Below are positions 1 through 64,000 of a DNA stretch of 64,000 nucleotides, piece by piece. Both the position numbers and the translations under genes were made by a program. Location of the stretch: NCBI GenBank assembly GCA_930633495.1, contig CAKNFJ010000001.1:2167001-2231000 (forward strand). The letters run 5' to 3'. Source of the DNA: Hyphomicrobiales bacterium (GTDB taxonomy: Bacteria; Pseudomonadota; Alphaproteobacteria; Rhizobiales; Beijerinckiaceae). Below the pieces are notes generated by a model that was not told the origin of the DNA, searched no databases, and saw only the letters and a program-made list of their open reading frames with translations. Within the stretch, counting starts at the first letter, position 1. Each line of letters starts with the position of its first letter.

Positions 1-30
1 GGCCCCCGTCATCGGAAAGGCAGGAAGAGC

Positions 31-453
31 ATGCCCGTTCCCGGACTGACCGTCCTCGCCGCGACATTGCTCTGCGGCCTGCTCGGCGGCTGCGTCAGTT
101 CCGGTGGCACGGCCTCGCCGAACGAGGCCGGTGCCGAGCGCGTCGCCTCGGGCAAGCCGACCTTCCTGCAGCAGACCTACATGACGATGGACAGGCGCTG
201 CCGGCCGGTGAAACGCCCGACCGGCGTCCTGACCGAGCCGCCGCGGCACGGCAAGGTCCGGATGGCGACGAAGACCGCCAAAGCCGAATACGGGCCGGGC
301 GAGTATCGGCACTGCGACGGCAAGCCCGGACCGTCGCTCGCCTTCGAATACACCTCGCGCCCCGGCTATCGCGGGCCGGATCAGTTCGGCGTGCGCGTGC
401 GCTATAGCGACGGCGAGATCCGCCAGGCGCAGTTCAAGGTCGAGGTCGATTGA
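31..453 (+). CDS. Small putative lipoprotein of unknown function
   Basis: A 140-residue exported protein. Residues 1-20 form a hydrophobic signal ending in a lipobox (LLGGC) with Cys21 as the expected lipidated residue, followed by a Ser/Gly-rich linker, so it should be membrane-anchored and face the periplasm. The second half contains a motif around 'RPGYRGPDQFGVRVRYSDG' that resembles the beta-sandwich (Ig/cadherin-like) ending seen in some secreted proteins. AGGAAG lies just before the ATG. No enzymatic motif is visible and I do not recognise the family. The next gene begins 19 bases later on the same strand and may be cotranscribed. Confidence 0.75.
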   Translation: MPVPGLTVLAATLLCGLLGGCVSSGGTASPNEAGAERVASGKPTFLQQTYMTMDRRCRPVKRPTGVLTEPPRHGKVRMATKTAKAEYGPGEYRHCDGKPGPSLAFEYTSRPGYRGPDQFGVRVRYSDGEIRQAQFKVEVD

Positions 454-472
454 GCAAGCGGGAGAGAGCGTC

Positions 473-1315
473 ATGAAGCGCAGCTTCGGAATCACCGGGC
501 CAGCCGTTTCGGCGATCGGCCAGGGCAGCTGGTACAGCGAGCAGGGCGACCGGCGCGAGGCGATCGCGGCTTTCCGGCGCGGGCTCGATCTCGGGCTCGA
601 CCATATCGACACGGCCGAGATGTATGGCGACGGCCGCTCGGAGGCGCTGATCGGCGAGGCCATCGCAGGCCGGCGCGACGAGGTCTTCCTGGTGTCCAAG
701 GTGCTGCCGCACAACGCTTCGCGGCAGGGCGTGCGCGCCGCCTGCGAACGCTCGCTGAAACATCTCAAGACCGACCGGCTCGACTGCTACCTGCTGCACT
801 GGCGCGGCCCGCATCCGTTGAGCGAGACCTTCGCCGCTTTCGAAGCCCTGAAGCAGGAAGGCAAGATCCTGTCCTGGGGCGTCAGCAATTTCGACGAGGA
901 CGATCTCGACGAGGCGCTCGCCGCTGCCGGGGCAGCCAAGATCGCCTGCAACCAGGTGCTCTATCATCTGCGCGAACGCGCCATCGAGCATGCGGTGATC
1001 CCGTGGTGCGAACGGCACGGCGTCGCCGTCACCGCCTACAGCCCCTTCGGCCATGACGATTTCCCGGCCTCCGGCAACGCGCCGGGCAAGGTGCTGGCCG
1101 AGATTGCCGCGACGCATGGCGCGACAGCACGGCAGGTCGCCCTCGCCTTCCTGACCCGCCGCCCGTCCGTCTTCGCGATCCCGAAGGCGGGCAAGGTCGC
1201 CCATGTCGAGGACAATGCCGGGGCGTCGCAGCTTGCCCTGACCGGGGATGAGATCGCCCGCATCGACGCGGCCTTCCCGCGCGGGCGCAAGCCGCAGGCG
1301 TTGCCGATGATTTGA
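473..1315 (+). CDS. Aldo/keto reductase
   Basis: A 280-residue cytosolic NADPH-dependent oxidoreductase of the AKR superfamily (TIM barrel), expected to reduce aldehydes or ketones to alcohols. The catalytic tetrad can be read: Asp46 and Tyr51 in 'DHIDTAEMYG', Lys76 in 'VFLVSKVLP', and His109 in 'LDCYLLHW'. The C-terminal cofactor part 'FAIPKAGKVAHVEDN' is typical. Length is normal for the family. GGGAGAG precedes the ATG. The family is broad and the substrate cannot be assigned from sequence alone. Confidence 0.9.
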   Translation: MKRSFGITGPAVSAIGQGSWYSEQGDRREAIAAFRRGLDLGLDHIDTAEMYGDGRSEALIGEAIAGRRDEVFLVSKVLPHNASRQGVRAACERSLKHLKTDRLDCYLLHWRGPHPLSETFAAFEALKQEGKILSWGVSNFDEDDLDEALAAAGAAKIACNQVLYHLRERAIEHAVIPWCERHGVAVTAYSPFGHDDFPASGNAPGKVLAEIAATHGATARQVALAFLTRRPSVFAIPKAGKVAHVEDNAGASQLALTGDEIARIDAAFPRGRKPQALPMI

Positions 1316-1447
1316 TCGGCGCCGGAAACCACGTTCCGCCTTCCTGCTTTACAGGCTCCGGCGCCCGCGCTTTCCTAGAGTCAAGGGCGATGGCCGCCAG
1401 AGCCTCACGACCGCCCGCTCAACAGTCGCGTTTTCGGAGTTCGGGCG

Positions 1448-2122
1448 ATGCGTCGCGTTATCGGCATCCTGGCCGTCCTGTTCCTGTCTGTGCTCGGCGC
1501 CGCGCAGGCGCAGGCCGGTGTCGATGTCAGGGTCGACATCGCCGCCCAGCGCATGAAGGTCTCCACCAGCGACGGCGACGTCTACGATTGGAAGATCTCG
1601 TCCGGCCGCAAGGGCTTCCGCTCGCCCAACGGCGTCTACCGGCCGACCCGGCTGGAGAAGAGCTGGTATTCGCGCAAATATGGCGGCGCGATGCCCCATG
1701 CGGTGTTCTTCCGCGGCGGCTACGCCATCCATGGCACGACCGCCGTCGGGGCACTCGGCCGCCCGGCCTCGCATGGCTGCATCCGACTGCACCCCGCCAA
1801 TGCCGCCAAGCTCTTCGCCCTGGTCAAGAAATACGGCTCGGGCCAGACCCGGATCGCTCTGAACGGCGCCGCCACCGACAATCTCTCGCGCTTCGCCAAA
1901 GCGTCCTCGTCCGCAAAGGCCAAGCTCGCCAAGGCCGCGCCATCCAAGCAGCAGATCGCCAAGGCCAAGCAGCGCTATCAGGACGGCGCGATCGCGCAGC
2001 AGCGCCCAGGCAATGGCTGGGAAGCGGCGCGCGGCCAGATCCTGCTGCGGCCCGCCTTGCCGGCCAGCGCCTATGGCTACCAGCCCTACGGCCCGAGCGG
2101 CTACGGCTATGGCTGGCGCTAA
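1448..2122 (+). CDS. L,D-transpeptidase (YkuD family), periplasmic
   Basis: A 224-residue exported protein. Residues 1-23 are a Sec signal peptide (cleavage near AQA-G). The YkuD fold covers about 25-125, with the HGT motif at 95-97 and the catalytic 'SHGCIRL' motif (His109, Cys111). Such enzymes make 3-3 peptidoglycan cross-links or attach proteins to peptidoglycan. The tail (about 135-224) is Ala/Lys-rich and ends in a Gly/Tyr-rich stretch; it is low-complexity and probably a wall-contacting extension. The stop lies 15 bases from the stop of the convergent epimerase gene. Confidence 0.92.
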   Translation: MRRVIGILAVLFLSVLGAAQAQAGVDVRVDIAAQRMKVSTSDGDVYDWKISSGRKGFRSPNGVYRPTRLEKSWYSRKYGGAMPHAVFFRGGYAIHGTTAVGALGRPASHGCIRLHPANAAKLFALVKKYGSGQTRIALNGAATDNLSRFAKASSSAKAKLAKAAPSKQQIAKAKQRYQDGAIAQQRPGNGWEAARGQILLRPALPASAYGYQPYGPSGYGYGWR

Positions 2123-2137
2123 GGCCGTGAGCCGAGG

Positions 2138-3022
2138 TTAAAGCGCTTCCGGCGCGATCCGGAGCCAACCTTCCAGCGTCTCGCCGGGCCGCAGTCGCTT
2201 CAACGGCGCCGCAATCCGCGCCGCCGACTCGCTCGGGGCGCCGATCGCATGGCTTTGCGGCTCGACGCAGAGGAAATCGGCCCCAGCCGGCGCCCAGACG
2301 ACCGGGCAGTTCAGGCTTTCGCTTGCCGTCAGCGTGACGGCGAGCCCTGTGGACGGCGTCTCGATCCGGGCCTGCCCGTCCCAGCCGAGAAAGCTCCAGG
2401 CCGTCACCTCATCGGATCGGAATGGATGCGGATCGGCATAGGGGCCACCCTGCACGAAGGCTTCTTGCCCCGTGGCGCGAAAGGCCTCGCCGAAAACCAG
2501 CGCGCCGGCCGCGCGCATGACGAGGCGGGTATCGGCAGCGCAAGGAAACCAGGGATGGTGCCCCATGCCGAAGGGTAGTGCCATGTCAGCCTCGTTCGTG
2601 ACCGAGAGCCGAATGGTCATACCAGCTTCGTCGAGGGAGATTTCCTGCCGGGCGCGGTAGCGATAGGGGTCCGGGCCATCAGAGCGGCGATGCTCGATGA
2701 CGGCATGCCCGCGGTCATACCGCATGACCTCCCAGGCGGATTGCCAGCCGAAACCGTGGATCGTACCGGCGGGATCGTTGGCCGCCACTTGAAATCGCCG
2801 CTCGCCATCGTCGACCGCGCTGTCGAAGGCCCGGTTGGCGAAAGGCAGCATCGCCCATGTGCCGAAGAAATTCGGCGAGGCCGTCGAGGGCGCACGGTCC
2901 GACGGCGGATAGAGGACATCGTGCCGGCGCCCGTCCGCTCCGGTCCAGACCAGCCGCGAAACGATGCCGCCGATCTCGGGGATGACCTCAGCCATCAGGC
3001 CTCCGGCTTGCAGATCCAGCAT
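2138..3022 (-). CDS. Aldose 1-epimerase (galactose mutarotase-like)
   Basis: A 294-residue protein interconverting alpha and beta anomers of a hexose. His89 in 'GTIHGFGW' and His155/156 in 'GMGHHPWFP' match the two catalytic-site histidines of the family, and Glu254 in 'FLCVEPQSH' is the expected base. I start it at the ATG at 3022 because the beta-sandwich begins immediately ('MLDLQAGGL'); an upstream in-frame extension reads as non-protein and would overlap the divergent kinase gene and the 3142-3186 palindrome. The divergent neighbour is a sugar-acid kinase, so both may serve galactose or galactonate use. Confidence 0.88.
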   Translation of the reverse strand: MLDLQAGGLMAEVIPEIGGIVSRLVWTGADGRRHDVLYPPSDRAPSTASPNFFGTWAMLPFANRAFDSAVDDGERRFQVAANDPAGTIHGFGWQSAWEVMRYDRGHAVIEHRRSDGPDPYRYRARQEISLDEAGMTIRLSVTNEADMALPFGMGHHPWFPCAADTRLVMRAAGALVFGEAFRATGQEAFVQGGPYADPHPFRSDEVTAWSFLGWDGQARIETPSTGLAVTLTASESLNCPVVWAPAGADFLCVEPQSHAIGAPSESAARIAAPLKRLRPGETLEGWLRIAPEAL

Positions 3023-3141
3023 CGCGTCCACCCGATTCGTCCGTTTCCCCGGCCCGGCAGCGTTGCCGCGATTGCGCGGCGGATACAAGCCGGCACGCCT
3101 TGACCGGGACCGACATCGCAGGGACAGTCGCGCCCTCTGGA

Positions 3142-3186
3142 GCATCGGCTTTTCCGAAAACCGGTTTCCATTTTTCGGGCCGATGC
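3142..3186. repeat. RIME-like intergenic palindrome, copy 1
   Basis: An imperfect 45-base palindrome with arms GCATCGG/CCGATGC around the inner arms TTTTCCGAAAA and ATTTTTCGG. It lies between the divergent epimerase and kinase starts, 18 bases before the kinase ATG. A second copy is at 34935-34980. This core is widespread between genes in Hyphomicrobiales (compare the RIME elements of rhizobia). Confidence 0.7.
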
Positions 3187-3203
3187 CCTGACCGGAGCCT
3201 GCC

Positions 3204-4100
3204 ATGCCCAAGCCACTGATCGCGCTCGACTGGGGTACGACCCGCGCGCGTGCCTTCCTGATTTCGGAGACGGGAGAGGTGCTGCAGCGACGCATCGCGG
3301 ATCAGGGCATCCAATCCATACCTGCCGGTGGTTATCCCGCGGCCTTCGAGGCTCTGGCCGGCGATTTCCGGCGGGCAGCGCCCGATGCCGCCATCGTGCT
3401 CGCCGGCATGGTCGGCAGCCGCAACGGCTGGATCGAGGCGCCCTATGTCGCCTGCCCCGCTTCGCCGGCCGAGATCGCAGCCGCCTCGATCCGTGCCGAA
3501 CTCGACAGCTCCACCACCGCGACCATCCTGCCCGGCCTGAGCAACGACGACGGGGCTTTCGACGTGATGCGCGGCGAGGAGACGCTGATCGTCGGGCTCG
3601 GCCTGAGCGAGGGAATCGCCTGCCTGCCTGGCACCCATTCGAAATGGGCCGAGATCAAGGGCGGTCGCATCACCGGCTTCGCGAGCTTCATGACGGGCGA
3701 GGTCTACGGGCTGCTGCGCAACGGCTCGATCCTGGGCAGGCTGGCGGAGGAGCCATCGGACGACGATGCACGCGACGGCGCCGCGCGCGGCCGGGCAGCG
3801 GCCCGGCGGCCCGGCGGCGTGCTCAACACGGCCTTCGCGGCCCGGACCGAAATCCTGGCCGGCCGCATGCGCGGCGGCGAGGTCGGCCCCTACCTGTCGG
3901 CTTTGCTGGTCGGGCAGGAGATCGCCGGTGCGGAAGCGCTGTTCGGACGGCGGGAAGAGGTGCACCTCGTCGCCGACGGCGCGCTCGCCGCAAGCTATGG
4001 CGGCGCGCTGGAGGCCGCCGGCTTCACCGTCAGGCTGACGACGCCGGAGGATGCCTTCGTCGCGGGCATCAAGCGCCTCGCGGACACCGTCGGCGGGTGA
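3204..4100 (+). CDS. dgoK: 2-dehydro-3-deoxygalactonokinase
   Basis: A 298-residue sugar-acid kinase that phosphorylates 2-dehydro-3-deoxy-D-galactonate with ATP in the De Ley-Doudoroff galactose/galactonate pathway. The N-terminal phosphate-binding segment 'DWGTTRARAF' (9-18) and 'LPGTHSKWAE' (141-150) are diagnostic of DgoK. Length matches the family. The matching KDPGal aldolase (dgoA) is not in this window. The Ala/Arg-rich insert near 185-200 is slightly unusual but in frame. The divergent epimerase supports a role in galactose-derived sugar use. Confidence 0.92.
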   Translation: MPKPLIALDWGTTRARAFLISETGEVLQRRIADQGIQSIPAGGYPAAFEALAGDFRRAAPDAAIVLAGMVGSRNGWIEAPYVACPASPAEIAAASIRAELDSSTTATILPGLSNDDGAFDVMRGEETLIVGLGLSEGIACLPGTHSKWAEIKGGRITGFASFMTGEVYGLLRNGSILGRLAEEPSDDDARDGAARGRAAARRPGGVLNTAFAARTEILAGRMRGGEVGPYLSALLVGQEIAGAEALFGRREEVHLVADGALAASYGGALEAAGFTVRLTTPEDAFVAGIKRLADTVGG

Positions 4101-4124
4101 CGCTGCCCCCTCGCCAGCCCCCCG

Positions 4125-4139
4125 TTAAGCCTGCGTTAA
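4125..4139. promoter_or_regulatory. Perfect CtrA-type box TTAA-N7-TTAA
   Basis: The sequence reads TTAA, seven bases, TTAA. It lies 88 bases before the retropepsin start in an otherwise GC-rich spacer. This matches the full recognition motif of the alphaproteobacterial cell-cycle regulator CtrA. Binding is an inference. Confidence 0.5.
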
Positions 4140-4227
4140 ACCTGCCCGCACGGTGCCCCTCGGCGGGAGGCCGTTCCGGACAATCGAATGAAGCGGCTTC
4201 ACCTTTCGTCAGGGCCGAGGCTGCAGG

Positions 4228-4782
4228 ATGCGATCTCGTTGGCTGGAGAGGTCCGCGGTGTCGCATCTATCGATTTGGGCCATGGGCGTGGCCGGTTTCG
4301 CGATCGCAGGATCTCTCGCCTCCACGCAATGGTTCTCGCAACGCTCCAGTGCCCAGGCACCGCGCGCGGCGGCAGCCACCGCCGAGGTCACCGTCCCCGG
4401 TCCGCGCCAGCCCGTGACGCTCGCCGTGGCAGCCGATTATCGCGGCCACTACATCGTCCATCCGAGCGTCGAAAACTACCGCATCAAGATGATGGTCGAC
4501 ACCGGCGCCAGCATCGTCGCCCTGACGGCAGCCGACGCTCGGGCGCTCGGCATCAAATCGGATGCCAGCTCGCGCAAGGTCGTGCTGAACACCGCCAATG
4601 GCGCCGTCACCGGCTTCCGCACGGTCCTGCGCGAGATCCGCCTCGGCGATATCGTGGTGCGCAATGTCGATGCGGTGGTGTTGCCGGAGCGTGCCCTGTC
4701 GATGAGCCTGCTCGGCAACTCCTTCCTCGGCAAGCTTCAAGGCTACGAGGTTCAGACCGGCCGCATGGTCCTGCGCGGCTGA
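4228..4782 (+). CDS. Membrane-anchored retropepsin-like aspartic protease
   Basis: A 184-residue protein of the single-domain clan AA family often annotated TIGR02281. An N-terminal hydrophobic anchor (about 13-33) is followed by a Pro/Ala linker and a retropepsin domain from about 62. The catalytic 'VDTGAS' (Asp91) and the family motif 'LLGNSFLG' near 169-176 are present; the active enzyme should be a dimer on the periplasmic side. The substrate is unknown. It lies directly next to the Tad pilus genes and has its own CtrA-type box, so joint cell-cycle expression is possible but not shown. Confidence 0.88.
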   Translation: MRSRWLERSAVSHLSIWAMGVAGFAIAGSLASTQWFSQRSSAQAPRAAAATAEVTVPGPRQPVTLAVAADYRGHYIVHPSVENYRIKMMVDTGASIVALTAADARALGIKSDASSRKVVLNTANGAVTGFRTVLREIRLGDIVVRNVDAVVLPERALSMSLLGNSFLGKLQGYEVQTGRMVLRG

Positions 4783-4832
4783 GGCGCGGTCGATCACGGA
4801 TACAAGCGGCCGCGGCAACCGACCATTCCGGA

Positions 4833-5456
4833 TCAGGTAAACTTGGGACAACCCTTCACGTCGGTCCGCACGATCTGTTCGATGCTGTTATCGCCATCGG
4901 CTTTGCCATTGCGCGGACGCGTATAAATCGGATCGTCGCCAAGCGTCATTTGCTTGAAGACCGCACTTCCAATCACGGGCGTGAACTCATAGCTCGCGCG
5001 CGCCATGATCACCGAGGTGTTGGCGACGCGGATGCTGTCCGGCAGACTGACCGTAGCACCGCGCGCCGGCGCCAATTTCGTGTCCGGATAACTGTTTGCC
5101 CAACAGACGCGCCCGATACGATCAGCCCCGATGACGACGCTCGCGATGACCATCTTGGACTTGTCGCTGTCATAGGGCAGCAGGATCGTCTCGGCTGCAT
5201 TGAAGATATTCGTAACCTCCGCCGTTGGCACCGAGGGGAGGCGCGCCGTCAGATCGCTCAAGGCCAGGGTCAATTGTGTGACCTTGCGGTTGATCATGAC
5301 CATCTGCGCGACATTGACCATCCCGACATAGGCAATCGCCATGACGGGGAGCGCTAACGCGGCCTCGACCGCGGCCACGCCGTCGCTCGCAGCGCGGAAC
5401 CGGCGCCAGAGGCCGGAGAAGCGTTCGCCTTTCATGTTCGCTCCGAGCAACGTCAT
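4833..5456 (-). CDS. TadE/TadG-like pilus assembly pseudopilin
   Basis: A 207-residue protein with an N-terminal cytosolic part (RRFRAASDG), the TadE-like signature 'GVAAVEAALALP' and one membrane helix at about 27-50, then a periplasmic domain of about 155 residues. TadE-like proteins enter or assist the Flp pilus machinery and the signature resembles the pilin processing site. Its ATG lies 2 bases past the tadE stop, so the two are translationally coupled. I call it TadG-like by position and length; it is shorter than the vWA-containing TadG of some species, and no vWA motif is visible. Confidence 0.85.
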   Translation of the reverse strand: MTLLGANMKGERFSGLWRRFRAASDGVAAVEAALALPVMAIAYVGMVNVAQMVMINRKVTQLTLALSDLTARLPSVPTAEVTNIFNAAETILLPYDSDKSKMVIASVVIGADRIGRVCWANSYPDTKLAPARGATVSLPDSIRVANTSVIMARASYEFTPVIGSAVFKQMTLGDDPIYTRPRNGKADGDNSIEQIVRTDVKGCPKFT

Positions 5457-5458
5457 GG

Positions 5459-6076
5459 CTAGAACGGCTCCGCCCGAAAGGCCACGCTCGCGACAAGGCC
5501 GCGCCGGCCAGAGCCTTTTCCGCCGATATTGGCGAGCTCCGCCGAAGCCCAGGCGGTGAGGAAAAGCTTGTAGTCGAGCACCGCCCGGACGACGACGATC
5601 TGGTTGGAGCTGGGTTGGCTATAAGAGAAGCCGCTCGTGTTCAGTCCCCCTCCCGCAAGAGGGTTGCTGCCGGCCGTGCCGGTGTTTGCTGCAGCGAAGC
5701 TGTCATAGGTTCGCACATCCACGGCAAGCTTGTTGCAGTCGATAAGTTTCAACTGCGCGCGCGCACACACGGTCTGGCGAAAAGCCGCGGCATTCGCGGC
5801 GGCGCTGGAGGATGTGTAGATGCTCCGGGATTCCCCGGTGAGCAAAGTGCGCGATGCCTGCGTCACCGATTCTTCGAGGACCTGACTGGTCCAGAACATC
5901 AAGCCGGTCTCGATGATCGCCCAGGTCAGCATGAAGAACGGCAACGCGACGAAGCCGAACTCGACAGCCGCCGCTCCGTTCTGAGAACGCCTGAAACGCC
6001 GGAGCATTCCCCGGCTTTTCCCTTGCCGCTCATTCCCTTCAGCGAAGGAGGCGGTCCCTTTCAGCGGATCAAACAT
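5459..6076 (-). CDS. tadE: TadE-family pilus assembly protein
   Basis: A 205-residue pseudopilin-like protein. The hallmark 'NGAAAVEFGFVALP' at about 32-45 is followed by a hydrophobic helix and a short periplasmic domain with a likely disulfide pair (the Cys in 'TVCARAQ' and in 'LIDCNKL'). Start is taken at 6076, with GAGG upstream; Met24 (6007) directly before the basic stretch is an alternative. It forms a two-gene unit with the following TadG-like gene, opposite in direction to the main cpa operon. Confidence 0.88.
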   Translation of the reverse strand: MFDPLKGTASFAEGNERQGKSRGMLRRFRRSQNGAAAVEFGFVALPFFMLTWAIIETGLMFWTSQVLEESVTQASRTLLTGESRSIYTSSSAAANAAAFRQTVCARAQLKLIDCNKLAVDVRTYDSFAAANTGTAGSNPLAGGGLNTSGFSYSQPSSNQIVVVRAVLDYKLFLTAWASAELANIGGKGSGRRGLVASVAFRAEPF

Positions 6077-6282
6077 TCAGCGGCCTCGTCGAGCTGCCGG
6101 CCCGGAATGCAAGATCTCTACATGCAAAGCATTGCCGATCGGTTAGAGCAGGCCTGCTGTCGGACGCACAACTGCGAAGAGTTCATTTACCTTCACCGGC
6201 GCCCACACGAACAAAGTTTCAATGCTGCGGCACGCGCCTTGGCATGCCCCCCGACCGTGCGCATACCAGGCACGCGCCGGCC

Positions 6283-6792
6283 TTATTTGGAACCGCCGAT
6301 ACCGCCTCCCGTCGCAAGCGAGTTCCGACTCGTCGCCTGCGCTCCGACCTCGCCGAAGTATTTCTGCGCGTCACCGAGTTGCACGGAGGGCTGGCAGACC
6401 GGCGTGCAGGAATAGCTCTCGCGCTCCATGCCACGCTGAACCGTCAGCACCGCATCCGAGGCCGCGCTCACGCGCACGAGCGATTCAGCCAGAAGCGTTC
6501 CGGTCGCATCGAGAGCGATCAAGTTGGTCACGCCAAAGCTTTTCCCCGTGACCACCATGACGCCGTTGCGCTGAACCGACACGTCTGCAATCGCAGGGTT
6601 GCCGACGATCACCGTCTGCACCCGTTCCGGCAGACGGACGACCTTGGCGTGATCGACCAGCACGAGGACGGCCTCGCTGTCCTGCGGTGCAGCATGAGCC
6701 GGACCGCCCTGAAGGGGAGCGGTCCAAAGAAATGCAGCCATCGCCAAGGGCACGAACGAACGGCGCCTTTCGGAAACATGGCGGATCGACAT
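6283..6792 (-). CDS. Stand-alone pilus-assembly N-domain protein (secretin N0-like)
   Basis: A 169-residue exported protein: signal peptide about 1-34 (cleavage near AHA-A), then a T2SS/T3SS pilus N domain with the conserved run 'LPERVQTVIVGNPAIADV' and 'VVTGKSFGVTNLIALD'. The same domain begins CpaC (8938-10386), so this gene is a secretin N-domain without its beta-barrel. The C-terminal part has a Cys pair (YSCTPVCQ) and a Gly-rich end. Start chosen at the ATG at 6792, directly before the signal peptide. The role is inferred to be periplasmic support of the CpaC channel. Confidence 0.8.
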   Translation of the reverse strand: MSIRHVSERRRSFVPLAMAAFLWTAPLQGGPAHAAPQDSEAVLVLVDHAKVVRLPERVQTVIVGNPAIADVSVQRNGVMVVTGKSFGVTNLIALDATGTLLAESLVRVSAASDAVLTVQRGMERESYSCTPVCQPSVQLGDAQKYFGEVGAQATSRNSLATGGGIGGSK

Positions 6793-7205
6793 AGGGCGCC
6801 TCAAGCTTTGCGACAGCGACAGACAAGCGCAAAATGATGAATCAAGCCCTAAAATCGCTTGCCGCAGCGTTCTGCCATATCTCCGAGCGGAATTTCGAAG
6901 AGGAATGCGGTCCCGATCCAACGCCCAAATCCGCCTCACAGAAAGCTGATTTCCCAGTCACCGATCATATAAATTCCTTATTTACCGAGAAATTCCTTGT
7001 TTTCTTCGATTTAGATTTCGAATCTTGGGGTCTAAATATCGATAAATGAGCTATTAACTATCAATAAAACTACCAGACAACACGGCCAATTCTTCAAATC
7101 GCTTAACTGATCAGCAAGAGACGGTCGCTAATGTCGGTTCTGTCGCTGACCGAGCCACTCCAGAGCGAAGGCAGCCGTCAAACCGTGGTGAAAAGGAGTC
7201 CCAGC
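6793..7205. other. AT-rich divergent promoter region before flp
   Basis: This 413-base gap separates the minus-strand N-domain gene from flp. Its middle (about 6961-7080) is roughly 31% GC by my count, far below the surroundings, and contains an imperfect CtrA-type box. No protein-coding frame is convincing. It is best read as the regulatory region of the pilin gene. Confidence 0.6.
7054..7068. promoter_or_regulatory. CtrA-like box, one mismatch (TTAA-N7-TAAA)
   Basis: Seven of the eight defining bases match TTAA-N7-TTAA. It lies about 137 bases before the flp start. In Caulobacter the pilin gene is CtrA-dependent; here control is inferred from the motif and position, and AT-rich DNA raises the chance of a random match. 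Confidence 0.35.
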
Positions 7206-7370
7206 ATGACCAACGTTTTCGCTCGCTTCGTCAAGGACGAGTCCGGCGCCACCGCCATCGAATACGGCCTGATCGCCGCCCTGATCGCCGTCGTCTGCAT
7301 CGCCACCTGGCGGACGATCGGCACCGATCTGAACATCCAGTTCGGCAAGGTTTCGGACGGCCTGAAGTAA
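7206..7370 (+). CDS. flp: Flp-type major pilin
   Basis: A 54-residue type IVb pilin. The leader MTNVFARFVKDESG ends at Gly14; the mature protein starts 'ATAIEYGLIAALIAVV', with Glu at +5 and Tyr at +6 as in Flp pilins, followed by one helix that packs in the pilus core. Start chosen at 7206 because AAGGAG stands 9 bases upstream and the leader then has normal length. CpaA downstream should process it. It is the first gene of the plus-strand cpa cluster. Confidence 0.95.
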   Translation: MTNVFARFVKDESGATAIEYGLIAALIAVVCIATWRTIGTDLNIQFGKVSDGLK

Positions 7371-7414
7371 TAAGCTCCGGCCGAGTGCGCGGGGCACTCA
7401 AGACAGAAATCTCG

Positions 7415-7435
7415 CGCCCCGGCCTTGCCGGGGCG
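7415..7435 (+). terminator. GC hairpin between flp and cpaA, possible attenuating terminator
   Basis: Perfect 8-base arms CGCCCCGG/CCGGGGCG around CCTTG, 45 bases after the flp stop, followed by TGTTG and not a run of T. It could protect the abundant pilin mRNA end or partly terminate, giving more pilin than assembly proteins. Confidence 0.45.
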
Positions 7436-7524
7436 TGTTGCATTAGAAGGCCCCTCCACACCGACGCAGTCTCTTGCTTGGCCACACCGGCAAGCACTGC
7501 TTACGAGAACGGGATTATATCGTC

Positions 7525-8037
7525 ATGTCACCTTCGCTGATCATCATGCTCGGTATCTTCCCCTTCGTCATGGCCTACGCCGCGGCGAGCGACCTGGTCT
7601 CGATGAAGATCTCGAACCGTCTTTGCCTGTCCCTCGTGGGGACCTTCGCGGTCTGCGCGGTGCTGGCAGGTCTCAGCCTCCACGATATCGCCTGGCATGT
7701 TGCCGCCGGTTTGCTCGTCCTGGTCGGCGCGTTCGGCCTCTTCGCCGCGGGCTGGATCGGGGGAGGCGACGCCAAGCTCGCGGCAGCGACGGCTCTCTGG
7801 TTCGGCTTCGATCAGCTCATGCCCTACCTTCTTCTCTCCAGCTTTGGTGGCGGGCTTTTGACGCTGTTGATCCTCCAGCTGCGGGCGCACCCGCTGCCAG
7901 CCCCCGTCGCGAGCTGGGCCTGGGCTCGGCGTCTTCATGCCCCGAAAGAGGGCGTGCCCTACGGCATCGCACTGGCCTTCGCCGCTCTTCTTATCCTGCC
8001 GGAGACGGCAATCTGGCACGCCGCTCTCGGCATCTGA
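7525..8037 (+). CDS. cpaA: Prepilin peptidase (A24 family)
   Basis: A 170-residue polytopic inner-membrane aspartic peptidase that cleaves the Flp leader. The two catalytic aspartates are visible: Asp23 in 'YAAASDLVSMKISN' and Asp82 in 'GWIGGGDAKLAAA' (GxGD type). It lacks the methyltransferase half of large prepilin peptidases, as usual for CpaA/TadV. The ATG at 7525 is chosen because upstream in-frame residues are charged and not membrane-like; the ribosome site is weak, suggesting low expression relative to flp. Confidence 0.92.
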   Translation: MSPSLIIMLGIFPFVMAYAAASDLVSMKISNRLCLSLVGTFAVCAVLAGLSLHDIAWHVAAGLLVLVGAFGLFAAGWIGGGDAKLAAATALWFGFDQLMPYLLLSSFGGGLLTLLILQLRAHPLPAPVASWAWARRLHAPKEGVPYGIALAFAALLILPETAIWHAALGI

Positions 8038-8086
8038 TCGCAACGCGGGCCGTCAACCTGAGTTCAGTGAGAAAATATACGCGTCA

Positions 8087-8101
8087 TTAACCTTAATTTG
8101 A
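8087..8101. promoter_or_regulatory. CtrA-like box, one mismatch (TTAA-N7-TTGA)
   Basis: Seven of eight defining bases match. It sits 61 bases before the chosen cpaB start in a 124-base spacer, and its left half extends as TTAACCTT. It may give a second promoter for cpaB and the genes after it. Confidence 0.4.
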
Positions 8102-8161
8102 CGTTTCGCGATGACTCTTCGGAACGAGAGCCAGCGACATCTGGCCGAGGAACGGACGTCG

Positions 8162-8941
8162 ATGAGTCCCGCACGCATCATCATTCTCGCGATTGCGCTG
8201 GCGGCAGGCCTGGGCGCTGCGCTGCTTGTTCAAAGAAAGCCCGAGACGGCAGCCGCACCGGCTGCCAAAATCGAAGCGGCCCCAACGGTACCCGTCCTTG
8301 TCGCAACGAGCGACATACCGCTCGGCAACACCGTCTCGGCCAACGACCTGCGCTGGCTCGACTGGCCGCTGGCGAGCGTGCCCGGCGGCGTCATCCGCAA
8401 GGATGAGGCGCCGGAAGCCGAGAAAGAAATCATCGGCCAGGTCGCGCGCTACGCCCTGCTCGGCGCAGAACCGATCCGGCGCGAGAAATTGATCCGGACC
8501 GACGGAACCGGCTTCCTGTCCGCCGTGCTGCCCTCGGGCATGCGTGCCGTCGCGATCAGCACCGACAGCCGCGGCGCGAGCACCGCCGGTGGCTTCATTC
8601 TTCCCAACGATCGTATCGACGTCGTCCACACCGCCCGCACCGACAGCAATTCCGGCGAAGGCCCGGCCAGTGAGACCATCCTGCGCAATATCCGCGTCCT
8701 CGCCATCGGCCAGAACGTGCAGGAGCGGAACGGCGAAAAGGTCGTCGTCGGAGAGACGGCAACTCTCGAAGTCGATCCCCGGCAGGTCGAGATCCTGATC
8801 CAGAGCCAGAAGAGCGGGTCGCTTTCACTGGCCCTGCGCAGCCTGAAGGACGCGGGCGAAAGCGCCGCACCCGGGACCCAGGCCGATGGGGCCATGACCC
8901 TGGTGCGCTACGGCGTCACCTCGAAGAGCGCCAAGCCATGA
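8162..8941 (+). CDS. cpaB: Flp pilus assembly protein CpaB (RcpC)
   Basis: A 259-residue periplasmic protein with an N-terminal membrane anchor (about 5-20) and an SAF domain starting 'VPVLVATSDIPLGNTVSANDL', then the RcpC/CpaB domain. It is thought to gate or stabilise the CpaC secretin. The start at 8162 is preferred over the ATG at 8111, because GAGGAA lies 9 bases before it and the anchor follows at once. The stop overlaps the cpaC start by four bases (ATGA), showing translational coupling. Confidence 0.92.
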   Translation: MSPARIIILAIALAAGLGAALLVQRKPETAAAPAAKIEAAPTVPVLVATSDIPLGNTVSANDLRWLDWPLASVPGGVIRKDEAPEAEKEIIGQVARYALLGAEPIRREKLIRTDGTGFLSAVLPSGMRAVAISTDSRGASTAGGFILPNDRIDVVHTARTDSNSGEGPASETILRNIRVLAIGQNVQERNGEKVVVGETATLEVDPRQVEILIQSQKSGSLSLALRSLKDAGESAAPGTQADGAMTLVRYGVTSKSAKP

Positions 8942-10386
8942 CCCAATCTCCGCTTCATATCGCCACGGCTCTTGCGCTGCTTCTGGCAGCCGGATCGGTC
9001 CATGCCCAGTCGCCGAGCAGCGGACCAGCCCCCATCCTCAATGTCGGCGTCAGCGAACACGCGATCTCGCGCAAGCTCGATCTCTCGATCGGCCGCTCGC
9101 TGGTCGTCGAGCTGCCGCGTGACGCCAAGGAAGTCTTCGTCGCGAATCCGAAAGTAGCCAATGCGGTGGTGAGAACCGCACGCAAGCTCTTCGTCATCGG
9201 CATCGCCGACGGCGCGACCTCGATGTTCGTGATGGATGGCGAAGGCCGCCAGATCACCGCACTCGAAATCAATGTCGGCCGCGATCTCAACGTGTTGCGC
9301 CAGACGCTGCGAACGGCACTGCCCAACTCGCAGATCGAGATCAAGCCGGCCGGCGACTCGATCCTGCTGATCGGCACGGTGCCCAACGCGTCCGAGGCGA
9401 CGCAGGCCGTCGACATCGCCAACGCCTTCGTCGGCCTCTCCGACAAGTCCAACGGCAAGGGAGCGGTGATCAACTCGCTGACGATCCGCGATCGTGACCA
9501 GGTGATGGTGAAAGTCACCGTCTCGGAGATCTCCCGCAAGGCGATCAAGCAGCTCGGCATCAATTCCAGCGGCGAATGGAAGCTCGGCAAGTTCTCGATC
9601 ACGCCTTCGATCGACAATCCGCTGCCGATCCAGCCGCAGGCCCTGTCCGCGACGGCGATCACGGCCGGTCTGGGCAATGCCAATAACTTCACTCTCCGGG
9701 CGCTCGAGCGCGCCGGCCTCGCCCGCGTTCTCGCTGAGCCGACGGTCACCGCCATTTCCGGCGAGAGCGCGAAGTTCACGGCAGGCGGCGAAGTGCCCAT
9801 CCCAAAGGGGCAGACCTGCTCCTACGACGTCTTCAACCGCCAGACCTGCCAGGTCACCATCGAATACCGGCCGATCGGCGTCACTCTCAACTTCACTCCG
9901 ATCGTGCTGTCCGACAACAAGATCAGCATGCGAATCGCGACCGAAGTCACGGAGCTCGATTTCGAGAACCAGTTCCGGCTCAGCGAATCCACCCAGGCCG
10001 GCCTGAACGCACCGGCCTTCCGCGTCCGCAAGTCCGACACGACGGTCGAACTGCCGTCCGGTGGCACGCTTGCCACGGCGGGGCTGATCCAGCGGATATC
10101 GAAAAGCTCCCTGAACGGTCTGCCGGGGCTGATGAACCTGCCGATCATCGGCGCGCTGTTCCGCTCGCGCGACTATCAGCGTGAGGAGACCGAACTGATG
10201 ATCACGGCGACGCCCTACATCGCCAAGCCGATGCAGCCCAATCAGGTGCAGCGGCCGGATGACGGTTTCGTCGAGTCGCACGACCCCCAGGCGATCCTGC
10301 TCGGCCGCCTCAACAAGCTCTATGGGAGCGGCGGCGGACCGATCCCTCAGGCCTACAAGGGACGCGTCGGCTTCATCGCCGACTGA
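8938..10386 (+). CDS. cpaC: Outer-membrane secretin CpaC (RcpA)
   Basis: A 482-residue secretin forming the outer-membrane channel for the Flp pilus. Signal peptide about 1-23 (HAQ), pilus N domain about 35-105 ('LPRDAKEVFVANPKVANAV'), a BON-like domain about 108-180, and the secretin domain from about 225 with 'RVLAEPTVTAISGESAKF' and the barrel end 'ELPSGGTLATAGLIQ' and 'LPGLMNLPIIGALF'. Length is typical. It overlaps cpaB and is followed 9 bases later by cpaD. Confidence 0.95.
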   Translation: MTQSPLHIATALALLLAAGSVHAQSPSSGPAPILNVGVSEHAISRKLDLSIGRSLVVELPRDAKEVFVANPKVANAVVRTARKLFVIGIADGATSMFVMDGEGRQITALEINVGRDLNVLRQTLRTALPNSQIEIKPAGDSILLIGTVPNASEATQAVDIANAFVGLSDKSNGKGAVINSLTIRDRDQVMVKVTVSEISRKAIKQLGINSSGEWKLGKFSITPSIDNPLPIQPQALSATAITAGLGNANNFTLRALERAGLARVLAEPTVTAISGESAKFTAGGEVPIPKGQTCSYDVFNRQTCQVTIEYRPIGVTLNFTPIVLSDNKISMRIATEVTELDFENQFRLSESTQAGLNAPAFRVRKSDTTVELPSGGTLATAGLIQRISKSSLNGLPGLMNLPIIGALFRSRDYQREETELMITATPYIAKPMQPNQVQRPDDGFVESHDPQAILLGRLNKLYGSGGGPIPQAYKGRVGFIAD

Positions 10387-10395
10387 TCCGATCGG

Positions 10396-11172
10396 ATGGA
10401 CAGCATCATGATGGGCAGCCCGAAAATCGCTCCGCAACTCGAAGGCAGAACGGCTGTACCGCGCCTGCTAGTGGTCGCCTTGGCTCTTGGAACCCTTGCC
10501 GCCGGCTGTGCCGGCAAGAGCGCGCAAAGCGACCCGCCCGCACTCGCCCCGATCGATGTGCGCGAACGGCACCCGATCGTGCTCCGGGACGCACCGCGCT
10601 CACTCGACGTCTTCGTCGGCCGGGCCGGCGCCACACTCGACAGCCGTCAAGCCGAGGACGTCGCGGACTTCGCCCAGGAATATCGCAAATCCGGCAAGGG
10701 CGGCCTCGTCGCCGAGGTTCCATCGGGTGCGCGGCGCGAGCGCGCAACCCACGACACGCTGAACGGGATCCGCGCGGCGCTGACGCGCGGCGGCGTCTCG
10801 CCGAACGCCCTCACCGTCCGAAGCTACCCCGTGCAGGATCCGGGGCTCGCATCACCGATCCGACTGAGCTTCGCGTCGCTGCAAGCGGCCCTGCCGCATC
10901 AATGCGGACAATGGCCGACCGATCTCGGCGTATCGGACTTCAAATTCGCCGCGTCGAACGAATCGCATTGGAACTTCGGCTGCGCCGCGCAGGCCACGCT
11001 CGCCGCACAGGTTGCCGACCCCATCGATCTCGTCAGGGCCCGGGACGAAGGCAGGCCCGATATCGTCAAGCGGATGGGCGCCATCGCCAAGATCCGCGAG
11101 GGCAAGGACCCGTCGACCCAGTACCGCCAGCAGACGCCGCAGATCAACAGCACCGTCGGAGGCGGCAACTGA
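10396..11172 (+). CDS. cpaD: Pilus assembly lipoprotein CpaD
   Basis: A 258-residue lipoprotein of the CpaD family (RcpB position in other Tad loci). A basic N-terminus is followed by a hydrophobic stretch and the lipobox 'TLAAGC' near residue 38. The C-terminal part includes 'NFGCAAQATLAAQVADPIDL', the most conserved motif of the family. It probably helps outer-membrane targeting or stability of the secretin. Several close ATG codons (10396, 10408, 10411) could start it. Its stop shares a base with the cpaE ATG (TGATG). Confidence 0.9.
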   Translation: MDSIMMGSPKIAPQLEGRTAVPRLLVVALALGTLAAGCAGKSAQSDPPALAPIDVRERHPIVLRDAPRSLDVFVGRAGATLDSRQAEDVADFAQEYRKSGKGGLVAEVPSGARRERATHDTLNGIRAALTRGGVSPNALTVRSYPVQDPGLASPIRLSFASLQAALPHQCGQWPTDLGVSDFKFAASNESHWNFGCAAQATLAAQVADPIDLVRARDEGRPDIVKRMGAIAKIREGKDPSTQYRQQTPQINSTVGGGN

Positions 11173-12437
11173 TGCAATCCGCGACGAACGAAACACCGGC
11201 TCTCGAAGAGGCCAGGGACGAGATCATCGCACCGCTGCCGCGTATCACCCTGCAGGCGTTCTGCGAGACGCCCGCAGTGGCGGCCACGATGCAGACCGCG
11301 ATCGCCGACCGGCGCATGGACAAGACCCATACCCGCGTCCAGATGGGGGGGCCGGCTGCGGCCGTCGAAGCCTTCCGCTCGGCACCGACCCCGAACGTCA
11401 TCATCGTCGAGACCCTGTCCGACCCGGCGAGCCTCACCGGGCATCTCGACGTCCTGGCACAGAGCTGCGATCCCGGCACGAAGGTCATCGTGATCGGGCA
11501 CGTCAACGATATTCAGCTCTACCGCGACCTGCTGCGCCGCGGCGTCAGCGAGTACCTGATCGCCCCGCTCGATACGCTCGACCTGTTGCGCGCCCTGTCG
11601 GAACTCTATGTCGCTCCGGAAGCACGCCATCTCGGACGCGTCATCGCGGTCGTGGGCGCGAAGGGCGGTGTCGGCGCCTCGACCATCGCCCACAACATGT
11701 CCTGGGCGATCGCCCGCAATCTCGACGCCTCGACGGTCATCGTCGATCTCGATATCGCCTGGGGCACGGCCGGCCTCAACTTCAACCAGGATCCCCCGCA
11801 AGGCGTCGCGGAAGCGATCTTCGCGCCGGAGCGGCTCGATGCCAACCTGCTGGACAGGCTCCTGTCGCGCTGCAGCGACAATCTCGCGCTGCTCGCATCG
11901 CCCGCCGTCCTCGACCGAACCATCGATCTCGGGGAGGATGCGCTCGATCAACTGCTGGAGCTGCTACGCGCCAGCGTGCCGTGCATCGTGCTCGACGTGC
12001 CGCATCACTGGAGCAACTGGGTCAGGCGCACGCTCGTCGGCGCCGACGAAGTCGTGGTCGTTGCCGAGCCGGAACTCGCCTCGCTGCGCAATGCCAAGAA
12101 CCTCGTCGACCTGTCGCGGGCGACCCGCCCGAACGATGCCCTCGCCCGCCTCGTGCTGAATCGTGTCGGCGTGCCGAAGCGCCCCGAAATCGGTGCCGCC
12201 GAATTCGCCAAGGCCCTCGGCGTCGACGTTCTCAGCACGATTCCGTTCGACGCCCACCTCTTCGGCACGGCGGCCAATAACGGGCAGATGATCGCCGAGA
12301 TACAGGCGGGCAGCAAAGCAAGCGAAGCCTTCACGCAGATCGCCAGCGCGTTGACCGGGCGCGGCGAAGCCAAGCGAGGGCGACGCAGCCTGCTCGAACC
12401 GCTGGTCTCCAGGCTGAAACTTCGCAAGGCGTCCTGA
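11172..12437 (+). CDS. cpaE: Pilus localisation ATPase CpaE (TadZ)
   Basis: A 421-residue protein with an N-terminal receiver-like domain (about 25-150) and a ParA/MinD-type ATPase domain. The deviant Walker motif 'KGGVGAST' lies at 164-171, and 'TVIVDLDIAWGTAGLNF' is the following switch region. CpaE/TadZ marks the pole or site where the pilus machine assembles. Start at 11172 overlaps the cpaD stop. The receiver-like part lacks an obvious phosphoacceptor context and is probably a pseudo-receiver, as is usual in this family. Confidence 0.93.
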   Translation: MQSATNETPALEEARDEIIAPLPRITLQAFCETPAVAATMQTAIADRRMDKTHTRVQMGGPAAAVEAFRSAPTPNVIIVETLSDPASLTGHLDVLAQSCDPGTKVIVIGHVNDIQLYRDLLRRGVSEYLIAPLDTLDLLRALSELYVAPEARHLGRVIAVVGAKGGVGASTIAHNMSWAIARNLDASTVIVDLDIAWGTAGLNFNQDPPQGVAEAIFAPERLDANLLDRLLSRCSDNLALLASPAVLDRTIDLGEDALDQLLELLRASVPCIVLDVPHHWSNWVRRTLVGADEVVVVAEPELASLRNAKNLVDLSRATRPNDALARLVLNRVGVPKRPEIGAAEFAKALGVDVLSTIPFDAHLFGTAANNGQMIAEIQAGSKASEAFTQIASALTGRGEAKRGRRSLLEPLVSRLKLRKAS

Positions 12438-12533
12438 TGAGGCCGGGCGGCGCCAGACTGACAACGACGAGAACACAGGGTACCGCCGCCGCGGCCGCGT
12501 GCGCCGGCCTGGTTCGCGCGGGAGCATGCTGAA

Positions 12534-13979
12534 ATGTTCGGGAAGCGATCCGCAGGCGCCACCGCTGCGACAGTCTTGAGCCCAAGGGCTCCCGCCGCCC
12601 TTCAGCCAGCCCAGCGCAGCCCGGAGCCGGCGCAGCCGGTATTCGACGAGCGCAAGATCGCCGTGCCCGAGGCTGCGGCGCGCTCCGAAGAATACTACCA
12701 GATGAAGAGCATGATCTTCGGGGCGCTGATCGAGGCGATCGATCTGTCTCAGCTCGCGAAGCTCGATTCCGAATCCGCGCGGGAGGAAATCCGCGACATC
12801 ATCAACGAGATCATCTCGCTGAAGAACGTCGTGCTCTCGATCGCCGAACAGGAAGAACTGCTCGACGACATCTGCAACGACGTCCTCGGCTACGGCCCGC
12901 TGGAGCCGCTGCTCGCGCGCGACGACATCGCCGACATCATGGTCAACGGCGCGAACCGCACCTTCATCGAGACCGGCGGCAAGATCCAGCTCACCAGCAT
13001 CCGCTTCCGCGACAATGCGCAATTGATGAACATCTGCCAGCGCATCGTCAGCCAGGTCGGACGCCGCGTCGACGAAAGCTCCCCGATCTGCGACGCACGC
13101 CTCGCCGACGGTTCCCGCGTCAACGTCATCGCACCGCCGCTGGCGATCGACGGTCCAGCGCTTACCATCCGCAAGTTCAGGAAGGACAAGCTGACGCTCG
13201 ATCAGCTCGTCAGGTTCGGCGCCGTCTCCCCTCCCGGAGCCGAGGTCCTCAAGATCATCGGCCGCGTCCGCTGCAACATCGTCATCTCGGGCGGCACCGG
13301 CTCGGGCAAGACGACCCTGCTCAACTGCCTGACGAACTACATCGACCACGACGAACGCGTCATCACCTGCGAGGACGCCGCCGAACTGCAACTGCAGCAG
13401 CCGCATGTGGTGCGTCTCGAGACCCGTCCGCCCAATCTGGAAGGGACCGGGGCCGTGACGATGCGCGACCTCGTCAAGAACTGCCTGCGTATGCGCCCGG
13501 AACGGATCATCGTCGGCGAGGTCCGCGGGCCGGAGGCTTTCGACCTGCTCCAGGCGATGAATACGGGCCATGACGGCTCGATGGGTACGCTTCACGCCAA
13601 CTCGCCGCGCGAATGCCTGAGCCGTATCGAGTCGATGATCACCATGGGCGGCTTTTCGCTGCCTTCGAAGACCTTGCGCGAGATGATCTGCTCGTCGGTC
13701 GACGTCATCATTCAGGCCCAGCGCCTGCGCGACGGCTCCCGTCGCATCACCCACATCACCGAGGTGATGGGCATGGAAGGCGAGGTGATCACCACGCAGG
13801 ACCTGATGACCTACGACGTGACCGGCGAGGATGCCGCCGGCAAGCTGATCGGCCGCCACCGCTCCACGGGCATCGGCCGACCCCGTTTCTGGGAGCGGGC
13901 CCGCTATTTCGGCGAAGAACAGCGCCTGGCCGCTGCGCTCGACCAACTCGAACAGGCGAATGCCGGTCATGAAGCGTAG
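12534..13979 (+). CDS. cpaF: Secretion/pilus ATPase CpaF (TadA)
   Basis: A 481-residue hexameric type II/IV secretion ATPase driving pilus extension and retraction in Tad systems. The Walker A motif 'GGTGSGKT' is at 253-260, the Asp box '[12 protein letters not shown]' and Walker B region '[19 protein letters not shown]' follow, then the His box '[14 protein letters not shown]'. The N-terminal 40 residues are Ala/Pro-rich and variable. A 96-base spacer after cpaE contains no clear terminator. The next gene starts 27 bases after the stop. Confidence 0.96.
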
Positions 13980-14006
13980 CGCCGGGGCACAGCCGGGAGT
14001 GCGACA

Positions 14007-14984
14007 ATGAATTCGAGCACGCTCGCCGTCGCCCTGCTGGCTATGCTCGCCGTCGGCGGCGTGGCCTATGCCTTGCTCTATCCGCTGCTCAGCGGCGAAA
14101 AACGCGCCGAAAAACGACGCAAGGAGTTCGCCGGGCCGAACCCGGCGCGCGGCATCGATCGCGAAGCGGTAACCCGTGCCAAGCGCGGCCAGGTCGCACA
14201 AAGCCTCAAGGAACTCGAGAATCGCGAGAAGGCGCGCCACAAGCTGACGCTCGAAGCGCGGATCGCCCAGGCCGGTCTGAACTGGACACGCCGGAAGTAC
14301 TATGTGGTCAGCGTCGCCGTCGCGATCGTCACCGGCTTCATCTTGCTGGTAGCGAGCGGCAATCTGGTCATGGGGGCCGTCGGCCTCTTCATCGGTGCGT
14401 TCGGATTGCCGGCCTGGTTCCTGAAGCATTGCAGGGTCAGGCGCCTCAAGCGGTTCGCCGTCACATTTCCCGATGCGCTCGACGTGATCACGCGCGGCAT
14501 CAGGGCCGGCCTGCCGGTCAATGACTGCCTGCGCATCGTCGCCAACGAGGCTGCCGAACCGGTGAAAAGCGAATTCCGGCAGATCATCGAAACGCAGGCC
14601 CTCGGCCTGACGCTCGCCGACGCCTCCGGCAAGCTCTACGAGAGAATGCCCTGCGCGGAAGCCAATTTCTTCGGCATCGTCATCGCCATCCAGCAGAGGA
14701 CAGGCGGAAATCTCTCCGAAACGCTGGCCAATCTCTCGCGCGTCCTGCGCGAGCGGCGCAAGATGCGCGACAAGATCCAGGCCGTTTCAATGGAGGCCAA
14801 GGCTTCGGCCGGGATCATCGGGGCGCTGCCTCCCACCGTCGCCTTCCTCGTCTACCTGACCAGCCCGGGATACATCGAATTGCTGTGGCTGACACAGATG
14901 GGCAAGCTCGCGCTCGTCGGCTGCGGCGTCTGGATGCTGATCGGCGTCCTGATCATGCGCAAGATGATCAATTTCGAGATCTGA
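14007..14984 (+). CDS. tadB: Tad inner-membrane platform protein TadB
   Basis: A 325-residue GspF-domain membrane protein. One hydrophobic segment is at about 5-25, a basic cytosolic region follows, then a helix pair at about 95-130, the conserved 'FPDALDVITRGIRAGLPV' of T2SSF domains, and C-terminal helices. With TadC it forms the platform coupling CpaF to pilin addition. Length is normal. Nine bases separate its stop from tadC. Confidence 0.93.
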   Translation: MNSSTLAVALLAMLAVGGVAYALLYPLLSGEKRAEKRRKEFAGPNPARGIDREAVTRAKRGQVAQSLKELENREKARHKLTLEARIAQAGLNWTRRKYYVVSVAVAIVTGFILLVASGNLVMGAVGLFIGAFGLPAWFLKHCRVRRLKRFAVTFPDALDVITRGIRAGLPVNDCLRIVANEAAEPVKSEFRQIIETQALGLTLADASGKLYERMPCAEANFFGIVIAIQQRTGGNLSETLANLSRVLRERRKMRDKIQAVSMEAKASAGIIGALPPTVAFLVYLTSPGYIELLWLTQMGKLALVGCGVWMLIGVLIMRKMINFEI

Positions 14985-14993
14985 GGTGGCGCC

Positions 14994-15971
14994 GTGATTT
15001 CCCAGATCGTCGACCGCCTCGTCGATCCGCAGTTCATGCTGGCGCTGCTGGCCGCCGTCGCCGCCGCGGCGACGGTGCTGACGGTCGCGATCCCCCTGAC
15101 CGAGGGCAACAATCTCCAGAAGCGGATGAAGAACGTCGCAACCGAGCGGGAGAAGATCCGCGCCCGGGAGCGCGAGCGCCTCAATCGCCAAAACGAGAAA
15201 GTCAGCCTGCGCCAGGAGCCGAAGGCCTATATGCGGCGCGTCGTCGAGCAGTTCAAACTCGGCGACTGGCTCGGAACCGAAAACGCCAAGAAGCAGCTCG
15301 CCATGGCGGGTTATCGCGGCCCGCAGGCCGAGATCGCCTTCCTCTTCTTTCGCCTCGCGGTTCCCGTCGGCCTGTTTCTCTTCGCGCTTCTCTATCTCTT
15401 CGCGATCGAAGATTTCGGCCAGCCGCTCACGATCAAGATCGGGATGGCGATCGCCGCCGCCTATCTCGGCATCAAGGCACCGGAGATCTTTCTCTCCAAC
15501 CAGATCAACAAGCGGCAGCAGTCGATGCGGCTTGCCTTTCCGGATGCGCTCGACCTGCTTCTGATCTGCGTCGAATCCGGCATGTCGATCGAGCAGGCCT
15601 TCCGCAAGGTCTCGACCGAGATCGGCGGGCAGTCCGTGCCTCTGGCCGAGGAATTCGCGCTCTGCACGGCCGAGCTGTCCTATCTGACCGACCGTAGGAT
15701 CGCCTACGAGAACCTGTCGATGCGGACGGGACTCGAGAGTGTCAAATCGGTCTGTACCGCACTGATCCAGGCCGAGCGCTACGGCACGCCGCTCGGCACG
15801 GCGCTGCGGACCCTGGCCCAGGAGAGCCGCGATCAACGCATGAACGTCGCCGAGAAAAAGGCCGCCGCCCTGCCGCCGAAGCTGACCGTGCCGATGATCC
15901 TGTTCTTCCTGCCGGTGCTGTTCGTGATCATCATGTTTCCGGCGCTGGTGCAGGTCTTCGGCTGGAAGTGA
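14994..15971 (+). CDS. tadC: Tad inner-membrane platform protein TadC
   Basis: A 325-residue GspF-domain paralogue of TadB. It starts with GTG at 14994, with GAGGTGG just upstream. The N-terminal helix is at about 12-32, a charged Arg/Glu-rich linker follows ('EREKIRARERERLNRQNEK'), then the T2SSF motif 'FPDALDLLLICVESGMSI' and a last helix near 295-320. It ends the plus-strand cpa operon; a short hairpin (TCTCGT/ACGAGA at 15985-16001) follows the stop without a T tract. Confidence 0.93.
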   Translation: MISQIVDRLVDPQFMLALLAAVAAAATVLTVAIPLTEGNNLQKRMKNVATEREKIRARERERLNRQNEKVSLRQEPKAYMRRVVEQFKLGDWLGTENAKKQLAMAGYRGPQAEIAFLFFRLAVPVGLFLFALLYLFAIEDFGQPLTIKIGMAIAAAYLGIKAPEIFLSNQINKRQQSMRLAFPDALDLLLICVESGMSIEQAFRKVSTEIGGQSVPLAEEFALCTAELSYLTDRRIAYENLSMRTGLESVKSVCTALIQAERYGTPLGTALRTLAQESRDQRMNVAEKKAAALPPKLTVPMILFFLPVLFVIIMFPALVQVFGWK

Positions 15972-16318
15972 CCGAGCCGCCGGCTCTCGTTCAAGACGAG
16001 ACTGCCTCATTCACATTCGGGCGGCCAAAAAAAGCGCTAGCCGGAGCGGCTGATTTTCGAGTGCAATCGACAGCGTGGTTTCCGTCGATGTGCCGGTCGC
16101 GTTTCGGCAGGCTCCGATCGCAACCATGACCTTGAGCTATCGCGGCCTGGTCCTCCGGCGCGCCACGACGTCCTCGTCTCCTGGCGCGGGCCGCTGGCTG
16201 GCTCCGTTTTAGGACGTCCAGGGGTGGATGCCGGGCTATCCTACACAAGCGACTCGCATTTCAGCGGTTGGGTCGCTAGCGTAGCGGGTGTGAGGTTGCG
16301 TAGCGATGAGGTGGTGTC
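15972..16318. other. Intergenic region after tadC
   Basis: A 347-base gap. It contains the weak hairpin at 15985-16001 and direct repeats of a GTAGCG-like word near 16277-16306, just before the small gene at 16319. I see no RNA gene or convincing coding frame. It may carry the promoter of the small gene. Confidence 0.4.
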
Positions 16319-16564
16319 ATGCCTAACGCCGACGCCGTGATGATCTCGACTTATGAACAGCGGAAGGCTGCTGTGCTGCGAGCTGCACAGCTGATCTCGT
16401 CATCCAGGGGCTCGGACGGTGAGCGGGAATTCGAGATGCTGACCGAGGCTATCGCGGACTTCGATATCCGTCAGGAAGCTATCGGCTTCATCGAGATTCC
16501 GCCGGCTTTCATGCAGTTCCTTTCCAGCGCACATCAGGGCCGGGTTTCAAGCCAGCGTCGCTGA
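16319..16564 (+). CDS. Small protein of unknown function, faint resemblance to a HigA-type N-terminus
   Basis: An 81-residue predicted helical protein with GAGGTGG before the ATG. The pattern from 'EQRKAAVLRAAQLI' to 'EREFEMLTEAIADFD' weakly resembles the N-terminal helices of HigA-family antitoxins, but no helix-turn-helix follows and no toxin gene is adjacent. It could be a remnant, an independent small protein, or non-coding. It lies between tadC and the oppositely directed tadD, which is not a usual part of Tad loci. Confidence 0.4.
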   Translation: MPNADAVMISTYEQRKAAVLRAAQLISSSRGSDGEREFEMLTEAIADFDIRQEAIGFIEIPPAFMQFLSSAHQGRVSSQRR

Positions 16565-16757
16565 GAGGAAAAGAGCCTTCAGGAAGCACGGGCTGGCGAT
16601 GGTTCCGCGCCTCTCTTCGAGGCCGGAAGCGCCACAGCGATGTGGGCTGCGCCAAGATTTGATCGCGCCCGGGCCACGCGCGCCGACGAATTCTGGCGAT
16701 CCTCGCCCCATGCCTGCGCTGGCCAGGACCATCCTGAGCAAGATCCGATGCCGCGCA

Positions 16758-17648
16758 TCAGCCGCGGCGGCCTACCACGGTCGAGTGATCCGACCCCTGC
16801 GCCACGGGCGGCTTCACGGCGGGCTGCGCGCGACCCTTGGCGCCCTTCAGGAGGTCCCAGCTGTTCTGCTGGCTGACGCTCCGCTTCAGATAAGCGATCG
16901 TCGTCGCCGCCTCCGCCAGGCTCTGATCCTGCCGGGCCAGGATCTCGGCTTCGGCGAAACGGCCCTGAAGACCGAGAACGAGCACGAGATTCTGGCGCAC
17001 CCTGATGTCGGCCCGCTCCGATGCGGCGGCCTGCTTGAGGACTCGCTCGGCCTCCGGCAACCGGCGGGACAAGGCGAGCGACAGGCCGTAATTGGACATG
17101 ACCGTCGGCTCGTCGGGCGCCAGCTTGAGGGCGGCCTGGTAGATCTGCTGGGCGCGCTCGTGCTCGCCGAGCTGATCGGCCACCGTTCCCTGCGCCGACA
17201 GGATGCGCCAGTCCGGGCGTTCCGGCGAATGGGCGCGGGAGAGCACTTCATCGGCCTCCCTCAGCCGCCCGCTATCGGCAAGCGATCGGCCATAGGCGCC
17301 GAGCAATTCGCGGTCGTCCTGATGGACCAGGACGGCGTTCTGGAGCACTGCAAGCGCCTGAGCGTGCAGCTCGAGCGCCCTCAGCGCGCGCGCATAGTAG
17401 AAAGCGGCGTTGCGATCCTTCGGATTGGCATCGTAGCGCTTGGCCCAGCTTTCGCGCTCGACCTGCCATTCGGCGGCGCTGCGCGGCTGGCTTGCCTGGC
17501 TGCGGCCGATGGAGCCGGTCACGTCCCCGAGGCCGCCGCGGCTCTGGCACCCGGCCATCGCCAGCGCGGCGAGGCCCACGGCAAGCGTCAGACCGAAGCG
17601 GCGGCCAATGAAGGACGGCTGGCCGGGAGCGAGCTTGGCTGGTTTCAT
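16758..17648 (-). CDS. tadD: TPR lipoprotein TadD (pilotin-like)
   Basis: A 296-residue outer-membrane lipoprotein. The signal ends in the lipobox 'ALAMAGC' with Cys34. From about residue 70 several tetratricopeptide repeats follow (for example 'RDRNAAFYYARALRALELHAQ'-type helices, near 80-235). TadD is thought to act as pilotin for the CpaC secretin. It completes the pilus set although it is transcribed opposite to the cpa operon. A CtrA-like box lies upstream at 17721-17735. Confidence 0.9.
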   Translation of the reverse strand: MKPAKLAPGQPSFIGRRFGLTLAVGLAALAMAGCQSRGGLGDVTGSIGRSQASQPRSAAEWQVERESWAKRYDANPKDRNAAFYYARALRALELHAQALAVLQNAVLVHQDDRELLGAYGRSLADSGRLREADEVLSRAHSPERPDWRILSAQGTVADQLGEHERAQQIYQAALKLAPDEPTVMSNYGLSLALSRRLPEAERVLKQAAASERADIRVRQNLVLVLGLQGRFAEAEILARQDQSLAEAATTIAYLKRSVSQQNSWDLLKGAKGRAQPAVKPPVAQGSDHSTVVGRRG

Positions 17649-17720
17649 GGGTCGGATCGCCTCGCGACAACAGGTCGTCTGACTGGGTTCGTCTGATCGT
17701 CCGGTGATAAAGCGTTAACC

Positions 17721-17735
17721 CTAATGCATTCTTAA
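17721..17735. promoter_or_regulatory. CtrA-like box, one mismatch (CTAA-N7-TTAA)
   Basis: Seven of eight defining bases match. It lies in the 127-base divergent spacer between tadD (minus) and the aminopeptidase gene (plus), 73 bases before tadD. A nearby GTTAACC at 17714-17720 gives a further half-site. Confidence 0.4.
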
Positions 17736-17775
17736 TTCGGGCTCTGACGCGTCTTCGGAACCGATCGAGCCATCC

Positions 17776-19158
17776 GTGAACAGTCTCCTGATCCCCCCTT
17801 CCGGTTCCGCCGTCCCGATTCACCTCGTCTCCGCGCAGACATGGCCCGGCTATCGCGATCGGCTGCCGCCCGCGCAACGCAACTTCGCCCAGGCTCTCGG
17901 CTTCGGGGCCCGGACCGGCCAGTACTGCGTGCTTCCCGATGCCGACGGTCTTCCGGCGGCGGTCTTCCTCGGCATCGAGGCTGCCGGGCAGCGGCGCGAT
18001 CCCTTCGGGCCCGCGCGCCTGGCCGCCCTGCTGCCCCCTGGCGACTATGTGCTGAGCGGCGAGGTCGACGAGCCGACCCTGGCGACGCTGGGCTGGCTGC
18101 TGCAAGGCTATCGCTTCGATCGCTACCGCAAACCCAATCCGCCCCGCGCGCGCCTGTCGCTGCCGGACGGTGTCGATGGCGACGAGATCAGCCTGATCGC
18201 CGAATCGACGATGCAGGCGCGCGACCTCGTCAACACCCCGGCCAACGAACTGGGGCCCGGAGAGATCGAGGCGGCGATCCGCCGGCTGGCTGCGGAATGC
18301 GGCGCGACGGTCACCAGCATCATCGGGGACGATCTCATCGCGCGGAACTTCCCGATGATCCATGCGGTCGGACGTGCCTCCCCGCGCGCGCCGCGCCTCG
18401 TCGATCTCGTCTGGGGCGATCCGGGCCATCCCAGGATCACGCTGGTCGGCAAGGGCGTCGCCTTCGACACGGGCGGACTCAACCTGAAGCCCGATGCCTC
18501 CATGCTGCTGATGAAGAAGGACATGGGCGGCGCGGCGGCCGCCATCGCGACCGCACGCATGATCATGCTCGCGAAACTGCCCGTGCGGCTGCGCCTGCTG
18601 GTTCCGGCGGTCGAGAACGCCGTGTCCGGAAACGCCTTCCGCCCCGGCGACGTGCTGGCGAGCCGCAAGGGGCTTTCCGTCGAAATCGGCAACACCGACG
18701 CCGAGGGCCGCCTGATCCTGGCCGATGCGCTCGCGCTCGCCGACGAGGAGGCACCGGAATTCCTTGTCGATTTCGCGACCTTGACCGGCGCGGCGCGCAC
18801 CGCTCTCGGGCCGGAGCTGCCGGCGTTCTACACCCATGACGAAGGGCTCGCCGGCGAGATCGCCCGGACCGGCATGACTGTCAACGACCCGGTCTGGCGC
18901 ATGCCGCTCTGGGCGCCCTACGACACGATGCTCGATTCCAAGATCGCCGATGTGAACCATGTCTCCAGCGGCGGTATGGCGGGCTCCGTCACGGCGGCGC
19001 TGTTCCTCAACCGCTTCGTCGAGAAAACGCAGTCGTACGCGCATTTCGACATCTACGCCTGGAATCCCGCGAGCAAGCCCGGCCGGCCGGAAGGTGGCGA
19101 ATGCCAGGGCGCGCGGCTGATCCATGCGCTGGTCAAGCGGTTCTACCCGCCCGGTTAA
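17776..19158 (+). CDS. M17 leucyl aminopeptidase family protein
   Basis: A 460-residue cytosolic dinuclear metallo-aminopeptidase that releases N-terminal amino acids. Metal and catalytic residues are visible: Lys226 and Asp231 in 'GKGVAFDTGGLNLKP', then Asp249 in 'MKKDMGGAA' and the signature 'NTDAEGR' at 306-312. The N-terminal domain is shorter than in PepA. A GTG codon at 17776 is used as start; no closer ATG keeps the N-domain. It is divergent from tadD and probably unrelated to the pilus. Confidence 0.9.
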   Translation: MNSLLIPPSGSAVPIHLVSAQTWPGYRDRLPPAQRNFAQALGFGARTGQYCVLPDADGLPAAVFLGIEAAGQRRDPFGPARLAALLPPGDYVLSGEVDEPTLATLGWLLQGYRFDRYRKPNPPRARLSLPDGVDGDEISLIAESTMQARDLVNTPANELGPGEIEAAIRRLAAECGATVTSIIGDDLIARNFPMIHAVGRASPRAPRLVDLVWGDPGHPRITLVGKGVAFDTGGLNLKPDASMLLMKKDMGGAAAAIATARMIMLAKLPVRLRLLVPAVENAVSGNAFRPGDVLASRKGLSVEIGNTDAEGRLILADALALADEEAPEFLVDFATLTGAARTALGPELPAFYTHDEGLAGEIARTGMTVNDPVWRMPLWAPYDTMLDSKIADVNHVSSGGMAGSVTAALFLNRFVEKTQSYAHFDIYAWNPASKPGRPEGGECQGARLIHALVKRFYPPG

Positions 19159-19205
19159 GGCTGATCGGCAAAGGCGATTGCGGCGCCGCAGCGACGGGAT
19201 AATGA

Positions 19206-19217
19206 TACGGGTCCGTA
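19206..19217. promoter_or_regulatory. Short palindrome before the MarR gene, candidate operator
   Basis: TACGG-GT-CCGTA, a perfect 5-base inverted repeat, 21 bases before the MarR start. MarR proteins commonly bind palindromes near their own start. The repeat is short, so the call is weak. Confidence 0.3.
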
Positions 19218-19238
19218 ACGATCGGGAACCGTGCCTTC

Positions 19239-19592
19239 ATGCCCTTGGAGATCAGGCCTTCGCAGGCGCTCAGACTCTGGCGGCAGGTCCATCTCGATCT
19301 GGTGCGCGACAACGAGGCCGATCTTTCGGCCCGGCAGACGGCGATCCTGCTGACGGTCTATCTGGAGCTGCCGCCGCATACCGTGCGCGGGCTGGCCAAG
19401 CAGCTCGGCGTCACCAAGCCGGTCATCACCCGCGCGCTCGACACCCTCGGCAAGCTCGGGCTGCTGAGCCGCAAGCGCGACGAGGCCGACCGGCGCAATG
19501 TCGTGATCCAGCGCACCGTCGCCGGCGCGCTGGCCGTCGAGCGGCTGGCCGATCTCGTCACCGAGCACGCCAGGGAAATCGGCGCGGGCTGA
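19239..19592 (+). CDS. Small MarR-family transcriptional regulator
   Basis: A 117-residue winged-helix DNA-binding protein. The recognition region 'TVRGLAKQLGVTKPVITRALDTL' is split across about 48-70, followed by the wing 'LLSRKRDEADRRNVVI'. It is shorter than typical MarR proteins (about 140-150) because the C-terminal dimerisation helix is reduced. The ligand is unknown. The NlpC/P60 hydrolase gene begins 44 bases later on the same strand and may be cotranscribed. Confidence 0.85.
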   Translation: MPLEIRPSQALRLWRQVHLDLVRDNEADLSARQTAILLTVYLELPPHTVRGLAKQLGVTKPVITRALDTLGKLGLLSRKRDEADRRNVVIQRTVAGALAVERLADLVTEHAREIGAG

Positions 19593-19636
19593 CGGGAGGT
19601 CTCCCGGCCAGAGCCTCATCAAGGTAGATTGTTCCC

Positions 19637-20491
19637 ATGACGATTCTCGACCGCCGCATCAATGCCTTCCGCCCCGATCTCGCCGCGCGTGCCCTGTCCG
19701 GGCAGGTGGAGGCGGTTCGTTTCGCCGATCCGCAGCAGATGCGCGTCGTCATGGCCTCCGCGCCGCTCCGGCGCGAGCCGCGGCCAGATGCGCCGCTCGA
19801 CACCGAAGCGCTCGCGGGCGAGCTGGCGCATGTCTTCGAACGCGAGGAGGGCTGGGCCTGGGTCCAGCTCGCGGGCGACGGCTATGTGGGGTATATGCCG
19901 GACGATGCGCTGCGGCCGGATATGCCGGCTCCGACGCACCGGGTCTCGGCGCTCAGAACCTTCGTCTATCCCGGCCCCTCGATCAAACTGCCGCCGCTCT
20001 CGGCCCTGTCGCTCGAGGCGGGCGTCGCGGTCGTCGAAGAGAAGGGCGATTTCTCGATTCTCGCCGATGGCGGCCATGTCTTCACGAAGCATCTCGCGCC
20101 GCGCCATCGGCATGCGGCCGATTTCGTCGCCGTCGCCGAGCGTTTCATCGGGGTGCCTTATCTGTGGGGCGGAAAGACCAGTCTCGGGCTCGACTGCTCG
20201 GGATTGACGCAGCTCTCGCTCGCCGCCGCCGGGATCGCCTCGCCGCGCGACTCCGACATGCTGGAAGGCGCGCTCGGCCACCCTGTCGCGCTGCACGAGG
20301 ACCTGTCGGGGCTACGGCGCGGCGATCTGGTGTTCTGGAAGGGCCATGTCGGCATCCTGACCGACCCCGATACGCTGCTCCACGCCAATGGCTACACGAT
20401 GGATGTCCTGCGCGAGCCGCTGCGCGAAGCGCGAGACCGCATCCGCGACAAGAGCTACGGCGCGATCACGAGCGTCAAGCGGCTGGGATAG
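19637..20491 (+). CDS. NlpC/P60 cysteine peptidase with SH3-like domains
   Basis: A 284-residue hydrolase of the peptidoglycan-remodelling type. Two SH3-like segments at about 35-95 and 103-155 precede the NlpC/P60 domain with Cys187 in 'LGLDCSGLTQ', His237 in 'KGHVGIL' and His249 in 'LLHANGY', the catalytic triad. It should cut D-Glu-diaminopimelate or similar links. There is no signal peptide, as in the dipeptidyl-peptidase VI-like group that recycles wall peptides in the cytosol. That role is an inference. Confidence 0.88.
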   Translation: MTILDRRINAFRPDLAARALSGQVEAVRFADPQQMRVVMASAPLRREPRPDAPLDTEALAGELAHVFEREEGWAWVQLAGDGYVGYMPDDALRPDMPAPTHRVSALRTFVYPGPSIKLPPLSALSLEAGVAVVEEKGDFSILADGGHVFTKHLAPRHRHAADFVAVAERFIGVPYLWGGKTSLGLDCSGLTQLSLAAAGIASPRDSDMLEGALGHPVALHEDLSGLRRGDLVFWKGHVGILTDPDTLLHANGYTMDVLREPLREARDRIRDKSYGAITSVKRLG

Positions 20492-20528
20492 AGCGCGAGC
20501 GCATAGCGCTTCGAGCCATCAACCTCCG

Positions 20529-20629
20529 TCATGCTCGGGCTTGACCCGAGCATCTCCCGACCAGAGAGCGATCGAGCCTCTTCTTCCCAGAGATTCCCGG
20601 GTCTCCCTTCGGCCGCCCGGGAATGACGC
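20529..20629. repeat. Double-hairpin intergenic repeat, copy A
   Basis: It starts with GTCATGC and ends with GAATGACG. Hairpin 1: ATGCTCGGG/CCCGAGCAT around CTTGA (20531-20553). Hairpin 2: ATTCCCGGG/CCCGGGAAT (20593-20624). It separates the convergent NlpC and mutS genes and may act as a two-way terminator. Related copies B-E are listed separately. Confidence 0.8.
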
Positions 20630-20647
20630 GCAGCCGAGGCCGGAGCC

Positions 20648-23371
20648 TCAGCCCAGCCCCTTCAACCTGTAAAGCGCTTCCAGCGCCTCCCGTGGCGTCA
20701 TCTCGTCCGGCTCGATCCCGGCCAGCGCCTCGCGCAGGCTGTCCGGTTCGCCTTCGGGAACAGCCGGTGCCGGCCGGCGCTGCGGCACGGCGAAGAGCGG
20801 GAGATCGTCGACCAGCGAAGCGACCGGCTTCTCGCGCTCCGTCTTTTCCAGCTCGCCCAGAATCGCGCGGGCGCGCTCGACCACGGCCGGCGGCAGCCCG
20901 GCGAGCTTGGCGACCTGGATGCCGTAGGAGCGGTCCGCCGCACCCGGCACGACCTCGTGCAGGAAGACGACCTCGCCCTTCCATTCGGTAACGCGCACTG
21001 TCGCGTTGGCGACGCGGTCGAGGCGATCCGCCAACGCCGTCAGCTCGTGATAATGCGTCGCGAACAGGCTGCGGCAGCGGTTGACCTCGTGCAGGTTCTC
21101 GATCGCGGCCCAGGCAATGGAGAGGCCGTCGAACGTCGCCGTGCCACGGCCGATCTCGTCGAGGATGACCAGTGCGCGCGGCCCGGCCTGATTGAGGATC
21201 GCGGCGGTCTCGACCATCTCGACCATGAAGGTCGAGCGCCCGCGAGCCAGATCGTCGGCAGCGCCGACGCGCGAGAACAGCCGGTCGACAATGCCGATAT
21301 GGGCGCGCGCGGCCGGCACGAAGGAGCCCATCTGAGCCAGCACCGCGATCAGCGCGTTCTGACGCAGGAAAGTCGATTTACCGGCCATGTTCGGGCCGGT
21401 GATCAGGCAGATACGCCCGCCCTTGGCATCCGTGCCCGGCGGCGACAGCTCCGTATCATTGGCGACGAAGGGCTTGCCGTCGCGTTTCAGCGCCGCTTCG
21501 ACCACGGCATGGCGGCCGCGCTCGATGGTGAAAGCGACACCTTCATCGATCTGTGGGCGGCTCCAGCCCTCGCGCGTGGCGAGATCGGCGAGCGCGGCGG
21601 CGACATCGACCTCGGCCAGGGCCAGGGCAGCGGCCTTGATCGGTTCCGCCTGGGCCAGCACCGCCTCGCTCAGCGCCGAGAAGATCGCCAGTTCCAGCTT
21701 GAGGGCCCGGTCGGCGGCGGAGGCGATCTTGGCCTCCAGCTCGCCGAGCTCGACCGAGGAGAAGCGCATCGCATCCGACATGGTCTGGCGATGCACGAAG
21801 GTCGCGCGCCAGGGCTCCTTCAGGAACTCCTCGCCCATCGCCTGCGGCACCTCGACGAAATAGCCGAGCATGGCGTTGTGCTTGATGCGCAGCGTGCGGC
21901 AGCCGGTCTCGGCGGCGTAGCGCGCCTGCAGCTGGGCGATGACCTTGCGCGAATCGATCTGGAGCAGGCGAAGCTCGTCGAGCGCCGGGTCGTGCCCCTC
22001 GCGGACGAAGCGCCCATCGCGGCGATTAAGCGGCAGTTCGTCGGCCAGCGTCGCGTTGAGGCGAACCGGCAGGTCGGGGTCGCTCTCGCCGAGTGCCCGC
22101 ATGGCGCGCGCCAGCTCGACAGGCAGTTCGCCACGCCGGACGAGGACGGCGGCGATAGCGCGGGCGGCATCGAGCCCCGCGCCGAGCGCCGCGAGGTCAC
22201 GGGGGCCGCCGCGATCGAGCGAGAGCCGCGCCAGGGCGCGGGCGACATCCGGCACCTTCTCCAGAGCCTGCCGCAGATCCTCGCGCAATGTGCCGTCGGC
22301 CGCGAGGAACGCGACCGCGTCATGGCGGGCCGCGATCGCCACCGGGTCGGTCAGCGGGCCGGCGAGACGCTCGGCCAGCAGGCGCGCGCCGCCGGGCGTG
22401 ACCGTGCGGTCGATGGTGGCGAGCAGGCTACCCTGCCGTTCTCCACCGAGCGTGCGCGTCAGTTCGAGATTGGCGCGGGTCGCCGCGTCGATCAGCATCG
22501 TCGCCGAGCCGGAATCGCGCACCGGCGGCGACAGCGGGGGGCGAGCGCCGAGCTGGGTGCGCTCGACATAAGCGAGCGCCGCGCCGGCCGCCGCGATCTC
22601 GGCGCGGCTGAAGGCGCCGAAGGCGTCGAGCGTGGCGACGCCGAAGAACTCCTTCAGGCGGCGCTCGGCCGAGGCGGCGTCGAGCCCCTCGCGCGCCAGC
22701 GGGGTCACCGGAATCGCGATCTCGCGCCAGAATTCCTTGAGCTCGGGATCGTCATGGATCGCGTCGGGGCAGACGATCTCGCGCGGCTCCAGCCGCGAGA
22801 ATTCGATGGCGAGCCGTTCCTGCGGCGTCTCCATGACCGTGAAGCGGCCGGTCGAGATGTCGATGGCGGCGATGCCGTAGAGGGCCGCGGCCTCGCCGGT
22901 CTTGCGGCGCGCGACCGCGACGAGAAGGCTCGCACGGCCGGGTTCGAGCAGGCGCTCCTCGGTGATGGTGCCGGGCGTGACCAAGCGCACGACGTCGCGC
23001 TTCACCACCGATTTATTGCCGCGCTTCTTGGCCTCGGCCGGGTCCTCGGTCTGCTCGCAGACGGCGACACGGTGGCCGGCGGCGATCAGGCGCTGGAGAT
23101 AGTCGTCGGCGCGCTCGACCGGCACGCCGCACATCGGGATGTCGTCGCCCTGGTGCTTGCCGCGCTTGGTCAGCACGATGCCGAGCGTGCGCGAGGCGAT
23201 CTCGGCGTCGGTGAAGAACAGCTCGTAGAAATCGCCCATCCGGTAGAACAGCAGGCAGTCCGGATTGGCGGCCTTGATCTCGATATATTGCGCCATCATC
23301 GGCGTGACGCGCTCCGCGGCGGCAGCCGGCGCGGCGGAAGGGGCGATCTCGGAGAAAGGACTGTGGCGCAT
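20648..23371 (-). CDS. mutS: DNA mismatch repair protein MutS
   Basis: A 907-residue mismatch-recognition ATPase. Domain I carries the mismatch-reading motif '[14 protein letters not shown]' (Phe-x-Glu type) at about 30-45; connector, lever and clamp domains follow; the ATPase has Walker A '[13 protein letters not shown]' near 650-660 and Walker B '[17 protein letters not shown]'. The C-terminal end shows the short helix region ending '[10 protein letters not shown]'. Start at 23371 (MRHSPFSE); a longer frame upstream would overlap the divergent receptor gene's control region. It is not linked to mutL here. Confidence 0.96.
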
Positions 23372-23474
23372 CGGCCGGCACGCTAGCAAAATGCGCCGCC
23401 AAGGCCATCCGTTAGGACGGCTTTCAACAATTGAAAGCACGGTCGCACGGCCCTATCGGCCCAAGGTCTCGCCC

Positions 23475-25301
23475 GTGCTGTTGATCAATCTCGCGGAAAG
23501 TCTGTTCTTCCTGCTTCTGGCGGGGCTGCTCCTGACCGTCGCCACGCCGCAGATCGGAGAGCGGGCCTGGCTACGGCAGGTGATCGTCGGCATCCTCTTC
23601 GCCGCCGGCGCTCTCGTCAGCATGGGCAATCCCTTCGAGATCATGCCCGGTCTCGTCGTCGATTCGCGCAACAGCTTCGCCATCCTCGCCGGCCCCGTTG
23701 GCGGCCCCGGTGCAGCGGCGCTGACCGCCGCGCCGCTCGTCGTGATGCGCTACCTGACCGGCGGCGTCGGCATGGTGACGGGCATCACCGGCATCGTCAT
23801 CCGCGCCGCGATCGGCATCGTCTATGCCGTCTGGCTGAGCCGGCGGCGCAAGCCCCTCGGGATCGGCGATCTCTTCGCGCTCAGCCTGATCGATACGCTC
23901 TGCCTGCTCGCTTCCACCGCTTTAATCCCCGGGGAAGCGGGAGAGCGCTTCCTGCGCGAGGCCGTGCCGGTGATGATCCTGGTCAGCACGGTCGGCATCT
24001 TCCTCACCGGCATCGTCGTCATCAACGACCGCGAGCGGCGCGAAACCGCCTATCGGCTGCGGACGCTGATCGATCGCGCCCCCGGCACGCTCTATCAACG
24101 GATCGTCCGGCCGGACGGGGCCATGTCCTACCGCTTCGCCTCCTTCGGCATCGACAAGCTGCTCGGCATCAGCAAGGAGCAGGTCGAGCGCGACCCCGAG
24201 ACCTGGCTCGGCAAGCTCTTTGCCGAGGACCGCGCCCGCTTCGAGCAGTTGCGGAGGGAACAGCAGGAAAACGAGACCCTCTGGCGTTTCGAGGGCCGTT
24301 ATCATGCTCCCGACGGCGGCACCGTCTGGCTGCGCAGCGAATCGACCAAGCGCCGGCTCGCCGACGGGACGCTGATCTGGGACGGCATCCTGCTCGACAT
24401 CACCGCGGAAAAGACGCTGGAGACCCGCCGCGGCGAGATCGAAACCCTGCGCAAGACGGCGCTGGACGAGCTTGCCGGCGATCTGGAGCACACCGTCGGC
24501 AAGGCTCTCTGCGATGTCAGCGCCTCGATGCGCGGCATGCACGACGCCGCGAGCCAGATGGTGATGGACGCCACCAAGACGACGCAACGGGCCGAAAGCG
24601 TGACCCGCGAGGCGGAGAGCGCATCCCGGCGCGTCGGCAATCTCGCGACAGCGGCGGAGGAGATCGAGGCCTCGATCCGGGAGCTGACGCGCCAGACGCG
24701 CCATGCCGACGAGACGGTCCGCGCCGCCGCATCTTACGTCCGCAGCACCCGCAGCGACGTCGCGGGCCTGACGGCAGCCGCCGACAAGGTCCGTGCCGTG
24801 CTCGACTTCATCGAGGAGATCGCGGCCCGCACCAATCTGCTCGCGCTGAACGCCACGATCGAAGCGGCACGCGCCGGCGCTGCCGGCCGGGGCTTCGCCG
24901 TCGTGGCCGGCGAGGTGAAATCGCTGGCGGAGCAGACCCAGAAGGCGACACGCGACATCGCCGAGACCCTGGCCGATATTCGCGGAGCCGCCGCGACCGC
25001 CTTCGAGGCCGTGGCCCATATCGAAGGCACGATGACGACGATCGAGGAGACATCCGGTGCGATCGCCACCGTCGTCAGCCGCCAGGCCGACATCGCCTCG
25101 ACCATCGCCGCCGACGCGCAGGCCGTCGCGATCAGCGCCGATGCCGTCACCGCCAATGTCGGCGCGGTCGGCAGCGAGGTTCGCGTCACCGGCGAAGCCG
25201 CGATCGGGGTGGCAGAGGCCGCGCGGAAGGTCGACGAGCAGACCGAAGCGCTGGACCGCTATGTCGGCGAGTTCGCCCGCAGCGTGCGCAACCGCTTCTA
25301 G
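23475..25301 (+). CDS. 5TM (LytS-type) - PAS - methyl-accepting signalling protein
   Basis: About 608 residues from a GTG at 23475, with AAGG 8 bases upstream. Residues about 1-185 form five or more membrane helices with the 5TMR-LytS signature '[18 protein letters not shown]'. A PAS domain follows (about 200-320, '[15 protein letters not shown]' and the PAC end '[12 protein letters not shown]'), then the chemotaxis signalling hairpin '[17 protein letters not shown]'. No HAMP domain or periplasmic sensor is visible. It probably senses a membrane or internal signal and talks to a CheA/CheW array, or works without taxis. Confidence 0.82.
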
Positions 25302-25461
25302 AGACTGCCGGATCGCCCGGTTCCGCAGGAGATCGCAGGTCCCGGCATCCGCGCCATCGTCTTCGGCAAGAGTTCTGTGACGCAGTCCTCGCTTGTGATC
25401 TGCGGGCGCGCAGCCTTATGGTCAGTTCCCCCTGAGGAAACGCACAAGAAAAGACGCATCG

Positions 25462-27747
25462 ATGAACGACCGCACCAAAACCAAGAGAACCCGCCCGACC
25501 TTCACGGACCAGGAGGCCCTGCTGTTCCATTCGCAGGGGCGGCCGGGCAAGCTCGAGGTGGTGCCGACCAAGCCGATGGCGACACAGCGGGACCTCTCGC
25601 TGGCCTATTCGCCGGGCGTGGCCGTTCCGGTGCTGGCGATCGCGGAGGATCCGTCGCGGGCCTATGACTACACCACCCGCTCGAACCTCGTGGCCGTGAT
25701 CTCGAACGGCACGGCGATCCTCGGCCTCGGCAATCTCGGGGCGCTGGCCTCGAAGCCGGTGATGGAGGGCAAATCCGTCCTGTTCAAGCGCTTCGCCGAC
25801 GTCGACTCGATCGACCTCGAAGTCGACACCGAGGACCCGGAAAAGTTCATCGACGCGGTGCGCTATCTCGGCCCCTCTTTCGGCGGCATCAATCTCGAGG
25901 ACATCAAGGCCCCGGAATGCTTCATCATCGAGCAGCGCCTGCGCGAGCTGATGGACATCCCGGTCTTTCATGACGACCAGCACGGCACCGCGATCATCGC
26001 CGCCGCCGGCCTGATCAATGCGCTCGACCTGACCGAGCGCGACATCAAGTCGACCAAGCTCGTCATCAACGGCGCCGGCGCCGCGGCCATTGCCTGCATC
26101 GAGCTGCTGAAGGCGATGGGCTTCAAGCCTGACAACGTCATCCTCTGCGACACCAAGGGCGTGATCTACCAGGGCCGCACCGAGGGCATGAACCAGTGGA
26201 AGTCGGCCCATGCCGCCATCACCGACCGGCGCACGCTGGCGCAGGCGCTGGAGGGTGCCGACGCCTTCTTCGGCCTGTCGCAGAAGGGAGCGGTGACTCC
26301 GGACATGGTCGCCGCGATGGCGCCGAACCCGATCATCTTCGCCATGGCCAATCCCGATCCGGAGATCACGCCGGAAGAGGTCGCGGCGGTGCGCGACGAC
26401 GCCATCATGGCGACGGGCCGCTCCGACTACCCCAATCAGGTCAATAACGTCCTCGGCTTCCCCTTCATCTTCCGCGGCGCGCTCGACGTGCGCGCGACCA
26501 CGATCAACATGGAGATGAAGATCGCGGCGGCGGAATCGCTGGCCATGCTCGCCCGCGAGGACGTGCCGGACGAGGTTGCCGCCGCCTATCAGGGCGCCCG
26601 GCCGCGCTACGGCAAGGAATACATCATCCCGGTGCCGTTCGATCCGCGGCTGATCCAGGTCGTGCCGGCCGCCGTCGCCAAGGCAGCGATGGAATCCGGC
26701 GTCGCCGGCAAGCCGATCGTCGACATGACGGCCTACAGGGCGCAGCTCTCGGCCCGGCGCGATCCCATCGCCGGAACGCTGAACCGCATCTTCGAGCGGG
26801 TGAAGCGCTATCCGAAGCGCGTCGTCTTCGCCGAGGGCGAGGAAGAGCAGGTCATTCGCGCCGCAGCCTCCTTCGTCAACCAGGAGCTCGGCCAGGCCAT
26901 CCTCGTCGGCCGCGAGGACCGCATCTACGAAACAGCGACCTTCCTCGGCGTCGATCTCGATGCCAAGGGCATCAGCGTGCAGAACGCCCGGCTCTCGCAC
27001 CGCAACCCCGCCTATGCGCAATATCTCTACGAGCGGCTGCAACGGCAGGGCTATCTCTTCCGCGACTGCCAGCGCCTGATCAACCAGGACCGCAACCATT
27101 TCGCCGCGGCGATGGTGGCGCTGGGCGATGCCGATGCGATGGTGACGGGCGTGACCCGAAACTACTCGATCGCCCTGGAGGAGGTGCGCCGCGTCATCGA
27201 CGAGAAGCCGGGTCACCGGGTGATCGGCGTCTCGATCGTGATCTCGCGCGACCGCACCGTGCTCGTCGCCGACACCGCGATCACCGAGATGCCGACCGCG
27301 CGGCAACTGTCGGAGATTGCGATCGAGGCAGCGGGCGTCGGACGCAGGCTCGGCTACGAGCCGAGGGTGGCGATGCTCGCCTTCTCGAGCTTCGGGCACC
27401 CGGCCGGGGAACGTTCGGAGAAGGTGCGCGAAGCCGTAGCGCTGCTCGACGCGCAGCGCGTCGACTTCGAGTATGACGGCGAGATGGCGGCCGATGTCGC
27501 GCTCAACCGCGAGGTGATGAGCCAGTACCCGTTCTGCCGCCTCTCCGGGCCGGCGAACGTACTGGTGATGCCGGCTTTCCATTCGGCCTCGATCTCGACG
27601 AAGCTCCTGCAGGAGCTGGGCGGCGCGACCGTCATCGGCCCGCTGATCGTCGGCCTCGACAAGCCGATCCAGATCGTGCCGCTCGGCGCGAAGGATTCCG
27701 ACATCGTCAACATGGCGGCGCTCGCCGCCTTCAACATCGGCGGATAA
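25462..27747 (+). CDS. maeB: NADP-dependent malic enzyme with phosphotransacetylase-like domain
   Basis: A 761-residue enzyme converting malate to pyruvate and CO2 with NADPH formation. The malic domain (about 20-170) shows 'YSPGVAVP' and '[10 protein letters not shown]'; the NAD-binding domain (about 180-425) has '[16 protein letters not shown]'; the C-terminal half (about 440-761) is a phosphotransacetylase-like regulatory domain, normal for the alphaproteobacterial MaeB type and probably without transferase activity. Start at 25462 with GAAAAGA nearby. The 160-base upstream region contains no other gene. Confidence 0.95.
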
Positions 27748-27770
27748 GTCAGAACGCGCCTGCTCGCTCT

Positions 27771-27863
27771 CGTCATGCTCGCCCTTGTGGCGAGCATCCA
27801 CGCTTTGAACACCGTCCTCGACAAAGGAAGACGTGGATGGTCGGGACAAGCCCGACCATGACG
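27771..27863. repeat. Double-hairpin intergenic repeat, copy B
   Basis: It begins CGTCAT and ends ATGACG. Hairpin 1: ATGCTCGCC/GGCGAGCAT (27775-27797). Inner arms: TCCACG/CGTGGA (27797-27802 and 27832-27837). Hairpin 2: ATGGTCGGG/CCCGACCAT around ACAAG (27837-27859). It lies between convergent maeB and the small basic gene. Confidence 0.8.
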
Positions 27864-27869
27864 AGGGCG

Positions 27870-28172
27870 TCAGGGCGCGTTTTTCCGGCGTGTCTCGGCC
27901 GCCTTCCGGGCCGAGGCGGAGCGTTCGGCTTTCGGGCGCGCGGCCGAGGCCGCGCCACCGAGCCGCCCGCCACGCTTGGCCGAAACATTGGTATCCGGCC
28001 TGCCCCGGCCGGAACCCGATTTGTTGCCCCCGCCGCTCTCCTTGTTGACCGTGGCCCAGGCACGGCGCTCGGCCTCGTCATGCGGAACGCCACGTTCCTC
28101 GTAGCTGTCCTCGATATGTTCGGCCTTGCGCTTCTGCTTGTCGGTGTAGGCGGATTTGTCTCCACGCGGCAT
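27870..28172 (-). CDS. Small basic protein of the family often annotated 'plasmid stabilization protein'
   Basis: A 100-residue, very hydrophilic, Lys/Arg-rich protein. The N-terminal half 'KQKRKAEHIEDSYEERG' and 'AERRAWATVNKESGGG' match a family often labelled plasmid stabilization protein, a name with little experimental support. The C-terminal half is an Ala/Ser/Arg/Lys tail that looks disordered and could bind nucleic acid. AGGAGG precedes the ATG. It is chromosomal here and has no toxin partner; a stress or nucleoid role is only speculation. Confidence 0.8.
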   Translation of the reverse strand: MPRGDKSAYTDKQKRKAEHIEDSYEERGVPHDEAERRAWATVNKESGGGNKSGSGRGRPDTNVSAKRGGRLGGAASAARPKAERSASARKAAETRRKNAP

Positions 28173-28330
28173 GGTCGGGCCCTCCTGCGAAGCTCAGCGG
28201 TGAACGCCGGTGCGGCGCCGCTGTTCCCACCCGGGCGATCGGCACGACCCGTTCAGCTTGAGTTCATTTTCGCGCCATCAGGTTCGATGCCGGAGGCCGG
28301 AAAACCGGCCCTGGGGGAACAAACGCAACC

Positions 28331-30124
28331 GTGCTGACGCCCGATGAGACGCCAGCGAGATCGGCGCTGCCTGGAGATCGCCAGGTGGCGATCTGCTTCG
28401 CGCGCCTGAATGCTGGCTTTTGGCATGGCGAGAGCGCCCGCCATGCCTGGTTCTGGGCGTCGCTGCTGGCCGCCGGCGTCATCCTTTCCGTTTTCGCCAA
28501 CGTGACCGTCAACCGCTGGAACGGCTGGTTCTTCGACGCGCTGGAACGCAAGGATGGCCACAGCGCGCTCGTCGCCATGGCGGTGTTTCCGGTGATCGTC
28601 CTCGCCGTGGCCGGGGTCGGCGTCCTGATCCTGAAATCGCGCGAGACCTTCCAGGTCCATTGGCGGCAATGGCTGACCGCCCGGCTCGCTGATGGCTGGG
28701 TCGGCGAACGCCGCTTCTTCCGCCTCGGGCTCAGCGGCAATGAGCCGGCCAATCCCGAATACCGGATCGCCGACGACGTTCGCTGGGCCACCGAGCCGGT
28801 CGTCGACTTTGCGATCGGTCTGCTTTCTTCCGTCATCACCATCGTGATCTTCATCGAGATCCTCTGGGAGATCGGCGGCAGCCTGGCTCTTCCCTGGGGC
28901 GAGACCACGATCGTGATCCCGGCCTATCTCGTGCTGGCAGCGGTCCTCTATGCCGTGCTCGTATCCGCGCTGGTGACGACTGTCGGGCGCCGGCTGGCGG
29001 GCCTCATCGCCGCGCGCAACGAGAGCGAGGCGGGCTTGCGTTTCGCACTGATGCGCATTCGCGACCATGGCGAGGCGATCGCGCTTGCCCGCACCGAAAC
29101 CGGGGAACGTCAAGCCGTGGCGCTCAGCTACGGCGTTCTGGTCGGGCGCTGGCTGACGGTGATCCGCCAGCGCGCGCGCCTGACCTGGATCACCAATGGC
29201 AGCAACGCCCTCGTCCCGGTCGTGCCGCTGCTGCTGGCGGCACCGAAATACCTCGCCGGCGACATGACGCTCGGCGGCGTCGTGCAGGTCGCGGCCGCCT
29301 TCGTCGCGGTGCAGAACGCCTGCAACTGGCTGCTGGACAACTTCATGCGGATCGCGGAGTGGCTAGCCGCTGCCCGCCGCGTGAACGAACTCGCCGATGC
29401 GCTGGCAGAGGTCGAGACAGGATCCACGGCACAGAGCCTTCTCATCGGCCAGACATCGGACCAGTCGCTGCTGCTCCGCGACGTGACCCTGCAGGACGGT
29501 TCAGGCCACCCGCTTGCGACGGGGATCGATTTTTCGCTGCCCGCCGGCGCGACGCTGCACGTCGTCGGCGATGCCGGTTTCGCCAAAGGCACGCTCATGC
29601 AGGCCATCGCCGGGCTTTGGCAGCACGGCGAAGGAACGATCGCGCTGGCACGCGGGGCACAGGTTTCGGTCGCGCCACAGCATCTGCAATTGCCGCGGAC
29701 GAGCCTGCGCCATCTGCTTCAGGGCGACAGGCCACGGCCGACACCGGAGATCGCCGCCGCCCTGCGCCGCTACGGGCTGGCGACGCTGACCTCCCGCCTC
29801 GATGGCGAGGATGACTGGAACCGCGTGCTGACTCGCGGCGAACGGCAGCGCATCGCCCTGGCCCGCATCGCACTGAGCGGCGCCGAGGTCGTGCTGCTCG
29901 ACGAGGCGACGAACGCTCTCGAAGCCGAAACGGCGCTGGATCTGCTGCAGGAGCTGCGGGCGGCACTCCCCCGGTCGGTCATCATCGCCTTCGGGCAGTC
30001 ACCCGGTTTCGCGGAGACTGCCAGCCACCGGATCCTGCTTCGCCGGATCGGCGGCGTCGCCCGGATCGTCGAACGCGAGGGCTTCGCCGCCGCGCAGGAC
30101 CCCGAACCCGTCGAAGCCGGCTGA
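28331..30124 (+). CDS. SbmA/BacA-type ABC transporter with degenerate nucleotide site
   Basis: A 597-residue half-transporter: about six membrane helices (40-370, including 'VNRWNGWFFDALE', typical of the YddA/SbmA/BacA branch) fused to an ATPase domain. The ATPase motifs depart from the rule: the P-loop reads GDAGFAKGT (413-421) where GxxGxGKS/T is expected, and the H-loop position is Gln556 (FGQSPG). Walker B 'VVLLDEA' (520-526) and signature 'LTRGE' (500-504) are kept. Lys419 is also kept, so weak ATP binding is possible. GTG start at 28331. The substrate is unknown. Confidence 0.82.
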   Translation: MLTPDETPARSALPGDRQVAICFARLNAGFWHGESARHAWFWASLLAAGVILSVFANVTVNRWNGWFFDALERKDGHSALVAMAVFPVIVLAVAGVGVLILKSRETFQVHWRQWLTARLADGWVGERRFFRLGLSGNEPANPEYRIADDVRWATEPVVDFAIGLLSSVITIVIFIEILWEIGGSLALPWGETTIVIPAYLVLAAVLYAVLVSALVTTVGRRLAGLIAARNESEAGLRFALMRIRDHGEAIALARTETGERQAVALSYGVLVGRWLTVIRQRARLTWITNGSNALVPVVPLLLAAPKYLAGDMTLGGVVQVAAAFVAVQNACNWLLDNFMRIAEWLAAARRVNELADALAEVETGSTAQSLLIGQTSDQSLLLRDVTLQDGSGHPLATGIDFSLPAGATLHVVGDAGFAKGTLMQAIAGLWQHGEGTIALARGAQVSVAPQHLQLPRTSLRHLLQGDRPRPTPEIAAALRRYGLATLTSRLDGEDDWNRVLTRGERQRIALARIALSGAEVVLLDEATNALEAETALDLLQELRAALPRSVIIAFGQSPGFAETASHRILLRRIGGVARIVEREGFAAAQDPEPVEAG

Positions 30125-30169
30125 GATTTCGGCCCGACAAGAACCCTGACCACAAGGAGGAGACACACC

Positions 30170-30736
30170 GTGAAGATGAATATCTGGGATGCCTTCTGGG
30201 GCCTCGAGATCGAACAATGCCCCTGCGACGTGCATTTCGTCGAATGGCTCGAGCAGGAAAAGCTGAGCGGGCGGCGCATCTACCATTTCGGCACGGGCGG
30301 CCATCACTATGTCGGGCTCCGCTGCGCCGAGCCCCACCTGAACAACACCGTGCTCGGCATCACCGCCTCGCCGCAGGAATACGAGTCCTTCATCAAGCTC
30401 GCGACCGACAACCCCAATGTCACCAAGACCTACAGCGCCTATTTCGGCGACATCTACACCAGCAACGCTCGCCTGTTGCCCCGCTTCGACATCGTGACGC
30501 TGTTCCATACCGGCGAGTTCCGCGGCGAAGCGAACGACGCCTATGGCGCGCTGACCGACCGCGAGGTGATGGACCTCTTCGCCGAACAGACGGATGCGGG
30601 GGGCTACATCCTGTTCTACAGGGGCTCCTATGCCTATGACGTGGCGGAGCGCCTGATCCCCGAATGGACCAAGGCGATGCCTGTCGAGGAGGTCGCCGAC
30701 TTCAAGACCCTGCGCATCTTCCGCAAGACGGCCTGA
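30170..30736 (+). CDS. Conserved-looking protein of unknown function
   Basis: A 188-residue soluble protein with no signal peptide. GTG at 30170 is preceded by a strong AAGGAGG; the ATG two codons later is also possible. The segment 'RRIYHFGTGGHHYVGL' (about 35-50) recalls the glycine motif of Rossmann-fold methyltransferases, and 'RFDIVTLFHTGEF' near 105 would fit strand 4, but the match is loose. It begins 45 bases after the ABC transporter gene and may share its transcript. I do not assign a function. Confidence 0.7.
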   Translation: MKMNIWDAFWGLEIEQCPCDVHFVEWLEQEKLSGRRIYHFGTGGHHYVGLRCAEPHLNNTVLGITASPQEYESFIKLATDNPNVTKTYSAYFGDIYTSNARLLPRFDIVTLFHTGEFRGEANDAYGALTDREVMDLFAEQTDAGGYILFYRGSYAYDVAERLIPEWTKAMPVEEVADFKTLRIFRKTA

Positions 30737-30915
30737 CGCATCGCCGAGCAGACCGGCCGAAGCCGCGTCTCCCCGACTCCATCATAGAGTTCATTCGCCG
30801 CACCGGCTTGTGCATCTTCGCCGGTGCGCTATCTCTCGGAGCCGGGGCGCCTCTCGCGCCCTCTCGTCCCACCGTGCCGCCGCATTCCGGCTGCGGCACG
30901 CAACCCAGAGAGCGC

Positions 30916-31890
30916 ATGTCTTTCGGCCCGCACGAGCCAGGAATGCCCCTGCGCAAGCGCAGCCGCTGGTGGTGGCTCGGCCCGCTGGCAAGCATCGCCA
31001 TCTTCGGCGCATCGCTCGTCGTGCTCTGGCACATCATCAGCCAGATGGAGCCGGGCGAGCTCGCCGGGGCCTTCGCCAATGCCAGCCTGCGCCAGCTCGG
31101 GCTCGCGGCCGGCTTCACGGCACTGAGCTATCTCCTGCTGACGGGCTACGACGCGCTGGCGCTGCGCCGTCTCGGCCTCTCCATTCCCTACCGCACGACG
31201 GCACTCGCCTCCTTCACCAGCTATTCGGTCTCCTTCACCCTCGGCTTCCCGATCGTGACGGGCGGGACGGTGCGCTACTGGATCTACTCGCCAAAGGGCG
31301 TGCGGGCCTCCGAGGTCGCGAGCCTGACGGTGATCGCGGGCATCACCTTCTGGCTCGGCCTGGGCGCGATTCTTTGCGCCAGCCTGGTCTATTCGGCGGA
31401 TTCGGTCGCGATGCTGGCGCGGACCTCGCCGCTCGTCGTCCAGATCGCCGGCGGGCTCGTCGGGCTCGGCATCATCGGTTACCTGATCTGGATCGCGACG
31501 GACGAGCGGAGCTTGCGCGTGCGGGGCTGGAACCTGCACCTGCCGGGCCTCGGCACCACGCTCGGCCAGATGGCGCTCGGCGCCTGCGAGGTCAGCGCGG
31601 CGGCGGCCGTGCTCTTCGTCCTGCTGCCGGGCGGCTACAACCTCGATTACCCGACCTTCCTGGCCGCCTATATCTTCGCCTGCCTGATCGGCATCGCCAG
31701 CCATGCTCCGGGCGGGCTCGGCGTCTTCGAGGCGACAATTCTCGTTGCGCTGAACCGCCTCCCCTACGAGCAGGTTCTGGGCGCGCTGCTGATCTTCCGC
31801 GTGATCTACTACGTCCTTCCCTTCGTCCTGGCGCTGGTGATGCTGGCGCTGAACGAGATCATCCGGCGCATCCGGCGCCACATACCCTGA
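30916..31890 (+). CDS. UPF0104 / lysylphosphatidylglycerol synthase-like membrane protein
   Basis: A 324-residue polytopic inner-membrane protein with about eight helices. It matches the YbhN/AglD-like family related to the flippase half of MprF ('SHAPGGLGVFEATILVALN' near 270-290 is the family hallmark). It lacks the catalytic lysyl-transferase domain, so it is probably a lipid-related transporter. Start at 30916 with GAGAG upstream; the longer upstream frame is not membrane-like. The stop lies 9 bases from the stop of the convergent next gene. Confidence 0.85.
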   Translation: MSFGPHEPGMPLRKRSRWWWLGPLASIAIFGASLVVLWHIISQMEPGELAGAFANASLRQLGLAAGFTALSYLLLTGYDALALRRLGLSIPYRTTALASFTSYSVSFTLGFPIVTGGTVRYWIYSPKGVRASEVASLTVIAGITFWLGLGAILCASLVYSADSVAMLARTSPLVVQIAGGLVGLGIIGYLIWIATDERSLRVRGWNLHLPGLGTTLGQMALGACEVSAAAAVLFVLLPGGYNLDYPTFLAAYIFACLIGIASHAPGGLGVFEATILVALNRLPYEQVLGALLIFRVIYYVLPFVLALVMLALNEIIRRIRRHIP

Positions 31891-31899
31891 GGCCGGCGC

Positions 31900-32652
31900 C
31901 TATTTCACGGCGATGATGATCATCAGGAAGGCCAGCAGCAGCAGAAGCTGCTTGAAGCTCCAGTTGATCCTGCGCAGCTGCTCGGCGCTGCTCTCCTGCC
32001 AATCCTCGTCGGAATCCTGATCCGGCACCGCCGCGGCCTGAGCCGTGGGTGCTCCGACGGCGGCGGGCTCATGATGGAGCTGCGAGCTCCATTCGATGCT
32101 CTCGATGAAGCCACGCGCCGGAACGATGGCGCGCCCGTCGGCGTCCGGCGCCAGATACCAGACGAGCGAGTGTCCCTCCGCTAGCGCCCGGTCCTCCTCG
32201 CGCACCCAGAGGCTCGTCGTCGCGCTCAGGGTGATCTCCTGTGCGAGGCCCGTGAGCATGTCGGCCTTGAGCGCGTCGAACACTGCGGGCGCAAGAAAGG
32301 CCTCCGCAAACGGAACTTCCGCATCTCCCTCCTGGCGATAGCCGAGCATCAGCAGCAATCGCGGCGGCTCGCCGGATGCCGCGAGGCGGCGCAGCACCAG
32401 CCCGATCGCTCCCGCCTCGCCATCCGTACCGGCGCGCCGCAGGCTCCCATCCGCCACATGGGCTTCGGCCAGGATGCGCTGCCCGTCGTCGAGCCGCCCG
32501 TCACGGCTCTCATAGCCGCCGACGAAGCGCAGCCCTGCCGCCCTCAGCCGGAAACGCCGGGCCGCGCCCTGGACGTAGCGGGCCTGCGAGCCCTCGATTG
32601 CCATCCGCCCGTCGCTGACGGACACGCTGCGCAACGCCGATGATTCGTTCAT
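31900..32652 (-). CDS. Putative tail-anchored membrane protein of unknown function
   Basis: A 250-residue protein whose only hydrophobic segment is at the very C-terminus ('QLLLLLAFLMIIIAVK'), after an acidic linker rich in Asp, Glu and Ser. The cytosolic part (about 1-195) looks beta-rich, with no catalytic motif I recognise. This architecture is that of a tail-anchored protein. Start at the ATG at 32652; upstream codons in frame overlap the divergent GST gene and are not credible. The function is unknown. Confidence 0.7.
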   Translation of the reverse strand: MNESSALRSVSVSDGRMAIEGSQARYVQGAARRFRLRAAGLRFVGGYESRDGRLDDGQRILAEAHVADGSLRRAGTDGEAGAIGLVLRRLAASGEPPRLLLMLGYRQEGDAEVPFAEAFLAPAVFDALKADMLTGLAQEITLSATTSLWVREEDRALAEGHSLVWYLAPDADGRAIVPARGFIESIEWSSQLHHEPAAVGAPTAQAAAVPDQDSDEDWQESSAEQLRRINWSFKQLLLLLAFLMIIIAVK

Positions 32653-32775
32653 GCTCCCGCCCCGCTTCGGCGCGACGATAGCAGTTCGCCCCTGCGCCGT
32701 CAGGCGACAGCTCCTGACAGCATCGCGACGAAGCGCCAGGATAGAACCGAATCGAGCTTCAGGGAGGCAGCGCTC

Positions 32776-33411
32776 ATGACGGACGAGCTCGTCCTGTATA
32801 CCCATCCGATGTCGCGCGGTCGCATCGCGCGCTGGATGATGGAAGAAGTCGGACAACCCTATCGGGCCGAGATCCTCGGCTTCGGTGGCCCGATGAAGAG
32901 CGCGCCGTACAAGGTGCTCAATCCGATGGGCAAGGTGCCGACACTCGTCCATGGCGGCACCGTCGTCACCGAATGCGCGGCGATCTGCGCCTATCTCGCC
33001 GATGCCTTTCCGCAGGCAGGGCTCGCACCCGACCCCACGAGCAGACTGCGGGGCCCGTATTATCGCTGGCTGTTCTTCGCAGCCGGGCCGGTCGAGGCTG
33101 CGGTCAGCAACAAGGCTTTCAGCCTCGAGGTTCCACCGGACCGGGCCCGCGCCATCGGCTACGGCACTTTTGCGGATGTGATGGACACGCTGGAGAGCGC
33201 CGTCACCCAGGGGCCATACCTGCTCGGCGACCGTTTCAGCGCCGCCGACGTCTATGTCGGCTCGCAGATCCTGTGGGGCCTGCAGTTCGGCACGATCGAG
33301 AAACGACCCGCCTTCGAGGCCTATGGCGCGAGGCTCGCCGGCAGGTCGGCCGCGAAGCGGGCCGATGAAATCGACAACGTGTTGATGGACGAGATGCAGA
33401 AGGCGGGCTGA
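32776..33411 (+). CDS. Glutathione S-transferase family protein
   Basis: A 211-residue protein with a thioredoxin-like N-domain ('LVLYTHPMSRGRIARWMMEE', Ser13 in the usual catalytic area; 'GKVPTLVHGGTVVTECAAI' binds glutathione's gamma-glutamyl end) and a helical C-domain with the N-capping motif 'DRFSAADVYVG'. Such enzymes conjugate glutathione to electrophiles or reduce peroxides. GGGAGG lies upstream of the ATG. It is divergent from the tail-anchored protein gene. Confidence 0.9.
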   Translation: MTDELVLYTHPMSRGRIARWMMEEVGQPYRAEILGFGGPMKSAPYKVLNPMGKVPTLVHGGTVVTECAAICAYLADAFPQAGLAPDPTSRLRGPYYRWLFFAAGPVEAAVSNKAFSLEVPPDRARAIGYGTFADVMDTLESAVTQGPYLLGDRFSAADVYVGSQILWGLQFGTIEKRPAFEAYGARLAGRSAAKRADEIDNVLMDEMQKAG

Positions 33412-33569
33412 GGCCAGGGCATCGTTCAGAAGCGCGCCCGGCGCATGGCGAGTGGCCGGCAAGGCGGGTTGCTGCGCGTTGCCGGCAGGTCTAAAGCTGC
33501 AAGCCTATCATCGCCCCTCGCTGCCGCCCGGCCGCAGCACCGGGCCTTGCAGCAGTTTTCGCGACCGCC

Positions 33570-34808
33570 ATGAACGATATGTCCGCCATCGCCCGGCCGC
33601 GCCACGGCATGGGCTTCTACCCCTTCGTGGGCCTGACCGCCGCGCTGATGGCCACCAACGCGCTGGCCATCGACTCCATGCTGCCGGCCCTGCCGCAGAT
33701 GGCGGAGGCGCTCGGCATCGCCGAGGCCAACCAGCGGCAGTGGATCATCACGGCCTATCTGCTCGGCTTCGGCGTCTCGCAGATCTTCTACGGCACGATC
33801 TCGGACCGCTACGGGCGCCGCCCGGTGCTGCTCACCGGCCTCGTCGTCTATGTCCTCGCCAGCATCGCGGCCGCCTTCGCCGGCTCGTTCGAGGCGATGA
33901 TGGTCGCGCGCGTCCTGCAAGGCGTCGGCGCCGCGGCAACGCGCGTGCTCGTCGTCTCGATCGTGCGCGACTGCTATTCCGGGCGCGACATGGCGCGCGT
34001 CATGTCGCTGGCCATGATCGTCTTCCTGGCCGTGCCGATCCTCGCGCCCTCGATCGGCCAGGCAATTCTCTGGGTCGCGCCCTGGCGCTGGATCTTCGGC
34101 GTGCTCACCGCCTTCGGCGCGGCGGTGCTGGTCTGGGTAGCCGTCAAGCTGCCGGAAACCCAGCATCCGGAGGATCGCAAGCCGATCGAGCTTGCGAGCG
34201 TGACGGCTGCCTTCCGCACCACCCTGACCAGCCGCATCGGCGTCGGCTACATGCTGGCCATGGCCTTCGTGCTCGGTGGACTGTTCGGCTTCATCAACTC
34301 GGCCCAGCAGGTCTTCGTCGACGTCTTCCGGACGCCGGAGCTGTTCACCACCGTCTTCGCGCTGATCGCGATGTTCATGGCGGCGTCCTCGCTGCTGAAC
34401 TCGCGCATCGTCGGCCGGCTCGGCATGCGCCGCGTCTCGCATGCCGCGCTGCTCGGCTATATCGCACTGACCGGCACGCATGCGCTGGTGGCGCTCGCCG
34501 GCCATGAATCGCTATGGAGCTTCGCGCTCTTCCAGGGCGCCGCGATGTTCTGCTTTGGCCTGATCGGCCCGAATTTCGGCGCCCTGGCCATGGAACCGCT
34601 CGGCCATGTCGCCGGAACGGCGTCATCGGTCCAGGGCTTCGTCACCACCGTGATCGGCGCGCTGCTCGGCTTCTACATCGGCCAGCACTTCAACGGCACC
34701 GTGGTCCCGATCACGCTCGGCTTCGCGCTCTGCGGCCTTGCCGCGCTCGTCGTCGTGCTGATCGTCGAAAAGGGCCGGCTGTTTCATCCGGCGCCGGGTC
34801 GCTCCTGA
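33570..34808 (+). CDS. MFS drug-resistance exporter, Bcr/CflA type
   Basis: A 412-residue, 12-helix proton-driven exporter. The loop 2-3 motif 'GTISDRYGRRPVLLTG' (about 73-88) and 'RVLQGVGAAATRVLVVSIVRD' (about 114-134) are typical of the Bcr/CflA subfamily, which exports drugs and small metabolites such as sulfonamide or cysteine-related compounds. The substrate here is unknown. The start is the ATG at 33570; Met5 would also fit. No regulator is adjacent. Confidence 0.9.
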   Translation: MNDMSAIARPRHGMGFYPFVGLTAALMATNALAIDSMLPALPQMAEALGIAEANQRQWIITAYLLGFGVSQIFYGTISDRYGRRPVLLTGLVVYVLASIAAAFAGSFEAMMVARVLQGVGAAATRVLVVSIVRDCYSGRDMARVMSLAMIVFLAVPILAPSIGQAILWVAPWRWIFGVLTAFGAAVLVWVAVKLPETQHPEDRKPIELASVTAAFRTTLTSRIGVGYMLAMAFVLGGLFGFINSAQQVFVDVFRTPELFTTVFALIAMFMAASSLLNSRIVGRLGMRRVSHAALLGYIALTGTHALVALAGHESLWSFALFQGAAMFCFGLIGPNFGALAMEPLGHVAGTASSVQGFVTTVIGALLGFYIGQHFNGTVVPITLGFALCGLAALVVVLIVEKGRLFHPAPGRS

Positions 34809-34934
34809 GGCCTCCGGGAGCTCGCCCTGCTTCCGCCGCCTTCCGGCGACGGGCATGCCTGGAATTCGCTTCGCTCCGCTCGATCGTCACGCATCCCACC
34901 GAACGCAGTGACGATGATCGATCGCGGTGTCGCC

Positions 34935-34980
34935 GCATCGCATTTTTCCGAAAAGCGGAGCGCGCTTTTCGGGCCGATGC
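34935..34980. repeat. RIME-like intergenic palindrome, copy 2
   Basis: GCATCG and CGATGC arms enclose TTTTTCCGAAAAGCG and GCGCTTTTCGGG, the same core as copy 1 at 3142-3186. It lies in the 247-base gap between the convergent MFS and cold-shock genes. No other feature is seen in this gap. Confidence 0.65.
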
Positions 34981-35055
34981 CGCAGTAAGCGAAGGATATT
35001 CACCGTGGCCCGGGGCCGACGCCGCCTTTCGCCGCCCCGTCGTCGCGTGCCTGTC

Positions 35056-35265
35056 CTACGCGACCTTGAGGTTCACCGCGGCGTTCTTGCCGGTCTTGCG
35101 ATCAGGTTCGAGATCGTAGCTGATCTTCTGGCCTTCGTTCAGGCCACGCAGTCCCGCGCGTGTCACCGCGCTGATATGGACGAAGATGTCGCTCCCGCCC
35201 GCGTCGGGCGTGATGAAGCCGTAGCCCTTGGTCTCATTGAACCATTTCACGGTTCCCGTACTCAC
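35056..35265 (-). CDS. Cold-shock protein (CspA family)
   Basis: A 69-residue single cold-shock domain. RNP1 reads 'KGYGFI' and RNP2 'DIFVHIS', the RNA-binding surfaces. It starts with GTG at 35265; AAGGAA lies about 8 bases before it, and the nearby ATG (at -8) is in another frame. Longer upstream extensions in frame are rejected since family members begin just before 'TGTVKWFN'. It acts as an RNA chaperone; many paralogues exist in alphaproteobacteria, and not all are cold-induced. Confidence 0.93.
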
Positions 35266-35482
35266 ATGCCATTCCTTCCCTGAGGCTTGCCGGACCCGTC
35301 CGGCCCGGCACTGTAGGAGGCAAATCGCGACGCTTGCAACGACGCGCCGCACAACCCGTGCCGCGCATGCGAAGAAGCGTCGCAATACCGCCCGCGCAGA
35401 CCCGATGAGGGCGCAGATCGCTTGCGGTCGTCGCGTCGCTCCCGCATGAACGGCGCAAGCAGGCAATCGAGGGAGCAGCCCG

Positions 35483-36169
35483 ATGAGCAACTATGTGATC
35501 GATCCTCCGGCCGTGACGGCCGTTCCGGTCGCGGGAGGCGGTTCCTTTCCGGTGCGGCGCGTCTTCTGCGTCGGCCGGAACTATGCCGAGCACACCCGGG
35601 AAATGGGCGGCGATCCCGATCGCGAGGAGCCGTTCTTCTTCACCAAGCCGGCCGACGCGCTGCTGATCAACGGCGCGGACATGCCGTATCCGACCAAGAC
35701 CAAGGATCTGCACCACGAGATGGAGCTGGTCGTCGCGATCGGGACCGGCGGCAAGGACATTCCCGAGGCCGAGGCGCTCGCCCATGTCTACGGCTATGCC
35801 GCCGGCCTCGACATGACCCGCCGCGACCTGCAGAACGCCGCCAAGAAGACGGGGCGGCCGTGGGACATGTCGAAGGGCTTCGACTTCTCTGGCCCCATCG
35901 GCGAGATCGTGCCGGCGAGCCATGCCGGCCACCCCAGCGCCGGCAAGATCGCGCTCACCGTCAACGGCGTCGTGCGCCAGACCTCCGACCTCGCCAAGCA
36001 GATCTGGAATGTCGAGGAGACGATTTCCTATCTCTCCGGCCTCGTCGAGCTGAAGCCCGGCGACGTGATCTTCACCGGCACGCCGGAGGGCGTCGCCGCT
36101 GTGGGCAAGGGCGACGTGCTCGAAGGTGAAATCGCCGGCGTCGGCACCGTCCGCACCCGCATCGTCTGA
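35483..36169 (+). CDS. Fumarylacetoacetate hydrolase (FAH) family protein
   Basis: A 228-residue enzyme of the short FAH branch, which includes fumarylpyruvate hydrolase and related oxo-acid hydrolases or decarboxylases. Metal and substrate-binding motifs are visible: '[10 protein letters not shown]', '[11 protein letters not shown]', '[11 protein letters not shown]' (the His/Glu metal site), and '[16 protein letters not shown]'. The DapA-family gene begins 25 bases later on the same strand, so the pair probably works in one catabolic route for a keto-acid. The actual substrate is not clear. Confidence 0.9.
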
Positions 36170-36194
36170 AGCTCATCACATCAAGGACCGCATC

Positions 36195-37124
36195 ATGCGC
36201 CTGACCTCCGCCGCCAGCGGCGTCTTCCCGATCGCGCCTACGCCGTTCAACCCGGACGGCAGCATCGACTGGATTTCGGCCGACCGCCTGTTCGAGTTCT
36301 ACCACGACATCGGCTCGGACGGCGTCACCGTGCTCGGCATCATGGGCGAGGCACCCAAGCTCGAGCCCGAGGAATCGGTCGGTCTCGTCAAGCGCGCCGT
36401 GGCCAAGATGGGCGGCAAGCCGATCATCGTCGGCGTCTCCGCGCCGGGCTTCGCCGCCATGCGCTCGCTCGCCCGGCAGGTGATGGATCTCGGTGCCGGC
36501 GGCGTGATGATCGCCCCGCCGCCATCCCTGCGTACGGACGAGCAGATCACCGGGTATTACGCGCAGGCCGTCGAGGCGATCGGGACCGACATTCCGTTCG
36601 TCATCCAGGATTATCCGCTGACGCTCTCGGTCGTGATGACGCCGGCCGTGATCCGCAAGATCGTCATGGACAACCCGTCCTGCGTAATGCTGAAGCACGA
36701 GGACTGGCCGGGGCTGGAGAAGATCTCGACGCTGCGCAAGTTCCAGGCGGAGGGCACGCTCAGGCCGATCTCGATCGTGACCGGCAATGGCGGGCTCTTC
36801 CTCGATTTCGAGATGGAGCGCGGTGCCGACGGCGCCAATACCGGCTATGCCTTCCCGGAGCTGCTGATCGACGTGGTCCGCCTGCAGAAGGCCGGCAAGC
36901 GCGACGCCGCGCATGACATCTTCGACGCGCATCTGCCGCTGATGCGCTACGAGCAGCAGCAGGGCGTCGGGCTGGCGGTGCGCAAGTACACCATGATGAA
37001 GCGCGGCATCCTCGCGCACGACGCCCAGCGCAAGCCGGGCGCGGCGCTGAGCGCCGCCGCCAGGGCCGAGGTCGACTACCTGCTGGCCCGGATCGCGAAG
37101 CACGATCCGCGCGCGAAGATCTGA
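36195..37124 (+). CDS. DapA-family (dihydrodipicolinate synthase-like) aldolase or dehydratase
   Basis: A 309-residue class I lyase (TIM barrel) acting through a Schiff base: Lys167 in 'CVMLKHEDW' and Tyr140 in 'FVIQDYPLTL'. The pyruvate-binding 'GIMGEA' (48-53) replaces the GTTGE of true DapA, so it is probably a catabolic aldolase or sugar-acid dehydratase and not the lysine enzyme. Start at 36195, just after the FAH gene, with which it probably forms an operon. The double hairpin at 37135 ends the unit. Confidence 0.85.
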   Translation: MRLTSAASGVFPIAPTPFNPDGSIDWISADRLFEFYHDIGSDGVTVLGIMGEAPKLEPEESVGLVKRAVAKMGGKPIIVGVSAPGFAAMRSLARQVMDLGAGGVMIAPPPSLRTDEQITGYYAQAVEAIGTDIPFVIQDYPLTLSVVMTPAVIRKIVMDNPSCVMLKHEDWPGLEKISTLRKFQAEGTLRPISIVTGNGGLFLDFEMERGADGANTGYAFPELLIDVVRLQKAGKRDAAHDIFDAHLPLMRYEQQQGVGLAVRKYTMMKRGILAHDAQRKPGAALSAAARAEVDYLLARIAKHDPRAKI

Positions 37125-37134
37125 ACGACTGCCA

Positions 37135-37210
37135 CGTCATTCTCGGGCGCCGCGCAGCGGCGACCCGAGAATCTCCGGCAAGAGATGCCCGGGTCGAGCC
37201 CGGGCATGGC
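37135..37210. repeat. Double-hairpin intergenic repeat, copy C
   Basis: It begins CGTCATTCTCGGG. Hairpin 1: ATTCTCGGG/CCCGAGAAT (37139-37172) with a GCCGC/GCGGC inner stem. Hairpin 2: ATGCCCGGG/CCCGGGCAT around TCGAG (37185-37207). It lies between the convergent DapA-family and copper chaperone genes and could terminate both. Confidence 0.8.
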
Positions 37211-37226
37211 TCTTAAGAAACCGGGC

Positions 37227-37703
37227 TCAGTGCCCCTTGTGCTCGCCTTCGCCCTTGGCGGCGATCGAATCCACCTTGAATTCGACATCGACGCTGCCGG
37301 CCTTCTCGAAGGTCAGCGTGCCCTTCATCAGTTCGCCCTGCTTCAGCGGCTGCTTCAGTTCCATGAACATGATGTGGTAGCCGCCGGGCTTGAACTCGAT
37401 CTTGGCGCCGGCCGGAACCGCCACGCCCTGCTCCAGCGGCCGCATGGTCATGATGCCGTCCTTCACCGCCATCTCGTGGATCTCGGCGCGGGCGGCGAAG
37501 GGGACGGAGACGGAAACCAGCCGGTCGGGCGCCGAACCAGTGTTCTCGATGCTGAGATAGCCGCCGCCGACCTTGGCGCCGGCCGGCGTCGCACGCGACC
37601 AGGGATGGCCGATCTTGAGCGGGCCGACCTGGAAGCCATGGGCGAAGGCGACGGTGCTCGACAGCGCGAGCGCAATCGCGGCGAGCGAATGGGAAAGCTT
37701 CAT
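37227..37703 (-). CDS. Periplasmic copper chaperone, PCu(A)C family
   Basis: A 158-residue exported copper(I)-binding protein. Signal peptide about 1-21 (AFA-H). The metal motif H-x10-M-x21-H-x-M is present: His76 ('EIHEM'), Met87, His110 and Met112 ('GGYHIMF'). Such proteins deliver copper to cytochrome oxidase or sequester it. The C-terminal 'GEGEHKGH' adds histidines. It lies 99 bases after a DUF2946-like gene, and its ribosome site (AGGA) is inside a small hairpin. This is the CutR position of the Rhodobacter cut operons, but no multicopper oxidase gene is present. Confidence 0.92.
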   Translation of the reverse strand: MKLSHSLAAIALALSSTVAFAHGFQVGPLKIGHPWSRATPAGAKVGGGYLSIENTGSAPDRLVSVSVPFAARAEIHEMAVKDGIMTMRPLEQGVAVPAGAKIEFKPGGYHIMFMELKQPLKQGELMKGTLTFEKAGSVDVEFKVDSIAAKGEGEHKGH

Positions 37704-37710
37704 GATTGAT

Positions 37711-37728
37711 GTCCTGAACGGAAAGGAC
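37711..37728 (-). promoter_or_regulatory. Hairpin hiding the chaperone ribosome-binding site
   Basis: In the minus-strand RNA, GTCCT pairs perfectly with AGGAC across 8 bases; AGGA in the right arm is the Shine-Dalgarno sequence, 7 bases before the ATG at 37703. Translation or opening of upstream RNA could release it. This resembles the translational switch after CutF. The stem is only 5 base pairs. Confidence 0.45.
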
Positions 37729-37802
37729 CGCTGACGCAGTCCGAATGGAAAATGCGCTGGCCTTGACGGCTGACGCGATATCGAAGGATCGGGAAAGGCG
37801 TG

Positions 37803-38204
37803 TCAGGCCGCGGGCGGCGCGCGCGAATGCGCAAGGCCGATGGCGAAGCGATGCTCCAGCCCCTCGGCGATCGGCTGCTGCAAGGACAGGCGGACGACGG
37901 AACGCCCGGCAAGCGGCAGATCCCCCGATGGCGGACCGGCGAGGACCGGATTGAGCGGGCAGCCCTTGCAATGAGCCAAGTCGGCGGCCGGAGCAGGTGT
38001 CCCATCTTCGGGAACCGGCATCCCTGAACAGAGGACCGCGCCGTCCTTCGTCGCAAACGCGGCCAGCGCCGGTGCGGGCACCAGTGCTAGGGCGAGGACA
38101 GCCCAGGCATAAGCGACGGCCAGCCAGACTCCGAGCCCGGAGCGGCGCAGACCGTCGAGAAGAGTGGCACGAGCCGGCATGGCGGCACATGGCGCCGCTT
38201 CCAC
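37803..38204 (-). CDS. DUF2946-like protein, CutF-type candidate
   Basis: A 133-residue (or 125 from Met9) protein with one hydrophobic segment at about 26-49 that can serve as signal peptide. The mature part carries Cys59, a CxxC pair 'HCKGCP' (Cys79, Cys82) and ends 'SRAPPAA'. This combination of a cysteine pair and a Pro-Pro end is typical of DUF2946 proteins, among them CutF of Rhodobacter, whose own translation controls the downstream copper genes. Here the downstream gene is a PCu(A)C chaperone. The copper role is inferred from context. Confidence 0.72.
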   Translation of the reverse strand: MEAAPCAAMPARATLLDGLRRSGLGVWLAVAYAWAVLALALVPAPALAAFATKDGAVLCSGMPVPEDGTPAPAADLAHCKGCPLNPVLAGPPSGDLPLAGRSVVRLSLQQPIAEGLEHRFAIGLAHSRAPPAA

Positions 38205-38258
38205 GGCTTCGTCAAGCAGCGCATTGCCGCATCCTTGCCGGAGCGCAAAGAGGCCTCT

Positions 38259-38275
38259 GGAGAATATTATTCTCC
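38259..38275. promoter_or_regulatory. Perfect 17-base palindrome, candidate operator
   Basis: GGAGAATA-T-TATTCTCC lies 55 bases before the copper unit (minus) and 31 bases before a possible -35 box of the plus-strand unit. The protein that binds it is unknown; it is not a match to the CueR or Irr motifs that I recall. Confidence 0.5.
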
Positions 38276-38285
38276 GATCGAGAGT

Positions 38286-38298
38286 TTCTTTAAAAGAA
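38286..38298. promoter_or_regulatory. Second palindrome, TTCTTT-A-AAAGAA
   Basis: A perfect inverted repeat with 6-base arms, 10 bases to the right of the 38259-38275 palindrome. It may be a separate operator or part of an AT-rich divergent promoter. Confidence 0.35.
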
Positions 38299-38306
38299 CA
38301 AAGCGA

Positions 38307-38336
38307 TTGACAAAGAGGACGTCTGCCGCCAGATTA
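38307..38336 (+). promoter_or_regulatory. Candidate sigma-70 promoter for the leader-metNIQ unit
   Basis: TTGACA at 38307-38312, 18 bases, then AGATTA. The -35 is perfect and the -10 is weak. It lies about 118 bases before the leader frame start, leaving a long 5' RNA that suits attenuation. Confidence 0.4.
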
Positions 38337-38453
38337 GAGACCGTTCCTGGAGCGATCCGGGCACCGCGGAGATTTGAGCGAGCAGCTTGCGCCGCGTCAC
38401 CAAACGCTAAAGCGCCACGACTGGGTCGTGGGCTCCAGATCGAGGAGACTGAC

Positions 38454-38522
38454 ATGACCGTTGCGAAAACGAGCCGAAGCCACATTCGCTTCCGCCGAAT
38501 GCTCTGCTGCTGTCGACGCTGA
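38454..38522 (+). CDS. Candidate leader peptide with three consecutive cysteines
   Basis: A 22-residue frame beginning MTVAKTSRSHIRF and ending RRMLCCCRR. GAGGAG stands 6 bases before the ATG, a strong ribosome site for so short a frame. The TGC-TGC-TGT run at codons 18-20, close to the stop, is what a cysteine-sensing attenuator would need: ribosomes would pause there when charged Cys-tRNA is low. Hairpins that exclude each other begin directly after the stop. Downstream lie two small genes and metNIQ. Its translation and role are inferences. Confidence 0.6.
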   Translation: MTVAKTSRSHIRFRRMLCCCRR

Positions 38523-38583
38523 GATCGTCAGGCCAAGAGGCCGATCCCCCCGATCGTTTCGACGAACGCCGCAACATGCGGCG
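38523..38583 (+). promoter_or_regulatory. Candidate attenuator: mutually exclusive hairpins after the leader
   Basis: Structure 1 (38523-38546): GATC-GGCC pairs with GGCC-GATC. Structure 2 (38542-38556): CGATC/GATCG around five C, followed by TTTC. They share bases 38542-38546, so only one can form. A third hairpin, CGCCGC/GCGGCG (38567-38583), lies just before the next ribosome site. No long T run is seen, so control could be of translation or of Rho. Confidence 0.45.
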
Positions 38584-38595
38584 AAAGGCAGAACC

Positions 38596-38844
38596 ATGTC
38601 CCAGCTTCATTCCCTTCCCGGCCGGGCTCGCCCGGCGCAGCAAGCGTATGTCATCGAGCTTGGCGAGGCGCAGGTTGGCCTCGTCAGCCGCCGGGCCGAC
38701 GAGCGCGACTTCACCTTCATCGCCGCCTCCCCCGCGTTCCGGACGCTGGACGGGCAGCGTTTCGCCAGCCCCGGCGCAGCCGAGAGCGCGGCACGGCGGC
38801 TGGCGCGGCCGTACCGCCACGGCCCGCTGCGCCTTGCCTCGTGA
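38596..38844 (+). CDS. Small protein of unknown function upstream of metNIQ
   Basis: An 82-residue soluble protein with AAAGGCAG before its ATG. It shows an alternating beta-like region ('QQAYVIELGEAQVGLVSR') and an Arg/Ala-rich C-terminal helix. No cysteine and no known motif. It lies between the Cys leader and a second small gene, 7 bases apart, and so is likely part of the same transcript as metNIQ. Not a usual member of methionine transport operons. Confidence 0.55.
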   Translation: MSQLHSLPGRARPAQQAYVIELGEAQVGLVSRRADERDFTFIAASPAFRTLDGQRFASPGAAESAARRLARPYRHGPLRLAS

Positions 38845-38851
38845 GACCGCG

Positions 38852-39025
38852 ATGCGGTTCCTGTCGTCGCTCTGGAACGCCGTTGCGGCCTGGTTCAACC
38901 AGGCAGTCCCGGCCAGCTTCGATCCGCTCGACACGACGCGTGCGGAGGACGGGCGCCGCTCGGTCCATGACGTGACCATCGAGCAGCTCGGCATCGCGCA
39001 CTGGTCCTGCCACACGCATTTCTGA
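38852..39025 (+). CDS. Small protein of unknown function directly before metN
   Basis: A 57-residue frame starting at ATG 38852. The N-terminus 'MRFLSSLWNAVAAWFNQAV' is an amphipathic or weakly membrane-seeking helix, and the end reads 'HWSCHTHF', a Cys/His cluster that could bind a metal. It ends 4 bases before the metN ATG, so the two are probably translationally coupled. The family is unknown to me. Confidence 0.5.
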   Translation: MRFLSSLWNAVAAWFNQAVPASFDPLDTTRAEDGRRSVHDVTIEQLGIAHWSCHTHF

Positions 39026-39029
39026 GGAC

Positions 39030-40139
39030 ATGATGAACGCCCCCGTCAAACCCGGCGCCTTGAGCGTCGGTGCGTTGCCCATTGCCATCGCGGAAGCCGC
39101 GATCCGCTTCGAGCAGGTCGGCAAGACCTATGCGGCGCGCAGCGGCCAGCAGCCGGTCAGCGCTCTCGCCGGCATCGATCTCGATGTGCCGGCGGGCAGC
39201 ATCCTCGGCGTGATCGGCCGCTCCGGCGCCGGCAAGTCGACGCTGATCCGCCTCGTCAACGGGCTGGAGCGTGCCACGGCAGGCCGCATCCTGATCGAAG
39301 GCAAGGAGGTCACGCACCTCACCGAAGCCGGCTGGCGCGCCGAGCGCCGCCGCATCGGCATGATCTTCCAGCATTTCAACCTTTTGTCCTCGCGCACCGT
39401 CTTCGACAATGTCGCGCTGCCGCTGGAGATCGCCGGCGCGTCGCGGGCAGAGATCACCGCCAAGGTCGAGACGCTGCTCGAGCTCGTCGGCCTCGCCGAC
39501 AAGAGCGCGCGCTACCCGGCCGAGCTTTCGGGCGGGCAGAAGCAGCGCGTCGGTATCGCCCGCGCACTGGCCACCGACCCCAAGGTGCTGCTCTGCGACG
39601 AAGCGACCTCGGCGCTCGACCCGGAAACGACCCGTTCGATCCTGGCGCTGCTGCGCCAGGTCAATCGCGAGCTCGGCATCACCATCCTGCTGATCACGCA
39701 CGAAATTCCCGTCATCAAGGAGATCTGCGACCGCGTCGCGGTGATCGAGGGCGGGCGCATCGTCGAGCAGGGCGAGACCTTCTCGGTCTTCACCAACCCG
39801 CAACACCCGACGACGGCACGCTTCGTCGAGGCCGTGACCGGTGTCGAGCTGCCCGAGCATCTGGCCCACCGCATCCGCAAGGAGGCGCGCGCCGGCGACA
39901 ATATCGTGCTGCGCATCACCTTCATCGGCGAGAACGCCACCGCTCCGGTGATCAGCCGGCTGAGCGCGGTCGTCGGCGTCGACGTCAACATCCTGGCCGG
40001 GCGGATCGACGCCATCGCCGGCCAGCCCTTCGGCAGCCTGCTCGTTTCGGTGCCCTCGCGCGCGCCGGAAAGCGACGCCGTGCTCGGCGCCCTGAAGAGT
40101 CTCGGGCTCAAGGCGGAGGTCATCGGCCATGTCTCCTGA
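39030..40139 (+). CDS. metN: Methionine ABC importer ATP-binding protein MetN
   Basis: A 369-residue ATPase that powers D/L-methionine uptake. Walker A 'GRSGAGKST', signature 'LSGGQKQRVGIARAL', Walker B 'VLLCDEATSALDPET', and the H-loop 'LITHEI' are all intact. The C-terminal NIL domain (about 295-369) gives inhibition by intracellular methionine. The ATG at 39030 or 39033 can start it. Its stop overlaps the metI start by 11 bases. Confidence 0.95.
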   Translation: MMNAPVKPGALSVGALPIAIAEAAIRFEQVGKTYAARSGQQPVSALAGIDLDVPAGSILGVIGRSGAGKSTLIRLVNGLERATAGRILIEGKEVTHLTEAGWRAERRRIGMIFQHFNLLSSRTVFDNVALPLEIAGASRAEITAKVETLLELVGLADKSARYPAELSGGQKQRVGIARALATDPKVLLCDEATSALDPETTRSILALLRQVNRELGITILLITHEIPVIKEICDRVAVIEGGRIVEQGETFSVFTNPQHPTTARFVEAVTGVELPEHLAHRIRKEARAGDNIVLRITFIGENATAPVISRLSAVVGVDVNILAGRIDAIAGQPFGSLLVSVPSRAPESDAVLGALKSLGLKAEVIGHVS

Positions 40140-40794
40140 ACTCATCCGCCTGATCTGGCAGTCGACCCTCGACACGCTCGCCATGGTCGCCGTCTCGGCC
40201 GGGATCGGAACGCTGCTCGGGCTGCCGCTCGGCGTGTTCCTCGCCACCAGCAAGCGCGGCGAGCTCTTCGCGGCGCCGGCCGCCAACGCCCTGCTCGGCG
40301 TGCTGGTCAACGCCACCCGCTCGACGCCCTTCATCATCCTGGTCGTCGCGATCATCCCGTTCACACGGCTCCTCGCCGGCACCTCGATCGGAACGGCCGC
40401 GGCCATCGTGCCGCTGACCGTCGCGGCGACGCCCTTCATCGCAAGGCTGATCGAAGGCGCGGTGCGCGAGGTCGACCAGGGCCTGGTCGAGGCTGCTCGC
40501 GCCATGGGCGCGACGCCCGTCCAGATCGTGCGCAAGGTGCTGGTGCCCGAGGCCCTGCCGGCGATCGTGCTCGGCCTGACGCTCGCCGTGGTCAGCCTGA
40601 TCGGCTTCTCGGCCATGGTCGGCGCGGTCGGCGGCGGCGGGCTCGGCGACCTCGGCATCCGCTACGGCTACCAGCGCTTCATGCCCGATGTGATGGCGAC
40701 CGTCGTCGCCGTGCTCATCGTCCTCGTCCAGCTCGTGCAGAGCTTCGGCGACCGCCTGGCGCGCCGCCTCAACAAGCGCCTGCGCCACGCCTGA
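40129..40794 (+). CDS. metI: Methionine ABC importer permease MetI
   Basis: A 221-residue inner-membrane protein with five helices and the typical EAA coupling loop 'VEAARAMGATPVQIVRKVLVPEALP' spanning about 123-147. Length matches MetI. The gene overlaps metN and is followed 37 bases later by metQ, forming the metNIQ transport operon. Confidence 0.95.
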   Translation: MSPELIRLIWQSTLDTLAMVAVSAGIGTLLGLPLGVFLATSKRGELFAAPAANALLGVLVNATRSTPFIILVVAIIPFTRLLAGTSIGTAAAIVPLTVAATPFIARLIEGAVREVDQGLVEAARAMGATPVQIVRKVLVPEALPAIVLGLTLAVVSLIGFSAMVGAVGGGGLGDLGIRYGYQRFMPDVMATVVAVLIVLVQLVQSFGDRLARRLNKRLRHA

Positions 40795-40831
40795 TTCAAT
40801 TCACCCACTTCACACGAAGGAAACTGCAGCC

Positions 40832-41629
40832 ATGACGACTTCTTTCAGCCGCCGCACCGCGCTTGCCGCCGGCTTCACCCTGGCGCTCGCCGCCGGCCCC
40901 GCCCTCGCCCAGGGACAGGTGCTCCGCATCGGCGTCACACCCGGCCCGCATGCCGAGATCCTGGAGAAGGTGAAGCCGCTCGCGGCGCAGAAGGGCCTCG
41001 ATCTCAAGATCACCGAGTTCTCCGATTATGTCGTGCCGAACCAGGCTCTCGACGCCGGCGAGCTGGAGGCCAACTCCTTCCAGCACGAGCCCTATCTCGA
41101 CAATCAGGTGAAGGATCGCGGCTACAAGATCATCAAGGTCGGCCTGACCGTGAACTTCCCGATCGGCATCTACTCGTCGAAATACAAGAGCTGGGCCGAG
41201 ATCCCGGACGGCGCCACCATCGCCATCCCGAACGATCCGACCAATGGCGGGCGCGTGCTGCTGCTCCTGCAGGACAAGGGCGTCATCAAGCTGAAGGACG
41301 GCGTCGGCTTCAAGCCGACCGTCGCCGACATCACCGCCAACCCCAAGAAGTTCAAGATCATCGAGCTGGAAGCAGCCCAGACGCCGCGTTCGCTGGCCGA
41401 CGTCGCCGCTGCCGCGATCAACACCAACTACGCCGTCGACGCCAAGATCGACCCGGCCTCCGCCATTCTGCGCGAGGACGCCAAGGGCCCCTATGTCAAC
41501 CTGATCGCCGTCCGTGCCGCCGACAAGGACAAGCCCTGGGTCAAGACGCTGGTCGAGGTCTATCACAGCCCGGAGGTCAAGAGCTTCATCGCCGAGCGCT
41601 ACAAGGGCGCCGTGCTCGCCGGCTGGTAA
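40832..41629 (+). CDS. metQ: Methionine-binding protein MetQ (NlpA family)
   Basis: A 265-residue periplasmic binding protein. The signal 'SRRTALAAGFTLALAAGPALA' has two arginines and could use Tat or Sec; no lipobox cysteine is present, so it is soluble and not a lipoprotein like the E. coli one. The mature protein starts 'QVLRIGVTPGPHAEILE', with 'DYVVPNQALDAGELEANSFQH' following, classic for the family. AAGGAA is before the ATG. A strong terminator follows. Confidence 0.95.
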   Translation: MTTSFSRRTALAAGFTLALAAGPALAQGQVLRIGVTPGPHAEILEKVKPLAAQKGLDLKITEFSDYVVPNQALDAGELEANSFQHEPYLDNQVKDRGYKIIKVGLTVNFPIGIYSSKYKSWAEIPDGATIAIPNDPTNGGRVLLLLQDKGVIKLKDGVGFKPTVADITANPKKFKIIELEAAQTPRSLADVAAAAINTNYAVDAKIDPASAILREDAKGPYVNLIAVRAADKDKPWVKTLVEVYHSPEVKSFIAERYKGAVLAGW

Positions 41630-41668
41630 CCGTCTCCTCCCACCTGGCTTCCATTGGCCAGGCACCTT

Positions 41669-41698
41669 GCCCCGGATGCGCCGCATCCGGGGCTTTTT
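41669..41698 (+). terminator. Rho-independent terminator after metQ
   Basis: Arms GCCCCGGATGCG/CGCATCCGGGGC (41669-41680 and 41682-41693) followed by CTTTTT. It is the clearest intrinsic terminator in the window and ends the met unit. Confidence 0.9.
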
Positions 41699-41711
41699 CG
41701 TCGTTCGCCGC

Positions 41712-42125
41712 TCACGCGACGGTCGAACGCTCCGCAAGTTGCGAACGCCGAAAACCGATCACCTCCAGTTCGGTGACGACGGCAACGGCAGCAGCCTGCG
41801 CCAGCACGAAGGCGATGCCGAGCCCGGTCGGCGTGAACCAGCCCATCAGCAGGATCGCGAGGCTCTCGACGATCCAGACGAGGTTGATGCCGATCACCGC
41901 ATAGATGGCGAGGCGCGGCAGGACCTTGCGGCTGGCGAGAAAGGCCAGCAATACCGCGCAGGGCAGCAGCACGCTTCCGGCACCGCGCAAAAAACTCTCC
42001 GGAAATCCGAGCGGCGCTGCGAGTGGACCGGCCGCAGCCGAAAGCAGCAGCCCCATTCCGGCGCAGGCGGCGGCATCGAGGGCGAGCGCGTTGCGCAGCA
42101 GCGGCGAAAACTGGACGAGGGACAT
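41712..42125 (-). CDS. Small integral membrane protein of unknown function
   Basis: A 137-residue protein with four hydrophobic helices (about 15-38, 44-66, 70-95 and 97-122), cytosolic tail 'GFRRSQLAERSTVA'. It resembles small four-helix DoxX/DUF-type membrane proteins, but no motif identifies it. It is divergent from the XRE regulator and may be its target. Confidence 0.75.
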   Translation of the reverse strand: MSLVQFSPLLRNALALDAAACAGMGLLLSAAAGPLAAPLGFPESFLRGAGSVLLPCAVLLAFLASRKVLPRLAIYAVIGINLVWIVESLAILLMGWFTPTGLGIAFVLAQAAAVAVVTELEVIGFRRSQLAERSTVA

Positions 42126-42254
42126 GGCATTCTCCTTCGGTCTTGTGGGCGAAAAGCCCGTTTCGATGCCGGGAATGCTGCCGGGATCAGGACGGCGCGT
42201 CGATTAAGCGGGAGGTAATTGGAACGGCCCGTCGGGATCGCTAGCTTGCCTGCC

Positions 42255-43076
42255 ATGAACAAGCATCACCCTCCCTCCTTCGGCACATTGCTGCGCGACT
42301 GGCGGCAATTGCGCCGCTTCAGCCAGCTCGACCTCGCGCTTGAAGCCGAGATCTCGCAGAAGCATCTGAGCTTCATCGAAAGCGGCCGCTCGCGCCCCAG
42401 CCGCGAGATGGTGCTGCTGCTGGCCGAGCACCTCACGGTGCCCTTGCGCGAGCGCAACGCCCTGCTGCTCGCAGCCGGCCACGCGCCGATCTATCTGGAG
42501 CGTCCGCTGGAAGATCCGTCGCTCAAGGCCGCCCGGGCCGCGATCGATCTGATCCTCAAGGGTCACGAGCCTTATCCGGCGATCGCGGTCGACCGGCACT
42601 GGACGCTGCTCGCGGCCAATGGCGCGGTCACACGGTTGCTTGGCCTCGTCGCCGATGCGGATCTACTGAAACCGCCCATCAATGTGCTGCGCCTTTCGCT
42701 GCATCCGGACGGGCTAGCACCCTTCATCATCAACCTCGGCGAATGGCGTGGCCACCTGCTCGCCCGGCTACGCCAGCAGGTGCGTGCGACGGCGGACGGC
42801 ACGCTCGGCGCCCTGCTGGAAGAGCTCTCGGCCTATCCGCATCCGGGCAAACCCGGAAAGGAACGCCACGACCCGGAAGCCGAGGCCGGCATCGTCGTGC
42901 CGATGCAGTTGAGGCTCGGCGAAAGCGTTCTGTCGTTGATCTCGGCGACGACGGTGTTCGGCACGCCGGTCGACATCACCCTGTCCGAACTGGCGTTGGA
43001 GACGTTCTTCCCGGCGGACAAGGCTACCACCGAGGCCCTGCATGCGCTCGCCGCGACCGGCAATGGATCGGCGTAA
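42255..43076 (+). CDS. XRE-family regulator with MmyB-like ligand domain
   Basis: A 273-residue transcription factor. The N-terminal helix-turn-helix (about 8-62; 'FSQLDLALEAEISQKHLSFIESG') is followed by the MmyB-like PAS-type domain ('YPAIAVDRHWTLLAANGAV' to the end), which binds fatty-acid-like ligands in studied relatives. Start at 42255 (MNKHHPPS), preferred over the ATG at 42219, which lacks a ribosome site. It faces away from the membrane protein gene at 41712, its probable target. Confidence 0.88.
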   Translation: MNKHHPPSFGTLLRDWRQLRRFSQLDLALEAEISQKHLSFIESGRSRPSREMVLLLAEHLTVPLRERNALLLAAGHAPIYLERPLEDPSLKAARAAIDLILKGHEPYPAIAVDRHWTLLAANGAVTRLLGLVADADLLKPPINVLRLSLHPDGLAPFIINLGEWRGHLLARLRQQVRATADGTLGALLEELSAYPHPGKPGKERHDPEAEAGIVVPMQLRLGESVLSLISATTVFGTPVDITLSELALETFFPADKATTEALHALAATGNGSA

Positions 43077-43155
43077 CTTCGGAACCCAAGCGTTCCAGCG
43101 CGGTTTCCTCCCGGAGCGCGGCGCCAGCCGTACCCAAACCCGAAGGAGCAACGCG

Positions 43156-43347
43156 ATGGGCAGCACGACCGACAAGATCAAGGGCATGGCCAACGAGGCG
43201 GCCGGGAACGTCAAGCAGGCCGCCGGCAAGGCGTTCGACAAGCCGGAATGGGAGGCCGAGGGCAAGGCCCAGGAGCTGAAGGGCGAAGCCCAGCAGGCGC
43301 TCGGCAAGGGCAAGGAGGCGGTGAAGAAGGCCGTCGACAAGGTCTGA
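43156..43347 (+). CDS. CsbD-family stress protein
   Basis: A 63-residue, highly charged helical protein: 'STTDKIKGMANEAAGNVKQ' and 'EWEAEGKAQELKGEAQQAL' are the family signature. AAGGAG stands upstream of the ATG at 43156. CsbD-like proteins are induced by general stress in many bacteria, but their molecular role is unclear. A strong hairpin terminator follows. Confidence 0.92.
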   Translation: MGSTTDKIKGMANEAAGNVKQAAGKAFDKPEWEAEGKAQELKGEAQQALGKGKEAVKKAVDKV

Positions 43348-43365
43348 GGCACCCGCCTCAAAGCA

Positions 43366-43393
43366 AAAGGGCCGCCTTCCGGCGGCCCTTTTT
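43366..43393 (+). terminator. Intrinsic terminator after the CsbD gene (may serve both strands)
   Basis: AAAGGGCCGCC/GGCGGCCCTTT around TTCC with T run on the plus side and A run before it, so it could also work for dnaJ, whose stop is at 43412 on the other strand. Confidence 0.88.
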
Positions 43394-43411
43394 ATGTCGA
43401 GCCGGTGCAGC

Positions 43412-44545
43412 TCAGGCGGTGCCGCCGAGCCCGCCGAGGAAATCCTTGACCCGGCCGAAGAAGCCGGCGGTCTCGGGGTGATTGGTGTGCGAGCTTTCGC
43501 GCTCGAACTCCTCCAGAAGCTCGCGCTGGCGCGCGGTCAGCTTCTGCGGTGTCTCGACCACGACCTGGATGTAGAGATCGCCGACATCGCGTGAGCGCAG
43601 CACGCTCATGCCCTTGCCTTTCAGGCGGAACTGCTTGCCGGTCTGGGTGCCTTCCGGGATCTTCACGCGGGCCTGTTCGCCCGAGAGCGTCGGCACCTCG
43701 ATCTCGCCGCCGAGCGCGGCCGAGACCAGGCCGATCGGCACGCGGCAGAACAGATCGGCCCCGTCGCGCTGGAAGATCGCGTGCGGCTTGATCGAGAGGA
43801 AGATGTAGAGATCGCCCGCAGGCCCCCCGCGCAGGCCCGCCTCGCCCTCGCCGGCAAGCCGGATGCGGGTTCCGTCCTCGACGCCGGCCGGGATATTGAC
43901 CGAAAGCGTGCGCTCGCGCGTGACGCGGCCGGCGCCCTGGCAGTTCTTGCAAGGGTCGTCGATGATCTCGCCCCGGCCCGAGCAGGTCGGGCAGGTGCGC
44001 TCGACCGAGAAGAAGCCCTGATTGGCGCGCACCCGACCATGTCCGCCGCAGGTCGGGCACTGACGCGACTTCGAGCCCGGCTTGGCACCCGTGCCGGAGC
44101 AGGATTCGCAGGACACCGAGGTCGGCACCCGGATCGACTCGTTCTTGCCGGTGAAGGCCTCTTCCAGCCCGATCTCGAGATTGTAGCGCAGATCGGCGCC
44201 GCGCTCGCGGCCGTTGGCACTGCGCGGGCCGCCGCGACGGGCGTCGCCGAAGAAGGAATCGAAGATATCCGACATGAAGTCGGAGAAGTCGGCATTGCCG
44301 CCCGCACCTGCGCCGCCATTCTCGAAGGCCTGGTGGCCGAAGCGGTCATAGGCCGCACGCTTCTGGCCGTCGGAGAGGACCTGATAGGCCTCGTTGATTT
44401 CCTTGAACTTGATCTCGGCTTCCTTGTCGCCGGGATTCTTGTCCGGGTGATGCTTCATCGCGAGCTTGCGGAAGGAGCCCTTGAGCTCGACCTCCGTCAC
44501 GGTCCGGCTGACGCCGAGGATCTCGTAGTAATCGCGCTTCGACAT
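43412..44545 (-). CDS. dnaJ: Chaperone DnaJ
   Basis: A 377-residue Hsp40 co-chaperone that stimulates DnaK ATP hydrolysis. J-domain with 'HHPDKNPGD' at about 32-40, Gly/Phe-rich linker ('[11 protein letters not shown]'), four CxxCxGxG zinc motifs ([32 protein letters not shown]) and the C-terminal substrate domains. Length is typical. It lies downstream of dnaK with a double-hairpin repeat between, so the two may be partly separately expressed. Confidence 0.96.
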
Positions 44546-44572
44546 CGATCGAACAGCCCCTTCGCCCTCTTG

Positions 44573-44685
44573 GCGTCATGGCCGGGCTTGACCCGGCCAT
44601 CTCCGGCAGGAAAGCGCCTTCTTCTTCGCGACGCCATCTCGTAACGAGATGGCCGGGTCAAGCCCGGCCACGACGTTCCCGAGGA
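44573..44685. repeat. Double-hairpin intergenic repeat, copy D
   Basis: It begins GCGTCATGG and ends CCACGACG. Hairpin 1: ATGGCCGGG/CCCGGCCAT around CTTGA (44578-44600). Hairpin 2: GGCCGGG/CCCGGCC around TCAAG (44651-44669), with a further ATCTCGT/ACGAGAT palindrome before it. It sits between dnaK and dnaJ on one strand and could reduce dnaJ expression or stabilise dnaK mRNA. Confidence 0.8.
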
Positions 44686-44698
44686 AGGCGAGCGCGGG

Positions 44699-46615
<1,917 letters not shown>

Positions 46616-46936
46616 GGATGGGATCCCTTTCGATTGAGCAGATCGCCGACCTGCGACGCATTCCCGTCGCCTGCCGGCCCATGGACCGGGCCGCCCCCGC
46701 TTCAGCGGCGAACGAACCGGCATTCCACGTTTGACGGTGGTGAAACCGCCCCTTGGGCGCGTATATAGTGAGGGTGTTCCCGCCCTTGCAAGACAGGCGA
46801 GCCGATTAAGAATCACGGATCGCGGGCTTTGCGGGCCCTGTCGATGCTTTCCGCGGCGACTGTGTCCTTGCCGCCCTTGCGCCGGAATACGCCCGCAGCC
46901 ATGCAGGAAGACCGTTTCCCTTGTGCATGGACCGCG
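46616..46936. other. Divergent control region of dnaK
   Basis: A 321-base gap between dnaK (minus) and the secreted unknown protein (plus). It holds the promoter candidate at 46762-46791 and a GC-rich stretch near the plus-strand gene. I see no other gene, though an in-frame extension of the plus-strand gene could begin at 46829. Confidence 0.5.
46762..46791 (-). promoter_or_regulatory. Candidate dnaK promoter
   Basis: On the minus strand TTGCAA, 18 bases, TATATA. The -35 can also be read CTTGCAA, the CTTG that starts RpoH promoters, but spacing to CTATAT is longer than the RpoH norm. It leaves an untranslated leader of about 140 bases. Confidence 0.45.
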
Positions 46937-47812
46937 ATGAGCCGATCGATGCGCCTTGCCTTCGCCCTGGCGGCAGCCGCGACCGCCCTGATCGCCCGTG
47001 CACAGGCGCAGCCCTTGCAGCTGCCCGGCGCGCAGCCGTTCAATGCGCCCGGCACGCAGCAGGGCGCGCCCGCGCAGCCCGGCGCCTCCGCGCCGCGCCA
47101 GCCCAGCATGCCGGCCATCAAGATCCCGACCGAGGAGGCGATCCTCGGCAAGGCCCTGCATCGCAACGGCCATCACGGCGAAGCCACCTTCTCGAAAACC
47201 GCCAGCGGCTTCGGGATGAAGCTCAATCTCGACGGGTTCCAGCCCGCCAATCTGGTCGAGCCCTGCGCCGTCTCCTTCGGTGACGCGCCCGTGCCGGTCA
47301 CCGCGCTCGGCCGCCCGGCCGGCGTGCCGCGCTACCGGCTGGAGGCGCCGATCTGCCCGATCGTCTTCGACGTGCTCGACGGCGCCTTCCTCGTCGTCGA
47401 ACCGGCCGAGCCCTGCGTCGTCGAGGCTGCCCAGTGCCGCATCGACCCGCGCGGCCTGTGGGGGCCGGACGCCGGCACGGTCGCCGCCAAGGCGAAGGAG
47501 ATCGAAAAGGCGCGCGGCGCCGCCGAGCGCGCCGTGCGCGAGGGCTACAGGACGCTGACCGCCAAGTCGGATGCGATCGAGCAGCGCTCGATCGCCCGCG
47601 AGCAGGCGGGTTTCTCCTCCGAGCGCGAGACGATCTGCCGCGATTTCCAGCGCGAGGGCCAGATGGGTTTCTGCGCGGCGCGCATCACGGAAGCGCGCGC
47701 CGCAAGCTTGCGTGTCCGGCTCGGGCTGAACACCGAGCCCAAGCCCGCCGCCAAGCCGAAGCCGCGCCCGGCGCCCAAGCCCGCACCGCTCCCGCTGGCA
47801 CCGACGCAGTAA
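46937..47812 (+). CDS. Secreted protein of unknown function, Pro/Ala-rich ends
   Basis: A 291-residue exported protein from ATG 46937 (46949 also possible). Signal peptide about 1-22 (ARAQA), a Pro/Gln/Gly linker, then a domain with four to six cysteines ('EPCAVSFGD', 'APICPIVFD', '[13 protein letters not shown]') likely paired in disulfides, a charged helical stretch ('[19 protein letters not shown]'), and a Lys/Pro-rich tail. The stop lies 3 bases from the thiM stop. I do not recognise a family. Confidence 0.72.
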
Positions 47813-47815
47813 GCC

Positions 47816-50487
<2,672 letters not shown>

Positions 50488-50533
50488 TCAAGCGCTGTGA
50501 TGCGGGTGCAGGCCAAGGCCGCACCGCGTTCCA

Positions 50534-50616
<83 letters not shown>

Positions 50617-50694
50617 CGCGGACGAGGTTAGGCGCGGCGTCGCCGCTTGGCAACCGGCTCGCCAAGAAACGATCCAAACGGGAATAAGGGGGGT

Positions 50695-50913
50695 TCAGGC
50701 GGAGCGGTCGACGAGGCTACCTTGCCCTTCAGGGAGCATCGCCTGCGTCTGCTCGACGCTCTGCTGAATCAGGGCGACGAGACTCTGCTCGGTCTGCGCG
50801 TTCTGCTTGAGCATCTCGATGGAGAGCGCCTGCTGCGTCGAGGCGGCCTGCATCGTGACGATGCTATGGGCAAGGGAGACGGCGTCGCTCATGCGGGTGA
50901 CGCTATCGGTCAT
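50695..50913 (-). CDS. YjfB-like putative motility protein
   Basis: A 72-residue helical protein: 'DAVSLAHSIVTMQAASTQQA' and 'LSIEMLKQNAQTEQSLVALI' have the pattern of the YjfB/putative motility family. It is short, coiled and acidic-neutral, with no signal peptide. In other bacteria such genes appear with flagellar regulons; no flagellar gene is in this window. Start at 50913. Confidence 0.7.
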   Translation of the reverse strand: MTDSVTRMSDAVSLAHSIVTMQAASTQQALSIEMLKQNAQTEQSLVALIQQSVEQTQAMLPEGQGSLVDRSA

Positions 50914-51006
50914 CCCTTGCCAAATCCTGAACGGCCTTCAGGGCGCGATGATCGATTTCACCAGACGCGGCATCCGGACGCCGGGGCACGCCGCTTCGCG
51001 GTCGCA

Positions 51007-51028
51007 GGGGCCGCCAGTCGGCGGCCCC
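51007..51028. terminator. GC hairpin between the OmpA-family and YjfB-like genes
   Basis: GGGGCCGCC/GGCGGCCCC around AGTC, 9 perfect pairs, just after the OmpA-family stop. There is TTT on the plus side only, so on the minus strand it would be an incomplete intrinsic terminator or RNA-end protector. Confidence 0.55.
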
Positions 51029-51037
51029 TTTCGATCG

Positions 51038-53113
51038 TCAGCGGTTCTGGCCGGTCAGCAGGGGCGTGATCCGCCGCAGCGTCACGCGCCGGTTCTGCCG
51101 CGAGGCGTCCTGCGTCTGCACCTTCAGATATTGCTCGCCATAGCCCTGGGTCGTCAGGTTCTCCGGCGGGATCTGGAAGTCGCGCGTCAGGATCTCGGCG
51201 ACGGACTGGGCCCGGCGGTCCGAAAGCGAGAGGTTGTCGACATCCGCACCGACCGCATCGGTGTGCCCCTCGACGAGGAACACCTCGTTCGGTGAGCTCT
51301 GCAGAGCCCGCCGGACCGAATCCGCGATCACCGCCAGGCGCTGGGCCTGATCCGGCGTGACTTGCCAGGAGCCGGTGTCGAAGGTGATCGTGTCGATGTC
51401 AACGCTGCGCATGCGGGCGCGCAGGTCCGGCGAGTACCGCACCTCGTCCAACGTATAGCGGCGCGGGATCGCGGCGATCGGCGGCGCGGTGATCGTCTCG
51501 TAGATCAGCGCCTCGTCGGCCTGATCGGCATCGACGATGTAACGCTCGCGCGGGATCGGCAGCGGCGGCGGCGGCAGCACCACGATGTCGTCGGCGAAGC
51601 GGCCAGGACGGTCGCGCAAGGTGTTGTCGATGATGATCACCTCGCGGTTGTCCCGGTCGATGCGGGTGCGGCGGATCAGCCGGCCCTCCTCGTCCGTGAC
51701 GGTGACGACGCGCGTGCCGTCGGGACGTTCGAACACGGTCCGCATCTCGCCGTCGCGCCGCTCGGAGCGGCCCTGCCAGCCGAGATCGCGGAAACGCTGG
51801 TCCTCGTCGCGGCGGATGATGGCGCGGCCGTCATCGTCGCGGATGATGGTGCGGCCGGGCTCGCGGATGATAGTGTAGTCACCCTCCCGGCGCTCCTCGC
51901 GCCGCGACCGGATATCGTCGAAGCGCTGCGCGCCCTGCGTCGCCATGATACCGCCGAGGACACCGGCACCGAGGCCGATCGCCCCGGCGACGCCGGGCGA
52001 GACGCCGCCGCGACGGCCCTCGCGCTGCGGCGGCTGGCTCGGAAAGGCGCCGCCAGCCGGTGGCTGTCCCGGCACGGGGGCGATGCCGGGCTGCGCCGGC
52101 GCGGCGCCGGCGGGCGGGGGTGGAGCCGCAATGCCGGGCTGGGCCGGTGCCGCCGGAGCGGGGCGCGGCGGCTGGGTCGGAGCGGCCCCCGCAGGCGGCA
52201 TCGGGGCGATCGCACCCGGCTGTGCCGGGGCGGGAGCGGCTGCCGGAGGCGTGGCGGGTTGAGGCGCCGCGCCGGGCAGGCGGGGCTGCTGCGGCGCCGC
52301 CGAAGGCGGAACGGCCGGGCCGCCGCGCGGGACCGCCGAGGGCGGAGTGCCGATGCCGGGCTGGGCCGGGGCGGCGGAAGGCGGCACAGCCGGGCCGCCA
52401 CGCGGAACGGCCGAAGGCGGAGCGCCTGTGCCGGGCTGGACCGGGACCCCGGGCGCAACGGAAGGCGGCACAGCCGGCGGACGCGGTTGAGTTGGGGCGG
52501 CCGAGGGGGGCACTGCCGGGCCGCCGCGCGGAACTACCGAGGGTGCGGAGCCCGGCTGGGGCGGTGCGGAGGGAGGTGTCGACGGACGCAAGCCGGGCTG
52601 CGGACCCGGCGTGGCGGCAGGCGGCGCGGGCGGCTGCGGAGCGGCGCGCGGCGGGACCGGCATGGCGGGCTCGGACGGCGGACGGGGCGGTGTCGGACGG
52701 GCCGCCGGGGGCTGGCCGGGCGCGGGCACCATGTTCGGGGCGGGGCGCGGAGCCTGAGGCATCTCGCGCGGCATCGGCGGACGCTCGGGCTGCGGCCGGG
52801 CTGCTGGCGGCTCGGCGCGCGGCTGAGGCGCCGGCATGGCGGGAGGTTGCGGCCGCGGGGCCGCGGGGCCGGGCTGCATCTGCGGCGGGCGCGGCGCCTG
52901 CGGCATGCCCGGAGGCATCGGGCGCTCGGGTCCGCGCTGCTGGCCCGGCTGCGCTCCCGGCGGGCGCTGGCGATGTCTCTGCCCCGGCTGGTCGTCGCCG
53001 GGGGCAGGCGCCTGCGCGAGCCGATATCCGGCTTCCGCGAAGGCCTGCCCCGCTTGCGAAAGGACGAGGGCCGGCAGGACGGTCCCAACCAGCAGCCAGC
53101 GTTTCGTGCGCAT
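51038..53113 (-). CDS. OmpA-family protein with long proline-rich segment
   Basis: A 691-residue exported protein. Signal peptide 1-26 (AFA-E); a Pro/Ala/Gln-rich region about 30-330 with repeated units like 'VPRGGPAVPPSAAP'; a short Gly-rich hydrophobic segment ('GVAGAIGLGAGVLGGIMA', near 345) that may insert in a membrane; an Arg/Asp/Glu-rich middle with repeated 'IIRDDDGRAIIR' stretches; and a C-terminal OmpA domain (about 570-691) with 'EGHTDAVGADVDNLSLSDRRA', which binds diaminopimelate in peptidoglycan. It probably links wall and outer membrane. Start at 53113. Confidence 0.88.
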   Translation of the reverse strand: MRTKRWLLVGTVLPALVLSQAGQAFAEAGYRLAQAPAPGDDQPGQRHRQRPPGAQPGQQRGPERPMPPGMPQAPRPPQMQPGPAAPRPQPPAMPAPQPRAEPPAARPQPERPPMPREMPQAPRPAPNMVPAPGQPPAARPTPPRPPSEPAMPVPPRAAPQPPAPPAATPGPQPGLRPSTPPSAPPQPGSAPSVVPRGGPAVPPSAAPTQPRPPAVPPSVAPGVPVQPGTGAPPSAVPRGGPAVPPSAAPAQPGIGTPPSAVPRGGPAVPPSAAPQQPRLPGAAPQPATPPAAAPAPAQPGAIAPMPPAGAAPTQPPRPAPAAPAQPGIAAPPPPAGAAPAQPGIAPVPGQPPAGGAFPSQPPQREGRRGGVSPGVAGAIGLGAGVLGGIMATQGAQRFDDIRSRREERREGDYTIIREPGRTIIRDDDGRAIIRRDEDQRFRDLGWQGRSERRDGEMRTVFERPDGTRVVTVTDEEGRLIRRTRIDRDNREVIIIDNTLRDRPGRFADDIVVLPPPPLPIPRERYIVDADQADEALIYETITAPPIAAIPRRYTLDEVRYSPDLRARMRSVDIDTITFDTGSWQVTPDQAQRLAVIADSVRRALQSSPNEVFLVEGHTDAVGADVDNLSLSDRRAQSVAEILTRDFQIPPENLTTQGYGEQYLKVQTQDASRQNRRVTLRRITPLLTGQNR
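52299..52543. repeat. Three degenerate coding repeats inside the OmpA-family gene
   Basis: About 45-base units at 52299-52344, 52373-52424 and 52499-52543 encode variations of 'SAVPRGGPAVPPSAAP'. Spacing is unequal, so these are not a simple tandem array. They could allow length change by recombination. Confidence 0.7.
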
Positions 53114-53220
53114 TGCAATTCCCGTTTCTTGTTTCAACGCACGGGTATCAGGCCGTTCGGGGCCTGAACCCATGATGAAGCAAAAACGGCGGGAATCGGG
53201 CAGCGGTTCCGCGCCGCGCC

Positions 53221-54120
53221 TCAGATGCCGGCTTCCGCCTTCACATAGGCGGCGATCTCGGCATGGGTCGCGAACCAGCAATCCCCCTTCGCCTTGGCCA
53301 ACCGGATCAGTTCCTCGAGAATCCAGAGGCGCGAACGATAGGTGATGACATGCGGGTGCATCGTTAGCAGGAACAGGCCGCCATCGGCATGAGCACCCTC
53401 GAACTCGCGGCGGAAGATATCGAAGACGGCTTCGGGCGGCGTGTAGGGCCGAAGCGCCTGGAAGCGGTTCATGTTGAAATAGACCGCGTCGTCGCGGATC
53501 CATTCGACCGGCAATTCGACCATGCCGGTCGCCTCGCCCTTCTCGACGATCTCGTAGGGGTCGTCATCGGCGAAGAGCGAGGAATCGTAGAGGAGACCGA
53601 GCTCGCGCTCGACGGACAGCGTCACCTCCGAAAAATCCCAGGACGGGGTGCGCATGCCGACCGGCCGGACGCCGGTGATCCTTTCCAGCGTATCGGCCGA
53701 GCGCAGATGCAATTCGCGCTCATCCGCCGGGGGAACGGCCGTGTTGACCTCGTGAATCCAGCCATGAAGGCCGATCTCGTGCCCCGCGCCGACGATGCGG
53801 CGCTGCTCGTCGGGATAGAGAAGCGCCGTCACGGCCGGCACGAAGAAACTCGCCTTGATATCCTGCTTGTTCAAGAGATCGAGGATGCGCGGCACGCCGA
53901 CGCGATTGCCGTACTGGCCCCAGGACAGGCGCCCGACCGACTTGCCGCCGTCGCGCAATTCATTGGTCTCGTGGTCGACGTCGAAGGAGAGCGCGATCGC
54001 GCAGCGGGCGCCGTTCTTCCACTTGGCCGGCTTCAGATTGCGGCCGGCGCGCACGCGCTCGACCTTGCCGCGCCAGACCTCTTCCGGCCATTGCCAGGGC
54101 AGGAGTTCGGTATCGCTCAT
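53221..54120 (-). CDS. Polysaccharide deacetylase family protein (NodB/PuuE-like)
   Basis: A 299-residue metal-dependent amidase. The metal site Asp is in 'ALSFDVDHETNEL' and the two histidines in 'GHEIGLHGWIHEVN' (HxxxH pattern as in allantoinase PuuE-like proteins). No signal peptide, so it acts in the cytosol on a small amide and not on a wall polymer; that is an inference from the neighbouring peptide importer and creatininase. Start at 54120, 11 bases downstream of the dppDF-like stop; likely same operon. Confidence 0.87.
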   Translation of the reverse strand: MSDTELLPWQWPEEVWRGKVERVRAGRNLKPAKWKNGARCAIALSFDVDHETNELRDGGKSVGRLSWGQYGNRVGVPRILDLLNKQDIKASFFVPAVTALLYPDEQRRIVGAGHEIGLHGWIHEVNTAVPPADERELHLRSADTLERITGVRPVGMRTPSWDFSEVTLSVERELGLLYDSSLFADDDPYEIVEKGEATGMVELPVEWIRDDAVYFNMNRFQALRPYTPPEAVFDIFRREFEGAHADGGLFLLTMHPHVITYRSRLWILEELIRLAKAKGDCWFATHAEIAAYVKAEAGI

Positions 54121-54131
54121 CGTCGCTCTCC

Positions 54132-55844
54132 TCAGATGGTCGCCGCGCCCGGCAGCACCGGCACGGCGGCGAGCAGACGCTTGGTGTAGTCGTGCTGCGG
54201 GTGATCGTAGACCTCGCCGGCCGGGCCGCTCTCGACGATCCGGCCGCGATACATGATCGCGACCCGGTCGCAGAGATGGCGGACGACCGAGAGATCGTGC
54301 GAGATGAAGATCAGCGTCAGGTCGAGCTCCTGCCGCAGGCGGATCAGCAGGTTGATGATCTGCGCCTGGATCGAGACGTCGAGCGAAGCGACCGGCTCGT
54401 CGCAGACGACGACATCGGGCTGCATCGCGAGCGCTCGCGCGATGGCGACGCGCTGACGCTGGCCGCCAGAGAACTGGTGCGGATAGCGATCCGCGAAATC
54501 CGGATCGAGCCCGACTGCCGCCAGCCATTGCCGCACATAATCCTTCGCCTGCGCGCGCTGGACGAGCCCATGCGCCAAGGGCCCCTCGGCGATGCTGTCG
54601 CCGACCGTCATGCGCGGATTGAGCGAGGCGAAGGGGTCCTGGAAGATGGTCTGGACGCGCGTCGTGACCTTGTGCGGCTGCTCGCCCGCGCTCATCACCG
54701 GCGCTCCATCGATGCGGACGGAGCCGCTATCCGGCGCGTAGATGCCGGCGGCGACGCGCCCGAGCGTCGACTTGCCGGAGCCGGATTCGCCGACGAGGCC
54801 GAGCGCCTCGCCGCGCTTCAGCACCAGCGTGACGTCGTCGACCGCCTGCACCACGGCCGGCGCCTTGGACAGGCCAGCCTTCTGGGCGAGCTTGCGGAAC
54901 AGGCCCGGCGTCTGGGCGAAGCGCTTCGCGACATGCTCGATGCGGACGTAATGCACGGCGTCCGCGACGGCAGGGGCGGCCTGTTTCGCAGCGCGCGGCG
55001 GCGGGGCGACATCGGAGCCGACGCCGCCAGCCAGCAGCGTGCCGGGCTCGGAGCGTGACGGCAGCGCATCGAGCAATGCCCGCGTGTAGGCATGCTGCGG
55101 ATGCGTCAGGACCGACAAGGTCGGCCCGGCCTCGACGATCCTGCCGTGGCGCATGACGCAGACATGGTCGGCAAGCTCGGCGACGACGGCGAGGTCGTGG
55201 CTGATCCAGATCAGCGCCGTGCCGAGCTCCGCGACCAGCTCCTTCATCTCCGCGAGAATCTCGGCCTGCACGGAGACGTCGAGCGCGGTGGTCGGCTCGT
55301 CGCAGATGATCAGCTTGGGGCGATGCAGCAGGGCGATGGCGATGGCGACGCGCTGGCGCATGCCCCCGGAGAACTGATGCGGGTAGAAATCGACCTTGGC
55401 CTCGGGGTCGGGGATGCGGACCTGCGCCAATGCGGCAACCGCGCGACGGCGGGCTTCCCCACCCGAGACCGTCTCATGCGCTTCCAGCGCCAGACGGATC
55501 TGGGTCCCGATGGTCAGCATCGGGTTCAGCGTCATCATCGGGTCCTGGAAGACCATCGAGATCTGCTTGCCCCGGACCTTGCGCAGTTCGGCGGGAGGCA
55601 AGCCGACAAGTTCGCGGCCCTCCAGCTTCACCGACGAACCCGGCTCGACGCGACCGGGCGGGTCGATCAGGCCGATGATCGAGAAGCCGGTGATGCTCTT
55701 GCCCGAGCCGGATTCACCGACGAGGCCCATCACCTCGCCGCGCTTCAGCGCGAAGGAGACGCCGTCGACGGCCTTCACCACGCCGCCCCGGGTGTGGAAA
55801 TGCGTGGCGAGGTTCGCGACCTGAAGGAGAGGCGCGTCGCTCAT
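54132..55844 (-). CDS. Fused DppD-DppF-type peptide ABC ATPase
   Basis: A 570-residue protein with two complete ATPase domains: first Walker A '[13 protein letters not shown]' and signature '[13 protein letters not shown]'; second Walker A '[13 protein letters not shown]' and signature '[15 protein letters not shown]'. Each ends in an oligopeptide-transporter C-terminal helix region. The two are separate genes in E. coli; the fusion is common in alphaproteobacteria. Start at 55844, overlapping the dppC-like stop by four bases. Confidence 0.93.
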
Positions 55845-56719
55845 CGCTTCAGCCTCGGATTGACCTGATCGCGGATCCGGTCGCCGACGAGGTTGATGGC
55901 GACGATCAGGATGATCAGCGCGATGCCGGGATAGATCGAGATCCAGTAGCGGCCCGAAAGCATGTACTGGAAGCCGTTCGCGATCAGCATGCCGAGCGAG
56001 GGCTCGGTCACCGGCAGGCCGACGCCGAGAAAGGAGAGCGTCGCCTCCAGAGCGATGGCGTTCGCCACCTGCACGGTCGCAACGACGATCAAGGGCGGCA
56101 GGCAGTTCGGGAAGATGTGGCGCCAGACCACGCGCCAGCCCGGCAGGGGCGTCGAAAGCACGGCCTCGACATAATCCTTGCCGCGCTCGGCCGAGGCCGC
56201 ACCATGGGCGGTGCGGGCGAAATAGGCGTATTGCGCCGCGGCCAGCGCGGCGATGAGCTGCATCTTGCCCTGGCCGAGCAGCGCCGAGAGAACGAGCGCC
56301 AGCAGGATCGCCGGGAAGGCGAGCTGCAGGTCGATGACCCGCATGATGAAGGCTTCCCACCGGCCGCCGACATAAGCGGCGCCGATGCCGAGCGAGACGC
56401 CGAGCGCAAAGGCGAGCGCGCCGGCGACGAGCCCCATCTGCAGGGAGATGCGCAGACCGTAGAGGATGGCCGAGAACAGGTCCCGCCCCTGCGCATCGGT
56501 GCCGAGCCAATGCGTGTAGCCGCCCTCGCCGACATAGCCTGGCGGACGGCGGGCATCGGAGAGCGAGAGATTGGCGAGGTCGTAAGGGTCCTGCGGCGCG
56601 ACGAGCGGCGCCAGCAGGGCGATGCCGATCATCAGAGCGACCACGGCGAGCGCCACGACCGCCGTCCGGCTCTCGCGGAACTCGGCCCAGAAGCGGGCGG
56701 TGGGGGAAGCGTCCTTCAT
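55841..56719 (-). CDS. Peptide/nickel-type ABC permease, DppC-like
   Basis: A 292-residue inner-membrane permease with six helices, N-terminal OppC_N region ('AVVALAVVALMIGIALLAPLV') and the coupling motif near 'ERGKDYVEAVLSTPLPGWRV'. The ATG overlaps the dppB-like stop by four bases, and its stop overlaps the ATPase start, so the three form one coupled unit. Confidence 0.93.
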   Translation of the reverse strand: MKDASPTARFWAEFRESRTAVVALAVVALMIGIALLAPLVAPQDPYDLANLSLSDARRPPGYVGEGGYTHWLGTDAQGRDLFSAILYGLRISLQMGLVAGALAFALGVSLGIGAAYVGGRWEAFIMRVIDLQLAFPAILLALVLSALLGQGKMQLIAALAAAQYAYFARTAHGAASAERGKDYVEAVLSTPLPGWRVVWRHIFPNCLPPLIVVATVQVANAIALEATLSFLGVGLPVTEPSLGMLIANGFQYMLSGRYWISIYPGIALIILIVAINLVGDRIRDQVNPRLKR

Positions 56720-57690
56720 CGCGCGCCTCCCTTCCTGAGTCGCGGATCGAGCCCGACATAGGCAAGGTCGACGAGGAAGTTGATGGTGATGAAGACGAAG
56801 GCGACGAGCATCAGATAGGCGACCATCACCGGCCGGTCGAGCGACTGGATCGAGTCGATGATCAGCTTGCCGATCCCGGGCCAGGAGAAGATCGTCTCGG
56901 TGACGACGGCGAAGGCGAGCGTCGAGCCGAATTCGAGGCCGAAGACGGTGACGAGCGGAATCGCGATCAGGCGCAGGACATGCCGGCGCAGCACCGTCCA
57001 TTCGGAGAGGCCAGCGGCGCGGGCGAATTTCACGGTGTCGGAAAGCATGGTCTCGCGCGTGCCGGCACGGGCAAGGCGCGTCATCAGGGCCAGCTTGAAG
57101 AAGGCGAGGTTGAGCGCCGGCAGCAAGAGATGGCTCAGGCCGTTCAGCGTGAGGAAGCTCCATTCGACGCCGAAGACGGAGACCGTCTCGCCGCGTCCGC
57201 CCGCCGGCAGCCATTGCAGTTCGACGGCGAAGGCCATGATCAGCACGAGGCCGATCCAGAAGGTCGGCACCGAGAAGCCGAGGATAGAGACCGTCATGAT
57301 GAGTTTCGAGGCAAAGCTGTCCGGTCTGTAGCCGGCATAGATTCCAGCAGGAATGCCGATCAGCGCCGCGCCGCAGACCGCGGCGAGAGTCAGTTCCAGC
57401 GTCGCCGGCAGGCGCGACAGGATCAACTCCATCACGGGCATGCCGAAGACGAAGGAGCGGCCGAAATCGCCATGCAGAACGCGGCCGAGGAAGGTGAGGT
57501 ATTGCTCCCAGAGCGGCCGGTCGAGCCCGTAATGGGCGATGGTCTGGAGCCTGAGCTCCTGGCTGACATCCGGGCCGATCAGAACGTCGATCGGGTTGCC
57601 GATCGCATAGACGCCGACGAAGACCAGCACCGACATGACGAGCATGACGACGAGCGCCTGGGCCAGCCGGACGGCGACATGGCCTAGCAT
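56716..57690 (-). CDS. Peptide/nickel-type ABC permease, DppB-like
   Basis: A 324-residue permease with about six helices, N-terminal 'RLAQALVVMLVMSVLVFVGV', the periplasmic region 'QYLTFLGRVLHGDFGRSF' typical of DppB/OppB, and the EAA-like loop 'KFARAAGLSEWTVLRRHVLR'. The start at 57690 is preferred; the longer upstream frame runs into the 57692-57808 palindrome. Pairs with the DppC-like protein. Confidence 0.93.
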   Translation of the reverse strand: MLGHVAVRLAQALVVMLVMSVLVFVGVYAIGNPIDVLIGPDVSQELRLQTIAHYGLDRPLWEQYLTFLGRVLHGDFGRSFVFGMPVMELILSRLPATLELTLAAVCGAALIGIPAGIYAGYRPDSFASKLIMTVSILGFSVPTFWIGLVLIMAFAVELQWLPAGGRGETVSVFGVEWSFLTLNGLSHLLLPALNLAFFKLALMTRLARAGTRETMLSDTVKFARAAGLSEWTVLRRHVLRLIAIPLVTVFGLEFGSTLAFAVVTETIFSWPGIGKLIIDSIQSLDRPVMVAYLMLVAFVFITINFLVDLAYVGLDPRLRKGGAR

Positions 57691-57691
57691 G

Positions 57692-57808
57692 CTCCCTCCC
57701 TTCCCCCTTGCGGGGAAGGGCCGGGAATGGGGGTGGTGCCGCTTGATAAGTGCTCGCCAAGCGGCACCACCCCCGCCCCTAACCCCTCCCCACAAGGGGG
57801 AGGGGAAC
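57692..57808. repeat. Large palindromic intergenic element
   Basis: Inner arms of 17 bases are perfect: GGGGGTGGTGCCGCTTG (57729-57745) and its complement (57758-57774). Outer arms contain CCCTTCCCCCTTG and CAAGGGGGAGGG. It lies between the creatininase-family gene and the dppB-like gene, so it is inside the operon. A structurally similar element is at 63751-63904. Confidence 0.8.
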
Positions 57809-57835
57809 AGGTTGCGCTGACCGCGAGGGCGCTCC

Positions 57836-58564
57836 TCACGGCCAGCTCTCCACCATCGCCGCGCGCGTCTCCTCGACGCCGACCTGCCAGAGCGTCCGCA
57901 TGTCCTCGTCCGAGCGCTGGTAGAGACCATGGAAATTGCCGTCGCCGAGGATCTCGCGACGCTTCGCGGGGCTCGCAGCCTGGTATTCGGCGGCGTTGAA
58001 GGGCGGCTTCAACGTGTCGGGCATCGCCACGCCCGCGAGCCGCGTCCAGGGGAAGTTCTCCATCCAGGAGGCGTGCGACGCCGCCGGGTCGATCGCCTTC
58101 ACCGCCGCCTGGAACAGCGGCGCCGCCCACCAATTGTGCAGCCTGATGCTCGCATCCGGATGGCGATCGAGCCATTCGGTCGCGAAGTTCAGCGCCGGCG
58201 AATTGCCGCCATGGCCGTTGACCAGCACGATCCGGCGGAAGCCGGAGCGATAGAAGCCGTCGAAAATGTCGCCGAGCAGCGCCGCATAGGTGCTGAGTTT
58301 TAGCGAGATGCTGCCCGGAAAGTTCAGGAATCCGGGCGTCATGCCATAGGCCAGCACGGGGAAGACGGGGATGCCGAGCGGCTCGGCCGCCTCCTTTGCC
58401 ACCCGCTCGGACAGGATCACGTCGGTCGCGAGGCTGAGATAGGCGTGCTGCTCGACACTGCCGAGCGGCAGGACGCAGCGGTCATCCCGCTTCGCCTGTG
58501 CCTCGATCTGCATCCAGTTCATCTCTGCGACCAACACGGCGCGATCCTTGCTTCGCGTGTCCAA
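57836..58564 (-). CDS. Creatininase-family amidohydrolase
   Basis: A 242-residue metal-dependent amidase or cyclic amide hydrolase. Conserved motifs: 'VLPLGSVEQHAYLSLATD' (metal ligands Glu, His, Asp) and 'VLVNGHGGNSPALNFA'. The family includes creatininase, MftE peptidase and others, so the reaction remains open. Its place at the head of a peptide-importer operon, with a deacetylase at the end, suggests it opens an imported amide. Start at 58564. Confidence 0.88.
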   Translation of the reverse strand: MDTRSKDRAVLVAEMNWMQIEAQAKRDDRCVLPLGSVEQHAYLSLATDVILSERVAKEAAEPLGIPVFPVLAYGMTPGFLNFPGSISLKLSTYAALLGDIFDGFYRSGFRRIVLVNGHGGNSPALNFATEWLDRHPDASIRLHNWWAAPLFQAAVKAIDPAASHASWMENFPWTRLAGVAMPDTLKPPFNAAEYQAASPAKRREILGDGNFHGLYQRSDEDMRTLWQVGVEETRAAMVESWP

Positions 58565-58660
58565 GCGGTAGACAGTCTCAGTCGCGCCCGGCGATCCGGG
58601 GCGAAAGCGGCCTGCAAACCCAAGTCGAAGCTATCCTTGACTCCGGGTCCGGAGAGCGTC

Positions 58661-58676
58661 AAGTTCCATTTGGAAC
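58661..58676. promoter_or_regulatory. Palindrome in the divergent promoter region, candidate MarR operator
   Basis: AGTTCC-ATTT-GGAACT, perfect 6-base arms. It is 23 bases before the MarR start and about 97 bases before the creatininase-family start. TTGACT at 58636-58641 might be a -35. A regulator binding here could control both units. Confidence 0.55.
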
Positions 58677-58699
58677 TAAATCGGCAGGGAGGGTCTCCC

Positions 58700-59245
58700 A
58701 TGCGGCGCTCACCGACTTCTCTTTCGCGCGTCGATCCGGAACGCGAGACAGCGCTCGCCGCGCTCGATCCGCTGACCGTGACGAAGCTCTGGGGCAATCC
58801 CTGCTGGCTGTCCTTCAGGCTGAACTTCCTCGCCTTCCGCTTCAACGATCCGGTCTATCGCTGGATCGAAACCCGCTATGGGCTGGTCCGGCCGGAATTC
58901 GTCGCGCTCTACGCCGTGGGATTGCGCGAGGGCGTGGCGGCCAAGAACATCGTCGCTTCGTCGGGCCTGCCGAAGAACACGCTGTCGCGCGCGGTGCAAA
59001 AGCTGCTGCAACGGCGGCTGCTCAAGCGCGAAGCCGACCCGGACGACCTGCGCAGCTATGTTCTGCATCTGACGGCCGCCGGCCGCAAGATCTTCAACGA
59101 GACCATGCCGCCCATGGTGCAGCATCAGACCACGATGCTCTCCTGCCTCAGCGAGGACGAGCAGCAGCAACTCTGCGCGCTGCTCGACAAGCTCGTCATC
59201 GCCTCGCCCAGCTGGACAAACGAACTCGAACACGAGGGGAACTGA
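58700..59245 (+). CDS. MarR-family transcriptional regulator
   Basis: A 181-residue regulator. After an unusual N-terminal stretch ('LWGNPCWLSFRLNFLAFRFN'), the winged helix has 'VAAKNIVASSGLPKNTLSRAVQ' as helix-turn-helix and 'LKREADPDDLRSYVLHLT' as wing. Start at 58700 has GGGAGGG upstream; a longer frame would cover the palindrome. The binding protein gene begins 3 bases after its stop, so the regulator is cotranscribed with it and probably represses both divergent units. Confidence 0.87.
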   Translation: MRRSPTSLSRVDPERETALAALDPLTVTKLWGNPCWLSFRLNFLAFRFNDPVYRWIETRYGLVRPEFVALYAVGLREGVAAKNIVASSGLPKNTLSRAVQKLLQRRLLKREADPDDLRSYVLHLTAAGRKIFNETMPPMVQHQTTMLSCLSEDEQQQLCALLDKLVIASPSWTNELEHEGN

Positions 59246-59247
59246 TC

Positions 59248-60840
59248 ATGCCATCCGCCCGGACCTTCCGCCTCGCGGCCTTCGCCGCCCTGCTCGCCAC
59301 CGGCATCTCGACCGGCGCGCTGGCGCAGACGCTCACGATCGGCGTCCGTGCCGGCCCGGAATCCATCGACCCGCACTTCACCGCGACCGGCACCCATGCC
59401 GAGGCGCTGAAGCATGTCTTCGATACGCTGACCTGGTCCGGCGACAAGCTGCAGATCGAGCCGCGGCTGGCGCTGAGCTGGAAGACGCTGGAGCCCACCG
59501 TCTGGGAGTTCAAGCTGCGCCCCGGCGTCAAGTTCCATGACGGCTCCGACTTCACGGCCGAGGACGTGAAGTTCTCGATCGAGCGCATCCCGGTCGTTGC
59601 CGGGCCGAACCCGACCACCATCTATGTCCGACGCGTCAAGGAGGTTAAGATCGTCGATCCGCTGACCGTCCATATCGTCACGGACGGGCCCGCGCCGAAC
59701 CTGCCGAACGACTTCATCCGGCTGTTCATCGTCTCGCACAAGGCCGCCGCCGGCCTGAACAAGGACAATGCCAACGAGGCCTTCAACTCCGGCAAGGCGG
59801 CGGTCGGCACCGGCCCCTACAAATTCGTCTCGTGGACGCCGAAGGACCAGATGGTGCTCGAGCGCTTCGACGGCTACTGGGGCCCGAAGGAGCCCTGGGC
59901 CAAGGTGCTCCGCAAGGAATTGCCGAACGACGCCGCCCGCGTCGCGCAGCTCAAGGCCGGTCAGGTCGACATCATCGTGCGCGCCCCGGCCTCCGACGTG
60001 CCGACGCTGAAGCGGGACCCGAAACTCACCGTCGCGACGGTCGAGAGCGTCTATCTCTTCAACGTCGAGCTCGATTTGCGGGACAAGCCTCCGCAGATCA
60101 GCGCCAAGGACGGCTCGCCCCTGCCCAAGAACCCGCTTCAGGACGCGAAGGTCCGCGAGGCGATCGACCTCGCCATCGACCGGCCGGCGCTGGCCGAGAT
60201 CGCGATGGAAGGGCTCGGCTCGCCGGCCAACCAGCTCGTCACCCCGACGATCGCCGGCTTCAACAAGAGCCTGCCGGCGATCAAGCCGGATGTCGCCAAG
60301 GCCAAGAAGCTGATGGAGGAGGCAGGCTTCCCCAACGGCTTCAAGATCTCGTTCTCCTTCACCAACGACCGCCTGCCCGGCGACCGGCAGGTCGGCACCT
60401 CGATCGCGCAGATGCTGGCGCGCATCGGCATCGAGGTGAACGCCAACGCCCAGCCGGGCGCCGTCTTCTTCCCCGCCCGCCTGCGCGGCGACTTCTCGAT
60501 GTCGATGTCGGGCTGGGGCACGCTGACCGGCGAAGCGAACTACACCCTGTCCTCGCTGGTCCACTCCAACGATCCGGCCCGGAAGCTCGGCGCCTTCAAC
60601 GTGCTGAACTACGCCAACCCGCAGGTCGACAAGCTGATCCAGGACGCCGCCGTCGAAATGGACGAGGGCAAGCGCAACCAGATGCTGGCGGATGTCGCAG
60701 CCATCGTGGCCAAGGACCGGCCGCGCCTGCCGATCACCGCCGTCGGCTCGGCCTGGGCCATGCAGAAGGACAAGGTGACGATCAGCCCGCGCGTCGACGA
60801 GGACACGCTGGCGATGGACATCAAGCCCGTGAAGAAGTAA
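59248..60840 (+). CDS. Peptide-type ABC substrate-binding protein (SBP_bac_5)
   Basis: A 530-residue periplasmic binding protein. Signal peptide 1-26 (ALA-Q), then 'LTIGVRAGPESIDPHFT' and 'WEFKLRPGVKFHDGSDFTAEDV', family hallmarks of DppA/OppA-type proteins. It should feed the DppB-DppC-DppDF transporter encoded divergently. The ligand may be a peptide, opine or other amide. ATG at 59248 lies 3 bases after the MarR stop. Confidence 0.94.
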   Translation: MPSARTFRLAAFAALLATGISTGALAQTLTIGVRAGPESIDPHFTATGTHAEALKHVFDTLTWSGDKLQIEPRLALSWKTLEPTVWEFKLRPGVKFHDGSDFTAEDVKFSIERIPVVAGPNPTTIYVRRVKEVKIVDPLTVHIVTDGPAPNLPNDFIRLFIVSHKAAAGLNKDNANEAFNSGKAAVGTGPYKFVSWTPKDQMVLERFDGYWGPKEPWAKVLRKELPNDAARVAQLKAGQVDIIVRAPASDVPTLKRDPKLTVATVESVYLFNVELDLRDKPPQISAKDGSPLPKNPLQDAKVREAIDLAIDRPALAEIAMEGLGSPANQLVTPTIAGFNKSLPAIKPDVAKAKKLMEEAGFPNGFKISFSFTNDRLPGDRQVGTSIAQMLARIGIEVNANAQPGAVFFPARLRGDFSMSMSGWGTLTGEANYTLSSLVHSNDPARKLGAFNVLNYANPQVDKLIQDAAVEMDEGKRNQMLADVAAIVAKDRPRLPITAVGSAWAMQKDKVTISPRVDEDTLAMDIKPVKK

Positions 60841-60854
60841 CGGGCCCAGCTTCG

Positions 60855-60953
60855 CGTCATGGCCGGGCCTGTCCCGGCCATCCACGTCTTCGCGCGATGG
60901 AGCACGTTCAGTGCTCAAGACGTGGATGCTCGTCGCAAGGGCGAGCGTGACGG
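60855..60953. repeat. Double-hairpin intergenic repeat, copy E
   Basis: It begins GCGTCATGG and ends GCGTGACGG. Hairpin 1: ATGGCCGGG/CCCGGCCAT around CCTGT (60859-60881). Inner arms: CCACGTCTT/AAGACGTGG. Hairpin 2: GCTCG/CGAGC (60928-60945). It lies between the binding protein and the peptidase gene on the same strand. Confidence 0.8.
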
Positions 60954-60992
60954 CCTGCTGACCTCACGAATGACGACGGATCGGAAACCGAC

Positions 60993-61940
60993 ATGACCCT
61001 CGCTCTCGCCATCCATGGCGGCTGCGGCACGCTGCCCAAATCCGAGATGACCGAAGCCGAATGGGCGCAGGCCCGCGCCGACCTCACCAGTGCGCTGCGC
61101 GCCGGCTGGACGATCCTGAACAAGGGCGGGACGGCGGTGGATGCCGTGGAGGCCGCCGTGCGGGTGATGGAGGATTCGCCGCATTTCAACGCCGGGCATG
61201 GCGCGGCCTTCAACACCGATGGCGAGCACGAGCTCGACGCCTCGATCATGGACGGCGCGACGCTCGCGGCCGGCGCGATCTGCGCCGCCCAACGCATCCG
61301 CAATCCGATCACGGCCGCCAAGGCGCTGATGCTGCGCGGCGACCCGCTGCTGCTGGCCGGACCGGCCGCCGACGAGTTTGCCGAGCATGAAGGCATCGAC
61401 ACGGTCGAGAACGAGCATTTTTCCACCGAGCGCCGGCGCAAGAGCCTGGCCTCGATGAAGATCCGCGAGATCGTCGGCACGGCGTCCGAAGCCAGCGAGG
61501 CCGAGAAGCACGGTACGGTCGGCGCCGTCGCCTGCGACGCGCAGGGCCATCTCGCCGCGGCGACCTCGACCGGCGGCTACACCAACAAGCCTGCCGGCCG
61601 CGTCGGCGATTCCCCGATCATCGGCGCCGGCACCTATGCCCGCGACGGGCGCTGCGCCGTCTCGGGCACCGGCAAGGGCGAGTATTTCATGCGCTATTGC
61701 GTCGGCCACGAGATCGCATCGCTGATCGCCTATAAGGGCCTCTCGCTGGAAGCGGCGACGGATGCCGTCCTCGCCGAGCTCTCCGAGCACAAGATCGGTG
61801 CGGGGCTGGTGGCGGTCGGCGCCGACGGTTCGGTGGTCGCGCCCTACAACACCGAGGGCATGTATCGCGGCTGGGTGACGGAGGACGGCCTCATCCATGT
61901 CGCCACGCATGAACATGTCGAGCTGGCGGGACAGGCGTGA
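60993..61940 (+). CDS. Isoaspartyl peptidase / plant-type L-asparaginase
   Basis: A 315-residue Ntn-hydrolase that matures by self-cleavage before a threonine: 'EKHGTVGAVACD' gives the new N-terminal Thr (near 174), and 'STGGYTNKPAGRVGDSPIIG' is the substrate loop. 'LAIHGGCGTLPK' starts the alpha subunit. It removes isoaspartyl residues from peptides or splits asparagine, fitting a peptide-import locus. The stop overlaps the next GTG start. Confidence 0.94.
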   Translation: MTLALAIHGGCGTLPKSEMTEAEWAQARADLTSALRAGWTILNKGGTAVDAVEAAVRVMEDSPHFNAGHGAAFNTDGEHELDASIMDGATLAAGAICAAQRIRNPITAAKALMLRGDPLLLAGPAADEFAEHEGIDTVENEHFSTERRRKSLASMKIREIVGTASEASEAEKHGTVGAVACDAQGHLAAATSTGGYTNKPAGRVGDSPIIGAGTYARDGRCAVSGTGKGEYFMRYCVGHEIASLIAYKGLSLEAATDAVLAELSEHKIGAGLVAVGADGSVVAPYNTEGMYRGWVTEDGLIHVATHEHVELAGQA

Positions 61941-62974
61941 GCGAACCGATCCTGATCTGGGGCGCGGGGGCCATCGGCGGCACGCTCGGCGCCTATTGGG
62001 CGCGGGCCGGCATCCCGGTTCTGCTCGTCGATATCGTGCCCGAGCATGTCGAGGCCTGCCGGACGCGCGGGCTCGCCATCACCGGCCCGGTCGAGGAATT
62101 CCGGCAAGTGGTGCCCGCCGTGACCCCGGCCAAGCTGACCGGCCGCTATAGCCGCATCGTGCTCGCGGTGAAAGCCGGCGCGACGGAAGCCGCACTCGCG
62201 GCGCTCACACCGCATCTGGCCGAGGACGGTTTCGTGCTTTCCGCCCAGAACGGGCTCAATGAGCTCGCCATCGCCAAGGCCGTCGGCGAGCGGCGGACCA
62301 TGGGCTGCTTCGTCAATTTCGGCGCCGACTGGCTGGGTCCCGGCGAAATCCTCTACGGCAATCGCGGTGCGACGGTCGTCGGCGAGCTCGACGGGTCGAT
62401 GAGCGAGCGCGTCATCGAGATGCACCGGCTCATGCGGCTGTTCGAGCCGGACGCGATCCTGACCGACAACATCTTCGGCTATCTCTGGGGCAAGCTGGCC
62501 TATGGCGCGATGCTGTTCGGGACGGCGCTGACCGACGATTCGATGTCGGCGAACTTCGCCGATCTGCAGCGCCTGCCGGTCTGGCTCGCGCTCGGGCGCG
62601 AGGTCGGCGCGGTCGCGGCCAGGCGCGGCGTCATTTCGCTCGGTTTCGGCGCGTTCGACCCGATGGTCTTCGCGCCGGGACGGCCGGAAGGCCCGCAGGT
62701 CGAGACGATCAACTGGCTCGCCCATTACACCGCGCAGACGGCCAAGACCCATTCCGGCATCTGGCGCGATCTCGCCGTGCGCAAGCGCAAGACCGAGGTC
62801 GATCCGCAGATCGGCGTCATCGCGACGCTCGGCCGCGAGGTCGGCGTGGCGACGCCGGCGCTGGAGACGCTGGTTTCACTGATCCACGACATCGAGGAAG
62901 GCCGCCGCCGGATGGCCTTCGAAACGCTGAAGGTACTGATCGATCGATGCAGATCCGCTTCGACAACCGCGTAG
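61937..62974 (+). CDS. Ketopantoate reductase (PanE/ApbA) family oxidoreductase
   Basis: A 345-residue NADPH-dependent 2-oxoacid reductase. The Rossmann motif 'GAGAIGGTLGAYW' is at 8-20; the C-terminal helical domain has 'NIFGYLWGKLAYGAMLFG', equivalent to the Lys/Asn site. It starts with GTG and overlaps the peptidase stop; its end overlaps the SDR start by 28 bases. It is larger than biosynthetic PanE, so it may act on another keto-acid in this catabolic cluster. Confidence 0.9.
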   Translation: MSEPILIWGAGAIGGTLGAYWARAGIPVLLVDIVPEHVEACRTRGLAITGPVEEFRQVVPAVTPAKLTGRYSRIVLAVKAGATEAALAALTPHLAEDGFVLSAQNGLNELAIAKAVGERRTMGCFVNFGADWLGPGEILYGNRGATVVGELDGSMSERVIEMHRLMRLFEPDAILTDNIFGYLWGKLAYGAMLFGTALTDDSMSANFADLQRLPVWLALGREVGAVAARRGVISLGFGAFDPMVFAPGRPEGPQVETINWLAHYTAQTAKTHSGIWRDLAVRKRKTEVDPQIGVIATLGREVGVATPALETLVSLIHDIEEGRRRMAFETLKVLIDRCRSASTTA

Positions 62975-63702
62975 CTCTCGTCACCGGCGCGGCCCAGGGC
63001 ATCGGGCGTGCCATCGCGGCCGCATTGGCGCAGGCCGGTGCGCGCGTCCATCTCGTCGACATCGACGCCGACGGGGTGCGGGCGACAGCACAGGAGATCG
63101 GCGCGACCGGGCATGCCGCCGATCTCGGCTCGCCCGAGGCGGCGCAGGCGCTGGTCCACGACATCGTCGTAGCGGAGGGAAGGCTCGACCTTCTCGTCCA
63201 TGCCGCCGGCGGCGTACGCGGACAGGTCGGGCGGGCGATCGAGGAGATTTCGGAAGCGGACTGGCGCGTCATCTTCGCCGCCAATGTCGATGCCGCCTTC
63301 TTCCTGGCGCAGGCGGCGGCGCCCGCGATGAAGCAGGCCGGCTATGGCCGGATCGTGACGATCTCCTCGGGGGCGGGCTTGAGGCCGAGCCTTACCGGCA
63401 TCCAGGCCTATGCCAGCGCCAAGCATGCGCTGGTCGGGCTGACCAGGCAGCTCGCCTGGGAGTTCGGCCCGCACGGCATTACGGTGAATTCGGTGGCGCC
63501 GGGCTTCGTGCGCTCCAATCCGGCGACCGAGCGGCAATGGCAGAGCTATGGGCCGGAAGGACAGAAGCGCCTCGTCGAGAGCATCCACACCCGCCGGCTC
63601 GGCACGCCCGAGGATATCGCCAACGCGACGCTGTTCTTCCTGAGCGAGCAGGCCGGCTGGGTCAGCGGACAGGTGCTTTCGGTGGATGGCGGACGGTCGT
63701 AG
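62947..63702 (+). CDS. Short-chain dehydrogenase/reductase
   Basis: A 251-residue classical SDR. Cofactor motif 'TGAAQGIGRAIA' (13-24), 'HAAGG' at the NNAG site, catalytic Ser in 'TISSGAG', and Tyr-x-x-x-Lys in 'YASAKHALVG'. The end 'GWVSGQVLSVDGG' is standard. It reduces or oxidises a hydroxyl or keto group. It overlaps the PanE-like gene, so the two enzymes probably act together on one metabolite. Confidence 0.93.
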   Translation: MQIRFDNRVALVTGAAQGIGRAIAAALAQAGARVHLVDIDADGVRATAQEIGATGHAADLGSPEAAQALVHDIVVAEGRLDLLVHAAGGVRGQVGRAIEEISEADWRVIFAANVDAAFFLAQAAAPAMKQAGYGRIVTISSGAGLRPSLTGIQAYASAKHALVGLTRQLAWEFGPHGITVNSVAPGFVRSNPATERQWQSYGPEGQKRLVESIHTRRLGTPEDIANATLFFLSEQAGWVSGQVLSVDGGRS

Positions 63703-63750
63703 CCGCTCGACGCTCCGTCACTCGCGGCAACCCGACAACGAGAAATGCGC

Positions 63751-63904
63751 GGGGAACCCTCTCCCGGAGGGAGAGGGCAGAGTGAGGGGTAGGCCGTTGG
63801 ACGCCTAGCCGAAACCTGACCGCTGCCGCGGTGCTGCTGCACTCAACTGGTCCAGGGGCCTACACCTCACCCCTGCCCCTCTCCTTACGGGAGAGGGGGT
63901 CCCC
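63751..63904. repeat. Large palindromic intergenic element, second copy type
   Basis: Left arm GGGGAACCCTCTCCC...GAGGGGTAGGCC (63751-63795), right arm GGCCTACACCTCACCC...GAGAGGGGGTCCCC (63857-63904); each arm also folds on itself (CCCTCTCCC/GGGAGAGGG type). Same design as 57692-57808. It follows the SDR gene. Confidence 0.75.
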
Positions 63905-63939
63905 GTGCGTGCTGTGGATGGCTGGAGGCCCGAATCGCC

Positions 63940-64000
63940 TCAGCCGCAATTCGCCTGATCAGCCGGCTGATCGGCGCCGACCATCCAGTTCGTGCCGAAG
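63940..64000 (-). CDS. Possible 3' end of a gene that continues past the window
   Basis: On the minus strand an open frame enters from the right edge and ends at a TGA (63940-63942), reading FGTNWMVGADQPADQANCG. The piece is too short to identify. It is located just beyond the palindromic element, where a convergent gene would be expected. Confidence 0.3.
   Translation of the reverse strand, partial: FGTNWMVGADQPADQANCG

Follow-up and report, generated by a model that had tools for sequence, protein, structure and literature searches.

A SAM-II-like aptamer and a cysteine-codon leader in series upstream of an alphaproteobacterial metNIQ operon: a possible two-input sulfur sensor

The closest described counterparts of the element analyzed here include the Cys leaders of mycobacteria, on which experimental work exists, and E. 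coli tnaC, in which, as here, a leader frame is followed by a Rho-type region and no intrinsic terminator. For SAM-II riboswitches (RF00521, SAM_alpha), the P1 helix, the pseudoknot and the GAUUUGA / CUUGC / GCUAAA core given in the accessible text of PMC1273637 all recur in the present element. The SAM_alpha targets named in the accessible part of PMC4239095 are metY, hom, metA, metX, metC and metW; metNIQ is not among them. The SAM-II element of S. meliloti metA closes its ribosome site on SAM, as stated in the available part of PMC9373788; its AUG1 and AUG2 are in frame with a terminator between them, and it shares with the present element a ribosome site at the 3' end with translation beginning farther downstream. 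The cys operons of mycobacteria, P. acnes and B. longum have polycysteine leaders that likewise combine a Cys-codon run near the stop with sulfur genes and no terminator, according to the accessible text of PMC1262725, where tnaC is also named. Another leader frame with Cys codons from Alphaproteobacteria is uORFC-8-2, located before cysS in Rhodobacterales (available part of PMC8632094).

The window, a stretch of 64,000 nucleotides from a Bosea-like Hyphomicrobiales bacterium (assembly GCA_930633495.1, contig CAKNFJ010000001.1, positions 2,167,001 to 2,231,000), contains a metNIQ operon for which a cysteine attenuator with two competing hairpins had been predicted from the sequence. The Cys-codon leader before metNIQ withstood analysis, while the competing hairpins were not conserved. 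The plain attenuator is replaced here by a proposed two-input element with a SAM-II-like aptamer, absent from the original prediction, directly 5' of the leader ribosome site.

Elements upstream of metNIQ

On the + strand, promoter-like boxes, the aptamer, a GAGGAG ribosome site, a 22-codon frame, a 73-base spacer, small genes 1 and 2, and metN, metI and metQ follow one another. The promoter-like pair (38307-38335, + strand) was assigned by eye and consists of TTGACA (38307-38312) and CAGATT (38330-38335); a consensus promoter scan did not list it and returned a single hit, on the - strand. The near-palindrome GTTTCTTTAAAAGAAC (38284-38299) is located 5' of the -35-like box. Its core CTTTAAAnGAAC was found upstream of 28 of 35 metN copies of the genus, in none of 19 other copies of the genus and in none of 72 in other taxa. 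It is a possible operator, which would constitute a third input.

The aptamer occupies positions 38356-38439 (+). Its RF00521 match (38356-38430) scored 29.9 bits (E 6.6e-5, 501 bases searched) where the gathering cut-off is 36, so that it falls outside RF00521 by the Rfam threshold and belongs to it by the P1 helix and the pseudoknot with conserved core. SAM_alpha and SAM-II were the only known Rfam leaders in this 5' region, both below threshold. Elsewhere in the window, a TPP riboswitch was detected at 50517-50621 on the - strand (70.6 bits, cut-off 54.3). P1 is formed by 38365-38369 and 38392-38396, P2a by 38385-38388 and 38410-38413, and P2b by 38380-38383 and 38432-38435, and a hairpin, P3, is inserted between the 3' strands of P2a and P2b (38415-38421 paired with 38425-38431; all + strand).

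A model of the aptamer and hairpin (R1), built from 26 sequences, matched positions 38362-38439. Alignment of 102 matches to R1 gave 101 distinct rows. The pseudoknot, itself not part of R1, was paired in 98.8% of cells for P2a and in 72.6% for P2b, and 18 rows carry a two-sided change at one P2b pair. For the structure as a whole, 92.0% of cells were paired, compared with 33.9-54.1% for slid versions, and none of 500 shuffles was as good. Both the pseudoknot and the inserted hairpin covaried in this set; within the genus, the aptamer was too conserved for covariation testing. The inserted hairpin, CCACGACnnGGTCGTGG or a sequence near it, was present in 23 of 25 same-genus copies; L022 and L025 lack it, and their leaders begin 18 bases after GCTAAA. 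Judging by this anatomy, the aptamer would respond to SAM.

In the hairpin-bearing variant, that response could be of either sign. If the P2b strand served as an anti-SD of the leader, SAM binding would be expected to free rather than close the leader ribosome site; no covariation between this strand and the site was detected (p 0.32), and both points weigh against the two-sensor model. Tandem SAM-II-type aptamers were observed at six loci, where the first copy is mostly followed by a U-rich run and then by the hairpin-bearing variant. The genome that contains the window carries two further sub-threshold SAM-II copies, L061 (C1:1431825-1431907) and L062 (C1:1429073-1429148), both without a Cys leader; the frames behind them presumably encode a sulfonate-type binding protein and an ABC ATPase.

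The leader ribosome site GAGGAG (38442-38447) ends six bases 5' of the ATG at 38454 (+). The 22-codon frame, MTVAKTSRSHIRFRRMLCCCRR, extends over 38454-38522 with its TGA stop at 38520-38522, and codons 18-20 are the Cys codons TGC TGC TGT (38505-38513). The frame, ribosome site, Cys codons and stop were thus all recovered where they had been predicted in the window. Behind the leader, two uncharacterized small frames, small gene 1 (82 aa, 38596-38844) and small gene 2 (57 aa, 38852-39025, no Pfam match), precede the importer genes, whose predicted identity is borne out by their domains (all + strand): ABC_tran and NIL in metN (39030-40139; TIGR02314 MetN 399.8 bits, under the cut-off of 499.7), BPD_transp_1 in metI (40129-40794) and Lipoprotein_9 in metQ (40832-41629; TIGR00363 239.5 bits, cut-off 228.85).

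Distribution of the leader and the genes behind it

When 41 genomes were searched at the DNA level, the region turned up in the genome of origin and in all 24 same-genus genomes included, and in each of these 25 the aptamer core was followed by a leader of 21-26 codons. Comparison with relatives, proposed together with the original prediction, showed that the frame, its ribosome site and the Cys codons are kept. In all 25 leaders, the N-termini vary and the Cys-rich end is maintained (CCCRR, CRCRR, GCCRR, GCCCRL, FCCRR and similar). Cys is third from last in 24 of them, the exception being L022, whose CCC lies farther from the stop; one leader contains a single Cys. In a wider set of 42 distinct peptides, which includes matches of a Cys-pattern scan, Cys was third from last in 41, and 40 had at least two Cys among the last six residues. 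The locus thus carries an SD-led short frame with its regulatory codons kept across species, as sought in attenuators. Among 20 other aptamer copies fetched from the genus, the leader contained Cys in 14 and lacked it in 6; these six, together with the aptamer score under the Rfam cut-off, count against the two-sensor model. A second leader type, LLRLSAFLRxxRC followed by a stop, recurs after three genus aptamer copies and, as we read it, resembles actinobacterial leader peptides.

R1 matches were found in 53 of 61 genomes of the genus, in 83 of 397 genomes of the order (25 of 141 genera) and, at E <= 0.01, in 75 of 337 genomes of the class. The loci examined comprised the 30 returned per search plus 20 genus, 40 order and 20 class loci from the score lists; some near-duplicates and the weakest matches were omitted, and Cys played no part in the choice. 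A frame rule blind to Cys, which took the first SD-led ATG or GTG, was run on 208 candidate aptamers. Of the 164 hairpin-type candidates, 134 have a short frame (5-60 codons) behind them, 18 a long frame and 12 neither. Beyond the genus, the frames behind the aptamer include MNIATTSSLPAFSEMVHGACRMSCCCCCC, MIVVSGMDIEKPDGKMCCGCCCC and MKNATMDQLLILAKMPCGMRASCCCSC, each ending at a stop. The 134 short frames correspond to 126 distinct peptides and to 81 clusters, which are not fully independent.

In these 81 clusters, Cys accounted for 144 of 640 residues in the last eight positions and for 32 of 1173 elsewhere in the leaders; 1000 Markov shuffles yielded 35.0 +- 5.8 terminal Cys, with a maximum of 52. 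The other reading frames gave 27/559 (+1) and 7/559 (+2). Outside the genus alone, 89 of 411 terminal residues were Cys, versus 22.8 +- 4.5 in shuffles. Cys occurred within the last eight residues in 70 clusters and was absent from them in 11, another point against the two-sensor model; the last Cys was third from the end in 33. A separate scan of named genomes for the aptamer core and a Cys run, with no frame requirement, returned 33 loci. The SAM-II core was present at 30 of these, each with its Cys run in frame in an SD-led ORF. The other three loci (Cloacimonadota, Varibaculum and Bacteroidales) had neither a SAM-II core nor an in-frame SD-led Cys run. Named bearers are Bosea, Labrys, Vineibacter, Ferrovibrio, one Azospirillaceae and one Rhodospirillales assembly, and further bearers are Rhizobiales and Alphaproteobacteria assemblies without genus names. 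In one Methylobacterium bin the leader is of the Bosea type, perhaps through mis-binning.

For the genes behind the leaders, 45 of 52 listed ORFs were scanned against Pfam; the gene choice was automatic, and some frames are probably wrong. ABC_tran was found in 21, NIL in 16, flavin reductase and NMT1_2 in three each, and luciferase-like monooxygenase and Lipoprotein_9 in two each; single ORFs matched unrelated families, e.g. chaperonin and EAL. Other genes in this position presumably encode sulfate-binding proteins and a GAF protein resembling methionine sulfoxide reductase. Copies without a Cys leader stand mostly before proteins that we take to be metZ, metX, metY and siroheme synthase (cysG); the exceptions are a presumed MetN-like protein at one locus and presumed sulfate-binding-like proteins at two. 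Canonical SAM-II copies in the order mostly precede metZ and have a terminator-like U run. Leaders tend to precede metN and genes of sulfur uptake and scavenging, which suggests that uptake genes sense both SAM and cysteine, and that SAM is the sole signal for biosynthetic genes.

Relatives of small gene 1 were identified by a motif script behind the leader at 66 of 126 leader loci, and in many lineages this family lies between the leader and the sulfur genes. The protein had no Pfam or NCBIfam match and 36 homologues, the named ones being hypothetical proteins, mostly of Bosea. The window copy contains no Cys and no internal Met. In 42 representatives of the family, no Cys and 11 internal Met were counted among 3139 residues, compared with 0.83% Cys and 1.98% Met in the window proteins. 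Such a sulfur-poor composition is as expected for a sulfur-starvation regulon.

Candidate mechanism and alternative explanations

According to the original prediction, two mutually exclusive hairpins share bases 38542-38546. Both can be drawn (38523-38527 with 38542-38546, and 38542-38546 with 38552-38556), but each is intact only in the window and fully paired in none of the eight closest relatives, and they were rejected as a conserved switch. Compared with shuffles, the stretch that holds them showed no extra folding stability (z -1.41, with 19 of 200 shuffled versions equally good). Other pairings were kept. Hairpin 1 (38511-38564, +) joins UGUCGA of the last Cys and the Arg codon (38511-38516) with UCGACG (38559-38564); in the nine nearest sequences, its stem was kept throughout, with 6/6 pairs in eight and 5/6 in one and with U-G to U-A changes. 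The inner stem, GGCC (38531-38534) with GGCC (38539-38542), was likewise kept in 9/9. Hairpin 2 (38567-38583, +), 5' of the small gene 1 ribosome site, had 6/6 pairs in five and 4-5 of 6 in four of these sequences (mean z -0.79, 41 loci). In the minimum-energy fold, UCUGCU in the Cys codons (38503-38508) is joined with GGCAGA in the small gene 1 ribosome site (38587-38592), a proposed closing stem spanning 38503-38592 (+).

From these elements the following mechanism is proposed. The aptamer, whose anatomy is described above, would govern translation of the 22-codon frame according to SAM. When Cys-tRNA is scarce, the ribosome would stall at the conserved Cys codons, a few codons before the stop. 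In the last and least certain step, ribosome-free Cys codons would pair with the small gene 1 ribosome site through UCUGCU and GGCAGA, with hairpins 1 and 2 forming the bridge between them, and would thereby keep the operon's first gene closed. A ribosome that has stalled at these codons would leave the site open. If SAM closes the leader ribosome site, as at S. meliloti metA, full expression of the importer would require low SAM together with low cysteine.

The proposed stem between the Cys codons and the following ribosome site received moderate support. When leader segments and ribosome sites were swapped between loci, native pairs were more stable (-9.19 vs -8.39, p 0.011, 41 clusters), also within the genus (p 0.020, 18 clusters); these segments had been refined after a first test, which gave p 0.0098 overall, 0.11 for the genus and 0.07 for the rest. 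Among 25 distinct genus metN copies, none of 20000 swaps was as good, but the copies are close relatives. Against the pairing stand the swap test in other taxa (p 0.145, 23 clusters) and the predicted accessibility of the next ribosome site, which did not change between a free and a stalled leader (p 0.35 and p 0.23). Leader tail and ribosome site paired barely above shuffles (z -0.30 +- 0.14). Overall, a two-input sulfur sensor whose output is exerted by Cys-codon and ribosome-site pairing appears to have an even chance of being correct.

The + strand of 38200-38900 yielded no intrinsic terminator, which makes a trp-type output unlikely; at other loci, terminators were judged by reading the sequences only. 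The same two sensors may instead act through Rho, as in E. coli tna: Rho would load on the C-rich spacer once the leader ribosome leaves, and a ribosome stalled at the Cys codons beside the stop would mask the loading site. This output is a real if tentative possibility. The lack of a terminator agrees with it, and between the leader stop and the next gene the C-over-G excess was 0.132 (41 loci), compared with 0.018 in 159 control 5' regions (p 2e-8), so that a C-rich, G-poor stretch does lie past the leader stop; C richness, however, is neither a test nor a proof of Rho action, and this output would leave unexplained why stems that involve the Cys codons and the ribosome site after the leader are kept. 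The same idea has been put forward for the mycobacterial Cys leaders, as given in the accessible text of PMC1262725.

Other explanations concern what the leader senses, or whether it senses anything. A pause could be caused merely by the rare codons CGA and UGU near the stop, and the leader would then respond to slow decoding or to arginine: Arg makes up 25% of the last eight residues and 13% elsewhere, and CGA is used for 55 of 159 terminal Arg residues but for just 59 of 1175 Arg residues in window genes. Terminal Cys codons are TGT in 105 of 144 cases, against 10 of 116 in 39 window genes. The preference for these two codons also speaks for the two-sensor model; it would suit selection either for slow decoding or for pairing of the RNA, and it makes the stalling step directly testable. 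A leader of this kind is nevertheless unlikely, since Cys is enriched 8-fold and Arg just 1.9-fold, five loci have long Cys runs with little or no terminal Arg, and the downstream genes are mostly sulfur-related. The Cys-rich basic C-terminus kept in the genus would also suit a small gene with an active peptide product, such as one that binds thiols or metals. Across the lineages of the 81 clusters, however, the leaders have nothing in common in sequence beyond terminal Cys and Arg, which renders this explanation improbable; all leader loci were found via the aptamer and hence always lie behind one. Nine of the 81 clusters have no Cys anywhere, as a random short frame behind a riboswitch might, but conservation in 25/25 genus genomes, the terminal Cys excess and the 30/30 in-frame runs contradict chance, which is very hard to credit. 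It is highly probable that the frame is a functional Cys-codon leader.

Extended to the Alphaproteobacteria, a natural two-metabolite RNA gate is mildly favored: the SAM-II variant would gate a cysteine-sensing leader, which in turn would gate sulfur importers and scavenging genes, with a sulfur-free small protein as the first gene product, while biosynthetic genes would mostly have the riboswitch alone. The repeated combination of the aptamer with unrelated peptide sequences points to selection for the combination.

Relation to described systems

The window leader would stall from lack of Cys-tRNA, whereas tnaC stalls via the nascent peptide and tryptophan. From RF00521 the window element differs by the hairpin inserted in the 3' part of the pseudoknot and by the Cys-rich short frame that follows. 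No cysteine codons are mentioned for the S. meliloti metA element in the available part of PMC9373788, and no riboswitch is reported for the polycysteine leaders in the accessible text of PMC1262725, which concerns another phylum and other target genes. According to the available part of PMC8632094, uORFC-8-2 has cysS as its target, two Cys codons at positions 14-15, an intrinsic terminator and no riboswitch; the window frame precedes metNIQ with no + strand terminator and is not a member of that family. The accessible part of PMC10117765 adds no such leader.

In the open-licence papers searched, no description of a SAM-II aptamer combined with a Cys leader was found. Routine annotation likely misses both elements, the window aptamer because it is under the Rfam cut-off and the frames because of their extreme shortness. 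A pathway is generally taken to be sensed by either a riboswitch or an amino-acid leader peptide; here the two stand in series, which suggests that sulfur importers could read the SAM and cysteine pools from one transcript.
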